A stretch of 64,000 bases of DNA, from positions 1 through 64,000 of the forward strand of contig CADEGF010000009.1 in the NCBI GenBank assembly GCA_902826815.1, given 5' to 3'. Source of the DNA: an uncultured Mycobacteriaceae bacterium. Lineage in GTDB: Bacteria; Actinomycetota; Actinomycetes; Mycobacteriales; Mycobacteriaceae. The position numbers and the translations under genes are program-made. A model generated the notes under the pieces. That model was given only the letters and a program-made list of their open reading frames with translations. It ran no database searches and had not been told where the DNA came from. Below are positions 1 through 64,000 of this stretch, in pieces. How positions within the stretch are numbered: position 1 is the first letter of the stretch; each line of letters opens with the position of its first letter.

Positions 1-19
1 GGTTAGGCGTTCTCGAACG

Positions 20-442
20 TCAGTCCACGAACCGGTAGTCGACGCCGAGTGTGCGGTAGGTGCGCTCAGCCCGACGGTCACGGGTAAGCAGGGTGCGGTG
101 ATTCGTTACGGAAGCCTGTCCCACGAGAGCGTCATAGACAGAACCGCCGACGATGTCGAGGCCGGCAAGTCGTTCACGAAGATCGCGGGTCCCGGCGGCG
201 TCGAGCAGACAGTCTTGTGGGAATGCCACTGAAAGGACCGAGGCCGCTTGGCCCGCGCTCAGGCGCAGCGGCAGCGGAAGCCGGGTCAGCACCGAATATG
301 TCTCGAATACGGCATGCCCTGCCAGCGCAGGACGACGTTCGACCAGGGCTCGACGGCAGGCCGAGTGGGCTTCGTGGGTTGGATCGAGAGCGGCGACGGC
401 AACGCTGGTGTCGCACGCCCAACGGTCACCGTTGGCTGCCAT
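20..442 (-). CDS. VapC-type PIN-domain toxin
   Basis: This 140-residue PIN-domain protein is a probable ribonuclease toxin. The acidic quartet expected of the family is visible: D11 (in CDTS), E47, D104 (in VYDALV) and D122. Its start overlaps the end of the upstream AbrB-like antitoxin gene by 17 bp, the usual compact vapBC layout, so the two are probably translated together. Family members cut tRNA or rRNA; the target here cannot be told from sequence. Length and active-site spacing are normal, so it looks intact. Confidence 0.88.
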   Translation of the reverse strand: MAANGDRWACDTSVAVAALDPTHEAHSACRRALVERRPALAGHAVFETYSVLTRLPLPLRLSAGQAASVLSVAFPQDCLLDAAGTRDLRERLAGLDIVGGSVYDALVGQASVTNHRTLLTRDRRAERTYRTLGVDYRFVD

Positions 443-671
443 CGCGAAGACGGCGCACGTCGTCGTCGGTCAGCGCCACACCATCGACGGTGCCGAGTAT
501 CGGCAGCCCGTCGCTGGTGTCGATCGAGCGTTGGTGCCGACGAACCGGCTCGATCCGCAGACCGGTTCCGTCTGGAATCAGTTCGAGCTGCGTATCCGGC
601 GTGATGCCCAGCGCTACGCGCAGCGCTTTCGGGATTACCACCCGCCCTACGCGGTCTACGGTCACGTACAT
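426..671 (-). CDS. VapB-type AbrB/MazE-fold antitoxin
   Basis: This 81-residue protein has an N-terminal swapped-hairpin DNA-binding motif (residues about 3-25, core VGRVVIPKALR) and a polar C-terminal tail that would block the VapC active site. It is the first gene of the pair. On its strand TAAAGT lies 6 nt before the ATG, which suggests a leaderless, autoregulated transcript. The identification rests on the AbrB-like motif and the overlap with the PIN gene. Confidence 0.85.
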   Translation of the reverse strand: MYVTVDRVGRVVIPKALRVALGITPDTQLELIPDGTGLRIEPVRRHQRSIDTSDGLPILGTVDGVALTDDDVRRLRDGSQR

Positions 672-741
672 GGCAGTACTTTACCAACAAATTGGCAAAA
701 TGGCGGTGTGCTGCCATTTAGGCGGAGTTCGCCGCCGACGG

Positions 742-1182
742 CTAAGACGTCTCCAGGGCCTTCGCGCAGCCGGCGAGCACAGCGAGAAAGCTCCACCGGA
801 GAAGCCGCGAACTCACCGGCTCGAACGCCTTGCCTCCCGACCAGACTGGATGGGTGTAACGGGTGACCCAGTCGACATGTGTGCCGTCGCCGATGGGGGT
901 GAACGTCAGCGTGCCGCCCTCGTGGATGAACGCCGGAAACGAACGCAGGATGCGGTAGGAGTAACTGCGCGGCGCATCGTATGCGGTGTATTCCTCGCTG
1001 AACCACAGGCCCGCACCCGTCACGACCCGCACGGCACCGGTTCGGGGTGCAGCCGATCCGTTCGCATACTTGGCGCGCAGGACCAGCGGTGCCGCTGTCA
1101 GGCTCTTCGGGTCGGCCAACCAGTCGAAGACCTGATCCTGTGGAGCCGCGATGGTGCGTTCGACGCGTAATTCGACCACCAC
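742..1182 (-). CDS. SRPBCC (START/polyketide-cyclase fold) protein
   Basis: This 146-residue protein starts with the typical helix-grip opening (ERTIAAPQDQVFDWLADP) and continues with alternating strands that form a small hydrophobic pocket. Such proteins bind lipids or other hydrophobic ligands; no catalytic residue can be assigned. It is divergent from the TetR gene 20 bp away and may be its target. Two GTG codons (1182 and 1179) are possible starts. A minus-strand TAGGAT at 1191-1186 would favour 1179 if the transcript is leaderless. Confidence 0.75.
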   Translation of the reverse strand: MVVELRVERTIAAPQDQVFDWLADPKSLTAAPLVLRAKYANGSAAPRTGAVRVVTGAGLWFSEEYTAYDAPRSYSYRILRSFPAFIHEGGTLTFTPIGDGTHVDWVTRYTHPVWSGGKAFEPVSSRLLRWSFLAVLAGCAKALETS

Positions 1183-1185
1183 GTC

Positions 1186-1195
1186 ATCCTAGAAT
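1186..1195. promoter_or_regulatory. overlapping divergent -10 elements
   Basis: ATCCTAGAAT reads as TAGAAT on the plus strand (1190-1195), 6 nt before the GTG of the TetR gene. It reads as TAGGAT on the minus strand (1191-1186), 6 nt before the second GTG of the SRPBCC gene. The two candidate -10 boxes share bases, so the promoters would exclude each other. No -35 is evident. This is inference from spacing only. Confidence 0.45.
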
Positions 1196-1201
1196 GGGTG
1201 G

Positions 1202-1858
1202 GTGGCTGAACCCAGGCGACGGCTCTCCCCCGACGATCGTCGGAGCGAGCTGCTGGCGCTGGGCGCCAAGGTGTTCGGCGAACGCCCCTACGACGACGTC
1301 CGGATCGACGAGATCGCCGAACGGGCCGGCGTATCGCGGGCGCTGATGTACCACTACTTCCCGGACAAGCGCGCATTCTTCGCCGCGGTGGTGAAGGCCC
1401 AGGGCGACAGGCTGTTCGAGGCGACGAACACGCCTGCGATCGCGGGCCAGACGCTGTTCGAGCAGCTTCGCGCGGGGGTGCTGGCGTATCTGCACTATGA
1501 CGAGCAGCATCCACATGGCGCATGGGCCGCCTACGTCGGCATGGGCACATCCGACCCCGTTCTGCGCAATATCGAGGACACCGACAACGAGCGCCAGGTC
1601 AACCGGCTGATGGACCGGATGAACGCGACGCTCGGCAGCGGCCTTGACTCCAAGGTGGAACGCGACATTCGCACCACGATGTACGGCTGGCTTGCCATGA
1701 CGATGGAGCTGTGCAGGCAACGCATCATGGACCCGTCCATCGATGCGGGCCAGATCGCCGACACGTGCGCGCACGCCCTGCTCGATATGGTCGGCCGGGT
1801 TCCTGGTGTTCCCTGCGCGCTCAGCGAAGCGGTCGCGTTCGAGCGACGCGGTACATGA
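1202..1858 (+). CDS. TetR-family transcriptional regulator
   Basis: This 218-residue regulator has its HTH at residues about 34-57 (VRIDEIAERAGVSRALMYHYF), followed by a helical ligand-binding domain. GTG is the start: the reading frame opens there, the HTH sits at the usual distance, and TAGAAT lies 6 nt upstream with no Shine-Dalgarno. It probably controls itself and the divergent SRPBCC gene. The last 38 bp overlap the 3' end of the convergent FAD monooxygenase gene, which could also be under its control. Confidence 0.88.
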   Translation: MAEPRRRLSPDDRRSELLALGAKVFGERPYDDVRIDEIAERAGVSRALMYHYFPDKRAFFAAVVKAQGDRLFEATNTPAIAGQTLFEQLRAGVLAYLHYDEQHPHGAWAAYVGMGTSDPVLRNIEDTDNERQVNRLMDRMNATLGSGLDSKVERDIRTTMYGWLAMTMELCRQRIMDPSIDAGQIADTCAHALLDMVGRVPGVPCALSEAVAFERRGT

Positions 1859-3152
1859 TCTTCGGGCGCAGCAGCCGTGTGGGCGGGTCGATGAATCCGG
1901 TGACTCTGATCAGCTGTTCCGCGCAGGCGTTATCCGATTCGCACACCGTCAGCAGCCGTTCCACATAGCCGTTGGCGATTCGCGTCGACAGCGGACGGTG
2001 TCCCTCGACCTCAGGTTGGCTCAGGTCGGCGCCGGTGGCGAACCGCCACGCAACGCCGATCGGCTTCGCCGCCGCCCGGAAGTAGCGCCGCGGCAGACTC
2101 TGGTGACCGCGAGACAAGGTGTCCCGCAGCGCAAGTGCCTGTAATGCAGCGACGGTCATCCCTTGGCCGTAGATCGGGTTGAAGTTGGCGACGGCATCGC
2201 CGATGACGAGCAAGCCGTCGGGGAACAGTTTCATCTTGTCGTAGCGTCGCCACCGATTCTCCGGATATCGATACCGGCAGATATCGTTCAGCGGCACAGC
2301 GTTCCGCACCGCCTCCATCACATGAGGCGGCGTTATCGCCTCGACGAATGCCAGCCGCTCGGCCGGATCGGTCGGTGGCTCGCGGCCCGCCATTCCGAAC
2401 GCGGTGAACATCCAGGTGTCGTTCTCGTAGCCGAAAAGCGCCATCCCGGTTGGCCTTCCGCGCATCGGTGTGGTCGCGACCACCATCTCCCGCAGCGTGC
2501 CCGGCGGTATCTGCAGCAATTGGCTGGAGTACACGACGTGCACGGTGACCGTGTCCTCGGCGGGTCGGTCGTATCCCAGCGCTTCGAGTGTCGCCGGAGT
2601 GCGGGCCGCGCGGCCGGTCGCGTCGACCACAAGGTCGGCGTCCAGCACGCGTTCCCCAGCACCGTCACGGGCCATCACCCGCGCCCCGGTGATCCGATCA
2701 TGGGTGGCGGTCGACGTCAGGCCGACGACGTCGTGCGCCGTCAGGAATTCGACGTTGGGAATCGCGCGCACCCGGCGCCGGACAAGGCTCTCCAACAGCG
2801 GCCTGCTCGGAAAGTAGAGGGGCGGGACGGTCGAGAAGGAACCCTCTGCCGGCGCGCGATGCCCTGCCAGGACGAAGGACGCCCGGGACAGGTCGCGATA
2901 GTCGAATGCCGGGACACCGGCTGCGACAAGTTCGTCTTCGAAACCGGCAAACAGCTCTGCGAGGATCAGCGAGCCGCGGCCCAGTAGGCCGTGGGCGTGG
3001 CGGCCCTGCGGCACGCCCCGCCGGTTGGCCGCGTCTTCGGGCAGCTCATCGCGCTCCACCACGGTGACCGCGCTGAAGAAATCGGCGAGCACCCGCGCGG
3101 CCAGCAGACCGGCCATGCCGGCGCCGAGAACGATCGCGTGGACCCCGACCAT
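1821..3152 (-). CDS. FAD-dependent monooxygenase, polyether-epoxidase-like
   Basis: This 443-residue flavoprotein has an N-terminal Rossmann motif GAGMAG (residues 10-15) and an ERDELP strand end. A GVPQGRHAHGLL segment is typical of LasC/MonCI-like epoxidases and related group A monooxygenases. A second FAD motif (VIGDAVANFNPIYGQG) lies at about 315-330. It would hydroxylate or epoxidise a hydrophobic substrate using NAD(P)H and oxygen; the substrate is unknown. It converges on and overlaps the TetR gene. No membrane segment is seen. Confidence 0.8.
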   Translation of the reverse strand: MVGVHAIVLGAGMAGLLAARVLADFFSAVTVVERDELPEDAANRRGVPQGRHAHGLLGRGSLILAELFAGFEDELVAAGVPAFDYRDLSRASFVLAGHRAPAEGSFSTVPPLYFPSRPLLESLVRRRVRAIPNVEFLTAHDVVGLTSTATHDRITGARVMARDGAGERVLDADLVVDATGRAARTPATLEALGYDRPAEDTVTVHVVYSSQLLQIPPGTLREMVVATTPMRGRPTGMALFGYENDTWMFTAFGMAGREPPTDPAERLAFVEAITPPHVMEAVRNAVPLNDICRYRYPENRWRRYDKMKLFPDGLLVIGDAVANFNPIYGQGMTVAALQALALRDTLSRGHQSLPRRYFRAAAKPIGVAWRFATGADLSQPEVEGHRPLSTRIANGYVERLLTVCESDNACAEQLIRVTGFIDPPTRLLRPKIMYRVARTRPLR

Positions 3153-3220
3153 GGCCCATTTTCGCGCCGAGCGCAGGCCGATAGCTGATGTTTGTCAGTG
3201 CCCGTTGGCACGATGGACTC

Positions 3221-6200
3221 GTGAGCTTTACCCCGGACCCGCTCGCCCGGTTCAGTCCGCTGACCAAGGAGTGGTTCACCGGCACCTTCGCGGCGCCCAC
3301 CGACGCCCAGGCGCAGGCCTGGGCGGCCATCGCCGACGGCCACAACACGCTGGTCATCGCGCCGACCGGGTCCGGTAAGACGCTGGCCGCCTTCCTCTGG
3401 GCGATCGATCGGCTCGCCGGGGAGCCGCGACCCGAGCGGGCCGGAACTCGCGTGCTGTACGTATCGCCGCTCAAGGCGCTGGCCGTCGACGTGGAGCGAA
3501 ACCTCCGCACACCGTTGACGGGCATCACCCGGATAGCCGAACGGCACGGACAGCACGCGCCCGAGATCAGCGTCGGCGTCCGCTCCGGCGACACCCCGCC
3601 TGGTCGGCGCCGGGAGCTCATCGCGAAGCCGCCGGACGTCCTGATCACCACGCCCGAGTCGCTGTTCCTGATGTTGACGTCGGCCGCCCGCGATGCCCTT
3701 GCCTGCGTGCAGACCGTCATCATCGACGAGGTGCACGCGGTCGCCGCCACCAAACGGGGTGCGCACCTCGCCCTCTCGCTGGAGCGGCTCGACCAACTGT
3801 TGGACAAGCCCGCGCAGCGCATCGGGTTGTCGGCGACGGTGCGCCCGCCGGAAGAAGTGGCGCGTTTCCTGTCCGGGCAGGCGCCGACGACGATCGTCGC
3901 ACCGCCCGCGGCCAAGACGTTCGACCTGTCGGTGCAGGTGCCGGTTCCGGATATGGCTAACCTCGAGAACAACTCGATATGGCCGGACGTCGAGGAACGC
4001 ATCGTCGACCTGATCGAGGCGCACCGCAGCTCGATCGTGTTCGCCAACTCGCGACGACTGGCAGAACGACTCACGTCCCGGCTCAACGAGATTCACGCCG
4101 AACGCCTCGGAATCGAATTGTCCAACGCGCCCAACCCCCAGGTGGGAGGCGGGTCGCCCGCGCACATCATGGGCAGCGGACTCGCATCAGGCGCCTCACC
4201 GCTGCTGGCCAAGGCCCACCACGGCTCGGTCAGCAAGGAGCAGCGCGCGCTGGTCGAAGACGATCTGAAGACGGGACGGCTCAAGGCTGTCGTCGCCACC
4301 TCGAGCCTTGAGCTCGGCATCGACATGGGCGCTGTCGATCTGGTGATCCAGGTGGAGACGCCGCCATCGGTGGCCAGTGGATTGCAGCGCGTCGGCCGGG
4401 CGGGCCACCAGGTGGGCGAGATCTCGCAGGGCGTGCTGTTTCCCAAGCACCGCACCGACCTGATCGGCTGCGCGGTGACGGTTCGGCGGATGCTGTCCGG
4501 CGAGATCGAGACCATGAGGGTGCCGACGAACCCGCTCGACGTGCTGGCCCAGCACACGGTGGCGGCCTGCGCGCTTGAGCCGCTCGACGCCGACCTGTGG
4601 TTCGACGCGGTCCGGCGAAGCGCGCCTTTTGCGACACTGCCGCGCAGCGCATTCGAGGCGACGCTGGACCTGCTGTCCGGCAAGTATCCGTCGACCGAGT
4701 TCGCCGAGCTGCGGCCCCGGCTGGTCTACGACCGCGATGCGGGCACACTGATCGCGCGGCCAGGGGCGCAGCGGCTTGCCGTCACCTCGGGCGGGGCCAT
4801 CCCCGACCGCGGATTGTTCACCGTCTATCTCGCATCCAGCGCTGAGGCCGAAAAGCCGTCGCGGGTAGGTGAACTCGACGAGGAGATGGTCTACGAGTCA
4901 CGGCCGGGCGATGTGATCTCCCTTGGCGCGACCAGCTGGCGGATCACCGAGATCACCCACGACCGGGTACTGGTCATCCCGGCACCGGGTCAACCCGCCC
5001 GGCTGCCGTTCTGGCGCGGTGACGGGGTCGGCAGGCCTGCAGAGCTCGGCGCGGCGATCGGCGCCTTCACCAGTGAGCTGTCCGGGCTGGGTCGAGATGA
5101 CTTCGCCAAGTGTTGTGCCGCAATGGGCTTCGACGACTACGCGACCGACAACCTGTGGCAGCTTCTGAACGACCAACGGCAGGCAACGGGGACCGTACCG
5201 ACGGACACCACCTTCGTGGTGGAGCGGTTCCGCGATGAGCTCGGCGACTGGCGGGTGATCCTGCATTCCCCGTACGGCCTTCGGGTGCACGGTCCGCTGG
5301 CGCTCGCGGTATCGCGCCGACTGCGTGAGCGCTACGGCATCGACGAGAAGCCGACCGCGTCCGACGACGGCATCATCGTGCGGCTGCCGGACACAGAAGA
5401 TGCCGCGCCGGGTGCGGAGCTGTTCGTCTTCGACGCCGACGAGATCGAGCCGATCGTCACCGCTGAGGTTGGCGGCTCGGCGTTGTTCGCCTCCCGGTTC
5501 CGCGAATGCTCGGCCCGCGCACTGTTGTTGCCGCGCAGACATCCTGGCAAGCGGTCGCCGCTGTGGCATCAGCGGCAGCGCGCGGCGCAGCTGCTGGACG
5601 TTGCCCGCAAGTATCCGGACTTCCCGATCGTGCTGGAGACCGTCCGCGAATGCCTGCAGGACGTGTATGACGTGCCGACACTGACCGAGCTGATGCACCG
5701 GATCGCGCAGCGCAGGCTGCGGCTGGTCGAAGTCGAGACACAGACGCCGTCGCCATTCGCGGCTTCGATGCTCTTCGGCTATGTCGGGGCGTTCATGTAC
5801 GAGGGCGACAGCCCGTTGGCCGAGCGTCGTGCCGCGGCACTCTCGCTGGACAGCACGCTGCTGGCCGAGCTGCTTGGCCGCATCGAGCTCCGCGAGCTGC
5901 TCGACCCTGCGGTGATCGCAAGCACCGCAGCGCAATTGCAGCATCTCAGCGAGGATCGCGCGGCCCGCGATGCCGAGGGCGTCGCGGACCTGCTGCGGCT
6001 ACTGGGCCCGCTGACCGAGGCTGAGATCGCCGAGCGGTGCACCGCGGACGATGTGGGCGCCTGGCTTCACGGACTGCGCGAGGCCAAACGTGTGCTGACG
6101 GTGTCGTTCGCCGGCCAGACATGGTGGGTGGCCATCGAGGACATCGGCCTGCTGCGCGACGGCGTCGGTGTTGCGGTGCCGGTCGGTGTGCCGCTGACCT

Positions 6201-7762
6201 TCACAGAAGGTGTCGATGACCCATTGGGTGAACTGCTCGGCCGGTACGCCCGCACCAGGGTCCCGTTCACCACGCATGACGCGGCGGCCCGGTTCGGGCT
6301 TGGGCAGCGTGTCACGGCGGATGTGTTGGGCCGCATGGCAATCGACGGCAAGCTGATCCGTGGCGAGTTCACCGATACCACCGACGCAAGCGGTCAATGG
6401 TGCGACGGGGGCGTGCTGAAGATTCTGCGCAGGCGGTCGTTGGCGGCGTTGCGGGCGCAGGTGGAGCCGGTCAGCACCACGGCGTTTGCCCGCTTCCTTC
6501 CGGCATGGCAACAGGTCGGACTCGAGCGGGCTTCCGGCATCGACGGCCTCGCATCGGTGATCGACCAGCTGGCCGGGGTGCCGATGCCGGCGTCGGCGGT
6601 CGAACCACTGGTGTTCTCGGCGCGTGTTCGCGACTACCAGCCCGCGATGCTTGACGAGCTACTCGCCTCCGGCGACGTGACGTGGTCGGGTGCGGGCCCG
6701 ATCGGCAGCGGCGACGGCTGGATCGCGTTCCACCCCGCCGAATCGGCGCCGCTGACGCTGACCCAACCGACCGAGATCGACTTCACCGACACCCACCGCG
6801 CGATCATGGAGGTACTCGGTGGAGGCGGCGCGTACTTCTTCCGCCAGCTCGGCGGTGGCCCGATTGCCGGCTCGGCCGGCGGTGGCGCTTCCGAGCAGTT
6901 CAAACAGGCTCTGTGGGAACTGATCTGGGCCGGCTGGATAACCGGTGACACGTTCTCGCCTGTACGGGCATTGCTCGGCGGCACCGGACGCAGATCGAGC
7001 CGGCCCGCGCACCGCCAGGGTTCCCGACGACCGCCCCGGCTCAGCCGCTACAGCGTCGCCCACGCTGCGACCCGCGCCTCGGATCCCACCGTGGCGGGCC
7101 GGTGGTCTGCGCTACCGGCCGCCGAGCTCGATTCGACTGTGCGGGCACACTTTCAGGCCGAGCTTCTGCTCAACAGGCACGGGGTGCTGACCAAGGGCGC
7201 CGTCGCAGGCGAGGGCATCCCCGGCGGGTTCGCGATGCTCTACAAGGTGCTGACCGCCTTCGAGGATGCGGGCCGGTGCCAGCGCGGGTATTTCGTCGAG
7301 TCGCTCGGCGGCGCGCAGTTCGCGGTCGCCTCGACCGTCGATCGGCTGCGGTCCTATCTCGACAGCGTCGAGCCGGAGCGCAGGGAGTACCAGACCGTGG
7401 TGCTTGCCGCCGCCGATCCCGCCAACCCCTATGGTGCCGCGCTGCCTTGGCCGGAGGGCACCCACCGGCCTGGCCGCAAGGCAGGCGCGCTGGTCGCGCT
7501 CGTCGATGGCGAACTCGCGTGGTTCCTCGAGCGCGGCGGTCGCACGCTGCTCAGCTTCACCGCCGATCCGGAGGCCCACCATGCCGCCGCGGGTGCGCTC
7601 GCCGAACTGGTCGGCGCGGGCCGGGTGCAATCCCTGTTGGTGGAGAAGGTCAACGGCGAACCGGTCCTCGCGCCCGATGCCGCAAGCGAGCAGGCGACCG
7701 TCGTCGCGGCGCTCACCGGTGCCGGTTTCGCGCGAACCCCACGGGGTCTTCGTCTGCGCTGA
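3221..7762 (+). CDS. lhr: Lhr-type ATP-dependent 3'-5' DNA helicase
   Basis: This is a large superfamily 2 helicase. Walker A APTGSGKT is at residues 48-54 (numbered from the chosen start), the DEVH box at about 169-172, and the helicase-C motifs (LELGID, QRVGRAGH) follow. The long C-terminal half matches the Lhr core and its extra domain. Lhr translocates on single-stranded DNA and unwinds RNA:DNA hybrids, with a role in DNA repair. The GTG at 3221 gives 1513 residues, the size recalled for M. tuberculosis Rv3296, and places SFTPDPLARF at the N-terminus. An in-frame ATG at 3188 would add 11 residues. The gene is intact. Confidence 0.95.
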   Translation: MSFTPDPLARFSPLTKEWFTGTFAAPTDAQAQAWAAIADGHNTLVIAPTGSGKTLAAFLWAIDRLAGEPRPERAGTRVLYVSPLKALAVDVERNLRTPLTGITRIAERHGQHAPEISVGVRSGDTPPGRRRELIAKPPDVLITTPESLFLMLTSAARDALACVQTVIIDEVHAVAATKRGAHLALSLERLDQLLDKPAQRIGLSATVRPPEEVARFLSGQAPTTIVAPPAAKTFDLSVQVPVPDMANLENNSIWPDVEERIVDLIEAHRSSIVFANSRRLAERLTSRLNEIHAERLGIELSNAPNPQVGGGSPAHIMGSGLASGASPLLAKAHHGSVSKEQRALVEDDLKTGRLKAVVATSSLELGIDMGAVDLVIQVETPPSVASGLQRVGRAGHQVGEISQGVLFPKHRTDLIGCAVTVRRMLSGEIETMRVPTNPLDVLAQHTVAACALEPLDADLWFDAVRRSAPFATLPRSAFEATLDLLSGKYPSTEFAELRPRLVYDRDAGTLIARPGAQRLAVTSGGAIPDRGLFTVYLASSAEAEKPSRVGELDEEMVYESRPGDVISLGATSWRITEITHDRVLVIPAPGQPARLPFWRGDGVGRPAELGAAIGAFTSELSGLGRDDFAKCCAAMGFDDYATDNLWQLLNDQRQATGTVPTDTTFVVERFRDELGDWRVILHSPYGLRVHGPLALAVSRRLRERYGIDEKPTASDDGIIVRLPDTEDAAPGAELFVFDADEIEPIVTAEVGGSALFASRFRECSARALLLPRRHPGKRSPLWHQRQRAAQLLDVARKYPDFPIVLETVRECLQDVYDVPTLTELMHRIAQRRLRLVEVETQTPSPFAASMLFGYVGAFMYEGDSPLAERRAAALSLDSTLLAELLGRIELRELLDPAVIASTAAQLQHLSEDRAARDAEGVADLLRLLGPLTEAEIAERCTADDVGAWLHGLREAKRVLTVSFAGQTWWVAIEDIGLLRDGVGVAVPVGVPLTFTEGVDDPLGELLGRYARTRVPFTTHDAAARFGLGQRVTADVLGRMAIDGKLIRGEFTDTTDASGQWCDGGVLKILRRRSLAALRAQVEPVSTTAFARFLPAWQQVGLERASGIDGLASVIDQLAGVPMPASAVEPLVFSARVRDYQPAMLDELLASGDVTWSGAGPIGSGDGWIAFHPAESAPLTLTQPTEIDFTDTHRAIMEVLGGGGAYFFRQLGGGPIAGSAGGGASEQFKQALWELIWAGWITGDTFSPVRALLGGTGRRSSRPAHRQGSRRPPRLSRYSVAHAATRASDPTVAGRWSALPAAELDSTVRAHFQAELLLNRHGVLTKGAVAGEGIPGGFAMLYKVLTAFEDAGRCQRGYFVESLGGAQFAVASTVDRLRSYLDSVEPERREYQTVVLAAADPANPYGAALPWPEGTHRPGRKAGALVALVDGELAWFLERGGRTLLSFTADPEAHHAAAGALAELVGAGRVQSLLVEKVNGEPVLAPDAASEQATVVAALTGAGFARTPRGLRLR

Positions 7763-7787
7763 GAATCGGCTTCCTAGAGTGCTCAGC

Positions 7788-8744
7788 ATGGGCTTGCGCA
7801 CAGCGTTGACCGAGAAGTTCGGCATCGACCACCCCGTGGTGCTTGCCCCCATGGGCGGCGTCGCGGGCGGCGCACTGGCGGCTGCCGTTTCGGAAGGCGG
7901 CGGCCTCGGCGTGCTCGGCGCCGGGGTCGGGGACCTGACCTGGCTCGCCACGGAGTGCGAGCTGGCGCGGGCGGGGACGCGAAAGCCGTGGGGCATCGGC
8001 TTCCTGTCGTGGGCGATCGACGCGGCCATCGTCGAGGCGGCGATCGCGCAGTCCCCCGCGGCGATCATGCTGTCGTTCGGCGACCCGGCGCCGTTCACCG
8101 ATGCCATCCGTGCGGCGGGTATCCCGATCATCGTCCAGGTCACGGACTTGGCAGAGGCCCGTCGCGCACTCGACGTCGGTGCGGACGTCGTCGTTGCGCA
8201 GGGAGCCGAGGCGGGCGGCCACGGCGGCGGCCGGGCGACGCTGCCGTTCGTGCCCGCGGTCGTCGACATCGCGGGTTCGGTACCGGTGCTGGCCGCGGGC
8301 GGCATCGGCGACGGCCGTGGGTTGGCCGCCGCTCTGGTGCTCGGCGGAGCGGGCGCCGTGATCGGAACCCGCTTCGAAGCCACGCACGAAGCACTGATCA
8401 CCGACGACGAGGCCAAGGTGATGGTGGCCGCAGGCGCCGAAGACACCACGCAGGGTCGCGCGCTCGACGTCGTTCGCGACTCGCCGTGGCCCGCTCAATA
8501 TCCGGCGCGAACGCTGCGCAACAAGGTCACCGACGCCTGGGAGGGACGCGAGGCCGAGATCGACGACGCCACGAAAGCGGAGTACCGGGACGGCGTCGAC
8601 CGCGGCGATCTGGATTACCTGCCGATCTGGGCTGGTGAGGCCCTCGACCTGATCACCGGACAGGACAGCGCCACCGCGCTCGTCGGCCGCATCGCGGACG
8701 AGGCCGAACTGGCCATCTCCAGGGCGGGCGGGCGCCGTGAGTGA
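7788..8744 (+). CDS. nitronate monooxygenase-like FMN enzyme
   Basis: This 318-residue TIM-barrel flavoprotein has the opening HPVVLAPMGG, the signature GAEAGGH at about 139-145 whose histidine is the usual catalytic base, and phosphate-binding AAGGIGDGRG and GTRF motifs. Relatives oxidise nitronates such as propionate 3-nitronate, or act as FMN-linked reductases. The ATG at 7788 is chosen because TAGAGT lies 7 nt upstream (leaderless) and residue 1 matches the family start. It overlaps the following SDR gene by 8 bp, so the two are co-transcribed. Confidence 0.85.
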   Translation: MGLRTALTEKFGIDHPVVLAPMGGVAGGALAAAVSEGGGLGVLGAGVGDLTWLATECELARAGTRKPWGIGFLSWAIDAAIVEAAIAQSPAAIMLSFGDPAPFTDAIRAAGIPIIVQVTDLAEARRALDVGADVVVAQGAEAGGHGGGRATLPFVPAVVDIAGSVPVLAAGGIGDGRGLAAALVLGGAGAVIGTRFEATHEALITDDEAKVMVAAGAEDTTQGRALDVVRDSPWPAQYPARTLRNKVTDAWEGREAEIDDATKAEYRDGVDRGDLDYLPIWAGEALDLITGQDSATALVGRIADEAELAISRAGGRRE

Positions 8745-9672
8745 CCTGCTGACCACACCGTTCGGGTTCGAATCGACCGCAGCGGACGTCATCGCGGGTG
8801 TCGATCTGACCGGCAAGGCGGCGATCGTCACCGGCGCCTCGTCAGGCATCGGGGTCGAGACCGCGCGCGCACTGGCCGCCGCGGGCGCATCGATCACGCT
8901 TGCCGTGCGGGACACCTCTGCAGGCGATCGCGTCGCCGCCGAGATCCGGAGGAGCACCGGCAACGACGCCGTCACCGTCGGGGCCGTCGACCTCAGCGAT
9001 CTTTCCAGCGTCGCAGCGTTCGTCCGGGGGTGGACGGGACCGCTCGACATCCTGGTGAACAATGCAGGCGTGATGGCGGTACCCGAGCTGACGATATCGC
9101 CGAGCGGACACGAGATGCAGTTCGCCACAAATCATCTCGGGCACTTTGCGCTCACAGTCGGTCTGCACGGTGCACTCGCCGCCGCGGGCAGCGCACGGGT
9201 CGTGTCGGTGAGCTCGGGCGGGCACCTGCGTTCACCGGTGGTGTTCGACGACATCGACTTCGCGTTCCGCGACTACAACGCGTTCAGCGCGTACGGGCAG
9301 TCCAAGACCGCCAACGTACTTTTCGCCGTGGAGGCGACGCGGCGCTGGGCCGATGACGGCATCACATCGAATGCGCTGATGCCAGGTGCGATCTTCGACA
9401 CCGCACTCGGACGGCACGTCGACGCCGGCCACGCCGCCGCGGCGGCGAAACAACTCAAGCTGAAGTCCGTTGAGCAGGGCGCCGCGACCTCGGTGCTGCT
9501 GGCGGCGTCTGCACTGCTCGACGGAATCGGCGGCCGCTATTTCGAGGACTGCGCCGAGGCAAGAATCGTCGACCGCCGTGGCGCACCGGGGGCCGGCGGT
9601 GTCGCACGCTACGCTGTCGACCCGGCCAACGCCGAACGACTGTGGGACATTTCGCTGGCGATGGCGGGATAG
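8737..9672 (+). CDS. short-chain dehydrogenase/reductase (retinol dehydrogenase-like)
   Basis: This 311-residue classical SDR has the NADP-binding TGASSGIG (32-39), NNAG (from about 108) and the catalytic YGQSK (Y186, K190), with an upstream serine in VSSGG. The length and N-terminal extension match the retinol dehydrogenase/oxidoreductase subgroup common in mycobacteria. The GTG start lies inside the end of the preceding nitronate monooxygenase gene. It is followed two bases later by nei2, suggesting a three-gene operon. The substrate is unknown. Confidence 0.87.
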
Positions 9673-9674
9673 CG

Positions 9675-10436
9675 ATGCCCGAAGGTGACACCGTCTTCAA
9701 CACCGCCGCCAAGCTGCGCGAGGCGTTGGAGGGAAAGACGTTGACGCGCTGCGATGTTCGCGTACCCCGCTACGCCACCGTCGACCTCACCGGTCAGCGG
9801 GTCGACGAGGTCGTCAGCCGCGGCAAGCACCTCTTCATCCGCGTCGGCACGGCCAGCATCCATTCGCATCTGAAGATGGACGGCAGTTGGCGGGTCGGCA
9901 GCGCCGCAAGGCCGAGCAGCGCTGGACATCGCATCCGGATCATTCTCGAGGCGGGCGACGTACAGGCGGCGGGCATCGACCTCGGCGTTCTTGAGATTCT
10001 CGAACGTGTCAGCGACGAGGACGCCGTCGCCCACCTCGGCCCCGATCTGCTTGGCCCGGACTGGGATCCGCACATCGCGGTCGCGAACCTGATCGCCGAA
10101 CCGGAGCGCCCGCTTTCCGAAGCGCTGCTCGACCAGCGTGTGATGGCAGGCATCGGAAACGTGTACTGCAACGAGCTGTGCTTCGTCTTCGGGCACCTGC
10201 CGACCACGCCGGTTGGCTCGGTGAAGGATCCGTTGCGATTGGTTCAACGGGCCCGCGACATGCTGTGGCTGAACCGGTCTCGCTTCAACCGGACCACCAC
10301 CGGCGACACCCGCCGTGGACAACAGGTCTGGGTGTACGGACGCGCCGACGAGCCATGCCGACGGTGCGGCACGGCCATCGAATCGGACTGGCGTGGTGAG
10401 CGGGTCACCTTCTGGTGCCCCGTGTGCCAGCGCTAG
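9675..10436 (+). CDS. nei2: Fpg/Nei-family DNA glycosylase (endonuclease VIII)
   Basis: This 253-residue base-excision repair enzyme starts MPEGDT. P2 forms the Schiff base, E3 is catalytic, and K51 (SRGKHL) is the conserved hairpin lysine. The H2TH segment ([13 protein letters not shown]) and a C-terminal zinc finger (C228, C231, C248, C251) are complete. It removes oxidised pyrimidines and cuts at abasic sites. The ATG at 9675 is required because proline must be residue 2. In M. tuberculosis the ortholog likewise follows lhr. The last 32 bp overlap the convergent XRE regulator. Confidence 0.94.
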
Positions 10437-10992
10437 ACCTGGGCCGCATGATCAAAGCCGCCACATGGTAGATGCACCGCGACTGCCCGCCGTTGGCGTA
10501 ACCATGCGGACAGTCGGCGGCGAAGTACACCGAGTCGCCGGGACCCAGCCGCACTTCGCGCTTGTCGATCGTCATCGTGAGCGTGCCGGACTGCACGGCG
10601 ACGAATTCGTGCGAGCCCGGCGCGTAGGCCGGATACATGCCCGCGTCGCAGCCGGCGGGCAGGGTGCTGCGCACCCACTCGAAATTGACGCCGGGCACCA
10701 CTGGCGTCAGGATCGTGCGCTGCCAGCCACCCGGCTCGTCGACTGTGTCCTGCGCTGCGGCCCTTCGAACGATGATGCGATCGGCATCGGGTTCGGCGAC
10801 CAGGTCGGCCAGCGTGACCTCCAGCCCGGTCGCGATGCGGTCCAGCACCAACACCGTCGGCGCCTTGTCGCCCCGTTCCACCGACGACAGCATGCTCACG
10901 CTGACGTCCGACCGGTCTGCAAGTTCGCGCAGGGTCAGCCCGCGTTCGGTGCGCTTCGACTGAATGCGCTTGCCCAACGACTTTAAATTCAT
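10405..10992 (-). CDS. XRE-family regulator with C-terminal cupin
   Basis: This 195-residue regulator has an HTH_3 domain at about 7-60 ([23 protein letters not shown]) and a cupin barrel at about 120-185. This architecture is usual for regulators sensing small metabolites. It is divergent from an MFS transporter 48 bp away. On its strand TACTAT lies 7 nt before the ATG, so its transcript would be leaderless. A palindrome covers that -10, consistent with autorepression and control of the transporter. Confidence 0.86.
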
Positions 10993-10996
10993 ATAC

Positions 10997-11010
10997 GTTA
11001 TAGTAATAAC
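10997..11010. promoter_or_regulatory. candidate XRE operator over divergent -10 boxes
   Basis: GTTATAGTAATAAC has perfect 5-bp arms (GTTAT/ATAAC) around AGTA. It contains TATAGT on the plus strand (a possible -10 of the MFS gene) and TACTAT on the minus strand (a possible -10 of the regulator). One bound protein could therefore shut both promoters. Binding by the XRE protein is inferred from position. Confidence 0.55.
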
Positions 11011-11040
11011 AAATTCCGCGATAGCGAACAGCTCTGGAGT

Positions 11041-12297
11041 ATGACTTTCCGACGGCCCCGCCCCTTTTACGGCTGGCTCATGGTCAGCGGGCTTGGGGTA
11101 ACCGAACTGGTGTCGTGGGGCGTGCTGGTATACGCCTTCTCGGTTCTCATCGTTCCCATGCGCGCCGAATTAGATTGGACCGTAGCCGAACTCAGCGGTG
11201 CATACGCCACCGGCGTGGTCATCTCGGGGCTGTTGGCAATCCCCGTCGGACGGATGTTGCAGGCGCACGGCGCACGTGGGTTGATGACCTTCGGCACCGT
11301 GGCCACCGTCGCAACACTGGTGTTGTGGTCGCAGGTGCAGTCGCAGGCAGTGTTCTACTGCGTATTCGCTATCGGCGGGCTGGCGATGGCGACGACACTG
11401 TACGAGCCGGTGTTCGCGGTCACCGCCGCCTGGTTCGACCGGCACCGACCGAGGGCGGTGCTGGTGCTCACGGTGTTCGGTGGCCTTGCCAGCGTCGTGT
11501 TCATACCGCTCACCGCCGCACTCGTCGATGCGCTCGGCTGGCGTGCCGCGCTCATCGTGCTGGCCGTCATCGCGGCCGTCGTCGGGCTACCGGTGCACGG
11601 GCTGCTGGTCCGGCGGCGCCCGGCCGATCTTGGCCTGCATCCCGACGGCGCCGCAAGGCCGCCTGCGCCTGCGCCCCACCACATCACCGGCAGCACCCGC
11701 GCCGTGCTCGGTGTCTCGTCCTTCTGGTGGCTGACGCTGTGCCTGGTGATGTCGACCGCGGCCAGGTTCGGCGTCAGCGTGGTGCTGGTCGCCTACCTCA
11801 CCGACCGCGAGTATCCGCTTTCCACTGCTGCGCTTGCAGCGGGTGGGGTAGGACTGTTCCAGGTTGGCGGACGGCTGCTGGTGACAGCGCTGAACAGTCG
11901 GCTACCCGAACACCTCACCACGGCCGCGGTCTTCCTCGGCCAAGGCATAGGAATCACACTTCCGTTGTACGCCAGGGGAACCGGGCCGGCAGCCACCGCC
12001 GCGATCGTGGTGTTCGTCGTGCTGTTCGGGCTTGGCTTCGGGCAGGAGGCGCTGCTGCGCGGAACTCTCGTCGCGTCCTACTACGGACCGGCGAACTACC
12101 CCAGCATCAACGGGATACTGGGGGCGTTCGTGGTGGGTGCACGGGCGGCGGGCCCGCTTCTCGCGGGCCTCGCCGTCACCGCAGTGGGCGGTTACCAACT
12201 GGTGCTCGCCACTGCCTCGCTGCTGTGCTGCGGCAGTGCGATCACCCTCGTCCTTGCGCACCGGAAGCGGCGGGACGAGATCGCGACACCGCGTTAG
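11041..12297 (+). CDS. MFS transporter (monocarboxylate/oxalate-formate antiporter-like)
   Basis: This 418-residue protein has about 12 hydrophobic membrane segments, with a cytoplasmic MFS loop near residues 195-215 between the two halves. The opening FYGWLMVSGLGVTELVSWG is typical of monocarboxylate or oxalate:formate antiporter-like members that follow XRE-cupin regulators. GGAG sits just before the ATG. The transported compound is unknown; the divergent cupin regulator suggests an inducible small organic acid or amine. Confidence 0.83.
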   Translation: MTFRRPRPFYGWLMVSGLGVTELVSWGVLVYAFSVLIVPMRAELDWTVAELSGAYATGVVISGLLAIPVGRMLQAHGARGLMTFGTVATVATLVLWSQVQSQAVFYCVFAIGGLAMATTLYEPVFAVTAAWFDRHRPRAVLVLTVFGGLASVVFIPLTAALVDALGWRAALIVLAVIAAVVGLPVHGLLVRRRPADLGLHPDGAARPPAPAPHHITGSTRAVLGVSSFWWLTLCLVMSTAARFGVSVVLVAYLTDREYPLSTAALAAGGVGLFQVGGRLLVTALNSRLPEHLTTAAVFLGQGIGITLPLYARGTGPAATAAIVVFVVLFGLGFGQEALLRGTLVASYYGPANYPSINGILGAFVVGARAAGPLLAGLAVTAVGGYQLVLATASLLCCGSAITLVLAHRKRRDEIATPR

Positions 12298-12397
12298 GGC
12301 AGCGCCAGCCTTCGCCGAAACGGCATTCCAGCAGAAGTTTTTCGAGTGAGCGCCTGCCGGAATGCAATTTCGCGGTGAATCAGGGCAGCGCCAGCCT
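12296..12397. repeat. 16-bp direct repeat around the hairpin
   Basis: AGGGCAGCGCCAGCCT occurs at 12296-12311, across the MFS stop codon, and again at 12382-12397, in the last codons of the desaturase gene on the other strand. The two copies are identical and bracket the convergent hairpin. The second is genuine coding sequence (RLALP plus stop), so the first looks like a copy of it. Confidence 0.7.
12316..12372. terminator. bidirectional terminator-like hairpin
   Basis: Two 19-nt arms (12316-12334 and 12354-12372, core GCATTCC/GGAATGC) pair at 16 of 19 positions around a 19-nt loop. They lie between the convergent MFS and desaturase genes. There is no clear U-run, as is common for mycobacterial terminators. 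Confidence 0.6.
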
Positions 12398-13480
12398 GAC
12401 GATCTTGCGCACCACGGTCGCGAACTGCTTGGGCAGCGAACCCTGGTTGTAGGGAATCCCGTAGCGCCGGCAGATCTCCTGCACCTCCGGCGCGATCTCG
12501 GCGTGCCGATGGGCCGGGACGTCGGGGAACAGATGGTGCTCGATCTGGAACGACAGGTTGCCGCTCAGGATGTGAAAGAGCTTTCCGCCGGTCAGGTTCG
12601 CCGATCCGAGGATCTGGCGGAAGTACCAGCCGCCGCGGGTCTCGGCCTTGGTCTCCTCGATCGAGAACTCCTGCACGTCTTCTGGGAAGTGTCCGCAGAA
12701 GATGATCATGTAGGACCAGACGTTGCGCATCAGGTTGGCGGTCATGTTGCCCGCGAACACGAACGGCGCGAACGGCCCGGCCAACAACGGGAACGCCACG
12801 TAATCCTTGAGCGTCTGTCGCTTGGTCTTGCGCCAGATCGCGTCGAGGATGTCGCGCTTGTCGGCGACGGTGATCTCGCCCGACCGGATCCGCTCGGTCT
12901 CCAACTCGTGAAGCGCGACGCCATACTGGAACAACACCATCAGCAGGAAGGCGTAGACCGGGTTGCCGAGGAAATACGGGGTCCAGCGCTGGTCCTTACT
13001 CATCCGCAGGATGCCGTAGCCCACATCGCGGTCCATGCCGACGATGTTGGTGTAGGTGTGGTGCATGTAGTTGTGCGAATGACGCCACTGGTCGGCGGGG
13101 CACGCGGTGTCCCACTCGAACTTCTTGCTCGCCAACGCCGGATCGCCGGTCCAGTCGTACTGGCCGTGCATGATGTTGTGGCCGATCTCCATGTTGTCGA
13201 GGATCTTCGCGATCCCCAGCATCGCGGTGCCCGCAAGCCAGAACGGCGGGAAGATGCCGCCGAAGAGCAGCGCCCGGCCGGTGACCTCCAAACCGCGCTG
13301 CGCCTTGATGATCCGGCGGATGTAGGTCACGTCGCGCTCGCCGAGGTCGGCGATCACGCGCTCCTTGAGCGCATCGAGCTCACGGCCGAATGCCTCGGCC
13401 TGCTCGGGGGTCAGGGTGACGGTCTTGCCTGCGACGGTCTTCTGCAGAGTCTTCTGCTGGGTGATGGTCGGGGTGGTCAT
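12380..13480 (-). CDS. desA3: DesA3-type membrane acyl-CoA desaturase
   Basis: This 366-residue integral-membrane diiron desaturase has three histidine boxes: HNIMH (101-105), HSHNYMHH (134-141) and QIEHHLFP (about 313-320), with hydrophobic segments between them. It introduces the delta-9 double bond into stearoyl-CoA to give oleate, taking electrons from the oxidoreductase encoded just upstream. AAGGAGA precedes the ATG, as expected for the second gene of a leadered operon. The pair corresponds to M. tuberculosis Rv3229c-Rv3230c, though the surrounding genes differ. Confidence 0.9.
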   Translation of the reverse strand: MTTPTITQQKTLQKTVAGKTVTLTPEQAEAFGRELDALKERVIADLGERDVTYIRRIIKAQRGLEVTGRALLFGGIFPPFWLAGTAMLGIAKILDNMEIGHNIMHGQYDWTGDPALASKKFEWDTACPADQWRHSHNYMHHTYTNIVGMDRDVGYGILRMSKDQRWTPYFLGNPVYAFLLMVLFQYGVALHELETERIRSGEITVADKRDILDAIWRKTKRQTLKDYVAFPLLAGPFAPFVFAGNMTANLMRNVWSYMIIFCGHFPEDVQEFSIEETKAETRGGWYFRQILGSANLTGGKLFHILSGNLSFQIEHHLFPDVPAHRHAEIAPEVQEICRRYGIPYNQGSLPKQFATVVRKIVRLALP

Positions 13481-13492
13481 GATTCTCCTTAC

Positions 13493-14545
13493 CTAGAGGG
13501 CGATCTCGACGTTGCCGACGGGAGCGGACACACAGATCTGCACGTCCTCTTCCTCAGCGGTGGAGACCGTTCCGGTGATCAGATTGCGTACCGTGCCGCT
13601 GGTCTTGCGGCGGGTGCAGCTGTGGCAGATGCCCATCCGGCATCCGCTTTCGGGGGTGAGTCCAGCATTCTCGGCCTGTACCAGCAGCGGCTGGCCGTCA
13701 TCGGTGGCCTCTATACCGCTGTCGGTGAACGTGATTCGGCCGCCGGTGGATTCGCCAGGGACGTCGAACGCGGGTGGGACGAAGCTCTCGGAACGAGCAT
13801 CGGAGCACTGCGCACGCACGGCGTCCACCAGTGCCTGCGGTCCGCAGACGAACACCGCGCCCGGTGCAGGCATCGCGGCGGCCAGGTGGTCGGCATCGAA
13901 ATGGCCGACAAGGTCGCCGCGCCCTTCGCGGGTGTAGCCGTGCAGCACGCGGATACCTGGCATCGCCGCAAGTTCGTCGGCGTAGCAGGCTTCCTCGGCG
14001 CTGCGCGCGTAGTGGATGAAGGCGATTTCGCGATCCGAACCTTCGCCGCGCATGGTGCGCAGCATCGACATCACCGGTGTGATTCCGCTGCCACCGGAGA
14101 CGAACAGGACCCGCGTCGGCCGCTCGGTCGGCAGGGTGAAGTCGCCACCGACCGAGTCGAGGCCGAGGACCATTCCCGGTCGCGCGTTATCGCACAGGTA
14201 GGTGGAGACGAGTCCGCCGTCATGTCGGCCGATGGTCAGCTCGATGTGCGTCGCGTCTTCTGCGCTCGCAGGCGAGTAGCAGCGGGTCCTGCGGCGGCCG
14301 TCGATCTCGACGGTGAGGTTGATGTGCTGGCCGGCCTCAAATCCGGTGAACGCTTGATTCGGTTCCAGGATGAGCGTCACGCTGCGCGGCGTCTGCCGCC
14401 GCACCGCGACGACCTTCGCGCGGGCCTCGCCGTTCGTCCAGGTCGGGTCGACTAGCTCGGTATATCGGTCCACGCCGTGGGGGCCGGTCAGCAGCTCCAG
14501 AAGGGGCGACCGTCGCGCTCGGCGTGTCAAAGTTTGAGTGAACAT
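13493..14545 (-). CDS. desaturase electron-donor oxidoreductase (FNR plus 2Fe-2S)
   Basis: This 350-residue reductase has an FAD-binding barrel (RCYS, 88-91), an NAD(P)H-binding domain (GGSGITP, 151-157) and a C-terminal plant-type ferredoxin domain ligated by C302, C307, C310 and C338. It matches the Rv3230c type that passes electrons from NADPH to DesA3. Twelve bases separate it from the desaturase start, so the two form an operon. The divergent TetR gene starts 70 bp upstream. Confidence 0.9.
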   Translation of the reverse strand: MFTQTLTRRARRSPLLELLTGPHGVDRYTELVDPTWTNGEARAKVVAVRRQTPRSVTLILEPNQAFTGFEAGQHINLTVEIDGRRRTRCYSPASAEDATHIELTIGRHDGGLVSTYLCDNARPGMVLGLDSVGGDFTLPTERPTRVLFVSGGSGITPVMSMLRTMRGEGSDREIAFIHYARSAEEACYADELAAMPGIRVLHGYTREGRGDLVGHFDADHLAAAMPAPGAVFVCGPQALVDAVRAQCSDARSESFVPPAFDVPGESTGGRITFTDSGIEATDDGQPLLVQAENAGLTPESGCRMGICHSCTRRKTSGTVRNLITGTVSTAEEEDVQICVSAPVGNVEIAL

Positions 14546-14615
14546 GTGTATACCGTGCGCGAGTACAGTGGGCTACGTCAATGAAATCGATGCTGATTGT
14601 GTTAGGTTTCACAGA

Positions 14616-15290
14616 GTGAACAGTCGTTCGCCTAGCTCACGTACGAGCAGGTCAAGTAGATCGCGTTCACGGGACACTCCGTCGCGCGAGGAGCGCAAGG
14701 AGGCGACCCGGCGCGCGATCATCGCCGCATCGCTGGCCCTCCTGGAGGACCGCAGCTTCAGCGCGCTGAGCCTTCGCGAAGTGACCCGCGCCACCGGTAT
14801 CGCCCCTGCTGCGTTCTACCGGCATTTCGAGTCGATGGAGGCGCTCGGCCTTGTCCTGATCGACGAATCGTTCCGGTCGCTGCGGGATATGTTGCGCGGC
14901 GCGCGGGCAGGCAAGCTCGACCCGACCCGGATCATCGAGTCCTCGGTCGACATCCTGATCGCGGGCGTCAATGCGCGCCGCGAACACTGGATATTCATTG
15001 GCCGTGAGCGGTCAAGCGGTCTCAGCGTGCTGCGCTACGCGATCCGCACCGAGATCCGGCTCATCACCTCGGAGCTGGCGATCGACCTCGCCCGCTTCCC
15101 CGGGTTGAACGAGTGGAGCAGCGAGGACCTCAACATCTTGGCGACCTTGTTCGTCAACGCGATGATCGTCATCGCCGAGGCCGTCGAGGACGCCAATGAC
15201 GCTGCGGCGCTTGAAGAGATCAAACGCACCGCCGTCAAACAGCTGCGGATGATCACCGTCGGCGTGACCGGGTGGCGCAGCACCACCTGA
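14616..15290 (+). CDS. TetR regulator of FabR/DesT type
   Basis: This regulator of about 224 residues has the HTH sequence LREVTRATGIAPAAFYRHFES followed by MEALGLVLIDE. That combination is the hallmark of FabR and DesT, the acyl-CoA-sensing repressors of unsaturated fatty acid genes. The N-terminus is rich in Ser and Arg. GTG at 14616 is chosen because TAGGTT lies 7 nt upstream; an in-frame upstream ATG at 14538 would overlap the reductase gene. It probably represses the divergent reductase-desA3 operon according to membrane unsaturation. Confidence 0.85.
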   Translation: MNSRSPSSRTSRSSRSRSRDTPSREERKEATRRAIIAASLALLEDRSFSALSLREVTRATGIAPAAFYRHFESMEALGLVLIDESFRSLRDMLRGARAGKLDPTRIIESSVDILIAGVNARREHWIFIGRERSSGLSVLRYAIRTEIRLITSELAIDLARFPGLNEWSSEDLNILATLFVNAMIVIAEAVEDANDAAALEEIKRTAVKQLRMITVGVTGWRSTT

Positions 15291-15293
15291 GGA

Positions 15294-15725
15294 TCACACC
15301 GTGCAGTCAGTGCCTGCCGCGTCTCGGGCGATCAGGCAGGCCGACGGATTGCTGAGTTTCCACTTGCCGTCCTGGTCCACCCAGTAGATGTCGTGTGTCC
15401 TTGTGCCCAATACCGGCACGCTGATAGCGAGCTGGGCGTCGAGCCGGTCACCGTCCACAGCCGGGTTCTGCACCTTCCACGTCATCACCCCCGAGTAGCG
15501 GTTGATCGCGCCCGCGATGTTGTTCGCCGTCGGCACCGCGGCCTGCCCACCCTCGAGTTCACCGGCGCGCTCGGAATCACTCAGAGACATGTTGAGCACC
15601 CGCTGAAGCGCAGATGTCAGCTGATCCGCGGACGGCACAGCAGGCGTTGGCTCGGCGAAAGCCATACCGCTTCCGGTGAACCCGCCGATGGACAATGTCG
15701 CGACCGCGACCAGTACCGCGCGCAT
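15294..15725 (-). CDS. secreted MTB12/CFP-2-like low molecular weight antigen
   Basis: This 143-residue protein has a Sec signal peptide (MRAVLVAVATLS to AFA) and a mature domain starting EPTPAVPSADQLTSALQRVLN. The pattern resembles the MTB12 antigen family (VPTAAQLTSLLN in Rv2376c, from memory), including a C-terminal WVDQDGKWKLS strand. The ATG at 15725 is chosen over an upstream start because it begins the signal peptide and has a GAGAGGTG site. The function of the family is unknown. Two C-terminal cysteines could form a disulphide. Confidence 0.75.
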   Translation of the reverse strand: MRAVLVAVATLSIGGFTGSGMAFAEPTPAVPSADQLTSALQRVLNMSLSDSERAGELEGGQAAVPTANNIAGAINRYSGVMTWKVQNPAVDGDRLDAQLAISVPVLGTRTHDIYWVDQDGKWKLSNPSACLIARDAAGTDCTV

Positions 15726-15857
15726 GAACAACACCTCTCGCTCCCGTTTGAATCGCCCAACCAGACCACCTCCCGTATGCCGGGTCAAGACCTACGTCCG
15801 CGCCACCGAACGCCTCACCTGAGAAATACCTGAGGACGTCGCGGCGTTCCATGAGTC

Positions 15858-16103
15858 ATGAAGTTCGCAGTTTCCGCAGTCGCAGCAGCCGTTGTCGCCT
15901 TGGGGGCGTTGGGTTTCGCCGCAGAGGCAGGTGCCGCACCCAGCGGAGTCGGCTCGGCGGCCGACGCCGTGAAGGAACTCCAGGCCGATGGTTACACCGT
16001 GCAGATCAACGGCGCTGTGAACAGGTCGCTCTCGGAGTGCTCTGTCACCGCAGTGCATCCGGGCTCCACGATCTATGTCGACATAGCCTGCCCATCAACG
16101 TAA
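15858..16103 (+). CDS. small secreted protein
   Basis: This 81-residue protein has a clear signal peptide (residues 1-26, ending AAEAGA) and a mature part of about 55 residues. Two cysteines (ECSVTAV and DIACPS) probably form a disulphide. Small secreted proteins ending in this CSVT/V-x-CP pattern are common and uncharacterised in mycobacteria. It is 13 bp upstream of the crotonase gene, which has its own -10-like box, so co-transcription is uncertain. Confidence 0.7.
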   Translation: MKFAVSAVAAAVVALGALGFAAEAGAAPSGVGSAADAVKELQADGYTVQINGAVNRSLSECSVTAVHPGSTIYVDIACPST

Positions 16104-16116
16104 TAACGTGTGGTTC

Positions 16117-16902
16117 ATGCCACATCTGGATCTGACGTACCCGCGCCCCGAGATCGCCGTCATCACGCTCAACCGGCCCGAGAAACTCAACGCCCTGTCG
16201 CGCGATCTGGTGGAGTCCCTGCACACCACCATCGACGACATCGCCGCCAACGACGAGTGCCGGGTTGTGGTGCTCACCGGCGCCGGACGTGGGTTCTGTT
16301 CGGGCCTTGACCTGACCGACGTCGGTTCGACCGGCGCGGGCACAGGCCTGGAGTTCCCGCGGTCGGGCATGCGGTGGCAGGAACGCATCGCCGACCTGAC
16401 CGCCCGGATCCACCGGCTGCGCCAGCCGGTGATCGCGGCGGTCAACGGCCCGGCGTACGGCGGCGGCCTTGGCATCGCGGCGGCCTGCGACATCCGGATG
16501 GCGGGCGAGTCCGCGCGGTTCTGCACGCAGTTCATCAAGCTCGGCCTCGGCGGCTGCGACATCGGCGTCAGCTACACGCTGCCGCGCATCATCGGCGCAG
16601 GACCCGCATTCGACATGATCCTGACCGCCCGCGTCGTCGACGCCGAGGAGGCACTTCGGCTCGGCCTTGTCACCCGGCGGTCGAAGGATTCGGCCCTGCT
16701 CGACGACGCGCTCGCGGTGGCCGAAACCCTCTGCGGATACGGCGAATTCGGGGTCGAGTCGACCAAACAGGTGTTGTGGGCGAACCTGGAGGCGTCAAGC
16801 CTCGAAGCGGCGTTGCACGTGGAGAACCGCAGCCAGATCCTGGCGTCGACCGGCGGCGCGGTGGCCCGCTTCAGCGAGGAGTTCCGCCACCGTCCACGAT
16901 GA
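16117..16902 (+). CDS. enoyl-CoA hydratase/isomerase family (crotonase)
   Basis: This crotonase-fold protein of 261 residues has the oxyanion-hole segments RGFCSGLDL and NGPAYGGGLGIAAACD. The two glutamates of true hydratases are absent: the GGGCE position reads GGGLG and the second is phenylalanine. An aspartate in GGCDIGVSY is kept, as in dienoyl-CoA isomerases. It probably acts on an acyl-CoA, but hydratase activity is doubtful. ATG at 16117 is favoured because TAACGT lies 7 nt upstream; GTG at 16108 would add three residues. It overlaps the convergent SDR gene by 32 bp. Confidence 0.82.
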   Translation: MPHLDLTYPRPEIAVITLNRPEKLNALSRDLVESLHTTIDDIAANDECRVVVLTGAGRGFCSGLDLTDVGSTGAGTGLEFPRSGMRWQERIADLTARIHRLRQPVIAAVNGPAYGGGLGIAAACDIRMAGESARFCTQFIKLGLGGCDIGVSYTLPRIIGAGPAFDMILTARVVDAEEALRLGLVTRRSKDSALLDDALAVAETLCGYGEFGVESTKQVLWANLEASSLEAALHVENRSQILASTGGAVARFSEEFRHRPR

Positions 16903-17641
16903 CGACGCTGCCGGTCATGTAACTGCCTGCGTCCGAACACAACAGCAGCGCGGGCCCCACCATCTCGTCGGGCGAGGCGATCCGTCTCAACAGCGTGCCG
17001 CCGATCATCGCGTCGACCATCTCCTGCGGATTCTGCTGCATCATGTACGTGTCCACCGGTCCCGGCGCGATGGCGTTGACACGAACGCCATGATGCGCGA
17101 ACTCGGCGGCCATCGACCGCGTGAATGACATCATCGCGGCCTTCATCGACGAGTAGATCGACAGCATCGGCGAGAAGATGAACGCGCCGACGGACACCAC
17201 ATTCAACACCGCGGCGTGCTCGCTGACCTTCAGGTGCGGCAACGCCTCCTGAACGAGGAACACGGGCCCACGGAGGTTCACCTCGTACGACTTCGTCAGC
17301 GCGTCGACGGTCATCCCGCCGAGCGGCTGCGCCAACGGATTAGCGGCATTGTTCACCACCACGTCGACGCCGCCGTACTCGTCGACGGTCCGCTGCACCA
17401 GCGCACCGAGATCCTCGACGTCCCCGACGTGGGTCGGCACCCCTATTGCCTGGCCGCCGAGGTCCCGCAGATGCGCGGCGGCCTGTTCGCAGGCCTCGGG
17501 CTTGCGGCTGGCGACGACGACGCGGGCACCGGCAAGGGCGAATCCTTCCGCAAGGGCAAGGCCGATTCCGCGGGTCCCGCCCGTCACGATGACGGTGCGG
17601 TCGGACATGTCGAAGAGACTGTCGAATGTGCTGCGATCCAC
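16871..17641 (-). CDS. short-chain dehydrogenase/reductase
   Basis: This 256-residue classical SDR has TGGTRGIG, NNAAN, a catalytic YSSMK, and a C-terminal VVDGGGTPR of the FabG-like subgroup. The GTG at 17641, 4 bp after the stop of the upstream NmrA gene, gives the normal VDRSTFDSLFDMSDRTV opening. It is the last gene of a four-gene minus-strand run (MOSC, DUF1330, NmrA, SDR). The substrate is unknown. Confidence 0.86.
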   Translation of the reverse strand: MDRSTFDSLFDMSDRTVIVTGGTRGIGLALAEGFALAGARVVVASRKPEACEQAAAHLRDLGGQAIGVPTHVGDVEDLGALVQRTVDEYGGVDVVVNNAANPLAQPLGGMTVDALTKSYEVNLRGPVFLVQEALPHLKVSEHAAVLNVVSVGAFIFSPMLSIYSSMKAAMMSFTRSMAAEFAHHGVRVNAIAPGPVDTYMMQQNPQEMVDAMIGGTLLRRIASPDEMVGPALLLCSDAGSYMTGSVVIVDGGGTPR

Positions 17642-17645
17642 ACCG

Positions 17646-18545
17646 TCAGCTAAACACGTCGGCGTGCGCCGCCACATACTGCTCGACGGTTTGGGCCGGG
17701 GTCCCAGTGATCTGCACGACGTCGTCGGTGCTGCGGTCGTAGCGGCCCTCGCGGTGCAGGCGGGCCATCGTGGCGACGTGCTGCTGGACGTGCGGCGGCA
17801 GCCCGATCGGGGCCAGGACCAGCTCCGTCCATTCGTCGAGGGGCAGATCCTCCGCCGTCACCGGCCGGCCCAGTGCGCGGGAGTATTGCTCGGCCAGGCC
17901 GTTCTCGTCGAGGACGTCAGGTCCGGTCAGCTCGTAGACCTTGCCGGCGCGGCCCGCGGGATCACGGAGCACGGTGGCCACCACGCGGGCCACGTCGGCG
18001 GCGGCGATCGGCGACGTCCGCCCTTCGCCGAACGGAAGCACGAGCGCGCCGCGTTCACGGACCGAGGCCGCGGCCAGCATGGTGAGCAACGGGTTCTCCA
18101 TGAACACCGTCGGCCGCACGTGCACGACGGGCACACCCGACCAGCCCATGATGTGTTCGGCGAGCCAATGCAGCCGGTGCTGCCTGGATTCCGAGGTACT
18201 CGTCAGCGTCATCTGCGACACCGTCATCTGCGACATGTTGACGATGACCTCGACGGGCGCCGCCTCGAGCGCGACAGCGCAGACGATGGACGTCGCCGTC
18301 AGATAGTCCGGCGACACGCTCATGTTGAAGAACATCCGGTCGACGCCCGCCATCGCGTCAGCGACGTCCTGCGGGTTGGTCAGGTCACCGACGACAACCC
18401 CGGCCCCGAGGTCTCGAAGTGCGGTGGCGCGTTCGTCGTCGCGACGAACCATCGCCCGGACGGCCTGGCCGTCGTCGAGGAGAAGCTCGACCACGGCCCG
18501 GCTGACGCTTCCGATGCCGCCGCCCGCACCGGTGATCAAGTACAT
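17646..18545 (-). CDS. NmrA-like NAD(P)-binding protein
   Basis: This 299-residue atypical SDR starts MYLITGAGGGIGSVSRAVVE, with an Arg-rich strand (AMVRRDDE) that suggests NADP binding. It lacks a YxxxK pair, as is usual for NmrA/HSCARG-like sensors and NAD(P)H:quinone reductases. The ATG at 18545 lies two bases after the stop of the DUF1330 gene, so the two are translationally coupled. It may act as a reductase or a redox sensor. Confidence 0.82.
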   Translation of the reverse strand: MYLITGAGGGIGSVSRAVVELLLDDGQAVRAMVRRDDERATALRDLGAGVVVGDLTNPQDVADAMAGVDRMFFNMSVSPDYLTATSIVCAVALEAAPVEVIVNMSQMTVSQMTLTSTSESRQHRLHWLAEHIMGWSGVPVVHVRPTVFMENPLLTMLAAASVRERGALVLPFGEGRTSPIAAADVARVVATVLRDPAGRAGKVYELTGPDVLDENGLAEQYSRALGRPVTAEDLPLDEWTELVLAPIGLPPHVQQHVATMARLHREGRYDRSTDDVVQITGTPAQTVEQYVAAHADVFS

Positions 18546-18547
18546 GG

Positions 18548-18931
18548 CTAGTCGGCCATCGTCCACGTTGACGTGGCGATCAGGTCGCCGCGATCGAGCG
18601 CGGCCGCCCGATGCTCATGGATCTCGAGGTACTCCTCGTTGGTCACCATGTCGATGAACGCCGCAGGCGACGGGTACTCGACCACCAGTATCGCGTCCCA
18701 CCAAGGCTTTTCGCCGTCGCCGATGACCTGAGTAGGTGCGCTGCCTGCGTAACGTACTGTGCCACCGACCCTCTGCAGGTGTGGCACGACCTCCTGCGCA
18801 TAGCGCGCGTAGCTTTCGCGTCCGCCGTCGGCTTTGAACTTCAAGAGGTTGACCATGACGACGGGTTTGTCGGAAGGCCGGGCGGCGAGTGCGGCCATCT
18901 GTTCGGCCGTCGGCTCCAGTGATGAGCTCAT
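18548..18931 (-). CDS. DUF1330 family protein
   Basis: This 127-residue protein has a ferredoxin-like alpha-beta fold: KPVVMVNLLKFKADGG, then WWDAILVVEYPSPAAFIDMV and EYLEIHEHRAAAL, all hallmarks of DUF1330. The biochemical role of the family is unknown. It lies 4 bp after the MOSC gene and 2 bp before the NmrA gene, within one operon. Confidence 0.8.
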   Translation of the reverse strand: MSSSLEPTAEQMAALAARPSDKPVVMVNLLKFKADGGRESYARYAQEVVPHLQRVGGTVRYAGSAPTQVIGDGEKPWWDAILVVEYPSPAAFIDMVTNEEYLEIHEHRAAALDRGDLIATSTWTMAD

Positions 18932-18935
18932 CGCG

Positions 18936-19892
18936 CTACTTACCTGACGCGAGCGCGGCGGACATCATCTCGATCGTCGCGGCGAGCGCACCCTTGCGTG
19001 GCTCGACGCGCTCGAAGCGGATCGCGTCGCCGCGACGCACCGCGCCGGGCGATACGACTTCGGCATACGAACCCGCACAGGGGAATTGACCGAGATCACC
19101 CATGTCCTTCATGTTCAGTCGGGCGACCGTCTTCAGCACATTCGAATCCTTGGGCAGGCCGGGCTGAGCCAATGTTGTCATCACGCACCGCGGTGTCGGC
19201 CCGACGATATGCACGACGACCTGCTCGCCGATGTGCACATCGCATCCGAGCCAGTCTTCTTCGTCGCCGGGCTCTGCGCTGTCGTCGATGAGAATGTTGG
19301 GCCGCATCCGGCGCGGATCCCAAACGCCCTCGGGATGGGCATCGGCCATCCGGCGAAGCGTGCTCGTGGCCAGTACGTGCATGGCGGCCAGATCCAGCAG
19401 CGTGCCGGGCGCGGCCAGCGCGGCGGGAATCGGTATGAAGCTGTCGCCATCGCTGTCCGGCTGCGTAGCCATCGCCTCGAGGGCGTTCTCACCGAGGCCC
19501 TCGATCTGCGGTATCAGCTCGTCCAGTGCGATGCCCTCCGGCGCGGTACTGATCAGTTGCACTTCGCGACCCAACAACTCGGTGACGCGACGCGTCAGTT
19601 CGGCGCCACCGTCGTCGGTGCGCACCACTGTTCCGTCGGCAAAGGTGACCTCGACCGGCGGCGCGTCGCCGTCCTCGACGGGAGGAGACAGGAACCTGGC
19701 GTGGCAGTCCAGCAGCGGACCGAAGCGTCGCGGTCGTTTGGCGCTGGCCAGCCGACCGGTTTCGACGTCCACGAAACCGTAGGCACGGTCGCCCGCAACT
19801 CCACCCGGGCCCAACACGACCTCTTCGACTTCCCTACCCTGCATCGACTTGACCGGGTACTGCCACAACTTGCCAACCGTTACGCCAGTCAT
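18936..19892 (-). CDS. MOSC-domain molybdenum-cofactor protein (mARC-like)
   Basis: This 318-residue protein has an N-terminal MOSC barrel (KLWQYPVKSMQG) and a C-terminal MOSC domain. It contains the TPRCVMTTL segment, whose cysteine ligates molybdenum in mARC/YcbX-type N-hydroxylated-base reductases. ATG at 19892 is chosen because the family start MTGVTVGKLWQYP begins there and CACTAT lies 6 nt upstream. It heads the four-gene run and probably reduces N-hydroxylated compounds with an unidentified electron donor. Confidence 0.85.
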   Translation of the reverse strand: MTGVTVGKLWQYPVKSMQGREVEEVVLGPGGVAGDRAYGFVDVETGRLASAKRPRRFGPLLDCHARFLSPPVEDGDAPPVEVTFADGTVVRTDDGGAELTRRVTELLGREVQLISTAPEGIALDELIPQIEGLGENALEAMATQPDSDGDSFIPIPAALAAPGTLLDLAAMHVLATSTLRRMADAHPEGVWDPRRMRPNILIDDSAEPGDEEDWLGCDVHIGEQVVVHIVGPTPRCVMTTLAQPGLPKDSNVLKTVARLNMKDMGDLGQFPCAGSYAEVVSPGAVRRGDAIRFERVEPRKGALAATIEMMSAALASGK

Positions 19893-20350
19893 TGTTCGAT
19901 AGTGGTTCTTGGCCCGGTTGACAGTCAATGGAGTCGCGGGGTGCGCGCCTGCCGACGAGTAGAACATTTTGGCGCGTAAGTGGCATTGCTAATTAGCTGA
20001 CCATGGATTGAATTCGTGTCAGCAACATGCTGTACCACATCGCTGTTACTCAAGACAAGGGCGTAAGCACGCCAGACGGCGACGCTCGGCGTTGCGGAGT
20101 TGTTGACTACGAAAGCGAAAAGTACCGTCAAGATCGGTACTTTCCGATAGTTGACCACGGCCGACGGTCTCAGGAACCAGCTCAACGACGCATCGATTCC
20201 TGACGGGTCGTAATCAAATCCCGTAATCGACAGCGAATCAGTTTCGTCAGCGTTAGATTTCGCTGACAACACAGTGACTGCTCGACTTCGTGGCGCCCGA
20301 CCAGGCGGCGTTGCGAGTAGCCCTGATCAAATTCGCCCGGGGGGGACACC
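19893..20350. other. 458-bp intergenic region
   Basis: No convincing gene is seen. The stretch is visibly richer in A and T than its neighbours. It holds the promoter-like motif at 20250-20267 about 85 bp before the surface-protein gene, and a G-rich ribosome-binding run just before its ATG. A minus-strand reading frame at 19925-20272 has no recognisable domain and was not accepted. Confidence 0.6.
20250..20267 (+). promoter_or_regulatory. promoter-like motif shared by both Ig-like genes
   Basis: GCGTTAGATTTCGCTGAC contains TAGATT as a possible -10. It matches 14 of 18 positions of the motif at 39091-39108 upstream of the second Ig-like surface gene, and all four differences are C/T transitions. 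It predicts a leader of roughly 85 nt. Confidence 0.45.
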
Positions 20351-23300
20351 ATGACCACTCAGACTGCTACAGGCATCAACAGCTCGGTGGCCGACGTTTC
20401 GTCGCCGGAGCGGTACACGCGTTACGCCGCGTATGTCGGTCGCGTCGGCGCCCTTGCAGTTGCGCTCGGTATCGGTGCGGCCATCGCCACCGGGCACGGT
20501 ATGGGCGTGGGTGTGGCCCACGCAGACGATCCAGCCCCGGACACTTCTCAGGACGATGGCGACTCCCCTGACGGGGACAACGACGACGCGGACACGACAC
20601 CCACGCCCGCGACGGTCGAGACTACAGCGGCGGGCGGTTCCGCTAAGCCGAAGTCGCCATTGTCGAGAATCACCGATATCCCGAAGATGATCTTCAACGC
20701 CACAGGCGGAGCACAGACGTCGAGCGCTACCAAGCCGCAGCCGCGACTGCCGAGGTTGTCGACGGTGCTCGACGACGTAGCGACCGCTGTAAAGGACGTA
20801 GCGACCGCTGTAAAGGACGCTGTGCCGAACACATCGGTCCAGGCGCCAGACTCTGCACCGCAGGGTGCTTCGACTGCCGACTCTCGCGGTTTCACACCGG
20901 CAGCCAAGGCCCCTGCGGGCGCCAACTCACCAACGATCGCTTCCGTTCCGGCCCAGGTGGTCGACCAGTTCAGGTCTTCACTCACGCCGCCCGCCGGGCC
21001 GTCGCAAGTTACGCGGAAGCCGCTGGCACACGTGCTTGGCGCGGAAAATGCCGACGCCACCGGCGGTCAGTCCTTCGCCGGACAACAACACGTTGCGCAG
21101 GCCGCGGTCACCGAAGATCAGGGCCCGCTGGGATCGCTGGCAGTGCTTCACGGTAACCATCTGAGTGTCGTCAACACGGTGCTCGCTGTCGCGGTGGCGC
21201 CGTTCCTCGGGCCGAATCCGGCTGCGCCACAGGACCCTCCGCTTCTTCTGGGAGTTCTCGCGTGGGCTCGTCGCGAAATCCAGCGCACCTTCTTCAACTC
21301 AAGGCCCGACGCAGTCGCGGACTCGTTCACGACTTCTGAAGACACGCCGAAAACACTCAACGTGCTAGCCAACGACACCGACTGCGACGGCGACACGGTT
21401 AGCGTCAAGAGCGTCACCCAGCCCGCCCACGGCGACGTCGTGATCAACGGCGACGGCACACTCACCTATACCCCGGACCCGGACTACAACGGCGCCGACA
21501 GTTTTAGCTACTCAGTCATCGATCAGAGCAGCGACTTTCATTTGCACGGCCTGCGCGGGTTGGCTGCCGTCGTCTTCTGCGGCGACGCCGGACATACCGA
21601 CACCGCCACCGTCAACATCACCGTCACCCCGCCGCCCAATGCTGGGCCGCCGGTGGCGGGCAACGATTCAGGCTCGGTCAACGAAGGCGACTCGACGACC
21701 ATCGACGTGCTAGCCAATGACCACGATCCCGACGGAGACGCCACGATCAACCCCGCGACGGTGGCCATCCTCACCGGACCCGCCAACGGCAGCACATCGA
21801 TCAACCCCACCACCGGCGCCATCACCTACGTCTCCAACGGCACCGAAACCACATCCGACTCATTCACCTACCAAGTCAAAGACAACTCCGGCGCGGTCTC
21901 CAACACCGCCACCGTCAACATCGCCATCACCCCCGTCAACGACGGGCCGCCGGTGGCGGGCAACGATTCAGGCTCGGTCAACGAAGGCGACTCGACGACC
22001 ATCGACGTGCTAGCCAATGACCACGATCCCGACGGAGACGCCACGATCAACCCCGCGACGGTGGCCATCCTCACCGGACCCGCCAACGGCAGCACATCGA
22101 TCAACCCCACCACCGGCGCCATCACCTACGTCTCCAACGGCACCGAAACCACATCCGACTCATTCACCTACCAAGTCAAAGACAACTCCGGCGCGGTCTC
22201 CAACACCGCCACCGTCAACATCGCCATCACCCCCGTCAACGACGCTCCCAGCGTGACCACCAATACGAGCACCGACCCCGGCACCGGCAAGGTCACGATC
22301 ACGGTCGTGGTCACCGATCCCGATGTCGGCGACACGAGGAGCATCACCCTTTCCCCGCCCGCCAACGGCAGTTTGGGCCCTATCTCGGGCCCGACCTATG
22401 ACCCGGTGGCGCAGACATACACCTACACGACCGTCTACACACCCGACCCGCAAGCACGGGTCAATGCGTACGCGAGTCCCGCCGATCCCGACCTCGACAG
22501 TGTCACCGTTACGGTGTCCGACGGTGTGGGGCCGAACGTCGTCACAGCGGTGAGCGTGCCGATCAGCCCGCTCGCGGCTGCGAATGGCGGAACGATCGCG
22601 ACGGGCGGCTACCCGGCCGGCATTGCCATCAGCCCGGACGGCACCCGAGCGTACGTAGCCAACCTCACCACGAGTTCAGTCACTGTGATCGACGTCGATC
22701 CGAACAGTGCCACTTACAACCAGGTCGTCGATACAAATACGACAGTCACCGGAGTACAAAATATCCAGGTTGGGAACAGCCCCGTCGGAGTTGCGATCAC
22801 TCCGGACGGCAAGCGGCTATACGTCACCAACGCCGGTAGCAACTCGGTGTCAGTGATCGATATCGCCCCAGGAAGCCCGAACCGGTATAAGGCCATCGAC
22901 ACCGACGGGGTGGCAGCCAACGGAATCACCAACATTCCGGTTGGCAACAGTCCCAAGGAAATCGCGATCAGCCCGGACGGCACACGCGCATACGTCGCCA
23001 ATGCCGGGAGCTCCACGGTCACGGTGATCGACATCGACCCGACCAGCGCCAACTACAACAAGGTGATCGACGCAGACTCGTCGACTCCTGCCGTCGATGC
23101 CATCCCGGTCGGGAGTGGCCCCTACGCCGTCTCGGTCACACCGAACGGACAGCAGTTGTACGTCACCAACATCACCAGTACATCGGTGACCGTGGTAGAT
23201 GTCGAGGCGGGCAGTCCCACTCGGTATCAGGTGGTCGACGCCAACGGAGCGGCGGCTGGCAAAGACATCGCGCTCGCCACCAGCGCCAACCCGAATGGCG

Positions 23301-24682
23301 TGGCCTTCTCGCCCGACGGCACTCGCGCCTACGTCACGAACACGAACCTCGATTCCGTGACGGTGATCGACATCGCACCCGGCAGCCCCACCCGCTATCA
23401 GATCATCGACACCAACCCGGCAACCCCCGCGGTCGACAACATCCCAGTCGGCGACGCCCCAGTCGGTATCAAGATCAGTGCGGATGGCACTCGCGCCTAC
23501 CTCGTCAACTCGCTCGGCAACACCATGTCGGTAGTCGACATCGCACCCGGCAGCCCGACTCGCTATCAGGTGATCGACACCAACCCGACCACTGCCGCAA
23601 TCGATTCCGTGACCGGCGTCGCCAATCCGCTGGCACTTGCGTTGACGCCCGACGGCACTCGCGCCTACGTCTCAAACACTTCGAACGGGACTGTCACGGT
23701 GATCTATCTGGCCGCTACCGACGATGGCTTCGCGGTCACTACCCCTGTCAGCTATGTCGGCAACGGTCCGTGGGCGCCGTTGGCCAATGGCAACCGCATC
23801 TACGTCGCCAACAACTTCGACAATTCGGTCACGGTCATCGACACCACCACCAACACGGTCGTCGACACGGACGCCACAACGCCCGGAATCCAGAACATGA
23901 GCGTCGGCGGCGATCCGTACGCCTTGGCAGCTAGCGACAATCGGCTCTACGTCGCCAACCTTGCCGGGAACTCGGTGACGGTGATCGACACCAATACCAA
24001 CACCGTCATCCACACCATCACCACCGGCGTCAACGGGCCGAGCGGCTTGTCGGTCAGCGGCAACCGCCTCTACATCAGCAATTTCTACGGCGGCGATGTG
24101 ACCGTGATCAACACCGATGATTATTCGAAGATCGACGCCGACGGTGGCGTTCCCGGCGTTCAGTCGCTCGGTCTCGGCACCGGCACGCACAGTCCGTATG
24201 ACTCTGTGGTCATCGGCAACCGGCTTTACGTCGCGGATGACAACGTTGCAAATTCAGTAATTGTGATCGATACCGATACCGACGCCGTCGTACAGAGCAT
24301 CCCTGTCGACGACGGCCCCTTCCAATTACTGACCAAAGGGAACCTGCTGTACGTCAGTCACTACACCGCGGGCAAAGTGACGGTGATCAATACCGATACC
24401 AATACTGTCGCCGCCACAATAAGTACCGGCTCATCGGCAGGCTGGATGGCGACTCAGGGCAACCGACTCTATGTCGGCAACCCGTATAGCAACACGGTGA
24501 CTGTCGTTGATACTGACAGCAATACAGTTGTCGACACCGACGGAAGCCTGCCCGGCATTCAGCCGCTGACTGTCGACACCGAACCATGGGGAGTGGCCGT
24601 CGTCGGCCACACCCTCTACGTCTTCAACAGGGCCAGCGACTCGGTGACGGTGATCGATCTCGACGCCGTCAGCGTAGTCTGA
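20351..24682 (+). CDS. secreted Ig/cadherin-like repeat protein with two beta-propellers
   Basis: This 1443-residue exported protein has a signal segment at about 29-57 (YVGRVGALAVALG ... AHAD), an acidic Pro/Thr-rich linker, and an AWARREIQRTFFN junction. Four Ig/cadherin-like domains (about 318-740) carry the VLANDxDxDGD pattern. Domains 2 and 3 are encoded by a perfect 300-bp duplication. About 14 YVTN/YncE-type blades follow: the first seven read SPDGTRAYV-type, the last seven GNRLYV-type, which suggests two seven-bladed propellers (about 745-1130 and 1134-1443). No C-terminal anchor is seen. Likely an adhesion or surface-binding protein; function unknown. Confidence 0.85.
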   Translation: MTTQTATGINSSVADVSSPERYTRYAAYVGRVGALAVALGIGAAIATGHGMGVGVAHADDPAPDTSQDDGDSPDGDNDDADTTPTPATVETTAAGGSAKPKSPLSRITDIPKMIFNATGGAQTSSATKPQPRLPRLSTVLDDVATAVKDVATAVKDAVPNTSVQAPDSAPQGASTADSRGFTPAAKAPAGANSPTIASVPAQVVDQFRSSLTPPAGPSQVTRKPLAHVLGAENADATGGQSFAGQQHVAQAAVTEDQGPLGSLAVLHGNHLSVVNTVLAVAVAPFLGPNPAAPQDPPLLLGVLAWARREIQRTFFNSRPDAVADSFTTSEDTPKTLNVLANDTDCDGDTVSVKSVTQPAHGDVVINGDGTLTYTPDPDYNGADSFSYSVIDQSSDFHLHGLRGLAAVVFCGDAGHTDTATVNITVTPPPNAGPPVAGNDSGSVNEGDSTTIDVLANDHDPDGDATINPATVAILTGPANGSTSINPTTGAITYVSNGTETTSDSFTYQVKDNSGAVSNTATVNIAITPVNDGPPVAGNDSGSVNEGDSTTIDVLANDHDPDGDATINPATVAILTGPANGSTSINPTTGAITYVSNGTETTSDSFTYQVKDNSGAVSNTATVNIAITPVNDAPSVTTNTSTDPGTGKVTITVVVTDPDVGDTRSITLSPPANGSLGPISGPTYDPVAQTYTYTTVYTPDPQARVNAYASPADPDLDSVTVTVSDGVGPNVVTAVSVPISPLAAANGGTIATGGYPAGIAISPDGTRAYVANLTTSSVTVIDVDPNSATYNQVVDTNTTVTGVQNIQVGNSPVGVAITPDGKRLYVTNAGSNSVSVIDIAPGSPNRYKAIDTDGVAANGITNIPVGNSPKEIAISPDGTRAYVANAGSSTVTVIDIDPTSANYNKVIDADSSTPAVDAIPVGSGPYAVSVTPNGQQLYVTNITSTSVTVVDVEAGSPTRYQVVDANGAAAGKDIALATSANPNGVAFSPDGTRAYVTNTNLDSVTVIDIAPGSPTRYQIIDTNPATPAVDNIPVGDAPVGIKISADGTRAYLVNSLGNTMSVVDIAPGSPTRYQVIDTNPTTAAIDSVTGVANPLALALTPDGTRAYVSNTSNGTVTVIYLAATDDGFAVTTPVSYVGNGPWAPLANGNRIYVANNFDNSVTVIDTTTNTVVDTDATTPGIQNMSVGGDPYALAASDNRLYVANLAGNSVTVIDTNTNTVIHTITTGVNGPSGLSVSGNRLYISNFYGGDVTVINTDDYSKIDADGGVPGVQSLGLGTGTHSPYDSVVIGNRLYVADDNVANSVIVIDTDTDAVVQSIPVDDGPFQLLTKGNLLYVSHYTAGKVTVINTDTNTVAATISTGSSAGWMATQGNRLYVGNPYSNTVTVVDTDSNTVVDTDGSLPGIQPLTVDTEPWGVAVVGHTLYVFNRASDSVTVIDLDAVSVV
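20774..20815 (+). repeat. 21-bp perfect tandem repeat
   Basis: Two identical 21-bp units (20774-20794 and 20795-20815) encode DVATAVK twice in the low-complexity linker of the surface protein. Such a unit could vary in copy number by slippage. Confidence 0.9.
21644..22244 (+). repeat. perfect 300-bp tandem duplication
   Basis: Bases 21644-21944 are identical to 21944-22244, a period of exactly 300 bp encoding one 100-residue Ig/cadherin-like domain twice. No synonymous difference is visible, so the duplication is recent or maintained by conversion. The unit ends sharply at 22244, where the next domain diverges. Short-read assemblies could collapse or expand it. Confidence 0.97.
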
Positions 24683-24685
24683 CGG

Positions 24686-25543
24686 TTAGCCCCCGCGGCT
24701 GCTGACGAACTCGCGCCGACGCCCGCTCACCGGATCTACGAACTCAAGCCGGTAAGCAAGCAGCTGCAGTGGCCGCGAGAAGTCGTCCGGTGCCACATCA
24801 TTTACATTCGGGTACAACGAGTCTCCGACGATCGGCAGACCCAGCGACGCCATGTGCACCCGCAGCTGATGCGTGCGGCCGGTGTGCGGAGTCAGCCGGT
24901 ACAGGCCGTCGCCCACATGCTCGACGAGCGTCTCGGCGTTCGGCTCGCCCGGCTCCTCGACTGCCTGTAACTGCCCGCGGCGCTTGACGATCCGGCTACG
25001 CACCACCGTCGGCAGTTCCAGCGTCGGGTCGACGGCCGCGCGGGCCAAATACACCTTGCGCACATCGCCGCGTGCGAAAAGCGTTTGGTACGCACCACGC
25101 ACCTGCGGCCGAACCGTGAACAACAGCACTCCCGCCGTCAGCCGGTCGAGACGGTGCGCGGGGCTGAGTTCCGGTAGGTCCAGGTCGCGCCGCAGCCGGA
25201 CCGTCGCCGTCTGGGCGACATGCCCGCCTCGCGGCATCGTGGCGAGGAAATGCGGTTTGTCGACGACCACGATGTTCTCGTCGCGGTACAGCACCGGGAT
25301 GTCGAACGGCACCGGCACTTCGTCGGGGAGATCGCGGTACAGGTAGACGTGCGAATTCGGCGGCAGCACCGTAGCGGCAGTCACCACCTCCCCTTCGGCG
25401 GTGACGACTTCTCCCGCAAGCACTTTCGCGGCAGCGGCTTCACCGAACCGATCCGCCAACTCAACCAGCACGGCACCGCCGCGCAACCGCACCCGCGCCG
25501 GACCGACCCCGCCGCGAGGTGGCAACGGCGCGGCACGTATCAA
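24686..25543 (-). CDS. RluA-family pseudouridine synthase
   Basis: This protein of about 285 residues has the catalytic HRLDRLTAGVLLF motif (aspartate nucleophile), the substrate-binding TGRTHQLRVHMASLG, and IVVVDKP before them. It modifies uridine in rRNA or tRNA and corresponds to M. tuberculosis Rv3300c. TTG at 25543 is chosen because it overlaps the stop of glpD2 in a TTGA junction and begins IRAAPLPPRGG. The start is uncertain. Upstream codons in this frame lie within glpD2 and are not part of it. Confidence 0.85.
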   Translation of the reverse strand: MIRAAPLPPRGGVGPARVRLRGGAVLVELADRFGEAAAAKVLAGEVVTAEGEVVTAATVLPPNSHVYLYRDLPDEVPVPFDIPVLYRDENIVVVDKPHFLATMPRGGHVAQTATVRLRRDLDLPELSPAHRLDRLTAGVLLFTVRPQVRGAYQTLFARGDVRKVYLARAAVDPTLELPTVVRSRIVKRRGQLQAVEEPGEPNAETLVEHVGDGLYRLTPHTGRTHQLRVHMASLGLPIVGDSLYPNVNDVAPDDFSRPLQLLAYRLEFVDPVSGRRREFVSSRGG

Positions 25544-27288
25544 TTGAGGGGCACCGGCTCGAGGATCTCGGCGCGCGCCTCCGGGGCGGCGGCGCGCAGC
25601 GCATCGGCGGACTCGTCGTCGGGCTGCTGCTGCGACCGCACCTCGGCGTCGACGCGGGCGATATAGGTGTTGACCTCGCGGTCGATATCCTCGGCGCTCC
25701 AGCCCAGCACGGGCGCGACGACTTCGGCGACCTCGCGGGCGCAGTCGACGCCGCGGTGCGGGTACTCGATCGAGATCCGCATCCGGCGGGCCAGGATGTC
25801 CTCGAGGTGAAGCGCGCCTTCCGCGGCGGCGGCATACCAGGCTTCGACCTTCAGATAGACCGGTGCCTCGGTGATCGGCGTCAACAGTTCGGGCCTGCCC
25901 ACCGCCATCGCCAGCACGTCGCCGATCAGCGATCCGTAGCGGTCCAGCAGGTGACGTACCCGATAGGGATGCAGGCCGTAGAGCGAGCCGACGTGCTCCG
26001 TCTGGTTGATGAGCGCGAAGTAACCGTCGGCGCCCATCAGCGGAACCTTCTCGGTGATCGACGGGGCGACCCGGGTGGGCACGTACTCGCTGGCGGCATC
26101 GATCGCGTCTTCGCCCATCACCCGGTAGGTGGTGTACTTGCCGCCCGCGATGGCGACGAGTCCGGGAGCGGGGACGGCGACGGCGTGCTCGCGCGACAGT
26201 TTGGACGTCGACTCGCTCTCGCCGGCCAGCAGCGGACGAAGCCCGGCGTAGACGCCGTCGATGTCGTCGTGGGTCAGCGGCGTCGCCAGCACCTTGTTGA
26301 CTTTGTCGAGGAGGTAGTCGATGTCGGCCTTTGTCGCCGCGGGGTGCGCGAGATCGAGATTCCAGTCGGTGTCGGTGGTGCCGATGATCCAGTGCGTGCC
26401 CCACGGGATGACGAACAGCACGGACTTCTCGGTGCGCAGGATGATCGCCACCTCGCTGACGACCCGGTCGCGGGGTACCACGATGTGCACGCCCTTGGAC
26501 GCCCGGACGCGAAAACGTCCACGCTCCTTGGACAAGGCCTGGATCTCGTCGGTCCACACGCCGGTGGCGTTCACCACCACGTGCCCATCAACTTCGGTGA
26601 TCGAACCGTCCTCAGAATCACGGACGGTGACGCCGGTGACCCGATCACCTTCTCGCAGTAGCGAAACCACTTGCGTCGAAGTGCGGACCACCGCCCCGTA
26701 ATGAGCGGCGGTTCGGGCGACCATCATCGTGTGCCTGGCATCGTCGACCACGGTGTCGTAGTAGCGGATGCCACCGATCAGGGAGCTTCGCTTGAGTCCG
26801 GGCGCCAGTCGCAACGCGCTGGCCTTGAACAAATGCTTCTGCGCCGGAACGGATTTCGCTCCGCCGAGCTGGTCGTAGAGGAAGATGCCCGCCGCGACAT
26901 AGGGCCGCTCCCACCAACGGTTTGTCAGCGGGAACAGGAACGGCAGAGGTTTGACGAGGTGCGGGGCGAGCGTCGTCAGCGACAACTCGCGCTCGTGCAG
27001 CGCTTCGCGCACCAAGCCGAACTCGAGCTGCTCGAGGTAGCGCAGGCCGCCGTGGAACATCTTCGACGAGCGGCTCGAGGTGCCGGAGGCGAAGTCGCGC
27101 GCCTCGACGAGGGCGACCTTGAGCCCTCGCGTCGCGGCATCGAGCGCAGCGCCTGCACCGACCACGCCGCCGCCGATGACGACGACGTCGAACTGCTCGC
27201 TGCCGAGCCGCTCCCACGCCTCTTTACGCTGCTCGGGGCCCAGCAGGGTCTGCCCGGTGCCCGTCGTAGCGGGGGTCGGGACGCTCAC
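25540..27288 (-). CDS. glpD2: glycerol-3-phosphate dehydrogenase, FAD-dependent
   Basis: This 582-residue GlpD has the FAD Rossmann motif VVIGGGVVGAGAALDAATRG and the signature SGTSSRSSKMFHGGLRYLEQ, followed by the C-terminal helical domain. It oxidises glycerol-3-phosphate to dihydroxyacetone phosphate at the membrane and feeds the quinone pool. The GTG start follows an AGGAGG site. It is downstream of lpdA on the same strand (55 bp), as in M. tuberculosis Rv3303c-Rv3302c. The phoY1 gene that I recall next to it there is not seen here. Confidence 0.94.
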   Translation of the reverse strand: MSVPTPATTGTGQTLLGPEQRKEAWERLGSEQFDVVVIGGGVVGAGAALDAATRGLKVALVEARDFASGTSSRSSKMFHGGLRYLEQLEFGLVREALHERELSLTTLAPHLVKPLPFLFPLTNRWWERPYVAAGIFLYDQLGGAKSVPAQKHLFKASALRLAPGLKRSSLIGGIRYYDTVVDDARHTMMVARTAAHYGAVVRTSTQVVSLLREGDRVTGVTVRDSEDGSITEVDGHVVVNATGVWTDEIQALSKERGRFRVRASKGVHIVVPRDRVVSEVAIILRTEKSVLFVIPWGTHWIIGTTDTDWNLDLAHPAATKADIDYLLDKVNKVLATPLTHDDIDGVYAGLRPLLAGESESTSKLSREHAVAVPAPGLVAIAGGKYTTYRVMGEDAIDAASEYVPTRVAPSITEKVPLMGADGYFALINQTEHVGSLYGLHPYRVRHLLDRYGSLIGDVLAMAVGRPELLTPITEAPVYLKVEAWYAAAAEGALHLEDILARRMRISIEYPHRGVDCAREVAEVVAPVLGWSAEDIDREVNTYIARVDAEVRSQQQPDDESADALRAAAPEARAEILEPVPLN

Positions 27289-27343
27289 GCGGAGACCCTC
27301 CTCTTGTTACTCGTCAGTAGCTTCTGGTCCAGGCTACCTGCAG

Positions 27344-28759
27344 CTAGTCCAAATCGTCGTGCGCCATCAGCCTGCGCGCAGCCTCGACAATCGATCCGGA
27401 CAGCGACGGGTACACCGACAGCGTCTGGGCGAGGTCGGTGACGGTCAGGTTGTTCTGCACCGCGAGCGCGATCGGCAGGATCAGCTCCGATGCGATCGGC
27501 GCGACCACGACGCCACCGATCACTACGCCGGTCGCAGGCCTGCAGAAGATCTTCACGAAGCCGCGGCGCAGCAGTGACATCTTCGCCCTGGCGTTCGTCG
27601 TCAGCGGCAGCATCAGGGTGCGGGCGGGCACCGTGCCGTCGTCGATCTTGGTCTGCGGGACACCGACCGCGGCGATCTCGGGCCGGGTGAACACGGCGGC
27701 GGCGACAGTGCGCAGTCGGATGGGGGTCACCCCCTCGCCGAGGGCGTGGTACATCGCGACGCGGCCCTGCATGGCGGCGACAGACGCCAGCGGAAGCAGG
27801 CCGGTGCAGTCGCCCGCCGCATAGATTCCGGACGCGGTGGTCCGCGAAACCCTGTCCACCGAAAGGTAATTCCCTTGCCCGAGTTCGATGCCGACCGCCT
27901 CGAGCCCGAGATTGGACGTGTTGGGCACCGAACCAACCGTCATCAACGCGTGGCTGCCCTCGACGGTGCGACCGTCGGTCATCGTCACCACGACGCCGAC
28001 GGAGTCGCGAGTCACCGATTCAGCGCGGGCGTTCTTGACCAGCGACACACCGCGTTCGGCCAACGTCTCCTCGAGTACGGCGGCGGCGTCGGAGTCCTCG
28101 TGCGGCAGGATCTGGTCGCGGCTGGCGACAACAGTGACCTTCACGCCGAGTTCGGTGTAGGCGTTGCAGAACTCCGCGCCGGTGACGCCGGACCCGACGA
28201 TGACGAGATGTTCGGGCAGTTCAGTGAGGTCGTAGAGCTGGCGCCAGTTCAGAATGCGTTCGCCGTCGGGCTCCGCTCCCGGCAGCACACGCGGGCTGGC
28301 ACCGGTCGCGATCAACACGACGTCGGCCTTCAACACACCGACCTTGCCGTCGAATGTGATGACTTTCACCCGGTGATGGGCCATGCCAGGGGTGCTGTCG
28401 ACCAGTTCGCCGCGGCCCGCGACGACGTTGACACCCGCCTGCAGCAACTGGCTGCCGATGTCGGCGGACTGCGATCTCGCGAGCGTCTTGACCCGGCTGT
28501 GGATCTGCTCGAGCGAAATCTTGGCGTCCTCGATCGCGATGTCGAACCCGAGGCCGTCGGCGCGGCGCAGCTCGGTGCGCACGCCCGTCGACGCGATGAA
28601 CGTCTTGGACGGCACGCAGTCCCAGAGCACGCAGGCCCCGCCGATGCCGTCGCTGTCGATGACGGTGACCTCGGCGACGTCGCGGCCGCGTGCGGCGGCG
28701 ACAAGTGCCGCCTCATAGCCCGCTGGCCCGCCGCCGATGATCACTATCCGGGTTGCCAC
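27344..28759 (-). CDS. lpdA: LpdA flavoprotein disulfide reductase-like quinone reductase
   Basis: This 471-residue flavoprotein has GGGPAGYEAA (FAD), the second Rossmann motif VGSGVTGAEF and YAAGDCTGLLPLASVA. M. tuberculosis LpdA (Rv3303c) reduces quinones rather than lipoamide. Here the redox segment reads GGACVLWDCVPSK, with both cysteines at C-x4-C spacing. The C-terminal His-Glu pair of true disulfide reductases is replaced (VYPSLSGS). The GTG start has TAGGTT 6 nt upstream, suggesting a leaderless transcript. Confidence 0.92.
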   Translation of the reverse strand: MATRIVIIGGGPAGYEAALVAAARGRDVAEVTVIDSDGIGGACVLWDCVPSKTFIASTGVRTELRRADGLGFDIAIEDAKISLEQIHSRVKTLARSQSADIGSQLLQAGVNVVAGRGELVDSTPGMAHHRVKVITFDGKVGVLKADVVLIATGASPRVLPGAEPDGERILNWRQLYDLTELPEHLVIVGSGVTGAEFCNAYTELGVKVTVVASRDQILPHEDSDAAAVLEETLAERGVSLVKNARAESVTRDSVGVVVTMTDGRTVEGSHALMTVGSVPNTSNLGLEAVGIELGQGNYLSVDRVSRTTASGIYAAGDCTGLLPLASVAAMQGRVAMYHALGEGVTPIRLRTVAAAVFTRPEIAAVGVPQTKIDDGTVPARTLMLPLTTNARAKMSLLRRGFVKIFCRPATGVVIGGVVVAPIASELILPIALAVQNNLTVTDLAQTLSVYPSLSGSIVEAARRLMAHDDLD

Positions 28760-28824
28760 GGCCTTAACCTAGCCAAGCGCGCGGTTGACCGCCCAGTCAC
28801 TGGACGAAGCCTTAGAGTTTCCCC

Positions 28825-29301
28825 GTGCCGATTTACGCCGCATACGGATCGAACATGCATCCGGAGCAGATGCTGGAGCGGGCACCGCACTCGCCGATGG
28901 CGGGCACCGGATGGCTGCACGGCTGGCGCCTCACCTTCGGCGGCGCGGATATCGGCTGGGAGGGCGCGCTGGCGACGCTTGTCGAGGATCCGCTGTCGAA
29001 GGTGTTCGTCGTGCTCTACGACATGACTGATTCCGACGAGCTGAACCTGGACCGCTGGGAGGGCAGCGAGCTGGGGGTACACAAGAAGATCCGCTGCCGC
29101 GTGGACCGGCTGTCGTCGGACACCACGACCGATCCCGTGCTGGCTTGGCTGTATGTCGTCGACGCGTGGGAGGGCGGGCTTCCGTCAGCGCGCTACATCG
29201 GGGTGATGGCCGACGCCGCCGAAATCGCCGGGGCGCCGGAGGAATACGTCCGCGACCTGCGTAACCGCCCGTCGAGCAACATCGGCCCCGGCACGACCTA
29301 G
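28825..29301 (+). CDS. gamma-glutamylcyclotransferase-like protein
   Basis: This 158-residue protein of the GGCT fold starts PIYAAYGSNMHPEQM; the YGSN phosphate-like loop is at 7-10, and the strand pattern runs through DRWEGSELGVH. Family members release 5-oxoproline from gamma-glutamyl compounds. It matches Rv3304 by position, divergent from lpdA. The GTG start has TAGAGT 6 nt upstream, a leaderless arrangement. Confidence 0.85.
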   Translation: MPIYAAYGSNMHPEQMLERAPHSPMAGTGWLHGWRLTFGGADIGWEGALATLVEDPLSKVFVVLYDMTDSDELNLDRWEGSELGVHKKIRCRVDRLSSDTTTDPVLAWLYVVDAWEGGLPSARYIGVMADAAEIAGAPEEYVRDLRNRPSSNIGPGTT

Positions 29302-30416
29302 CCCCTTGCACCGCGAGCGTGCGTGTTTGCACACGACACGCTGCAGTTCGCTGGCACTCCGCGCACGCTCACGCCGCACGAGCGCGACGCAATTGCGCGT
29401 CGATGCGCCCGACGAACTCCCATGGCCGATATCTCACGTCTTCAAAGACGATCGAGAGGGCTAGCCAGTCGATGTCTCCCAACGCTGCCTGACGTCGGCG
29501 GTCGCGCTTCATCGCATCGGGCCCGCTGTGCCAGTCCATACCGTCGTACTCGACAGCGACCCGTTGGTCAGGCCAGGCGAAGTCCAACCGCCTTAGCTCG
29601 CCGTTTCCGTCGATGACCTCGAATTGAAGCTCCGGTGTCGGCAAGCGGCCATCGATCATTGCCAGCCGCGCTTCGCTCTCCATCGGTGACTCCGCTCGCG
29701 GGTCAGCCAGCGAAATGAGGTTTCGGACCGCGACGATGCCGCGACGACCCGCCTGCTCGATCGCGGCCCGCCAGATATCGGCTCTACTGCACGTCCCGCT
29801 TCGCAGCGCCGCGTCCAATGTGGCAAGCGCTCGTGGACGCCCCAGGCCACGCGCGACCTCGACTGCGGTCCATGCCGGCGATGTGGCGCGACGGCCGTCG
29901 ACCATGACAAGCGGTGCACCGTCGCGACGATGCACCACCAGCCCATCGCACGGTCGCAACTGACGACGCGGCGGATTGAGTACATGAAGGTCTTTGGGCT
30001 CTTCGGTATCGAAGCCGTGCAGTGCGGCAGCAGTGCCGAGGCATACTGGCACCTTGGTGCCGCACGACATGTCCAGACCCTTCAAACGCGTATAGTCATC
30101 GGCTTCTCCGCGGCAATAGATTCCGTACCAGATCCGTTCCAGTGCACCTGTTTTGAGTTCTCGCTCGAAAGCGCGCCTGGGAATCAGGTTCAGGATCTGA
30201 CCACTGGTCGCGACGCCGCCTTGCTCGTCGAACAACCGCTCCAACTCTGTGTTCATAGCGAGATCGTCGGCGCAGACCGCACAGCTTCGGTAGTGCCGAC
30301 GGGCCGACGGTGGATAGATGTCCAACTGTGCACAGTTCCTACACCGCGAAGGTGCACGTTTGCACATCAACCCGCGGCGTGTCGTGTGCAAACACGCACG
30401 CTCGCGGTGCGAGGGG
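29302..30416. repeat. 45-bp inverted repeats flanking a nuclease gene
   Basis: The arm at 29302-29346 and the arm at 30372-30416 are reverse complements at about 42 of 45 positions (core GCGTGTCGTGTGCAAACACG). They bracket the DUF559-type gene. A further degenerate copy of the left arm at about 30342-30371 lets the right end fold back on itself. The arrangement recalls a mobile cassette or REP-like pair, but no transposase is present. Confidence 0.85.
29369..30256 (-). CDS. AbiEi-like HTH and DUF559 nuclease-fold protein
   Basis: This 295-residue protein has an N-terminal AbiEi-type winged helix (LFDEQGGVATSGQILNL), a central domain and a C-terminal DUF559/Vsr-like domain. The nuclease-like residues are visible: ESEARL, LDFAWPDQRVAVEYDG and a following basic stretch. 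ATG at 30256 begins the AbiEi-like segment; an upstream frame would run into the repeat and was not used. Proteins of this kind are frequent and uncharacterised in actinobacteria. A role in defence or mobility is speculative. Confidence 0.75.
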   Translation of the reverse strand: MNTELERLFDEQGGVATSGQILNLIPRRAFERELKTGALERIWYGIYCRGEADDYTRLKGLDMSCGTKVPVCLGTAAALHGFDTEEPKDLHVLNPPRRQLRPCDGLVVHRRDGAPLVMVDGRRATSPAWTAVEVARGLGRPRALATLDAALRSGTCSRADIWRAAIEQAGRRGIVAVRNLISLADPRAESPMESEARLAMIDGRLPTPELQFEVIDGNGELRRLDFAWPDQRVAVEYDGMDWHSGPDAMKRDRRRQAALGDIDWLALSIVFEDVRYRPWEFVGRIDAQLRRARAA

Positions 30417-30420
30417 ACCC

Positions 30421-31590
30421 CTAGAAGGCGGCGGCCTGTTCGACGGTGTTCACCAGCGTGCGGACGCCCACCGCGAGAGCGCGCTCGTCGATGTCGAACG
30501 TCGGCTGGTGCAGGTCGAGCTGCGGGCCGCGACCCGACCAGACGCCCAACCGGGCCATCGCGCCGGGAATCTCCTCGAGGTACCAGGAGAAGTCCTCGCC
30601 ACCACCGGACTGCCGGGTGTCGGCCAGCACCTCGGGCCCGACGGCCTCAATCGCATGCGTCAGGATCCGCGTCGAGATCTCCTCATTGACCACCGGCGGC
30701 ACACCGCGCTTGTAATTCAGCGTGTGCTCGACGCCCAGGGGGGCCAGCAGCGCTGTAATAGCCTCGCCGACAATGGCTTCCAGCGTCAGCCAGGTGTCGC
30801 GGTTGGCGGTCCGGACCGTGCCTGCCAGCATGCCGGTCTGCGGGATGGCGTTGGCCGCGACGCCCGCGTTGACCGCGCCCCACACCATCACCGTGCTGGT
30901 GCGCGGGTCGATCCGGCGGGACAGCACACCTGGCAGCCCGGTGATCAGCGTGCCGAGCGCGTAGACAAGATCGCCGGTCAGATGTGGTCGCGAGGTGTGC
31001 CCGCCCTGGCTGTGCAGGGTGACCTCGATGTGGTCGGCGGCAGACGTGATCGGGCCCTGCCGCACCGCGACCCGACCGACAGCCAGCCGCGGATCGCAGT
31101 GCAACGCGAATATCCGCGATACCCCGTTGATCGCACCCGCCGCGATGGCGTCGATCGCGCCACCGGGCATCAGCTCCTCGGCGGCCTGGAAGAGCAACCG
31201 GACACCGACCGGCAGCTCGGGCACCGAGTTGAGCGCGAGCGCCGTACCGAGCAATACCGCGGTGTGCGCGTCGTGGCCGCAGGCGTGCGCGACGTTGGGC
31301 ACGTGGGACGCATAGGGCATCCCGGTGCGGTCGGCCATCGGCAAGGCGTCCATATCCGCGCGCAGCGCGATGCGCGGGCCTTGCTCGGGGCCGAAGTCGC
31401 AGATCAAGCCCGTGCCGCCGGCCAGCACCTTCGGGTTCAGCCCGGCGTCGGCCAGATGCGACGCCACGAACTGCGTGGTGGCGAACTCCTGCCGCCCGAG
31501 CTCCGGGTGGCTGTGGATGTGCCTGCGCCATGCGACGAGGTCGTCGAAGTGAGCGGCAAGCCAGTTGTCGGCGGATCCCGAGAGTGTCAT
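30421..31590 (-). CDS. amiA1: M20-family amidohydrolase AmiA1
   Basis: This 389-residue M20D metallopeptidase-fold hydrolase has metal-binding ACGHDAHTAVLLG near residue 100, QAAEELMPGG with the catalytic glutamate, and a lid domain with SQGGHTSRPH. Relatives cleave N-acyl amino acids or amide bonds. Its ATG overlaps the stop of amiB1 in an ATGA junction, so the two are translationally coupled. The length matches M. tuberculosis AmiA1. Confidence 0.92.
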   Translation of the reverse strand: MTLSGSADNWLAAHFDDLVAWRRHIHSHPELGRQEFATTQFVASHLADAGLNPKVLAGGTGLICDFGPEQGPRIALRADMDALPMADRTGMPYASHVPNVAHACGHDAHTAVLLGTALALNSVPELPVGVRLLFQAAEELMPGGAIDAIAAGAINGVSRIFALHCDPRLAVGRVAVRQGPITSAADHIEVTLHSQGGHTSRPHLTGDLVYALGTLITGLPGVLSRRIDPRTSTVMVWGAVNAGVAANAIPQTGMLAGTVRTANRDTWLTLEAIVGEAITALLAPLGVEHTLNYKRGVPPVVNEEISTRILTHAIEAVGPEVLADTRQSGGGEDFSWYLEEIPGAMARLGVWSGRGPQLDLHQPTFDIDERALAVGVRTLVNTVEQAAAF

Positions 31591-32771
31591 GACGCCACCC
31601 GCTCGGCCTGCAGCTCGAGCACCCTGTCCCGCTCGGCGGGAGTCTCGGCCAGCGCGACGACCGTGCGCGCCAACATGACCGCGCCCTCGACGACAGCCTT
31701 GTCCCCACTCGGGCTCGCAGCCGCCGCGGCGAAGCCAGGCTGGTGCACCGATGCGCCGTCCGCGTCGACCCCGACGACAGGGTGGATTCCCGGCATCATT
31801 TTCGTGACGTTGCCCATGTCGGTACTGCCAAGCGGCACGGCGGCCTCGATCTCCTCCGCGACCGGCTCGCGGCCCAGTCGCTTCATCTCGCTGCGGAAGA
31901 TCTCGGCCAACCACTTGTCCGGCGCCAGTTCGTCATACGGCGGCTCGGTCTGCTCAATCGTGTAGTCGCACCCCGTTGCCACCGAACCGGCGAGGAAGCA
32001 GTCGGCCATCCTGTCCTCGAGGTGGCGCAACGATGCGGCATCGGTCGCGCGCATCAAGTACAGCAAGGCCGTGCGGGCGGGAATCACGTTGGGAACCTGG
32101 CCGCCTTCTGTGACGATGCCGTGCGCCATCTGGCCCGGCACGAACTGTTGGCGCAGCAGTCCAATCGCCGTCTGCGCCACGGTGATTGCATCGGCGGCGT
32201 TGAGGCCAAGGTACGGCGCGACGGCCGCGTGCGCGGCACGGCCCAGGTAGGTGACCTCGTGCTGGGACGCCGCAAGCGATCTCGCACGCGCGATGTCGAT
32301 CGGACCGGGATGGATCATCACCGTCGCGGCGATGTCGTCGAACGTTCCGGCATTGAGCAGCAACACTTTTCCGCCGCCGGCCTCTTCAGCCGGGGTACCG
32401 AGCAGCACGACCTTGATACCGAGGTCGTCGGCGACATCGGCCAGTGCCAGCGCCGCACCAACGGCCGCCGCCGCGATGATGTTGTGCCCGCAGGCATGAC
32501 CGAGTTCGGGCAGTGCGTCGTATTCGGCGCAGATACCGATCACCAGCGGACCGCTGCCGAACTCGGCGCGGAAGGCGGTGTCCAACCCGCCCGGCGCAGC
32601 GGTGATCTCGAAACCGCGCTCGGCCGCCAGCGCCTGCGCCTTGGCGCAGCTCTTGTGCTCGGCGAACGCCAGCTCCGGCTCGGCGTGGATCGAGTGCGAC
32701 AGCTCGATCAGGTCGCCACGGCTCCGGTTGATCGCGTCTTCGACGCTCGCGGCTGCGGTGGCGGTGGGCAT
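31587..32771 (-). CDS. amiB1: M20-family amidohydrolase AmiB1
   Basis: This 394-residue paralogue of AmiA1 has the metal site GHACGHNIIAAAAVGAAL and GTPAEEAGGGK, the length recalled for M. tuberculosis AmiB1. The two may form a two-subunit p-aminobenzoyl-glutamate hydrolase-like enzyme, as AbgA/AbgB do in E. coli; this is inference. GATACT lies 6 nt before the ATG, a possible leaderless start. It is divergent from deoD. Confidence 0.92.
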   Translation of the reverse strand: MPTATAAASVEDAINRSRGDLIELSHSIHAEPELAFAEHKSCAKAQALAAERGFEITAAPGGLDTAFRAEFGSGPLVIGICAEYDALPELGHACGHNIIAAAAVGAALALADVADDLGIKVVLLGTPAEEAGGGKVLLLNAGTFDDIAATVMIHPGPIDIARARSLAASQHEVTYLGRAAHAAVAPYLGLNAADAITVAQTAIGLLRQQFVPGQMAHGIVTEGGQVPNVIPARTALLYLMRATDAASLRHLEDRMADCFLAGSVATGCDYTIEQTEPPYDELAPDKWLAEIFRSEMKRLGREPVAEEIEAAVPLGSTDMGNVTKMMPGIHPVVGVDADGASVHQPGFAAAAASPSGDKAVVEGAVMLARTVVALAETPAERDRVLELQAERVAS

Positions 32772-32808
32772 CTAGGCAGTATCTCACTGCCAGCTAAGCT
32801 GCCGAACT

Positions 32809-33603
32809 GTGACCGATCCGGATGCGGTAGCGCAGCAGGCCGCAGCCGCAATCCGCGAGCGCACCGGAGCCGACAGCCACGACGTCGCCGTCATCCTCGG
32901 CTCCGGATGGGCGCCTGCGGCCGCCGAGTTGGGCCCGCCGACGGCGGTGATTCCGATGGGCGAGCTGCCCGGGTTCACTCCCCCGACCGCGGAGGGGCAT
33001 GGCGGCGACGTCGTCTCGGTGCGGGCAGGCGATCATCGCGTGCTGGTGTTCATCGGCAGGATCCATGCCTACGAGGGCCATGATCTGCGGCACGTCGTGC
33101 ATCCGGTGCGCGCCGCGTGCGCGGCAGGCGCGCGAACCGTCGTTTTGACCAACGCCGCAGGCGGCCTGAGGGCGGACTACGCGGTCGGCCAGCCGGTGCT
33201 GATCAGCGACCACCTGAACCTGACGGCAAGATCGCCGCTGGTCGGGGCGCAGTTCGTGGATCTCGTCGACGCCTACTCGCCGAGACTGCGGGCGCTCGCC
33301 CACGAAGTGGATCCCGACCTCGCAGAAGGCGTGTACGCCGGTCTCCCAGGACCGCACTTCGAGACCCCAGCCGAGATCAGGATGCTGCGAACGCTGGGGG
33401 CCGACCTGGTCGGAATGTCGACGGTGCACGAGACGATCGCCGCGCGGGCGGCGGGTGCCGAGGTGCTCGCGGTGTCGCTGGTGACCAACGCCGCTGCGGG
33501 CATGACCGGACAGCCGCTGAATCATCAAGAGGTGTTGGAGGCGGGCCGTCAGTCGGCGACGCGGACGGGTTCCCTGCTCGCCTCGGTAATCTCCCGGCTC
33601 TGA
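32809..33603 (+). CDS. deoD: purine nucleoside phosphorylase
   Basis: This 264-residue trimeric-type PNP has VILGSGWA (phosphate site), TNAAGGL, the active-site [13 protein letters not shown] and SLVTNAAAG, whose asparagine contacts the base. It splits inosine and guanosine into base and ribose-1-phosphate. GTG at 32809 has TAAGCT 8 nt upstream. In M. tuberculosis deoD precedes pmmB directly; here a MarR/transporter cassette intervenes. The last 55 bp overlap the convergent transporter gene. Confidence 0.93.
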
Positions 33604-34715
33604 CGTCGGGCATGACGTTCGGTCAACCTGATCACCGTGCGAGCCAGCAACGGCGCCATGAACAGCATCAGCAGCACGCGGAAAACCTGGGCGGCGATGA
33701 TGAACGTGACGCCTGAACCCGTCTCCACCGCGATCGCCAGCACGGCGTAGACGCCGCCGGGGCTGGTCGCGAGGTAGCCCTCGAGCGGGGTCTTGCCTGC
33801 GATGTCGGCCAACAGAACGCCCAAGCCCGCTGTGGCGACACCGAGCACGACGATCAGAGCGATGGCCGCGGGAAGCATCCGTCCGACGGCCCGCAAGGAG
33901 TCCCTCGTGAAGACGACGCCGGCCTGCCAGCCGATCACCATGTAGCCGATCTGAACCAACACCATGGGCACCGAAAGGCCGAAGGACAAGCCGCTCAGTT
34001 GCAGGGCGACGGTCAACCCGAGTGGTCCGAGCAGGCCAGCGCCGGGAATGCGCAGCAGCTTGCCGCCCATCGCACCCGCGACGATGAGAACGGTCATCAT
34101 CGCCACGCTCGAATACCAAGGCGCCGAGTCGCTTTGCGTGCTCACGGCAGCATGATGCGTCCGGTCGGCGTGATAGATCAGGGTGACGACGATCGGCATC
34201 GATGCGGTCACAAGTCCCACCCGCAGGTACTGCACCACCGCGACGACGCGATCGTCGCCGCCGAGTTCACGGGCGATCGCGACCAACCCTGACGCGCCGC
34301 CTGCGACGAGCGCCAGCGAACCGGTGAGCGGGCTGACGTCGCGGTGAAGGCCCAGCAGGGCGCCCGCGATGATGCTGAGAACCAGGGTGGCGACGGCGAC
34401 CGCGACGACGATCGGCCAGTCCGGGCCGAGGGCGCTGACCGCGTCGCTGTGAACCATGGTGCCGATGTAGACGCCGAGCACGCCCTGGGCGGCGATGCCC
34501 GCGGACCGGGGCATGCGGGTTGGCGCCAGCGCAGGCAGAGCCAGCGCCATTCCGACGACGAGCGCGGCGAACAGCGCGGCAGAGGGAACGCCGAGCATCG
34601 TGAGCGGGACGGTGACGGCAACCGTGGCGCTGATCAGCAACACCCACTTGGCTGCCAGGTTCAGCCGCTCTCTCGTCACTTTCGCAAGTATGCCCTTAAC
34701 AAAATTCACATGCAA
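33549..34715 (-). CDS. AbrB-type membrane transporter (PF05145-like)
   Basis: This membrane protein of about 388 residues is organised as a duplicated half: [10 protein letters not shown]-like segment, then [16 protein letters not shown], and later [17 protein letters not shown]. Those glycine motifs define the family often misnamed 'AbrB transcriptional regulator' or 'ammonia monooxygenase'. Around ten hydrophobic segments are visible. The substrate is unknown. The TTG start is uncertain; GTG at 34709 is an alternative. The divergent MarR regulator probably controls it. Confidence 0.8.
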
Positions 34716-34743
34716 TCCGGCGTTTCAGCCATGACAGCGAAGA

Positions 34744-34767
34744 ATTACCAAGGTATAACTTGGTAAT
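34744..34767. promoter_or_regulatory. candidate MarR operator
   Basis: A perfect palindrome with 9-bp arms ATTACCAAG/CTTGGTAAT around GTATAA runs from upstream into the ATG (34766) of the MarR gene. TATAAC inside it sits at the -10 distance for a leaderless transcript. Binding here would block the regulator's own promoter and probably the divergent transporter's. This is position-based inference. Confidence 0.7.
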
Positions 34768-35224
34768 GACCGGTTTGCGTGCTGGATCCTCGGCCACCGA
34801 GCTGCGGGAGTCGATGGTCGCGGTCACCAGGCAGATGCGCAGGCACCGACCCGATCACGGGCTGACGCTGAGCCAGATGGAAGTGTTGAGCGAGGTCACA
34901 AGGACCGGCGTCATCACGCCTGCCGAACTGGCCGCGCGGCTGCATGTGCGCGTGCAATCCCTCACCGACAGCATCAACGAGCTGGTCAGCCGCGGCTTGG
35001 TATCGCGGCGCCCGGATGACGACGACCGGCGTCGCCAGCTCATCGAGGTCACCGCGGCCGGTATCTCACTGCTCGACGACGACCGCGCCGAACGCGACGC
35101 CTGGCTCAACGCCACCATGCGCGACAACCTGTCGGACCTGGAGTTCAACCTGCTGATGCTGGTCGCTCCGGTGTTGCGCAAGCTGGCATATGCCGAGGGC
35201 AAAGTGGGAACACTGCAGAGATGA
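34766..35224 (+). CDS. MarR-family transcriptional regulator
   Basis: This 152-residue winged-helix regulator has a recognition helix in ITPAELAARLHVRVQSLTDSINELVSRGLV and the wing SRRPDDDDRRRQLIEVT. ATG at 34766 is preferred to TTG at 34760 because the palindrome and a TATAAC box suggest a leaderless start. Its stop overlaps the pmmB start by 4 bp, so pmmB may be read from this promoter too. Confidence 0.88.
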   Translation: MTGLRAGSSATELRESMVAVTRQMRRHRPDHGLTLSQMEVLSEVTRTGVITPAELAARLHVRVQSLTDSINELVSRGLVSRRPDDDDRRRQLIEVTAAGISLLDDDRAERDAWLNATMRDNLSDLEFNLLMLVAPVLRKLAYAEGKVGTLQR

Positions 35225-36861
35225 CGCAGCCGTCGACGGCAGCCGTCCGGGAGTGGATCGCACACGACCCCGACCCGGTGACCGCCGCTGAGCTGGAGAA
35301 GTGCAGCGACGAAGAGCTCGCCGAGCGGTTCGCGTATCCCCTTACGTTCGGCACGGCTGGTCTTCGGGGTCCGCTGCGGGGCGGTCCGAACGGGATGAAC
35401 CTCGCGGTTGTGGTGCGGACCACCTGGGCGGTCGCGCAGGTACTGAAGGAGCGTGGTGCCGGCGGATCGTCGATCGTCGTCGGCGGCGACGCCAGGCATG
35501 GCTCCGAGGAGTTCGCACTCGCGACAGCCGAGGTTCTCGCCGCCGAGGGATTCTCGGTGACGCTACTGTTCGCCGCCGTCCCGACACCCGTTGTGGCGTT
35601 CAGCGTTCGCCATCTCGGCGCGAGCGCGGGCATCCAGATCACCGCATCGCACAACCCGCCGACCGACAACGGATACAAGGTGTACCTGGACGGTGGCCTG
35701 CAGATCGTCCCGCCCATCGACCGGCAGATCGAGGCGATGATCGGCAATGCTCCACCCGCCGACCAGATTCCGAGGGCACCGGTCGTGACGTCCGGCGTCG
35801 ACCTGATGCAGCGCTATGTGGATCGCGCGGCGCATGTGCGACGCACCCACGGGTCGGCTCGGCTGGCGTTCACCGCGATGCACGGAGTCGGCGGTGAGTA
35901 CGCACTCGACGCATTTGTCCGAGCGGGACTGTCCGACGTTCATGTGGTGGAAAGTCAGTTCGCCCCCGACCCCGACTTCCCCACCGTGCCGTTCCCCAAC
36001 CCGGAGGAACCAGGAGCCGCCTTCGAACTGTTGAAACTCGCGGCTGACAACGAGGCGGAGCTCGCCATAGCGCTGGATCCAGACGCGGACCGGTGCGCGG
36101 TCGGCGTGCCGACCCCGGATGGATGGCGCATGCTCACGGGTGACGAAACCGGTTGGCTGCTCGGCGATTACATCCTTTCCCAGCTGGATCCGGGTGAGGT
36201 GACCGAACACACCGTGGTGGCGAGCTCGGTGGTGTCGTCACGGATGCTGTCGCGCATCGCCGCCGTGCACGGTGCCCGTCATGTCGAGACGTTGACCGGT
36301 TTCAAATGGCTGTCTCGGGCCGACGCGGATCTGCCGGGTTGCACGCTCGTCTATGCCTACGAGGAGGCGATCGGCTATTGCGTCGACCCTTCCGCGGTTC
36401 GCGACAAGGACGGCATCAGCACGGCGGTGTTGTTCTGCGATCTGGTCGTCGCGCTGCGTGAACAGGGCCGAACGGTGCTCGACGCCCTCGACGACCTGGC
36501 CCGACTGCACGGGGTGCATATGACGACGGCGGTGTCGCGGCCGGTGGCCGGTGCCGACGATGCGGCGGAGGTGATGACCCGGCTTCGGGCAGGCGCGCCG
36601 ACGAAGTTGTGCGGATTCGAGGTCACGATGACCGACCTTGCCGCCGTGCAGCCCTATCAGCGGCGAGCCGACGCGGTTATTTTGACCGGTGGCGACGCGG
36701 ATACTTCGGTGCGGGTAGCGGTGCGACCGTCTGGCACTGAGCCGAAAGTCAAGTCCTACATCGAGGTTCGTCGGAGTTGCGTCGACGGGAAGCTGGATCT
36801 CGCCCGTGCCGATGCCCGGCGTCTGAGCGAGGAACTGGCTGAACTCGCAGAAAAGTTTTAA
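35221..36861 (+). CDS. pmmB: phosphomannomutase/phosphoglucomutase PmmB
   Basis: This 546-residue alpha-D-phosphohexomutase has the active serine loop TASHNPP (S143), the metal loop DPDADR (286-291), a sugar-binding EEAIGY and the phosphate-binding [14 protein letters not shown]. It interconverts hexose-1- and hexose-6-phosphates, and possibly deoxyribose-1-phosphate, which would suit its salvage neighbours. The ATG overlaps the MarR stop. The last 4 bp overlap the convergent upp gene. Confidence 0.92.
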
Positions 36862-37481
36862 CGCGGCCCGAACTGCCGGTCGCCCGCATCGCCGAGTCCT
36901 GGCACGATATAGGCGATTTCGTTGAGTCGTTCGTCGATCGTCGCGGTGAACAGCTTGATATCGGGCGCCGCCTTCTCGATCGCTGCGATGCCTTCGGGGG
37001 CGACGACGACGCAGATCGCGGTGATGTCAACGGCGTTGCGTGCCTGCAGTAGGCCGATGGTGTGCGCCATCGACCCGCCGGTGGCCAGCATCGGGTCGAG
37101 CACGAATACGGGCGTGGTGCTCAGATCGTCGGGCAGGGACTCCAAATACGGCGTCGGCTGGTGGGTTTCCTCGTCGCGCGCAACGCCGACGAAGCCGACG
37201 TGTGCCTCCGGAATCAACGCGTGCGCCTGGTCGACCATGCCGAGGCCGGCCCGGAGCACGGGCACCAACAGCGGCGGGTTGGCCAGCCGCGATCCGGCGG
37301 TGTCGGCGAGCGGCGTACGCACCGGGATGCTTTCGGTGGCCGCATCGCGGGTGGCCTCGTAAACCAGCATCAACGTCAGGTCGCGCAGCGCGTCGCGGAA
37401 GCCCGCGTTGTTCGTGCGCTCGTCACGCAGCGTGGTCAGTCGGGCTGCGGCCAGCGGGTGGTCGACGACGCGCACGTGCAT
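36858..37481 (-). CDS. upp: uracil phosphoribosyltransferase
   Basis: This 207-residue enzyme makes UMP from uracil and PRPP. The PRPP loop [21 protein letters not shown] and the C-terminal [13 protein letters not shown] are all present. ATG at 37481 gives the size recalled for M. tuberculosis Upp, and TAGGGT lies 7 nt upstream for a leaderless start. Codons further upstream in this frame belong to the divergent locus and are not part of it. Confidence 0.95.
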
Positions 37482-37535
37482 GGGCCCGACCCTAACGTCA
37501 GGGAACCAGCCGCCGCGCACGATCGTCGTATCGCC

Positions 37536-37823
37536 ATGCTCGTCGATACGAATGCCGTTCACGCGCTCGGCACACACTGCTCGAATCAGTCCGATGACCT
37601 GTTCGCCGCCGCCGCTGTTCTGAAGGCGCTGCCCGGCCCCGACGCGGCTGCGGCCTTCGGTCCGGTCGGGGGCCGGTTCCTCGCGACACTCGCCGACGCG
37701 ATCATCTCGGAAGTGCGCGCCGTCGCCGCACTCGCCGACGACCTGGCGTCGGCGCATACGCGGACAGGCCTGGTGGCCGACGCGTACGTCGACGCGGACC
37801 GCCGCGGCAGCAGCCTGCTCTAG
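37536..37823 (+). CDS. type VII secretion target (EspC/DUF2580-like)
   Basis: This 95-residue helical protein starts [15 protein letters not shown], with an alanine-rich helical pair and [19 protein letters not shown] and YVDADRR segments. Together these give the EspC/ESX-associated helix-turn-helix look. The gene lies 2 bp before the NlpC/P60 gene, a pairing repeated across mycobacterial genomes. It is probably a substrate or chaperone partner for the peptidase. The start is not certain because upstream codons are open. Confidence 0.7.
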
Positions 37824-37825
37824 CG

Positions 37826-38896
37826 ATGCCGAGCGTCCTGATCGCAACATTGGCGGCGCCCATCCGCGAGGTGGCGGCGACGGTCGGGCCGGGGTGGTCG
37901 GACCAGGGGGATCCGGTCGCCTCGCTCGCCAGGACGCGCGACCTGTTGGCCGAGGTCGCTGGCGCGACGCGAGTCGGCTGGAGCCGAACCGCGGACGGGT
38001 GGTCGGGCGCGGGCGCCGACGGCGCAGCCGAGTTCATGTCGGCGACCGCTGACGCTGCCGATCAGTTGTCGCTTCGTATCGAGGGTCTGCGTGCGGGCAC
38101 AGCCGCCGCAGCGGATGCGGTGGCACGGACCTGCTCGCGGCTGCGCGACATCATCGAACGCTTCGAAGCGCGCGCGGCCGAGATCGAGGCCCGGCTCGAT
38201 GAGCCTGGGGCCGTTGAGGAACTGCGGAAGGAGGCGCAACGGGCGCTCCGCGAGGCGGAGGCCGTTGTCGACGAGTTGCGGACCGAACTCGACGGGCATG
38301 CCGCCGCCGTGGTGGCGCCTGCGGTTCCGGCAGGGGCGTCTGCAGGCGCGCCGACGACGTCTGCCGGGTTCAGTCCGCCAACGGGCTTCGGTGCGCCAGC
38401 CGGATTCGGCGCGCCGACCGGCCTCGGCGCCCCCGGCGGCCTCGCACCCGCCGGGGCCGAACTCGCCTCGCTTCCGTTGCCCGACCCCGAAGCGTTCGGC
38501 GACGGCGTGGCCGTCACCCTGCCGGACGGTAGCACCGTGAAGGCGCCGAACGCGTTGGCGGCCAATGCCGTTCGGTACGCGTTGACACAACTAGGGGTTC
38601 CCTACGTATGGGGCGGCACCACACCGGGTGTCGGGCTGGACTGCAGCGGCCTGACGCAGTGGGCGTACCACCAGGCAGGGCTCGACCTCCCCCGGCTTGC
38701 GCAGGAACAGGACCTCGGAGCGGCCGTCAATCAGAACGCCCTTCGGCCCGGCGACCTCGCGGTGTGGGACGGACATGTCGCGATGGTCGTTGGCAACGGC
38801 CAGATGATCGAAGCGGGCGATCCTGTGAAGCTGTCGGCCATCCGAACGACGAACGCGGGGCAGGGTTTTCAAGGTTTCTGGCGGCCGACGGCGTAG
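37826..38896 (+). CDS. NlpC/P60 (C40) peptidoglycan peptidase
   Basis: This 356-residue protein has an ESX-associated helical N-terminal domain (about 1-160), a Gly/Pro/Phe-rich linker (about 175-220) and a C-terminal C40 domain. Catalytic C273 (LDCSGLTQW) and H317 (WDGHVAMVV) are visible, with a third polar residue near MIEAG. It would cut D-iGlu-mDAP bonds in peptidoglycan. There is no Sec signal peptide, so secretion through a type VII system with its upstream partner is likely. Its last 29 codons recur at 43595-43681 and partly at 44923-44985. Confidence 0.88.
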
Positions 38897-39216
38897 CACA
38901 GAACACCGACCGTCATCTCGCGGCGCGCTGAATCGATGGTGATCTGACCGGGCCCCAATCGCTGAGTTGGCCGTGACTGACGAAATCAGACCCCGAGACC
39001 GGGTTCAAAGGAATCTCTAGCAGAGCTTGGAGACCGTCGTCACTCAGGTATTTGCCTTGTTCGACAATATTTTCCCAACCGTCAAAATTCGCGCTAGACT
39101 TTGCCGACGAATTTGCTGAACCCAACTTTCGACCTCGGATGTCTGGCGGTTTTCGACCGAACCGGGCGCCGGAGCGTGATTGCTGGGTCGACTGCGCTGT
39201 CGGAGGGATATCGAGC
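38897..39216. other. 320-bp intergenic region
   Basis: No gene is accepted here. The region holds the promoter-like motif at 39091-39108 and, at 39202-39207, a GGAGGG ribosome-binding site for the surface-protein gene. A minus-strand stretch (about 38913-39080) reads GKYLSDDGLQALLEIPLNPV-type protein-like sequence without a start or known domain; it may be the tail of a lost gene. Confidence 0.55.
39091..39108 (+). promoter_or_regulatory. promoter-like motif shared by both Ig-like genes
   Basis: GCGCTAGACTTTGCCGAC contains TAGACT as a possible -10 and matches the motif at 20250-20267 at 14 of 18 positions. It lies about 110 bp before the ATG at 39217. Confidence 0.45.
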
Positions 39217-42200
39217 ATGGGAGGCGCCAGATACATCGGCCGGGTCGGAGCACTGGCGGTGGCACTCGGTGTGGGGATGGCCGTCGCAACCGGTCATGGC
39301 CCATGCATCGCCTCCGCGGACGGCACCACCGAATCGGGCGCATCGTCGACGACTAGCCCGTCGAACACCGACACCGGCGACGACCCATCACCGGGTGAGA
39401 AGCACGAGGGCGACTCACCGGAAGTCACTCCGCAGGACGCCACGACTTCGCCAACCGCACAGACGGAATCGGCGGGGGCGGCGCAGCCGACCAATCCTCC
39501 ATCAGTGCCCGCGATGGACTACGACGCGTCCGGTGGATCACACCCCACCGAGACGCCGGGTGACATCGTCGGAGGCGATGAGAAGACCGCTACGCCGCCG
39601 TTGGAGACCGCCCAAGACCCCGAGTCGCCGATTTCCGAGACACCGATGGCCCTGACGCCTATAGCCGAGACATCCGCCAAGCCCGGCCAGCACAACGCGA
39701 CGGATCCCATCGGGTCCGATGCGACAGCGGAGCGGTCCATGACGGAGATGTTTCAATCCGCTGCTCACCCGACCGCTCAGATCGAGGACAACCTGTCCGA
39801 GTCCTCGCAATCAACCAGCGCCCGAACCGCCGCCGTACCCGCGCCGCAACTGATGCCGATCACGGACAACGTCGCGCCGCTGGCGTTCCGCGTCAACGAG
39901 ACCGTGGTGGCACCGCCCGCGACGGTTGGGATTGCCGCGCTGCCCACTGCAATCATCAACGTCGCCACGTCGCTGGTGGCGATCCTGTCGCCGTTCGTGA
40001 CGCCGGGTCCCTCCGCGCCGGCGGAACCCCCGTTCCTGTGGGCGCTGCTCGCGTGGGTCCGTCGCGAAAGCACCCGGACCTTCGTCAACCACACCCCTGA
40101 CGCCTTGCCCGACGAGGTAACTACCACTCAGGGCACGCCGACTGTCATCGACGTCGTTGCCAACGACACCGAAGCCGACCTCGGTGACCGGTTGACGGTC
40201 GCATCCGTCACCCAGCCCGCCCACGGGATCGTGGCAATCAATCCCAACGGGACGCTCACCTACACCCCGAACGCCGACTTCCACGGGGTCGATACGTTCA
40301 GCTACACGGTGAGCGATGCCACGAGCGCGCCGCATATGCACGGCATCTTCGGATGGTTCAAACCAGATCAAGGTCACCGAGACAGCGCCGGTGTGTCAGT
40401 CACGGTGAATGCAACGCCCATCGCGAAGAACGACAGCAGCTCGACGCCCGAAGACACCGCGGTGAGCGGCAACGTATTGACCAACGACAGCGACGCGGAA
40501 TCCCTTCAGCTGACCGTCACCAACGCAGGAACGATCACCACCGGTCACGGAAGCGTGGCCCTCTTGAGCAATGGGAATTACACCTATACGCCGGCGAAAG
40601 ACTTCTACGGCCAAGATTCGTTCTCGTACAACGCCTCCGACGGCACCAGCAGCGCCACCTCGGCCGTGACCATCACCATCACACCGGTCAACGACGCGCC
40701 GGTGGCCGCCCCCGACGCCTACACCACCGACGAAGACACCCCCGTGCTCATCGACGCGCTGCGCAACGACACCGACGTCGACGGCGACCAACTCGACCGC
40801 AAACTCGTCACCACACCCACCAACGGCACGCTGGCCGAAATCAACGACGGACCCAACACCGGCGGGTGGACCTACACCCCCAACCCCGACTACCACGGCA
40901 CCGACACCTTCACCTACAAAGCCTTCGACGGCACCACCTACAGCGACCCCGTCACCGTCACCATCACCATCAACCCCGTCAACGACACCCCCATCGCACG
41001 CGATGACACCTACACCACCGACGAAGACAGCACGCTGACGGTGTCAATCCCCAACGGCGTCACCGGAAACGACAGCGACCCCGACGACGACACCGCACTG
41101 ACCGCCACCCTCGTCGACGGACCGACCCACGGCACCCTGAACCTCAACCCCAACGGCACCTTCACCTACACCCCCAACGTCGACTACAAGGGCGAGGACA
41201 CCTTCACCTATCGGGCGTCGGACGGTCAGCTTTCCAGCGCCACCACCACCGTCACCATCACCATCAACGCCAGCCCGATCACCGCGGAGAACGATGTCTA
41301 CACAGTGATCAGCGGCAGCAACAATGATCTGAGAGCGGTCCTCATCGCGAACGACACCAGCACCCTGGGCAATGATCTCGGCGATTTCAACATCATCACG
41401 GAGCCGACGACGGGCCGGTTGTTCCAAACGAACGGCCAACTCTTCTACCGCGCACCTGAGGGTTTCAGCGGAACCGATACCTTCACCTACACCGTCGCCG
41501 ACAGTGTCGACCCCACGGTCGTCTCGAACGCAGCCACGGTCACACTGAATGTGGTCACCGCGATCATCGCCCACGACGACGCCTACACCGTATTGATGGA
41601 TACCAGAACCGAACTCAGCCCGGCGATGAGTGCGAACGATGTCACAGCACCCGGCATCCCACCGATGCAGTTCGGCGCCGTCACCATCGTCACGCAACCG
41701 ACATACGGCAGGCTCAGCGAGGACGCAGGTGTGTGGAGCTACCGGCCGATGAACGGCTACCAGGGGACGGACTCCTTCACCTACACCGTCGCCGACTCGG
41801 GGAGCATCGCGTCCAACCCGGCCACGGTGACTCTGACTGTCGTTCCATACAACCCGCTCAAAGCATCTGACGACGCGTACACGATTCTGGGCAGACCCAC
41901 CGTGCTGACACCGACCGCCAACGACACCACGGATCTGGGCAGACCGCTGGGTGCGGTCACCATCATCGACGGTCCGGATCACGGGACACTGACCCAGACG
42001 AACGGCGTAATGACCTACACCCCGGCAACCGGCTATGCCGGAACCGACGCCTTCACGTATACGGTCGGCGACAGCGTTGATCCCTCGCAGGTGTCCAACG
42101 CCGCGACCGTCACGCTCACTGTCGTCGCTTACAACGCGATCCTTGCAAACGACGACATGTACTCGATTCCCTTCAACACTGCGACCGCGCTCACGCCTGC

Positions 42201-43284
42201 AATAACCTTCAACGACGCCACCGATTTGGGCACCCCTCTCGGCGCCGTCTCAATCGTCACCCGCCCATCGCACGGCACGTTGAGCACGCCGGGTGGCGTG
42301 TTGACGTATACGCCGAATGCCGGCTATTCCGGCCTCGACTCGTTCACCTACACGATTTCCGACAGCGTCGATCCCACCAAGGTGTCGACGCCCGGCACCG
42401 TCACGCTCACCGTCTATCCCTTCAGCCCGATCGTGGCCCGCAGCGACGTATACACAGTGCTGAGCGGCAGGTCCACCAAGCTGCTTCCCATCATCACGGC
42501 GAACGACACCACCGGTTTCAACGACCTCGGCGCGATCACCATCCTCAGCGGTCCCGCGCACGGCTCCCTCACCGATGTGGACGGCGTGCTGACCTATCGC
42601 GCGGCAAACGATTACACCGGCACGGATAGCTTCACCTACACCGTGTCGGACAGCTTCTATACCGACATCGTGTCGAATCCCGCGACGGTGACCCTGACGG
42701 TCGTGGAATCCGTACCCGCGTTCGCGGGGGACGACAATGTCACGATCTTCACCAACGAACCGACCGCGCTCACACCGACGCTGTTCTACAACGACAGATT
42801 CACGAGCGGCAATCCTCCCGGCCCGATCACGGTGCTTGTCCAGCCCGTCTACGGCACGCTAAGCCAGAGTGGCGATACGTTGACCTATACCCCGAACGCT
42901 GATTTCAACGGCGTGGACAGCTTCATCTACACCGTCGCCGACAGCGCCGACCCGACGATCGTGTCGCCACCCGCGCTGGTCACCCTGACGGTGACCGACG
43001 CGATCACGGCCGTCACGGACTTCTACTGGGTGTCACCGGGCCAAACAACCGAACTGGACCCCACGTTCACGTACAACGACATCAACCGCACCGGCAACCC
43101 GCTGACCGACCCGGTGTTCGGCCCGACCCGCGGCGGCGTGATCACGAAGGTCGACGGCAAGTATTACTACACGCCTCCCGCCGGTTTCACCGGTCTCGAC
43201 AGCTTTGTCTACACCGTCGCCGACAGCGAGAACCCGGCCCGCACCGCCACCGTACTCGTGTTCGTGACCGTCAACCCCACTTAG
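39217..43284 (+). CDS. secreted Ig/cadherin-like repeat protein, second paralogue
   Basis: This 1355-residue exported protein shares its signal segment (YIGRVGALAVALGVGMAVATG), Thr/Pro/Glu-rich linker and AWVRRESTRTFVN junction with the protein at 20351-24682. About eleven domains of roughly 95 residues follow. The first four carry calcium-type DTDVDGD/DPDDD motifs; the last seven lack them and end in TLTVV or NPT. ATG at 39217 is chosen for its GGAGGG site 9 nt upstream and because it starts the signal segment. No propeller and no anchor are seen. Surface adhesion is the likely role; function unknown. Confidence 0.85.
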   Translation: MGGARYIGRVGALAVALGVGMAVATGHGPCIASADGTTESGASSTTSPSNTDTGDDPSPGEKHEGDSPEVTPQDATTSPTAQTESAGAAQPTNPPSVPAMDYDASGGSHPTETPGDIVGGDEKTATPPLETAQDPESPISETPMALTPIAETSAKPGQHNATDPIGSDATAERSMTEMFQSAAHPTAQIEDNLSESSQSTSARTAAVPAPQLMPITDNVAPLAFRVNETVVAPPATVGIAALPTAIINVATSLVAILSPFVTPGPSAPAEPPFLWALLAWVRRESTRTFVNHTPDALPDEVTTTQGTPTVIDVVANDTEADLGDRLTVASVTQPAHGIVAINPNGTLTYTPNADFHGVDTFSYTVSDATSAPHMHGIFGWFKPDQGHRDSAGVSVTVNATPIAKNDSSSTPEDTAVSGNVLTNDSDAESLQLTVTNAGTITTGHGSVALLSNGNYTYTPAKDFYGQDSFSYNASDGTSSATSAVTITITPVNDAPVAAPDAYTTDEDTPVLIDALRNDTDVDGDQLDRKLVTTPTNGTLAEINDGPNTGGWTYTPNPDYHGTDTFTYKAFDGTTYSDPVTVTITINPVNDTPIARDDTYTTDEDSTLTVSIPNGVTGNDSDPDDDTALTATLVDGPTHGTLNLNPNGTFTYTPNVDYKGEDTFTYRASDGQLSSATTTVTITINASPITAENDVYTVISGSNNDLRAVLIANDTSTLGNDLGDFNIITEPTTGRLFQTNGQLFYRAPEGFSGTDTFTYTVADSVDPTVVSNAATVTLNVVTAIIAHDDAYTVLMDTRTELSPAMSANDVTAPGIPPMQFGAVTIVTQPTYGRLSEDAGVWSYRPMNGYQGTDSFTYTVADSGSIASNPATVTLTVVPYNPLKASDDAYTILGRPTVLTPTANDTTDLGRPLGAVTIIDGPDHGTLTQTNGVMTYTPATGYAGTDAFTYTVGDSVDPSQVSNAATVTLTVVAYNAILANDDMYSIPFNTATALTPAITFNDATDLGTPLGAVSIVTRPSHGTLSTPGGVLTYTPNAGYSGLDSFTYTISDSVDPTKVSTPGTVTLTVYPFSPIVARSDVYTVLSGRSTKLLPIITANDTTGFNDLGAITILSGPAHGSLTDVDGVLTYRAANDYTGTDSFTYTVSDSFYTDIVSNPATVTLTVVESVPAFAGDDNVTIFTNEPTALTPTLFYNDRFTSGNPPGPITVLVQPVYGTLSQSGDTLTYTPNADFNGVDSFIYTVADSADPTIVSPPALVTLTVTDAITAVTDFYWVSPGQTTELDPTFTYNDINRTGNPLTDPVFGPTRGGVITKVDGKYYYTPPAGFTGLDSFVYTVADSENPARTATVLVFVTVNPT

Positions 43285-43289
43285 CCGGT

Positions 43290-43560
43290 AGGTCGGCGCA
43301 CAGCAGCACCACCGAACGTGCGCCGACCCGGTACGCCGAGCCCGAGATCGGTTGTGCACTCCCGAGATCGGCGACATCGTCGGCGGGTCGAGTGCGGTGT
43401 CAACAACGCGGCGCCATGGCAGGCCCGGTTCGGTCACCGCCGGCAGCTCGAAGTCCACGGCGTCTTGCGAACTGTTGAGCATCGCATGCACCATCCGCGT
43501 GCCGATCACGCTGCGGACGGTGAGCGCCAGCGTGCGGGACTCGATCGACGTGCACTTCGT
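43290..43560 (-). pseudogene. C-terminal remnant of a glycogen-debranching (GlgX-like) gene
   Basis: On the minus strand one frame reads HAMLNSSQDAVDFELPAV and WRRVVDTALDPP. After a one-base shift near 43380-43386 the next frame continues DDVADLGSAQPISG and SAYRVGARSVVLL. Joined, this is the typical end of a GlgX/isoamylase-type debranching enzyme. No catalytic domain remains. The match is by eye; an alignment of the two frames with GlgX would confirm it. Confidence 0.6.
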
Positions 43561-43594
43561 GCTCACGGCTCGGTACCGGTAGTGATCTCTGGCT

Positions 43595-43681
43595 GAAGCG
43601 GGAGATCCAGTGCAATTGTCTTCGATTCGAACCACGAACGCGGGTCAAGGTTTTCAAGGATTTTGGCGACCGACTGCGTGA
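43595..43681 (+). pseudogene. NlpC/P60 3'-end remnant, copy 2
   Basis: This 87-nt open stretch encodes [18 protein letters not shown] then [10 protein letters not shown] and a stop. It is the same length as the last 29 codons of the NlpC/P60 gene (38810-38896) with about 27 of 29 residues identical. Nothing of the catalytic domain is present. It lies just upstream of the alcohol dehydrogenase region. Confidence 0.85.
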
Positions 43682-43724
43682 GAGCCGGCGCCCGATCCCT
43701 GCGCACGGGGACACTTGGGATGCG

Positions 43725-44825
43725 TTACGGCAGCCGCGGGTCGATGAGGGTGACGCCTGCAGGAGAGGCAATGTCGACCGACGGGAGTAGACGGGCGCCT
43801 TCGGCCAGCCCGACGACGCGCTCTACCAGAGCCTGCGGGCGCAACGTGCCAGCTTCGATCAGACGCAACATGTCGGGATAGTCCACGCTGGCCATGCCGT
43901 GACTGCCGAGTACATCCAGTTCCCAGGCGATCACGCGGTCCATCGGCACCGCAGGGTGCCCGCCAGCGCTGGGCAGCAGCCCGACCTGCACGTGGCGCCC
44001 GCGCCGCCGCAGACTGTGAATGGCGTCAGAACAGGTGGCCGGGGTACCGACCGCATCGACCGCGACGTGGCTGCCCCCGCCGGTGAGGTCATGGACCTGG
44101 GCGGGGACGTCGAGGCCAGGCTTCCCCCTGACTTCGCTCGTCCCAACGGTTCCGCCGTCGCTTCGCTCGCCCGCATCGGCGAGCACCGTGTGCTCGGCAC
44201 CCAAGTTCCTCGCGAGGGCAAGCGCTGCCGGAGTTCGGTCGACCGCGACCACCCTGGCTCCGGCGGCAACGGCGACCTGCACGGCGCTGAGCCCCACGCC
44301 GCCAACGCCGAACACTGTCACCCACTCGCCCCACCTGATGCCTGCCCGCGCATTCAGCGCGCGGTAGGCGGTGGCGAACCGGCAGCCCAGTCCCGCCGCC
44401 GCGGCGTCGGAAACGACGTCGGCGACCGCGACCAGGTTGGTGTCGGCAGCGTGTAGGGCCACGTGTTCGGCGAAGGAGCCCCAGTGCGTGAAACCGGGCT
44501 GGGTCTGGTCGGGACACACCTGTGCCTGACCGGCCTGGCACCACTGGCACCGCCCGCAGCCGCACACGAAGGGCGTCGTCACCCGGTCGCCGACCGTCCA
44601 CCGTCGCACCTCGGCGCCTACCGCCACGATGACGCCGACCAGCTCGTGACCGGGGACGTGCGGGAGTGCTACCCCGTCGTCATGTCCTGCCCATGCGTGC
44701 CAGTCACTGCGACAGAGACCGGTCGCGTGCACCTCGACGACCACGCCGCCGGACGGTGGCGCCGGATCGGCAACCGTCTGGACGTCCACCGAACCACCGA
44801 ACTCCTGGAACACCGCCGCGCGCAT
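43725..44825 (-). CDS. zinc-dependent alcohol dehydrogenase
   Basis: This 366-residue medium-chain dehydrogenase has catalytic zinc ligands (LCRSDW cysteine, PGHE histidine), four structural-zinc cysteines in CGCGRCQWCQAGQAQVC and the NAD motif GVGGVGLSAVQVA. An unusual stretch GERSDGGTVGTSEVRGKPG, between VLADA and LDVPAQVHDLT, interrupts the NAD-binding domain in frame. ATG at 44825 gives the normal MRAAVFQEFG opening. The gene lies between two NlpC-tail remnants. The substrate is unknown and activity may be affected by the insert. Confidence 0.85.
   Translation of the reverse strand: MRAAVFQEFGGSVDVQTVADPAPPSGGVVVEVHATGLCRSDWHAWAGHDDGVALPHVPGHELVGVIVAVGAEVRRWTVGDRVTTPFVCGCGRCQWCQAGQAQVCPDQTQPGFTHWGSFAEHVALHAADTNLVAVADVVSDAAAAGLGCRFATAYRALNARAGIRWGEWVTVFGVGGVGLSAVQVAVAAGARVVAVDRTPAALALARNLGAEHTVLADAGERSDGGTVGTSEVRGKPGLDVPAQVHDLTGGGSHVAVDAVGTPATCSDAIHSLRRRGRHVQVGLLPSAGGHPAVPMDRVIAWELDVLGSHGMASVDYPDMLRLIEAGTLRPQALVERVVGLAEGARLLPSVDIASPAGVTLIDPRLP
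44118..44178 (-). repeat. in-frame repeat-like insertion in the alcohol dehydrogenase gene
   Basis: Two copies of CTTCGCTCG (44132-44140 and 44161-44169) lie 29 bp apart inside a segment with no counterpart in the usual fold. The reading frame is kept. Exact ends are not certain. Confidence 0.55.
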
Positions 44826-44922
44826 GAAGCCATCCTGCCGCGTGCGTCCACGGCGTAGTGCCCCAACAGCTTGGTACCGACGGATCAGCCCGGTCATTCA
44901 CAACCAGCCGTCGCCACACCCT

Positions 44923-44985
44923 GAGGCGGGTGACCCGGTGCGACTGTCTTCGATTCGGACGACGAATGTCGGTCAAGGTTTTCAA
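44923..44985 (+). pseudogene. NlpC/P60 3'-end remnant, copy 3
   Basis: The stretch encodes EAGDPVRLSSIRTTNVGQ then GFQG before diverging. It is the third direct-orientation copy of the NlpC/P60 tail and resembles copy 2 more than the intact gene. It lies about 45 bp before the truncated MFS gene. Confidence 0.8.
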
Positions 44986-45029
44986 GGCATCGCGGGGCAC
45001 CGCTGGCACCTGGCGTGTGAGTTCTCCAA

Positions 45030-45698
45030 TTGGATAGAGGCGGCTCTCGCTTAGCGCTTCGCGTCGACCTCGAAAACGAACTCGTGATCGCAGATCCGGA
45101 TTCGATCGCCGACCTGCTTCGCCAACAACCCCGACAGACTCTGCTCGGCGCAGGCACGATGACCGGTGTCTTCACCTTCAGCTACATGGCGGGTACGTAC
45201 TTCATGGGGTATGCCAGCACGCAGTTGAAGCATCCGCGCGACCTGATACTCACGGTCGGTGTGCTCGGTGCACTGTCGATGTTGGCGCTGACCGCCGTCT
45301 CGGCCTATCTGAGCGACAAGTACGGACGTCGATCGATCATGCTGACGGGCTTCTGCCTTGCGCTGCCGTGGTCGTTCGCGGTTGTCCCTCTACTCGATAC
45401 GGGGTCGCGGGTCCTTTTCGGGCTCGCCGTGATGGGCACCTTCGGCCTTCTCGGCGTCTCCTACGGACCGATGGCGTCGTTCATCCCAGAGATCTTCGAG
45501 ACCCGATTCCGCTACACGGGAGCAGGTTTGGCGTTCAACCTCGGCGGGATCATCGGAGGTGCGATGCCGCCCCTCATCGCGGGCGCGCTGCTGGCGGAGT
45601 ACGGAAGTTGGGCGATCGGGCTCATGATGGCGGTCCTGATTCTGATCAGTCTGCTCAGCACCTACGCACTGCCCGAGACCATGGCGAAAGCGTTGTGA
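45030..45698 (+). pseudogene. 5'-truncated MFS transporter (metabolite:H+ symporter type)
   Basis: Only the C-terminal half of an MHS-type MFS transporter remains, about 210 residues with roughly six membrane segments: GVFTFSYMAGTYFMGY, LSDKYGRRSIMLTG and FETRFRYTGAGLAFNLG. The full family is about 430 residues. The N-terminal six segments are absent, and the open frame starts beside the third NlpC-tail remnant. It is probably not functional. Confidence 0.75.
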
Positions 45699-45752
45699 CC
45701 CAGATTTGCCGTTATTGACGATGTCGCATAAAGCGCGCCTACGATCCGGTTC

Positions 45753-47243
45753 ATGACTGCCAAACCCAACATCCTCATCATCTGGGGCGATGACATCGGT
45801 CAGAGCAACCTGAGCTGCTACAGCAACGGAGTGATGGGATACCGCACACCCAACATCGATCGCATCGCCGCGGAGGGCGCGCTCTTCACCGACTACTACG
45901 GCGAGCAGAGCTGCACGGCGGGGCGGGCGGCGTTCATCACCGGGCAGAACCCCTACCGCACCGGGTTGACGAAAGTCGGCATGCCGGGCGCCCCGCTCGG
46001 GTTGCAGGCCGAGGACCCGACGATCGCCACCGCGTTGAAGGCGCAGGGCTACGCGACCGGCCAGTTCGGCAAGAACCACCTCGGTGACCGAGACGAATTC
46101 CTGCCGACGATGCATGGTTTCGACGAGTTCTTCGGCAACCTCTACCACCTCAACGCCGAGGAGGAGCCGGAGAACGTCGACTACCCGAAGGACCCTGAGT
46201 TCCGGAAGAAGTTCGGGCCGCGCGGCGTACTGCACACCTGGGCGAACGGCGACGGCACCCAACGAATCGAGGACACCGGGCCGCTGACGAAAAAGCGAAT
46301 GGAGACCTGCGACGAGGAATTCCGCGATGCGGCAATTGATTTCATCAGGCGTCAGCATGACGCGGAAACGCCGTTCTTCGTCTGGTTCAACTCCACCCAC
46401 ATGCACTTCCGCACCCATCCCAAGCCAGAGAGCATCGGCAGGGCTGGAAGATGGCAGTCCGAGTACCACGACACGATGCTCGACCACGACGACATCGTCG
46501 GCGATCTGCTCACCACGCTCGACGAACTCGGCATCACCGACGACACGATCGTGATGTATTCGACGGACAACGGCCCGCACATGAACAGCTGGCCCGACGC
46601 GGGCATGACACCGTTCCGCAACGAGAAGAACTCCAACTGGGAAGGCGCCTACCGGGTTCCGGCGGTGGTGCGTTGGCCGGGGCACATCCCGGCGGGCAGC
46701 GTGCTGAACGGAATCGTCAGCCACAACGACTGGTTCGTCACCCTGTTGGCGGCCGCGGGCGACGCTGACGTGGCCGAAAGACTGCGGGCGGGAACCGATC
46801 TGAACGGCACCACCTACAAGGTGCACCTCGACGGCCACAACCAGTTGGACTACATCACCGGCGCAGCCGAAGAGAGCCCTCGTAAGCACTTCTTCTACGT
46901 CTCCGATGACGGCGATCTGACCGCGCTGCGCTACGACAACTGGAAGATCGTCTTCATGGAGCAACGGGTGGTCGGGACCCTGAAGATCTGGCTCGAACCC
47001 TATGTCGCACTACGCGCCCCGAAGTTGTTCAACCTGCGTACCGACCCATACGAGCGGGCCGACATCACGTCGAACACCTATTTCGACTGGATGCTGGACC
47101 GGGTGTTCGTGTTCACCCCGGCGCAGGCCTTCGTCGCGAAGATGTTGCAGACGCTCGTCGAGTTCCCGCAGCGACAGGAGTCGGCCAGCTTCAACCTCGA
47201 GCAGGTGCTGGCCAAGCTGCAGGCAGGCGTCCCCGACTCCTGA
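45753..47243 (+). CDS. type I sulfatase (arylsulfatase)
   Basis: This 496-residue alkaline phosphatase-fold sulfatase opens PNILIIWGDDIG, with metal-binding aspartates. The formylglycine motif is SCTAGRAAFITGQ (C54), a C-x-A-x-R variant of the usual C-x-P-x-R, and STDNGPH supplies further metal ligands. It needs the formylglycine-generating enzyme encoded elsewhere. ATG at 45753 has TACGAT 7 nt upstream. A small membrane protein and an amino-acid permease follow. Confidence 0.9.
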   Translation: MTAKPNILIIWGDDIGQSNLSCYSNGVMGYRTPNIDRIAAEGALFTDYYGEQSCTAGRAAFITGQNPYRTGLTKVGMPGAPLGLQAEDPTIATALKAQGYATGQFGKNHLGDRDEFLPTMHGFDEFFGNLYHLNAEEEPENVDYPKDPEFRKKFGPRGVLHTWANGDGTQRIEDTGPLTKKRMETCDEEFRDAAIDFIRRQHDAETPFFVWFNSTHMHFRTHPKPESIGRAGRWQSEYHDTMLDHDDIVGDLLTTLDELGITDDTIVMYSTDNGPHMNSWPDAGMTPFRNEKNSNWEGAYRVPAVVRWPGHIPAGSVLNGIVSHNDWFVTLLAAAGDADVAERLRAGTDLNGTTYKVHLDGHNQLDYITGAAEESPRKHFFYVSDDGDLTALRYDNWKIVFMEQRVVGTLKIWLEPYVALRAPKLFNLRTDPYERADITSNTYFDWMLDRVFVFTPAQAFVAKMLQTLVEFPQRQESASFNLEQVLAKLQAGVPDS

Positions 47244-47371
47244 CGGTGAGCATCTGTGCACCCTCTTTAAGGTTCCTCAAACGAATCTTGGAGTTCGGGT
47301 GGCCTCGCTGTGCGTGAGGGTGTCTACTCGATTCACCAGCAGTTCACGTTCGGTCTATCGAGGTGGGGCTC

Positions 47372-47623
47372 ATGGCGCGCGTTGATTTGTTTGCGAAGAT
47401 TCCATTGATCGGGATGTGTCTGGTGTTCCTGGCGATGTTCATCGTCGCGGTCACCGCGTACCTCCACGTCGGCTGGTATTCGATAATCGGCTACGCGATT
47501 GCGGCCGTCGTCGCCGTCTGCGGTTTCGTCATGACGTTTCGTGACATCAGCGATACGCCAGGACCTCCAGAGCACTGGGATGCCAGTGGTAAACCCGTTG
47601 ATCCTGCGTCACCCCAGGCCTGA
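47372..47623 (+). CDS. small two-span membrane protein
   Basis: This 83-residue protein has two hydrophobic segments (about 10-30 and 35-55) and a soluble proline-rich tail ([13 protein letters not shown]). A GAGGTGGGG site precedes the ATG at 47372, which is therefore preferred to GTG at 47363. It is 20 bp upstream of the permease gene and is probably co-transcribed. The family is not recognised. Confidence 0.7.
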
Positions 47624-47643
47624 CGAGAGCGAGGACCGGTTCC

Positions 47644-49134
47644 ATGACCACCACACCCGATCCGTCGACGTACGACAACTCCGCCTTGCTGGCGGAGGAC
47701 GAGGGCTACCACAAGGGCCTCAAGCCCCGACAGCTGCAGATGATCGCGATCGGCGGTGCCATCGGCACCGGCCTGTTCCTCGGTGCCGGCGGCCGACTGC
47801 ACAATGCGGGACCAGGCCTGTTCTTGAGCTACGCGTTCTGCGGCATCTTCGTCTTCCTGATCCTGCGTGCGCTGGGCGAGCTGGTGCTGCACCGGCCGTC
47901 ATCGGGGTCCTTCGTGTCGTATGCGCGCGAATTCCTCGGCGAGAAGGCGGCGTTCGTCGCCGGCTGGATGTACTGGCTGAACTGGGCGTTCACGGCCATC
48001 GTCGACTGCACCGCGATCGCCACCTACTTCCACTATTGGGGGGCGATGAAGAGCGTCCCACAGTGGCTGATCGCCCTGCTCGCGTTGGCGGCCGTGGTGA
48101 GCGTAAACCTCATCTCGGTTACCCTGTTCGGGGAGCTTGAGTTCTGGGCTGCGGCCATCAAAGTCCTTGCGCTGATTGCATTTCTGGTCGCGGGCACCAT
48201 CTTCCTGGCCGGCCGCTACGAGATTCAAGGCCAGCCAACCGGTTTCAGCGTGGTCGCCGATAGCGGCGGACTCTTCCCCGCTGGCCTGTTCCCACTGGTG
48301 ATTGTCATGTCCGGCGTCGTGTTTGCCTATGCTGCAGTCGAACTCGTCGGAACCGCGGCCGGTGAGACCGCCCATCCGCATAAGATCATGCCTCGCGCGA
48401 TCAACTCTGTGATCGCGCGTATCGCGGTCTTCTACGTCGGCTCGCTGTTCCTGCTGGCCCTTCTTCTCCCGTACACCGCCTATAAGGCCGATGAGAGCCC
48501 GTTCGTCACGTTCTTCTCCAAGATCGGGATCGAGGGAGCGGGCACGGTGATGAACATCGTCGTGCTGACCGCCGCGTTCTCCAGCCTCAACGCCGGGTTG
48601 TACTCGACCGGCCGGATCCTGCGGTCGATGGCAATGAACGGCAGCGCACCGAAGTTCACCTCGGTGATGTCCAGCCGGGGCGTGCCGTATGGCGGAATCT
48701 TCCTGACCGCGGGCGTCGGCCTGTTCGGCGTCATCCTCAACCTGCTCTTCCCCGGCGAGGCGTTCGAGATCGTGCTCAACATCGCGGCCCTCGGCATCAT
48801 CGCGTCCTGGGGCACCATCGTCATCTGTCAGCTCCAGCTCTACCGCTGGGCGCAGCGCGGCATCCTCGAGCGGCCGTCATTCCGGTTGTGGGGCTCGCCG
48901 TACACCGGCTATCTCACGTTGGCGTTCCTGCTCGGCGTCGTCGTGCTGATGGCGTTCGACCCGCCGATCGGCACCTGGACCGTCGCCACGCTGGTGATCA
49001 TCATTCCGGCGCTCATCGTCGGTTGGTTCGCAGTCCGCGGTCGCGTGCTGGAGATCGCTCGCGAACGCGAGGGCTATACGGGTTCGTTCCCTGTCGTAGC
49101 GAACCGGCCGCCGCCCAAAGACAAGGACACGTGA
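47644..49134 (+). CDS. amino-acid permease, APC superfamily (AnsP-like)
   Basis: This 496-residue transporter has about 12 membrane segments. The first is the substrate-binding [21 protein letters not shown] of the amino-acid transporter family, and [14 protein letters not shown] is the typical loop. It resembles the asparagine/GABA permease group (AnsP in M. tuberculosis), but specificity cannot be read from sequence. It ends 75 bp before the Rv3311-like gene. Confidence 0.85.
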
Positions 49135-49209
49135 CGCCCTTAGGCATCTCCGGCCCAGTTCGCGCACCGTCTGGCAACCTGCCCGGCGACAGGCTTTAGG
49201 CTGTGCCGC

Positions 49210-50496
49210 ATGGCTGCAGACATCGTGCCGATCCGGCTCGGGTTGACCAAGGGCGACCTCTACACACTGTGGGCCCCCCGCTGGCGGGATTCCGGCGACG
49301 AGTGGGAGGCCCTGCTCGGCAAGGACGACGACCTCTACGGCTTCGAGTCGGTGGCCGATCTGGCCGCGTTCGTGCGGACCAACACCGACAATGACCTCAC
49401 CGATCACCCGGCGTGGGAGCGTCTGACCGAGGCGAACGCGCACCGGTTCGATCCGACGGAGGAGCGCCAGTACGACCTGATCGGCGTGCAGGAGCTGTTG
49501 GCCGAGAAGCCCACCGAGGACTCGGTGGCGACCCTGCACCGCACGCTTGCCATCGTGTCGTCGGTCGGGTCGGTCTGCGAACTATCGAGCGTCACCAAGT
49601 TCTTCAACGGCAACCCCGTGCTCGGCTCGCTGGGCAGCGGAATCGACCACTTCAGCGGCCGCAGCGGCCGCAAGCGCTGGAGTGAGATCGCGGCCGTGAT
49701 CGGCCGGAGCTGGGACAAGGTCGTCGACGCGATCGACGAGGTCATCACCATTCCGGACGCCGACAAGTCCGCCTCGGACAAGGCTGCGGCCGAACTCGAA
49801 GAAGCCAAACCCGATGAAATCGAAGAAGTCGAGGAACCCGCCGAGATCGCGGCCGATGACGCCGACCGTGACGACTCCGAGGCCGACGAGAGCTTGGAGC
49901 CCGAGGCGGCCGTCGCCGCCCGCTCCGGCGGGCTGGTGCTCGGCGCCGACGAGGACTTCTGGCACAAGGTCGGCATCGACCCGATCCGGATGATCACCCG
50001 CGGCGGCACCTACTACACGCTGCGGTGCTACCTCGACGACGCGCCGGTGTTCCTCGGCCGCAACGGCCGGGTCAGCGTTTTCGGGTCGGAGCGGTCGCTG
50101 GCGCGGTACCTGGCCGACGAGCACGACCACGATCTGTCCGACCTCGCGACCTACGAGGACATCAAGACCGCCGCCACCGACGGCTCGCTGCGCGTCGATG
50201 TCACCGAAGAGAACGTCTACGTCACCAGCGGCCTGGCCGACGACCTCGCCGACGGGCCTGACTCCATCGACCGGGATCAGCTGGAGCTTGCCGCCGAGCT
50301 GCTGCGCGATGTGGGCGAATACGCCGAGGACGACATCGTCGACGAGACGCTGGACGCCGATATGCCGCTCGGCCGGCTCGTCGCCTATGTCCTGGATCCC
50401 GAAACCGTCCGCAAGCCCACCGGGCCCTACGCCGAAGCGGTCGAGCAGTGGGAGTCGCTGGAGACGTTCCTCGAGTCGCGGCTGCGCCAGGAGTAA
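49210..50496 (+). CDS. conserved mycobacterial protein, Rv3311-like
   Basis: This 428-residue acidic protein has two similar halves around a Glu/Ala/Asp-rich linker (about 195-240): YTLWAPRWRDSGDEWEALLG near the start and TYYTLRCYLDDAPVFLGRNG after it. It matches Rv3311, often labelled 'primosomal protein' without evidence. No catalytic motif is recognised. TAGGCT lies 7 nt before the ATG, a leaderless arrangement. It marks the return to conserved gene order. Confidence 0.85.
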   Translation: MAADIVPIRLGLTKGDLYTLWAPRWRDSGDEWEALLGKDDDLYGFESVADLAAFVRTNTDNDLTDHPAWERLTEANAHRFDPTEERQYDLIGVQELLAEKPTEDSVATLHRTLAIVSSVGSVCELSSVTKFFNGNPVLGSLGSGIDHFSGRSGRKRWSEIAAVIGRSWDKVVDAIDEVITIPDADKSASDKAAAELEEAKPDEIEEVEEPAEIAADDADRDDSEADESLEPEAAVAARSGGLVLGADEDFWHKVGIDPIRMITRGGTYYTLRCYLDDAPVFLGRNGRVSVFGSERSLARYLADEHDHDLSDLATYEDIKTAATDGSLRVDVTEENVYVTSGLADDLADGPDSIDRDQLELAAELLRDVGEYAEDDIVDETLDADMPLGRLVAYVLDPETVRKPTGPYAEAVEQWESLETFLESRLRQE

Positions 50497-50514
50497 TTTC
50501 TTCGCGCCTTTAGA

Positions 50515-50532
50515 CGAGTAATCGACTACTCG
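50515..50532. terminator. weak hairpin after the Rv3311-like gene
   Basis: CGAGTA-ATCGAC-TACTCG forms a 6-bp stem with a 6-nt loop, flanked by partly complementary CTTTAGA and TCCAAAG. It lies 18 bp after the stop. Termination is plausible but unproved. Confidence 0.4.
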
Positions 50533-50590
50533 CGTCCAAAGCGGCCGTCCGGCGCATTCTGTCTGGAGGCCGTGACGGACGGAGAAGACG

Positions 50591-52279
50591 ATGACCGCGC
50601 AACAGCAACAGGCGATGGATTCCTTCTACGCGCTCGACAATGTGATCACGATCAAGATCACGATGCCTGCGTCTGAGTGGGACAAGGTCAGAAACGAGGA
50701 ACCGAAGAGCGGCCGCTGTGAATGGGATTGGACCGGTGGCAGCAGGTACACCTGGCGCGAGGCAGACACCGTCGAGATCTCCGGCACACGCTTTCCGCCG
50801 CGCACGACATTCACGAACGTCGGGGTCAAGAAGAAGTCGTTCTGCGGCTCCATCGATGACAAGAAGCCATGCGTGCACATCGATCTCGGCAGATTCAGCA
50901 ATACCGCCGAGGATGCGGCCGAGGCGCTGATCGGGACGCGCTACATAACCCTCAACAACTCCAAACAGGACGACTCCTACATCAGGCAGACGCTGGGCTA
51001 CCGCATGCTGGCCATGGCGGGACTGCCCCACTCGCGCTGTAACTACGCCCGGGTATTCGTCAACGGCGCCCCGGTCGGCCAGGGCCTCGGCGGCGAGATA
51101 TTTCCGGGGATCTTCGTCAACGCCGAACCGATCATGAAGCGCTACATCGAGCGCAACTTCAACGGCAACATGAACGGCAATCTCTACGAGATCGAGCACA
51201 CCGACGACTTCCTCGAAGAAAGGCTGCCGTTCATCGGCGTCGAGGACCTTTCAGAATTCGACGATAAGGCCGATCTCAAATTCGCGTGTCGGCATATCAA
51301 GGCCAACGGCCTTGCAGGCGCCGACCAGATGCTCGATATGGACCAGTACCTCAAGGTCTACGCGATGGAGTTCCTTCTCAAGCACTGGGACGGCTACGCC
51401 AACAACACCAACAACACCTATCTGTACGACGATGTCACCGCCGTCGCGTCTCCCGGCGTCGGCGACATCAAGTTCAAGATGATCCCGTGGGGTGTCGACC
51501 AGATACTCAAACCCGGCGAGTTCTTCCGGCTCGGCCGCATGGGGGTCATTGCGCAACTGGTTCGCAACGACGACGCCCGACGCAAGCAATTGATGGACCA
51601 GATCCGGGCATACCGGGAGACCTTGTTCAGCCGCGAACACCAGCAGACGGTGCTCAAGCCGCTTATCGACCAAATGCAGGCTCTGGTAACGGGATTCGGC
51701 GTACCCAATGCCGTGGCGGAGATCGACACGGTCCGGCAGCAGTTGCGGCTTGCCGAGTCGGCCGCCTACATGTTCACCGGGCTGCCTGACCCGACCGAAC
51801 CGGTCTACATCCTCAAGCACGACACCAGCGATTGCCTGCATGCAAGCAACACCGAATCGGTTCCGCCCGGTGCACCCGCTCCGGTGAACTTCGAGGTGTA
51901 CCACCAGCAGCTCTTCGACAACAATCACCCATCGGATCTGTGGGTGCTCAACGACCTGGGTACCGGAAAGTCGTTGACCAATCAGGCTTTCAACCGTGTT
52001 CTGCATGCCAGCGGCACGGAGGTAACGCCAGCGGGGCACAAGTTCTTGTACACGTGCGCGCCGAGCAACGCCGACCATGGCGAAGAGTTCACGTTTGTGC
52101 CCGTACCGGTACCCGTGACCGATCCCGCCAACCCTCCTGGCCGCTTCGCCTTCACCGGCTACTTCAACATCGTCAGCGTGCGGACCACCGAGATGGCGAA
52201 GTTCGGCAACGATCTCACGCCGTCGGGCAGGCCGAGGGTGCATCAGGAACTGCCCGGCTCCAACCTCTACTTCTACTGA
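50591..52279 (+). CDS. CotH-like atypical protein kinase
   Basis: This 562-residue protein has the CotH kinase pattern VFVNGAPVGQG, the catalytic-loop-like KHWDGYANNTNNTYLY (about 265-280) and a metal site in KMIPWGVDQ (about 297). The C-terminal 160 residues form an extra beta-rich domain with SDLWVLND and LHASGTEVTPAGHKF; a trefoil is possible. CotH kinases phosphorylate spore coat proteins in Bacillus, yet this organism is not expected to sporulate. No signal peptide is seen. GGAG lies before the ATG. In M. tuberculosis other genes occupy this slot (recalled: Rv3312c and the mtp pilin). Confidence 0.8.
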   Translation: MTAQQQQAMDSFYALDNVITIKITMPASEWDKVRNEEPKSGRCEWDWTGGSRYTWREADTVEISGTRFPPRTTFTNVGVKKKSFCGSIDDKKPCVHIDLGRFSNTAEDAAEALIGTRYITLNNSKQDDSYIRQTLGYRMLAMAGLPHSRCNYARVFVNGAPVGQGLGGEIFPGIFVNAEPIMKRYIERNFNGNMNGNLYEIEHTDDFLEERLPFIGVEDLSEFDDKADLKFACRHIKANGLAGADQMLDMDQYLKVYAMEFLLKHWDGYANNTNNTYLYDDVTAVASPGVGDIKFKMIPWGVDQILKPGEFFRLGRMGVIAQLVRNDDARRKQLMDQIRAYRETLFSREHQQTVLKPLIDQMQALVTGFGVPNAVAEIDTVRQQLRLAESAAYMFTGLPDPTEPVYILKHDTSDCLHASNTESVPPGAPAPVNFEVYHQQLFDNNHPSDLWVLNDLGTGKSLTNQAFNRVLHASGTEVTPAGHKFLYTCAPSNADHGEEFTFVPVPVPVTDPANPPGRFAFTGYFNIVSVRTTEMAKFGNDLTPSGRPRVHQELPGSNLYFY

Positions 52280-52292
52280 TCACCTGAGACTG

Positions 52293-52352
52293 GCGAGCAG
52301 ACGCATATGTACCCGAAAAGCCAGTGAAAAGGGTACTTTTGCGTCTGCTCGC
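52293..52352. terminator. long hairpin between convergent genes
   Basis: Arms of 22 nt (52293-52314 and 52331-52352, outer part GCGAGCAGACGCA) pair at 20 of 22 positions around a 16-nt loop, between the CotH-like gene and add. A 12-bp tandem repeat beginning TCGCGCAGAAAG follows at 52349-52371. It probably stops transcription from both sides. Confidence 0.7.
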
Positions 52353-52375
52353 GCAGAAAGTCGCGCAGAAAAGTA

Positions 52376-53464
52376 TCAGCCGATCAGCACGGCGAACCGC
52401 GGTTTGATCACCTCGTCGATGATCGCGAGTCGCTCGTCGAACGGGATGAACGCCGACTTCATCGCGTTGATTGTGAAGCGCGCGAGATCGCTCCAGCCGT
52501 AGCCGAACGCCTCGACCAGACGCAACATCTCCTGGCTCATCGTGGTGTCGCTCATCAGCCGGTTGTCGGTGTTGACGGTGACGCGGAACCGGCTGCGCGC
52601 CAACAGATCGAACGGATGCTCGGCGATGCTGCCCACCGCACCCGTCTGCACGTTGGAGCTCGGGCACAACTCGAAAGGGACTCTCTTGTCCCGCAACAGC
52701 GCGGCCAGCCGACCGAGATGGACCGTGCCGTCGGAGCCGATGGTGATGTCGTCGACGATGCGCACCCCATGGCCGAGACGGTCGGCACCGCAGAACGCGA
52801 TGGCCTCGTGGATGGACGGCAGCCCGAACGCCTCGCCTGCGTGAATCGTGAAGCGGGCGTTATGGCTTCGCATGTACTCGAACGCATCCAGATGTCGGGT
52901 CGGCGGATACCCGGCCTCGGCGCCAGCGATGTCGAAGCCGACCACACCCTTGTCCCGGAACCGGATGGCCAGCTCGGCGATCTCCAGCGACCGCGCCTGA
53001 TGCCGCATCGCGGTCACCAGACAACGGACCGTGATCGCGCGGCCTTCGCCATGTGCCGCCTTCTCGCCGTCTGCGAAGCCCGCCAGCACCGCGTCCACCA
53101 CGGCGTCCAGCGACAGGCCGCGGTCGATGTGCAGTTCGGGGGCGAACCGGATCTCGGCGTAAACCACGTTGTCGGCGGCCAGATCCTCGACGCATTCGTA
53201 GGCCACCCGGTAGAGCGCCTCCGGGGTCTGCATGACGCCGACCGTGTGCGCGAACGGCTCCAGATACCGCTCGAGCGACCCGCTGTGGGCGGCGGTGCGG
53301 AAAACCGTCGTCAGGCCGTCGACGTCGGTCGCGGGCAGGTCCTGATAGCCGGTCTGCTGGGCGAGATCGAGGACGGTGGCTGGCCGCAGCCCTCCGTCGA
53401 GGTGGTCGTGTAACAACGCCTTCGGCGCCTGCCGGATGGTGTCAAGGGTCAGTGGCGAGGTCAC
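52376..53464 (-). CDS. add: adenosine deaminase
   Basis: This 362-residue TIM-barrel zinc enzyme starts with the metal motif [10 protein letters not shown] (H19, H21) and has [17 protein letters not shown] and CPSSNVQTG. It deaminates adenosine and deoxyadenosine to inosine forms, feeding deoD. The ATG overlaps the stop of deoA by 4 bp, so the two are coupled. The gene is complete and matches Rv3313c in size and place. Confidence 0.94.
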
Positions 53465-54771
53465 GACGTGATCCGATCGATGATCAACGGCCCGATGTCT
53501 GGCGCCTCGTCGCCGACGCTCCAGCCGCCGGCCATTTCAGCCATCGCGGCGCCGAAGCGCTCCGGAGTCTCGGTGTAGAGCGTGAACAGCGTCTCCCCCG
53601 CGGTAACGGGTTCGCCGGGCCTGCGGTGGATGCGGAGGCCTGCGCCGGCCTGCACCCGCTCACCGGGCACCGCGCGGCCCGCACCGAGCCGCCACACCGT
53701 CAGTCCCACAGCCATCGCGTCGATATCACCCATCGTGCCACCGCGCGGTGCGGTGATGGTTTCGGCGTGGGGGCCGATGGGCAACGGTTTGGCCACGTCT
53801 CCGCCCTGCGCCGTCACCAGCCTGCGGAAGTGGTCCATCGCCGTCCCGTCGTGCAGCGTCTGCGCCGGGTCGACGCCATCCAGACCGGCGGCGTCGAGCA
53901 TCTCGCTGGCCAGCGCCAGCGTCAGCTCGACGACGTCGGGCGGCCCACCGCCTGCCAGCACCTCTAGGGACTCGTCGACCTCGACGGCATTGCCGACCGT
54001 CCGGCCAAGCGGTCGGTTCATGTCGGTCAGCAGCGCCCGGGTCACCAGGCCCTCTGCGGCCCCCAACTCGACCATGGTTGCGGCCAGTTCGCGGGATTCG
54101 GCCTCGGTCTTCAAAAACGCGCCCGATCCGACCTTCGAGTCGAGGACAAGCGCCCGCGCACCCTCCGCGATCTTCTTGCTCATCACCGAGCTTGCGATCA
54201 ACGGCAGCGATTCCGTGGTCGCGGTGACGTCACGCAAGGCGTAGATCTTGCGGTCGGCAGGCGCCAGTTCACCGGCCGCGAAGATCGCCGCGCCCAGCTC
54301 GCAAAGCTGTTGCCGGATCTGGGTTTTCGAAATCTCGGCGGTAAACCCCGCGATGGCTTCCAGCTTGTCGAGCGTGCCGCCGGTGTGCCCGAGACCCCGG
54401 CCCGCGGCCTGCGGCACCGCGCCACCGCACGCCATCACGACGGGCACCAGCGGGATGGTGATCTTGTCGCCGACCCCGCCGGTGGAATGCTTGTCCACCA
54501 ACGCAAGCGGCTTGTCGGGTGCCCCGGAGCGCCGCAGGTCGCTGAACTCCATCCGCTCGCCCGAGTCGACCATCGCGGCCGTCCAGCGTGCGATCTCCCC
54601 GCCCGTCATGCCGCGCAGGAAGATCGCCATCAGCAGCGCCGACATCTGCTCGTCGGCTACCCGCCCGTGGGTGTAGGCGTCGATCACCCAGTCGATGGCC
54701 GCGTCCGTTAGCACGCCTCCGTCGCGCTTGGTCCTGATGACGGTCGGAGCGTCGAATATGGGCTGGGTCAC
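53461..54771 (-). CDS. deoA: thymidine phosphorylase
   Basis: This 436-residue pyrimidine phosphorylase has the glycine-rich phosphate loop [22 protein letters not shown] and the C-terminal domain with [12 protein letters not shown]. It splits thymidine to thymine and deoxyribose-1-phosphate. It overlaps both cdd (4 bp) and add (4 bp), giving a tightly coupled cdd-deoA-add operon, as in M. tuberculosis. Confidence 0.94.
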
Positions 54772-55178
54772 GGCCTTTTCGGCTCTCCGCGAGTCAGATC
54801 GTCGGGTCCGAACGCGTCGGGCAGGAGGTCGCCGAGGGGCCGCGGCCCCGACGGATGGTCGATCAGCATCTGCTGGCCGCCGTGCTCAAGCAGGACCTGC
54901 CTGCACCGCCCGCACGGCATCAGCAGTTCGCCATCGGCGGCCACACACGACAGTGCGACGAGCCGCCCTCCACCGCCCGAGAACAGGGCGCAGACCACCG
55001 AACACTCGGCACAGAGACCTAGGCCATATGAGACATTCTCCACATTGCAGCCGACCGCAATTCGGCCGTCGTCGACCAGCGCCGCGGCGCCGACCGAGAA
55101 CCCCGAATATGGGGCATATGCGCTATTTGCGACCTCTGCTGCCTTCTGCCGCAAGGCTTTCCAGTCGACGTCCGACAT
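54768..55178 (-). CDS. cdd: cytidine deaminase
   Basis: This 136-residue tetrameric-type deaminase has the zinc motif C56-A-E58 with catalytic glutamate and PCGRC (C89, C92). It converts cytidine and deoxycytidine to uridine forms for salvage. ATG at 55178 is favoured because MSDVDWKALRQKA is the usual opening; a GTG one codon upstream is possible. It is the first gene of the cdd-deoA-add operon and divergent from sdhC. Confidence 0.93.
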   Translation of the reverse strand: MSDVDWKALRQKAAEVANSAYAPYSGFSVGAAALVDDGRIAVGCNVENVSYGLGLCAECSVVCALFSGGGGRLVALSCVAADGELLMPCGRCRQVLLEHGGQQMLIDHPSGPRPLGDLLPDAFGPDDLTRGEPKRP

Positions 55179-55359
55179 CACACCAATGCCGCCAGCCGGG
55201 CGCAAGATTGCATCCGAACCCTTCCTCCCGTGGCTCGTCGCATGATGTAGGTAACCCTAACTTCGGAGCCAAACACCCTCGAACGGCTAACACGGTAGCG
55301 CTTTGGGCACTACAAATGGGTTTAGAGTCGCCCCGACCACCGATGGCGTTGGAGGCCCG

Positions 55360-55776
55360 ATGAGTACGAATACGGAGATAGCGGCCCCGCGAGAGAAGCA
55401 GGCGCGCAGACGCACCCTGTATCGCGGCGACCCGGGCATGTGGTCCTGGGTGCTCCACCGCATCACCGGTGCCACCATCTTCTTCTTCCTGTTCGTCCAT
55501 GTTCTGGACACAGCGCTGGTCCGGGTCAGCCCGGAGGCCTACAACGAAGTCGTCGACACCTACAAGACGCCGATCGTCGGCCTGATGGAGGTGGGCCTGG
55601 TCGCCGCGGTGCTCTATCACGCCCTCAACGGCATCCGGGTCATCCTGATCGACTTCTGGCAGCACGGTCCTCGCTATCAGCGACTGATGCTGTGGGCCGT
55701 CGCCGCCGTCTGGCTGGCCGTGATGATCCCGGCTCTCGGCGTGCTCGGCATGCACATGGCGGAGCGGTTCCTATGA
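55360..55776 (+). CDS. sdhC: succinate dehydrogenase cytochrome b556 subunit
   Basis: This 138-residue membrane subunit has three spans: WVLHRITGATIFFFLFVHVLD, whose histidines are candidate haem ligands, a middle YHALNGIRVILID and a last VWLAVMIPALGVLG. A GGAGG site precedes ATG 55360, so the transcript has a leader. It anchors the complex and binds menaquinone. The stop overlaps the sdhD start. Confidence 0.92.
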   Translation: MSTNTEIAAPREKQARRRTLYRGDPGMWSWVLHRITGATIFFFLFVHVLDTALVRVSPEAYNEVVDTYKTPIVGLMEVGLVAAVLYHALNGIRVILIDFWQHGPRYQRLMLWAVAAVWLAVMIPALGVLGMHMAERFL

Positions 55777-56243
55777 GCACCGCATGGACGCCGCACCACC
55801 GCGAGGGCCGCATCGCACCCGTTCAGGAGAAGGAGCACGACCGTCCGGCGTCGCTGGATCATCCGCGTGCGCCGCGCCGGCCCAGAGGTATCCCCTACTT
55901 CGAGAAGTACGCCTGGCTGTTCATGCGGTTCTCCGGCGTCGCACTGGTCTTCCTGGCGCTGGGCCACCTGTTCATCATGCTGATGTGGGACGACGGTGTG
56001 TACCGCATCGACTTCAACTACGTCGCGCAACGCTGGGCATCGCCGTTCTGGCAGATCTGGGACATGGCGCTGCTGTGGCTCGCCATGATCCACGGCGCCA
56101 ACGGCATGCGCACGATCATCGGTGACTACGCGCGCAAGAACGTCACCAAGTTCTACCTGAACTCGCTGTTGTTGCTGGCGACCGGCTTCACGCTGGTGCT
56201 GGGTAGCTACGTGCTGGTCACCTTCGACGCGAACATCTCCTAG
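55773..56243 (+). CDS. sdhD: succinate dehydrogenase membrane anchor subunit
   Basis: This 156-residue protein has a basic N-terminus, then three hydrophobic spans with GHLFIMLM and HGANGMRTIIGDY, the latter carrying the conserved quinone-site residues. Its ATG overlaps the stop of sdhC in an ATGA junction. It acts with SdhC as the membrane part of the complex. Confidence 0.92.
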   Translation: MSTAWTPHHREGRIAPVQEKEHDRPASLDHPRAPRRPRGIPYFEKYAWLFMRFSGVALVFLALGHLFIMLMWDDGVYRIDFNYVAQRWASPFWQIWDMALLWLAMIHGANGMRTIIGDYARKNVTKFYLNSLLLLATGFTLVLGSYVLVTFDANIS

Positions 56244-56262
56244 GGGGGAGGCATGAGCTCCA

Positions 56263-58017
56263 ATGATCATTGAACACATCTACGACGTCGTCATCGTCGG
56301 CGCGGGCGGCGCGGGAATGCGCGCCGCCGTCGAGGCAGGCCCACGGGCCCGCACCGCGGTGCTGACCAAGCTGTACCCGACGCGTAGCCACACCGGTGCG
56401 GCGCAGGGCGGTATGTGCGCGGCGCTGGCCAACGTCGAAGAGGACAACTGGGAGTGGCACACCTTCGACACCGTCAAGGGCGGCGACTACCTCGCCGACC
56501 AGGACGCCGTCGAGATCATGTGCAAGGAGGCCATCGACGCGGTGCTCGATCTCGAGAAGATGGGCATGCCGTTCAACCGCACCCCGGAAGGCCGCATCGA
56601 CCAGCGCCGGTTCGGCGGGCACACCCGCGACCACGGCAAGGCGCCGGTACGCAGGGCCTGCTACGCCGCCGACCGCACCGGTCACATGATCCTGCAGACC
56701 CTGTACCAGAACTGCGTCAAGCACGACGTCGAGTTCTTCAACGAGTTCTACGCACTGGACGTCTGCTTGACCGACACACCCGGCGGCCCGGTGGCCACGG
56801 GCGTCATCGCCTACGAACTGGCGACGGGCGACATCCACATCTTCGCCGCCAAGGCGATCGTGTTCGCCACCGGCGGATCGGGCCGGATGTACAAGACGAC
56901 GTCCAACGCGCACACCCTGACGGGTGACGGCCTCGGCATCATCTTCCGTAAGGGACTTCCCCTGGAGGACATGGAGTTTCACCAGTTCCATCCGACGGGC
57001 CTCGCCGGTCTGGGCATCCTCATCTCCGAGGCCGTCCGCGGCGAGGGCGGCAGGCTGCTGAACGGCGAGGGTGAGCGGTTCATGGAGCGCTACGCGCCCA
57101 CCATCGTCGATCTGGCTCCCCGCGACATCGTGGCCCGCTCGATGGTGCTCGAGGTGCTGGAGGGCCGCGGCGCGGGTCCGCTCAAGGACTACGTCTACAT
57201 CGACGTGCGCCATCTCGGCGCGGACGTCCTCGAAGCCAAGCTGCCGGACATCACCGAATTCGCCAGGACCTACCTGGGCGTCGACCCGGTCAAGGAACTC
57301 GTTCCCGTCTATCCGACCTGCCACTACGTGATGGGCGGAATCCCGACCACCGTGCACGGACAGGTGTTGCGCGACAACACGAACGTCGTCGCCGGGCTCT
57401 ACGCCGCGGGCGAATGCGCGTGTGTCTCCGTGCACGGGGCCAACCGGCTCGGCACCAACTCGCTGCTCGACATCAACGTGTTCGGGCGTCGCGCGGGTAT
57501 TGCGGCCGCGAACTATGCCCTCGGCCATGACCACGTCGAGATGCCCGAGCACCCCGAGGGCCTGGTGGTGGGCTGGATCGGCGACATCCTGTCCGAGCAC
57601 GGCAACGAGCGCGTCGCCGATATCCGCGGCGCGCTGCAGCAGACCATGGACAACAACGCCGCGGTGTTCCGCACCGAGGAGACCCTGAAGCAGGCGCTCA
57701 CCGACATCCATGCCCTCAAGGAGCGCTACGCCCGAATCACGGTGCACGACAAGGGCAAGCGCTTCAACAGCGATCTGCTCGAAGCCATCGAGCTCGGCAT
57801 GCTGCTCGAGTTGGCCGAGGTGACCGTCGTCGGCGCGCTCAATCGCAAGGAGTCGCGCGGCGGCCATGCCCGCGAGGACTACCCCAACCGCGACGACACC
57901 AACTACATGCGCCACACGATGGCCTATAAGGACGGCACGGATCTGCTGAGTGATATCCGGCTGGACTACAAGCCCGTGGTGCAGACGCGATACGAGCCGA
58001 TGGAACGGAAGTACTGA
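56263..58017 (+). CDS. sdhA: succinate dehydrogenase flavoprotein subunit
   Basis: This 584-residue subunit starts MIIEHIYDVVIVGAGGAG. It has the covalent-FAD histidine in SHTGAAQGGM, the active-site HQFHPTG and HGANRLGTNSLLD. It oxidises succinate to fumarate. ATG 56263 matches the known start; a GGAGG site lies 11 nt before it. A six-codon frame (56253-56273) overlaps the start but sits too near the site to be convincing. Confidence 0.95.
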   Translation: MIIEHIYDVVIVGAGGAGMRAAVEAGPRARTAVLTKLYPTRSHTGAAQGGMCAALANVEEDNWEWHTFDTVKGGDYLADQDAVEIMCKEAIDAVLDLEKMGMPFNRTPEGRIDQRRFGGHTRDHGKAPVRRACYAADRTGHMILQTLYQNCVKHDVEFFNEFYALDVCLTDTPGGPVATGVIAYELATGDIHIFAAKAIVFATGGSGRMYKTTSNAHTLTGDGLGIIFRKGLPLEDMEFHQFHPTGLAGLGILISEAVRGEGGRLLNGEGERFMERYAPTIVDLAPRDIVARSMVLEVLEGRGAGPLKDYVYIDVRHLGADVLEAKLPDITEFARTYLGVDPVKELVPVYPTCHYVMGGIPTTVHGQVLRDNTNVVAGLYAAGECACVSVHGANRLGTNSLLDINVFGRRAGIAAANYALGHDHVEMPEHPEGLVVGWIGDILSEHGNERVADIRGALQQTMDNNAAVFRTEETLKQALTDIHALKERYARITVHDKGKRFNSDLLEAIELGMLLELAEVTVVGALNRKESRGGHAREDYPNRDDTNYMRHTMAYKDGTDLLSDIRLDYKPVVQTRYEPMERKY

Positions 58018-58805
58018 TGACCATCACTCCCGACGTCGAAAACCCGGCCACCAAGGATCCGGAGCTTCCGCCGATCCCCGACGGCGCGGTCATGGTGACG
58101 CTGAAGATCGCCCGCTTCAACCCCGAGAACCCCGACGCGGCCGGCTACCAGAGCTTCCGAGTGCCGTGCCTGCCCAGCGACCGACTGCTGAACCTTCTGC
58201 ACTACGTGAAGTGGTATCTCGACGGCACCCTGACGTTCCGGCGGTCCTGCGCGCACGGTGTGTGTGGCTCGGATGCGATGCGCATCAACGGCGTCAACCG
58301 GCTGGCGTGCAAGGTGCTGATGCGCGATCTGCTGCCCAAGAAGTCGGGCAAGCAGCTAACGATCACCATCGAACCGATCCGCGGCCTGCCTGTCGAGAAG
58401 GACCTCGTGGTCGACATGGAGCCGTTCTTCGACGCCTACCGGGCGGTCAAGCCGTACCTGATCGTCAGCGGCAATCCGCCCACCCGCGAGCGGATTCAGA
58501 GCGCGACCGACCGCGCACGCTACGACGACACCACCAAGTGCATCCTGTGCGCATGCTGCACCACCAGCTGCCCGATCTATTGGAGCGAGGGCAGCTATTT
58601 CGGGCCTGCCGCGATCGTCAACGCGCACCGGTTCATCTTCGACAGCCGCGACGAGGCCGCCGCCGAACGCCTCGACATCCTCAACGAGGTCGACGGCGTC
58701 TGGCGTTGCCGCACCACCTTCAACTGCACGGAGTCGTGCCCGCGCGGAATCCAGGTGACCCAGGCGATACAGGAGGTCAAGCGCGCTTTGATGTTCGCGC
58801 GCTAG
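58017..58805 (+). CDS. sdhB: succinate dehydrogenase iron-sulphur subunit
   Basis: This 262-residue subunit has a plant-type [2Fe-2S] domain (C78, C83 and C98 near SCAHGVCGSDAM) and a bacterial-ferredoxin domain with CILCACCTTSCP (about 175-185) and CTESCPRG for the [4Fe-4S] and [3Fe-4S] clusters. It carries electrons from SdhA to quinone. The ATG shares one base with the sdhA stop. It closes the sdhCDAB operon. Confidence 0.95.
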   Translation: MTITPDVENPATKDPELPPIPDGAVMVTLKIARFNPENPDAAGYQSFRVPCLPSDRLLNLLHYVKWYLDGTLTFRRSCAHGVCGSDAMRINGVNRLACKVLMRDLLPKKSGKQLTITIEPIRGLPVEKDLVVDMEPFFDAYRAVKPYLIVSGNPPTRERIQSATDRARYDDTTKCILCACCTTSCPIYWSEGSYFGPAAIVNAHRFIFDSRDEAAAERLDILNEVDGVWRCRTTFNCTESCPRGIQVTQAIQEVKRALMFAR

Positions 58806-58899
58806 TCCATCGCGGCGGCGATCGCGATTGATCTCGGCGGCGAGTGGGTACCTCCAGGTTTGCCAGGAAGTCCCACTCACAGAAACCGAGATTGGACCC

Positions 58900-59298
58900 A
58901 TGACTGACCGCTTGATGTTTCGTCGTTTCTCCGTCACCACAGGCATCGCTGCCGCAGCGATCGCGCTCACGCTGACGGCGTGCGGCGGCGGTGAAGACAA
59001 AGGCGACGAGAGCAGCACGTCGGAAACGACGTCGTCCACCACGTCGAGTCCGGTGGCGACGACAACCGCCACGACTCCAGCGCCTGCTCCAGCTCCAGGC
59101 ACGGGCGCACCGGGCACGGAAGCACCCGCACCTGGCGCGGGCGCCGGTCCGGGCGGGGCCGGTGCGACCGCACCGGGCGGCGCGGGTGCAGGAGCCGGAC
59201 CGGGCGGCGCGACCGCAGGCGTTCCGGGTGCGGGTGCCGGAGCCGGACCCGGCGGTGCCGGTGCGTGCGTGGGCAGTACCTGCGTCAGCGTGCCCTGA
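58900..59298 (+). CDS. low-complexity lipoprotein
   Basis: This 132-residue protein has a signal peptide and lipobox LTAC (C28). A Ser/Thr-rich stretch and a long Ala/Gly/Pro-rich tail (GAGAGPGGAG-type) follow, ending in a small ACVGSTCVSVP with two cysteines. The tail has no fold that can be recognised. ATG at 58900 begins the signal peptide. It may be a cell-envelope spacer; no function is proposed. Confidence 0.7.
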   Translation: MTDRLMFRRFSVTTGIAAAAIALTLTACGGGEDKGDESSTSETTSSTTSSPVATTTATTPAPAPAPGTGAPGTEAPAPGAGAGPGGAGATAPGGAGAGAGPGGATAGVPGAGAGAGPGGAGACVGSTCVSVP

Positions 59299-59300
59299 TC

Positions 59301-59438
59301 ACCCGCTGACGTGCGTTGCCGCCCATCGGAGCGCGAGTGTATGGGCTAGGTATGCCGAAAGGCCGTATCTGTCCATAGCCCATACACTCGCGCGAAAGAG
59401 GTGGGGATGGCGCTCTACGCACTACCCGCTGACGTGCG
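59301..59438. repeat. 15-bp direct repeat around the hairpin
   Basis: ACCCGCTGACGTGCG occurs at 59301-59315 and 59424-59438. The second copy is the 3' end of the MFS gene on the minus strand (HVSG and stop). The first lies just after the lipoprotein stop. The pair brackets the hairpin, much as at 12296-12397. Confidence 0.7.
59331..59393. terminator. perfect 18-bp hairpin between convergent genes
   Basis: GCGCGAGTGTATGGGCTA (59331-59348) and its exact reverse complement (59376-59393) form a strong stem with a 27-nt loop, between the lipoprotein and MFS genes. It probably terminates both transcripts. Confidence 0.75.
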
Positions 59439-60798
59439 ACCCCGCATCTCGGGGTAGGCGCAACGTCTCGATCAGCGTGGTGGCCAGCAGTGCGCCCAGC
59501 ACGAGGTATGCGTACGGGTATGAGGTCAGCACGCTGAGCAGCAGCGCCGCGACCGCGATGCCGAGACCCGCGGCGAGTTCCTGGACCGACGAGTTGAGGG
59601 TGTTCCCGTGGGTGAGCTCGTCACCCTCGATGGCTGAGTACGCCAGGGTGTTGTACGCGGTGAAGCCGATGGATCGCAGCGCCCCGCTGACATAAAGAAC
59701 GGCCGCGATGATGACAATCGAAAGTCCCGGCCGAAGCAACGCGAGCAGCCCGAAGCATCCGATCGATGCGATTCCGTTGACCAGCAGCACATTACGGATG
59801 CCGAATCTGCGCATCAGCGGAGTGGTGGCCGGTTTGATGGTGAGGTTGCCAAGGAATAGCGCGGCGACCATGAGGCCCGCGCTCAGCGGTGTCCAGCCGA
59901 AGACGAACTGAAACTGCAGCGGCAGCAGGAACGGCACCGCGGTGATCACCATGCGATAGACCGACCCCGCCGTCACGGTGATGCGCAGCGTCTGCTCGCG
60001 AAGAACCTTCAGCCGCACCAGCGGCGCATCCGTGTGCAGTAGATGCCGAATCGCCCAGCCGAGCAACATGATTGCGACGGCCACCAGGACACCGACCAGC
60101 AGCCAGTCGGTTTCGCTCACGTGGATCTGCTCGAGCGCGATGAGGGCCGACGCGATCCCGAGCCCTATCAGCAGCATGCCGCGCCAGTCCAGGGAACGCA
60201 CCGACGGCGTCGGCTCACCGTGGATGAGCTTGAGCGCCAGGATGAATCCGACGATGCCGATCGGAATGTTGACGAGAAAGATCCATCGCCACGACGTGAA
60301 TGTCGCGATCGCCCCGCCCAGTGCGGGCGCGATGACGGGTGCGGCCAGCGCGGGCCAGGTGAGCAGGGCGATGGCCCGGACGAGATCGGTTTTTTCGGAG
60401 TAGCGCAGTACGGCCAGCCTGCCGACCGGAACCATCATGGCGCCGCCGACACCCTGCAGAACCCGCATGCCGACCAGCATCGGTAGCGACACGCTGGCAG
60501 CACAGCCGATCGAGGCGACAGTGAACACCGCGATGGCGGCGATGAATACCCTGCGCACGCCGAACCTGTCGGCCATCCAACCGGTCGCGGGTATCAGCAC
60601 CGCGACCGTGACCAGGTAGGCAGAGATCGCGACGTTGACGTTGACCGCTGCGACGCCCAACGACTCGGCGATGCGCGGGATGGCAGGCGCGATGATGGTC
60701 GCGTCCAGAATCTCCATGAAGAACGCGCCCGCGACCAACAGGGCCATGCCACGGGGAAATGACGAGCCTGACGGCTGGGCGGGCGTCGGGTCGGACAT
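59422..60798 (-). CDS. MFS exporter, DHA2/EmrB-like
   Basis: This 458-residue transporter has 13-14 hydrophobic segments. The opening FMEILDATIIAPAIPRIAESL and the motif GWMADRFGVRRVF point to the drug:H+ antiporter 2 group. ATG at 60798 is favoured over TTG at 60807 because TAGGTT lies 7 nt upstream of it. It is divergent from the carboxymuconolactone decarboxylase-like gene. The substrate is unknown. Confidence 0.87.
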   Translation of the reverse strand: MSDPTPAQPSGSSFPRGMALLVAGAFFMEILDATIIAPAIPRIAESLGVAAVNVNVAISAYLVTVAVLIPATGWMADRFGVRRVFIAAIAVFTVASIGCAASVSLPMLVGMRVLQGVGGAMMVPVGRLAVLRYSEKTDLVRAIALLTWPALAAPVIAPALGGAIATFTSWRWIFLVNIPIGIVGFILALKLIHGEPTPSVRSLDWRGMLLIGLGIASALIALEQIHVSETDWLLVGVLVAVAIMLLGWAIRHLLHTDAPLVRLKVLREQTLRITVTAGSVYRMVITAVPFLLPLQFQFVFGWTPLSAGLMVAALFLGNLTIKPATTPLMRRFGIRNVLLVNGIASIGCFGLLALLRPGLSIVIIAAVLYVSGALRSIGFTAYNTLAYSAIEGDELTHGNTLNSSVQELAAGLGIAVAALLLSVLTSYPYAYLVLGALLATTLIETLRLPRDAGSHVSG

Positions 60799-60826
60799 CG
60801 CCGTCAACCTAACCTGCCGTCGGTGC

Positions 60827-60853
60827 TGTCACACATCGGCGGGCTGTGCCGTC
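60827..60853 (+). promoter_or_regulatory. ECF41-type sigma factor promoter
   Basis: TGTCACA (60827-60833), a 16-nt spacer and CGTC (60850-60853) match the ECF41 promoter signature as I recall it (TGTCACA-N16-CGTC). It ends 8 nt before the ATG of the neighbouring decarboxylase-like gene, so the transcript would be leaderless or nearly so. The ECF41-type sigma factor gene lies next to that gene. Confidence 0.8.
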
Positions 60854-60861
60854 TTCCCTAT

Positions 60862-61497
60862 ATGACACAGAAAACGAGGATCGCTCCCCTGCCGCCGCAG
60901 CGCGCATCGCTGCTGACCAGGCTGATGTACAAGTTCGCCAAACGCCGGTTCGGCGAGGTGCCGGAACCGTTCACCGTCGCCGCCCATCACCCGCGGCTGC
61001 TGATGGCCAACGGTGTCCACGAGATGCTGCTGCAGTCGGCATCCAAGAAGGTGCCCGCCAACGTGCGCGAGCTGGCCGTGTTTTGGACGGCGCGCACGGT
61101 CGGATGTTCGTGGTGCGTCGACTTCGGCTCGATGTTGATTCGCCTCGAGGGCCTCGACGTCGAACGGCTCAAGCATGTGGACGAGTACGCAACATCACCG
61201 CTTTTCACCGACGACGAACGCGCTGCCATCGCCTACGCCGACGCCATGTCGACCGATCCGCACACCATCACCGATGAGCAGGTCGACGACCTTCGGCGCC
61301 GCTTCGGCGACGACGGGGTGATCGAGTTGACCTACCAGATCGGCGTGGAGAACATGCGGGCCAGGATGTACTCAGCGCTTGGCATCACCGAACAAGGCTT
61401 CAGCTCGGGTGACGCGTGCCGGGTGCCGTGGGCTGAGGCCGACGAGCGCTCGCGCGAGGAGCAGACTACCGAGGACTCCGCATCGGAGAGCCGTTGA
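60862..61497 (+). CDS. carboxymuconolactone decarboxylase-family protein
   Basis: This 211-residue alpha-helical protein has the AhpD-like motif CSWC (C82, C85) preceded by E70, the usual proton-relay or peroxidase residues of the family. ECF41 sigma factors are known to be encoded beside carboxymuconolactone decarboxylases, oxidoreductases or epimerases. ATG at 60862 is supported by the ECF41-type promoter just upstream and the lack of a Shine-Dalgarno. It overlaps the convergent sigma gene by 32 bp. Confidence 0.87.
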   Translation: MTQKTRIAPLPPQRASLLTRLMYKFAKRRFGEVPEPFTVAAHHPRLLMANGVHEMLLQSASKKVPANVRELAVFWTARTVGCSWCVDFGSMLIRLEGLDVERLKHVDEYATSPLFTDDERAAIAYADAMSTDPHTITDEQVDDLRRRFGDDGVIELTYQIGVENMRARMYSALGITEQGFSSGDACRVPWAEADERSREEQTTEDSASESR

Positions 61498-62377
61498 ACT
61501 TGTCGGGGTTCGCGATATCCCATATGGCGCAAACCTTTCCGTCGCGCACCGTCATCGCGGTCACCCGCGGCGACATCTCGGGATAGCCGCCGTCGGCGGC
61601 GGCACCCGGCGTGTAGCTGCCGAGCTCGCCGTTGACTAGGGCCAGCTGGGCGGTCGCGAGGAAGTTCGGCCCGTACCTATGGGCGAGCCCGAGTAGGAAC
61701 CGCGCGACCTTGTCCGGCCCGTGGATGACGCGAGCCGCCGTCGGCGCCATTCGGTTGGAGTCGCCGGTGAAGGTCACCTCCGGATGGAGAAGGTGCACAA
61801 CGGCATTCAAATCACCGGCGGCCAACGCGGCCATCAAGGACCCGACCAGTTCGTTGTGGGTGGCTGCCGGCACCGATGCCGGCGCGGAGGTGACGGCCCG
61901 CCGGGCCCGGGACGCCAACTGGCGCGCCGTGGCGTCGCTGACGCCGAGCACCGGCGCGATCTCGGCGAACGGCACCGCGAAGCCGTCGTGCAATACGAAG
62001 GCCACCCGCTGGTCGGGCGTCAACCGCTCCAGCACCACCATGGCCGCGAACCTCGCGTCCTCACCCGCCACAACGGCCTCGAGCGGATCGTTGCCGTCGA
62101 AGCCGGTCACCACCGGTTCTGGTAACCACTCTCCGACGTAGGTCTCGCGCCGATGTGCCGCCGAGCGCAACCGGTCAAGGCCCAACCTGCTGACCACCGT
62201 CGTCAGCCAGGCCCGCAGGTCGGTGATCTCGCGCGAACGCTCGTTGCGATCCCAGCGCAGCCATGCGTCCTGGACGACGTCTTCGGCGTCGGCGAGAGTT
62301 CCGGTGAGCCGATACGCCACAGCCAGCAGATGCGGACGTAGATCCTCGAACTCGTCGACTCGCGTGCTCGCGGTCAT
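61466..62377 (-). CDS. sigJ: ECF41 sigma factor, SigJ-like
   Basis: This 303-residue sigma factor has region 2 (LAVAYRLTGTLADAEDVVQDAW), the linker hallmark WLPEP (84-88), region 4 (PFAEIAPVLGVSDATARQLAS) and a fused SnoaL-like C-terminal domain (about 175-303) that controls activity in place of an anti-sigma factor. It matches M. tuberculosis SigJ in architecture. TAGACT lies 6 nt before the ATG (leaderless). The neighbour carries a promoter of the type it should read. Confidence 0.9.
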   Translation of the reverse strand: MTASTRVDEFEDLRPHLLAVAYRLTGTLADAEDVVQDAWLRWDRNERSREITDLRAWLTTVVSRLGLDRLRSAAHRRETYVGEWLPEPVVTGFDGNDPLEAVVAGEDARFAAMVVLERLTPDQRVAFVLHDGFAVPFAEIAPVLGVSDATARQLASRARRAVTSAPASVPAATHNELVGSLMAALAAGDLNAVVHLLHPEVTFTGDSNRMAPTAARVIHGPDKVARFLLGLAHRYGPNFLATAQLALVNGELGSYTPGAAADGGYPEMSPRVTAMTVRDGKVCAIWDIANPDKFNGSPMRSPR

Positions 62378-62490
62378 GAAACAAGTCTAGAAGCTCGCAT
62401 CGGTTACTGATTTCGTCGCCCGTCATGACCCTGTGAACGATTTCGGTGTACAACTCACAGAATCTCCACTGGAACCGTATATTTCCGCAC

Positions 62491-63999
62491 ATGGCAATCA
62501 CGGAAGCTGCGGCTCCGGCGGTCGGCGATAAGGGTCTGCAGGCCGGTGCCATCGGTCTGGTCGGCAACGTGGTCATCGGCTTGGCCGCCGTCGCGCCCGC
62601 CTACAGCCTGGCGGCCACCCTCGGCTACGTCGTTCTCGCCGTCGGCGAGAAGGCGCCGTCGATGTTCATCCTCGCCTTCATCCCGATGTTGCTCGTGGCG
62701 TTCGCTTACAAGGAGTTGTCACAGGACACGCCCGACTGCGGCACCACCTTCACGTGGGGTACCAAGGCATTCGGGCCGTGGATCGGATGGATCGGCGGCT
62801 GGGGCCTTGCCGTATCGGCGATCATCGTGCTCGCCAACGTGGCCGAGGTCGCCGCGATCTACCTGTTCAAGTTCCTTGGCCTGGACGAGCTTGCGGAGAA
62901 CCTGTTCGCCAAGGTGCTGCTCGGGTCGTTCTTCATCGTCGCGATGACGCTGCTGTCCGCCCGCGGCATCGTGGTGTCCGAAAGGGTCCAGAACGTCTTG
63001 ATCGCCATTCAGTTCGGCGTGCTGATCGTCGCGAGCGTCATCGCGCTGATCCGGGTGTTCTCGGGTACCGCGGGCGCACAGGCGATCAGTCCGCAACTGT
63101 CGTGGCTATGGCCCTCCGGCCTCGACCTGTCGTCGATCGCGGCGGCGATCATCCTGTGCGTCTTCATCTACTGGGGGTGGGACGCCTGCCTGGCCGTCGG
63201 CGAGGAAACCAAGGATCCGGGTCGCACACCCGGCATCGCCGCGTTGATCACCACGCTGATCCTGGTGTGCACCTACGTGCTGGTCGCTTATGCGGTGCAG
63301 TCGTTCTCCGGGTTCGGTGACGTCGGTATCGGCCTGAACAACGCGATGAACACCGACGACGTGCTCACCGTGCTCGGTGAGCCCGTCGCAGGTCCGATTC
63401 TGGCGTCGCTGCTGCTGTTGACGGTTTCGGTGTCGGCGCTGTCATCCACCCAGACGACCATCCTGCCGACCGCACGCGGCACGCTGTCGATGGCGGTCTA
63501 CGAGGCCATCCCGAAGCGGTTCGCCACCGTCCACCCGCGCTATATGACGCCCGCATTCGGCACTATCGTGATGGGCCTTTCGGCGCTGTTCTTCTACCTG
63601 CTGCTGACCTTCCTTTCGGAGAACGCACTCGCCGATTCGATCGCCTCGCTTGGCCTCGCAGTGGCGTTCTACTACGGCATCACCGCGTTCGCGTGCGTGT
63701 GGTACTTCCGCGGGACCCTGTTCGAATCGGTGCGGAACTTCTTGTTCCGCGGCCTGTTTCCGTTTCTCGGCGGGGCTTTCATGGCGGCAGCGTTCATTAT
63801 CAGCGCCAAGGACATGATCCAGCCCGATTACGGCTACACGGCGTTCGGTTCGATCGGCGGCGTCTTCGTCCTCGGTGTCGGCATGCTGGTACTGGGTATC
63901 CCGCTGATGCTGGCCTGCTTCGCATTCGGCACCAAGCGGTTCTTCCGCGGTGAAACGCTGAACGCGGGCACCGAAGTCAAGGTCCCCGACGTCTTCTAG
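62491..63999 (+). CDS. APC-superfamily amino-acid permease
   Basis: This 502-residue transporter has about 12 spans. The first is AIGLVGNVVIGLAAVAPAYSLA, and GEETKDPGRTPGIAALITT is the typical APC loop. ATG at 62491 is chosen because TATATT lies 7 nt upstream and it begins MAITEAAAPAV; an upstream ATG would lack that. The gene is complete, with its stop at the window end. The substrate is unknown. Confidence 0.88.
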   Translation: MAITEAAAPAVGDKGLQAGAIGLVGNVVIGLAAVAPAYSLAATLGYVVLAVGEKAPSMFILAFIPMLLVAFAYKELSQDTPDCGTTFTWGTKAFGPWIGWIGGWGLAVSAIIVLANVAEVAAIYLFKFLGLDELAENLFAKVLLGSFFIVAMTLLSARGIVVSERVQNVLIAIQFGVLIVASVIALIRVFSGTAGAQAISPQLSWLWPSGLDLSSIAAAIILCVFIYWGWDACLAVGEETKDPGRTPGIAALITTLILVCTYVLVAYAVQSFSGFGDVGIGLNNAMNTDDVLTVLGEPVAGPILASLLLLTVSVSALSSTQTTILPTARGTLSMAVYEAIPKRFATVHPRYMTPAFGTIVMGLSALFFYLLLTFLSENALADSIASLGLAVAFYYGITAFACVWYFRGTLFESVRNFLFRGLFPFLGGAFMAAAFIISAKDMIQPDYGYTAFGSIGGVFVLGVGMLVLGIPLMLACFAFGTKRFFRGETLNAGTEVKVPDVF

Positions 64000-64000
64000 A

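Follow-up and report, generated by a model that had tools for sequence, protein, structure and literature searches.

We propose, as the likely reading of the locus, a SigJ/ECF41 module in which the sigma factor SigJ would read the promoter of a neighbouring carboxymuconolactone decarboxylase-like (CMD) gene and the resulting CMD mRNA would be leaderless. The locus was found in the window, i.e. the whole stretch of DNA analysed, 64,000 nucleotides of a contig from an uncultured Mycobacteriaceae bacterium. The ECF41 group, its promoter consensus and its CMD target had already been established by Wecke 2012 (PMC3426412).

The CMD-sigJ locus

The promoter consists of TGTCACA at 60827-60833, a spacer of 16 nt and CGTC at 60850-60853, followed after 8 nt by the ATG at 60862-60864. 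A preliminary description of this DNA had placed TGTCACA-N16-CGTC 8 nt before the ATG, and direct reading and a pattern search gave the same coordinates. The features of the locus, with their conservation in the two sets of relatives introduced below, are:

60827..60833, + strand: -35 element TGTCACA of the ECF41-type promoter (GTCAC in 81/81 loci and in 75/75 non-redundant N16 sites)
60834..60849, + strand: 16-nt spacer (N16 in 80/81 loci, N17 in 1; N16 in 91/92 SigJ genomes)
60850..60853, + strand: -10 element CGTC (81/81 loci; 92/92 SigJ-carrying genomes)
60854..60861, + strand: gap of 8 nt from -10 to ATG, predicted to be untranscribed (8 nt in 81/81 loci and 88/92 SigJ genomes; 9 nt in 4/92)
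60862..60864, + strand: start codon ATG, predicted +1 to +3 of the transcript, judged from the S. meliloti ECF41 start 9 nt past CGTC
60862..61497, + strand: AhpD/carboxymuconolactone decarboxylase-like (CMD) gene, 211 aa, CSWC motif, predicted SigJ target
61105-61128, + strand: stretch of the CMD gene coding for CSWCVDFG
61466..61497, no strand: tail-to-tail overlap of the CMD gene and sigJ, 32 nt (overlap in 30/80 loci, window included)
61466..62377, - strand: sigJ, ECF41 sigma factor with fused SnoaL_2 domain, 303 aa
62384..62389, - strand: TAGACT, 6 nt before the sigJ ATG, likely a housekeeping -10 giving a leaderless sigJ mRNA (TANNNT similarly placed in 64/80 loci)

The overlap between the 3' end of the CMD-like gene and the sigma factor gene had likewise been described before, though not the orientation of the two genes. 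The CMD gene is on the + strand and the sigma gene on the - strand, and they therefore overlap tail to tail as a convergent pair and not as an operon. An operon was rejected on the same ground in the 80 loci measured and in 92/92 genomes.

Only one match to TGTCACA/CGTC with a spacer of 14-18 nt is present in the 64-kb window. Shuffled versions of the window gave a mean of 0.43 such matches, and 35 of 100 shuffles contained one or more; a lone motif in one window is therefore unremarkable. What raises the motif above chance is its position and its conservation in 81/81 loci.

The sigma factor is SigJ

The NCBIfam model PRK09636 identifies the window sigma protein as SigJ with 412.8 bits (cut-off 271), and TIGR02957 (SigX4) stays at 243.7 bits, under its cut-off of 323.25. 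Pfam finds Sigma70_r2 (50.6 bits), Sigma70_r4_2 (44.7) and, barely passing its cut-off of 27, SnoaL_2 (27.2), i.e. sigma regions 2 and 4 followed by a C-terminal extension with a SnoaL-like domain. The closest solved structure is that of M. tuberculosis SigJ (PDB 5xe7, 466 bits), which matches residues 3-301 and thus nearly the full length; the comparison with M. tuberculosis was one of proteins. The WLPEP motif in the linker, a feature of ECF41 (PMC3426412), is present in the window protein and in 77 of the 80 SigJ proteins scanned, window included; the scan did not find it in the other 3. Pfam, the SigJ model and WLPEP thus agree with the preliminary description, which had called the protein an ECF41 sigma factor with WLPEP and a SnoaL-type domain.

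The neighbours of the pair are genes for an MFS transporter and an amino-acid permease, and there is no anti-sigma gene among them. A COE gene is adjacent, as in about 70% of the ECF41 loci surveyed (PMC3426412). The ECF41 consensus TGTCACA-N16(+/-1)-CGTC, expected before the COE gene and/or the sigma gene, is found before CMD and not before sigJ. The ECF41-type promoter and neighbourhood, also claimed earlier, are in agreement with PMC3426412 and with the sets of 81 and 103 loci, which overlap. Control of activity by the C-terminal extension has been reported for the family (PMC3426412).

The source genome has seven ECF41-like sigma genes, SigJ included. Four of the six other paralogs pass the curated cut-off for SigJ, SigX4 or SigI; the remaining two, scanned as partial stretches, do not. 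The genome search for TGTCACA-N16-CGTC that had been suggested for this locus was carried out with spacers of 16 or 17 nt and gave 6 exact sites. Two of these look like promoters, the window site and one before an oxidoreductase-ECF41 operon on contig 42; the remaining four are found within or next to reading frames of unrelated genes, and a wider regulon in this genome was rejected on this account. The contig 42 locus (L088) is a second ECF41 module, with an oxidoreductase-like gene followed by an ECF41 gene, TGTCACA-N17-CGTC, and a 41-nt leader containing the ribosome-binding-like GAAAGGA. Contig 8 carries two adjacent pairs of an oxidoreductase-like and an ECF41 gene (L090 and L091), and the ECF41 consensus site was not found in their examined flanks.

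The CMD protein

The product of the target gene had been described as carboxymuconolactone decarboxylase-like. This stands as far as matches in the PDB go (debrominase Bmp8 with 1.4e-10, a CMD-family protein with 5.4e-8, AhpD with 3.4e-4), but the similarity is distant: the Pfam search found no family at E 0.001, and all NCBIfam scores are under their cut-offs (TIGR01926 42.5 bits against 81.8, TIGR00778 20.9 against 27.8, NF053654 68.9 against 310). By its sequence the protein would belong, as a remote relative, to the AhpD/CMD superfamily. Its CxxC is invariant in the 81 loci, as CSWCVDFG in 80 and CSWCIDFG in 1. In AhpD peroxidases the histidine four residues past the second cysteine has a catalytic role. 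This histidine is present in the aligned chains 2gmy, 2ijc and 7xw1; the CMD protein does not have it, and as glycine replaces it in all 81 orthologues an AhpD-type peroxidase activity is not to be assumed. From its family one would expect a small AhpD/CMD-like thiol protein which probably handles a reactive or foreign compound.

Conservation of the promoter among relatives

The first set of loci consists of the window and the best 80 of 369 relatives of the CMD protein; all of these 80 are from mycobacteria. Each of the 81 loci has NGTCAC[AG], a spacer of 16 nt (80 loci) or 17 nt (1 locus), CGTC, and an in-frame ATG exactly 8 nt further on. The first base of the -35 element is T in 59 loci and C, G or A in 22. 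For the conservation profile the N17 locus was left out, and removal of near-identical loci reduced the other 80 to 75. Among these 75 non-redundant N16 sites neither GTCAC nor CGTC varies (100% conservation), and the seventh base is A in 96%; the columns 5' of the -35 box drop to background conservation within about 3 nt.

The ATG at 8 nt is the sole start codon position common to all 81 loci. In-frame starts further on are each confined to a minority, at most 17/81 (62 nt behind CGTC), and ten loci have a second in-frame start codon 2 nt behind CGTC (9 ATG, 1 GTG). A CMD start other than the ATG at 8 nt was rejected, as no alternative is common to the 81 loci, though the codon at 2 nt may serve as the start in the ten. 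The distance from Met1 to a conserved arginine, parsed in 69 of the 81 loci, varies from 3 to 9 residues while the 8-nt gap does not vary, so length changes are tolerated behind the ATG and none are seen before it. The fixed spacing is in part a consequence of shared ancestry.

Because the first set was a best-80-of-369 selection we added a second, evenly drawn sample of 118 genomes of the genus; the two sets overlap. SigJ, counted at E 1e-90 or better, is found in 92 of the 118 genomes and a CMD orthologue in 103. The pair is complete in 92 genomes; 11 have CMD without SigJ, 0 have SigJ without CMD, and 15 have neither, several of these last being incomplete. G082, whose sole CMD relative is at 36%, was left out of the orthologue count. 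The two genes lie convergently on one contig in 92/92 pairs, and in 63 of these the aligned ends are no more than 100 nt apart.

The promoter was read in all 103 CMD genomes, in 44 by the exact pattern and in 59 from the upstream DNA. All 92 SigJ genomes have CGTC. The gap to the ATG is 8 nt in 88 of them and 9 nt in the other 4 (G001, G026, G031, G037), and the spacer is 16 nt in 91 and 17 nt in 1. Their -35 elements are TGTCACA (47), CGTCACA (34), TGTCACG (5), CGTCACG (3) and GGTCACA (3). It should be noted that a strict search for TGTCACA will miss many sites because only these 47 of 92 genomes have it.

The 11 CMD genomes without an intact SigJ differ: the -10 element is altered in 9 (CATC in 8, CGCC in 1) and CGTC is kept in 2. 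The sequence TGTCACA-N16-CATC-N8-ATG is found before CMD, one copy per genome, in G004, G009, G018, G024, G042, G052, G092 and G097 (L214-L221). Since promoters and first residues are alike in these eight genomes, it is safer to take them as one or a few events than as eight. In five of them the hexamer that stops 6 nt short of the ATG is CATCTT, which resembles a YANNNT -10. The CGCC genome is G088, in which SigJ and CMD are both in pieces; CGTC is kept in G075, 9 nt from the ATG and again with both genes in pieces, and in G085, 8 nt from the ATG and near a contig end. In the two genomes of the loci L222 and L223 both genes are in pieces, as if decaying jointly. As CMD is kept with CATC in the eight genomes and with CGTC in G075 and G085, CMD can outlive SigJ. 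ECF41-like genes persist in all 10 of the 11 genomes that were searched for them.

The predicted transcription start

In S. meliloti TGTCACA-N16-CGTC has been placed 9 nt in front of the transcription start of the CMD-rpoE9 operon (Schluter 2013, PMC3616915). In a table of PMC6180224 this promoter is likewise printed up to the ninth nucleotide behind CGTC. Other rows of the table have the start base, in lower case, as their last letter; as the bold start mark is lost for the S. meliloti row, the start was read from the printed end of the promoter. Nine nt past CGTC is the A of the ATG in our locus, and the CMD transcript should therefore be leaderless. Judged from the spacing and this comparison the CMD mRNA very probably starts at the A of the ATG. 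The leaderless transcript was a prediction of the preliminary description and is one here, and it fits both the comparison of the 81 and 103 overlapping loci and the published ECF41 start.

Leaderless genes are known from mycobacteria: 26% of the M. tuberculosis genes with a primary start (PMC3898074) and over 38% of the M. marinum primary starts (PMC8022548). In M. marinum translation is efficient with a leader of less than 4 nt but not with one of 4 nt or more (PMC8022548), a limit which would explain why only gaps of 8 and 9 nt occur. The predicted CMD mRNA is like these leaderless genes in having its start codon at or beside the 5' end (PMC3898074; PMC8022548). They use TANNNT/YANNNT, however, whereas here the promoter of an alternative sigma factor would hold the fixed distance.

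ECF41 promoters elsewhere usually have leaders. PMC3426412 gives leaders of 22/23 nt for the R. sphaeroides and B. licheniformis targets but has 31 and 32 nt in its Table 5; our guess is that counting from the end of the -10 would fit this discrepancy of 9 nt. No publication linking SigJ or ECF41 to a leaderless CMD transcript was found in a literature search, for which supplements and most subscription papers were beyond reach.

The spacing in searches not tied to CMD

The pattern TGTCACA-N16-CGTC-N{0,30}-ATG was searched in the 118 genomes of the genus. It gave 145 rows, 52 of them at a distance of 8 nt; the other 30 distances have a mean of 3.1 rows and a maximum of 10. The 8-nt site precedes a CMD gene in 44 of the 52 (43 of 51 fetched loci, and the window). 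At the other 8 of the 51 the following genes are membrane-protein-like (L115, L116, L149, L124), enoyl-CoA hydratase-like (L114), an ECF41-related frame (L123) and short frames (L100, L129), the names of non-ECF genes being assigned by eye. The loci L115, L116 and L149, from three genomes, have TGTCACA-N16-CGTC-N8-ATG before a membrane-protein-like gene of 135-148 aa, which is by this arrangement a candidate for a second leaderless ECF41 target; a SigJ-like gene was not found in the fetched DNA around them. L114 has back-to-back ECF41-like sites between genes which by eye are DoxX-like and enoyl-CoA hydratase-like; the spacer of one site ends in GCGGGAT, and L100 has a similar site.

The same search in 88 genomes of the class gave 7 of 56 rows at 8 nt, and 3 of these 7 are from the genus, leaving 4 of 51 outside it. 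Of these four loci, L152 has the site before an ECF41-like gene, L153 and L154 have it before epimerase-like genes with ECF41-like genes behind them, and L151 has it before an unrelated frame. Eight rows have a distance of 2 nt (L224-L231), and by tblastn four of them are directly before ECF41-like sigma genes and four are not. Among the former L224 has its ATG at 38 nt. The ATG at 2 nt is in frame in L225 and L228, which can also start further on, at 38 and 23 nt respectively; L228 has a GTG at 8 nt in addition. In L229 no start was found within 40 nt. At L226 and L230, which do not precede ECF41-like genes, a long frame begins at the 2-nt ATG. Leaderlessness as a rule for all of ECF41 is not supported by these rows.

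Expression of sigJ

Intergenic gaps and the regions upstream of sigJ were studied in 80 of the 81 loci, L029 being left out as SigJ is absent from the DNA examined. A TANNNT ends 6 nt (50 loci) or 7 nt (14 loci) before the aligned sigJ start in 64 of the 80, window included; at any other distance from 0 to 39 it is found in at most 4 loci. A loose ECF41 pattern is present in only 1 of the 80 upstream regions and not in that of the window, and autoregulation of sigJ through an ECF41 promoter is thus unsupported. The commonest ECF41-COE layout makes positive autoregulation by co-transcription possible; here it is not expected, since the genes are convergent and sigJ is without an ECF41 promoter.

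The gap between CMD and sigJ falls into three groups: overlap to 152 nt (43 loci), 455-486 nt (11) and 792-3471 nt (26), which suggests insertions between the convergent genes. Convergence, and overlap in 30 of the 80 loci, leave room for mutual interference of CMD and sigJ transcription. No terminator between the two genes was found by a simple scan of 60700-62600, in which there is one terminator-like site at 60876-60889.

Within the window a TANNNT is also located 6-7 nt before the starts of three neighbouring genes: the MFS transporter (60806-60811, - strand), sigJ (62384-62389, - strand) and the amino-acid permease (62478-62483, + strand). Together with the spacing of the CMD promoter this makes four adjacent genes look leaderless.

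A model for the SigJ module and its alternatives

The model hypothesizes that sigJ is transcribed from its own housekeeping-type promoter and that SigJ is kept inactive by the fused SnoaL-like domain, as reported for the family, until some signal arrives. Active SigJ-RNA polymerase would then read TGTCACA-N16-CGTC before CMD, as the consensus, its strict conservation and the co-occurrence with SigJ suggest. Transcription would begin at the A of the ATG, given the fixed spacing and the published ECF41 start, and yield a CMD mRNA with neither leader nor Shine-Dalgarno sequence. The proposed order is thus housekeeping-driven sigJ, post-translational activation, leaderless CMD mRNA. ECF41 sigma factors do activate TGTCACA/CGTC-type promoters in B. 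licheniformis/B. subtilis and in R. sphaeroides (PMC3426412).

Another ECF41 paralog, or several, with the same -35/-10 specificity could be the main reader of the CMD promoter, SigJ being one input only. The genome offers seven ECF41-like genes, SigJ included, and the contig 42 paralog has TGTCACA-N17-CGTC before its own oxidoreductase operon. We nevertheless regard this as unlikely, because CMD and SigJ co-occur (92 genomes with both, 0 with SigJ alone) and are convergent in 92/92, and because the -10 has changed in 9 of the 11 genomes without an intact SigJ though ECF41-like genes persist in the 10 searched. That the housekeeping sigma factor drives CMD and the ECF41-like box is a relic is highly improbable: in the window CGTCTT and CCGTCT, and not TANNNT, occupy the places that end 6 and 7 nt in front of the ATG, and CGTC is found in 92/92 SigJ-carrying genomes. 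In its favour, 73% of the primary starts of M. tuberculosis have a TANNNT with its centre 7-12 bp upstream (PMC3898074), and CATCTT 6 nt before the ATG in five of the eight SigJ-less CATC genomes comes near the YANNNT of M. marinum (PMC8022548).

The alternatives so far concern who reads the promoter; the CMD protein could also be not, or not only, a target but a part of signal sensing by SigJ, for example by making or removing a ligand of the SnoaL-like domain. The tight linkage of SigJ and CMD in the 118 genomes would agree with this, and a signalling role of COE is one of three hypotheses in Wecke 2012 (PMC3426412). In the same paper it is the fused domain that is said to regulate, and the COE genes are given as targets; we hold a sensing role to be doubtful. 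We prefer the model in which SigJ reads the CMD promoter.

A more speculative extension, which we put forward tentatively and think rather unlikely in its entirety, is that the whole SigJ circuit runs without Shine-Dalgarno initiation. Both mRNAs would be leaderless, that of the sigma factor made from a housekeeping promoter and that of the target from the ECF41 promoter; strong transcription of the target would continue through the tail-to-tail overlap into sigJ and dampen it, and the spacing would be selected to give a leader of 0-1 nt so that the response works when canonical initiation is limited. Lineages losing SigJ would hand the promoter to another sigma factor, CGTC becoming CATC with the start unmoved.

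Relation to known ECF41 systems and meaning

The modules of B. licheniformis and R. sphaeroides share with the window WLPEP and a C-terminal extension, a CMD neighbour with CxxC, the lack of an obvious adjacent anti-sigma gene, and a TGTCACA-N16-CGTC-type promoter before CMD (PMC3426412). Their CMD mRNAs have a 22/23-nt leader with a ribosome-binding site, whereas the spacing in the window predicts none. Most COE genes in the survey run in the direction of the sigma gene, while the window genes are convergent; convergent ECF41 loci number 9/373 in Table 4 of the 2012 survey and may include members of the mycobacterial set (PMC3426412). RpoE9 (ECF41) of S. meliloti with SMb20029 has a CMD target, the same promoter and a start 9 nt past CGTC, but there CMD and sigma gene form one operon, unlike the convergent pair of the window. 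What the present comparison of sequences adds is the fixed and apparently leaderless spacing, the constant convergence, the variable first base of the -35, and the lack of a recognizable ECF41 promoter on sigJ.

The publications we found name hardly any target of mycobacterial SigJ, one being sigI, named as regulated by sigJ in a network paper (PMC4821874); our analysis supplies a predicted one. It also provides a promoter model adapted to mycobacteria, [TCG]GTCAC[AG]-N16-CGTC-N8-ATG, and the SigJ-less genomes with a changed CMD -10 amount to a natural experiment. A simple distance rule would tie an alternative sigma factor to predicted leaderless translation.
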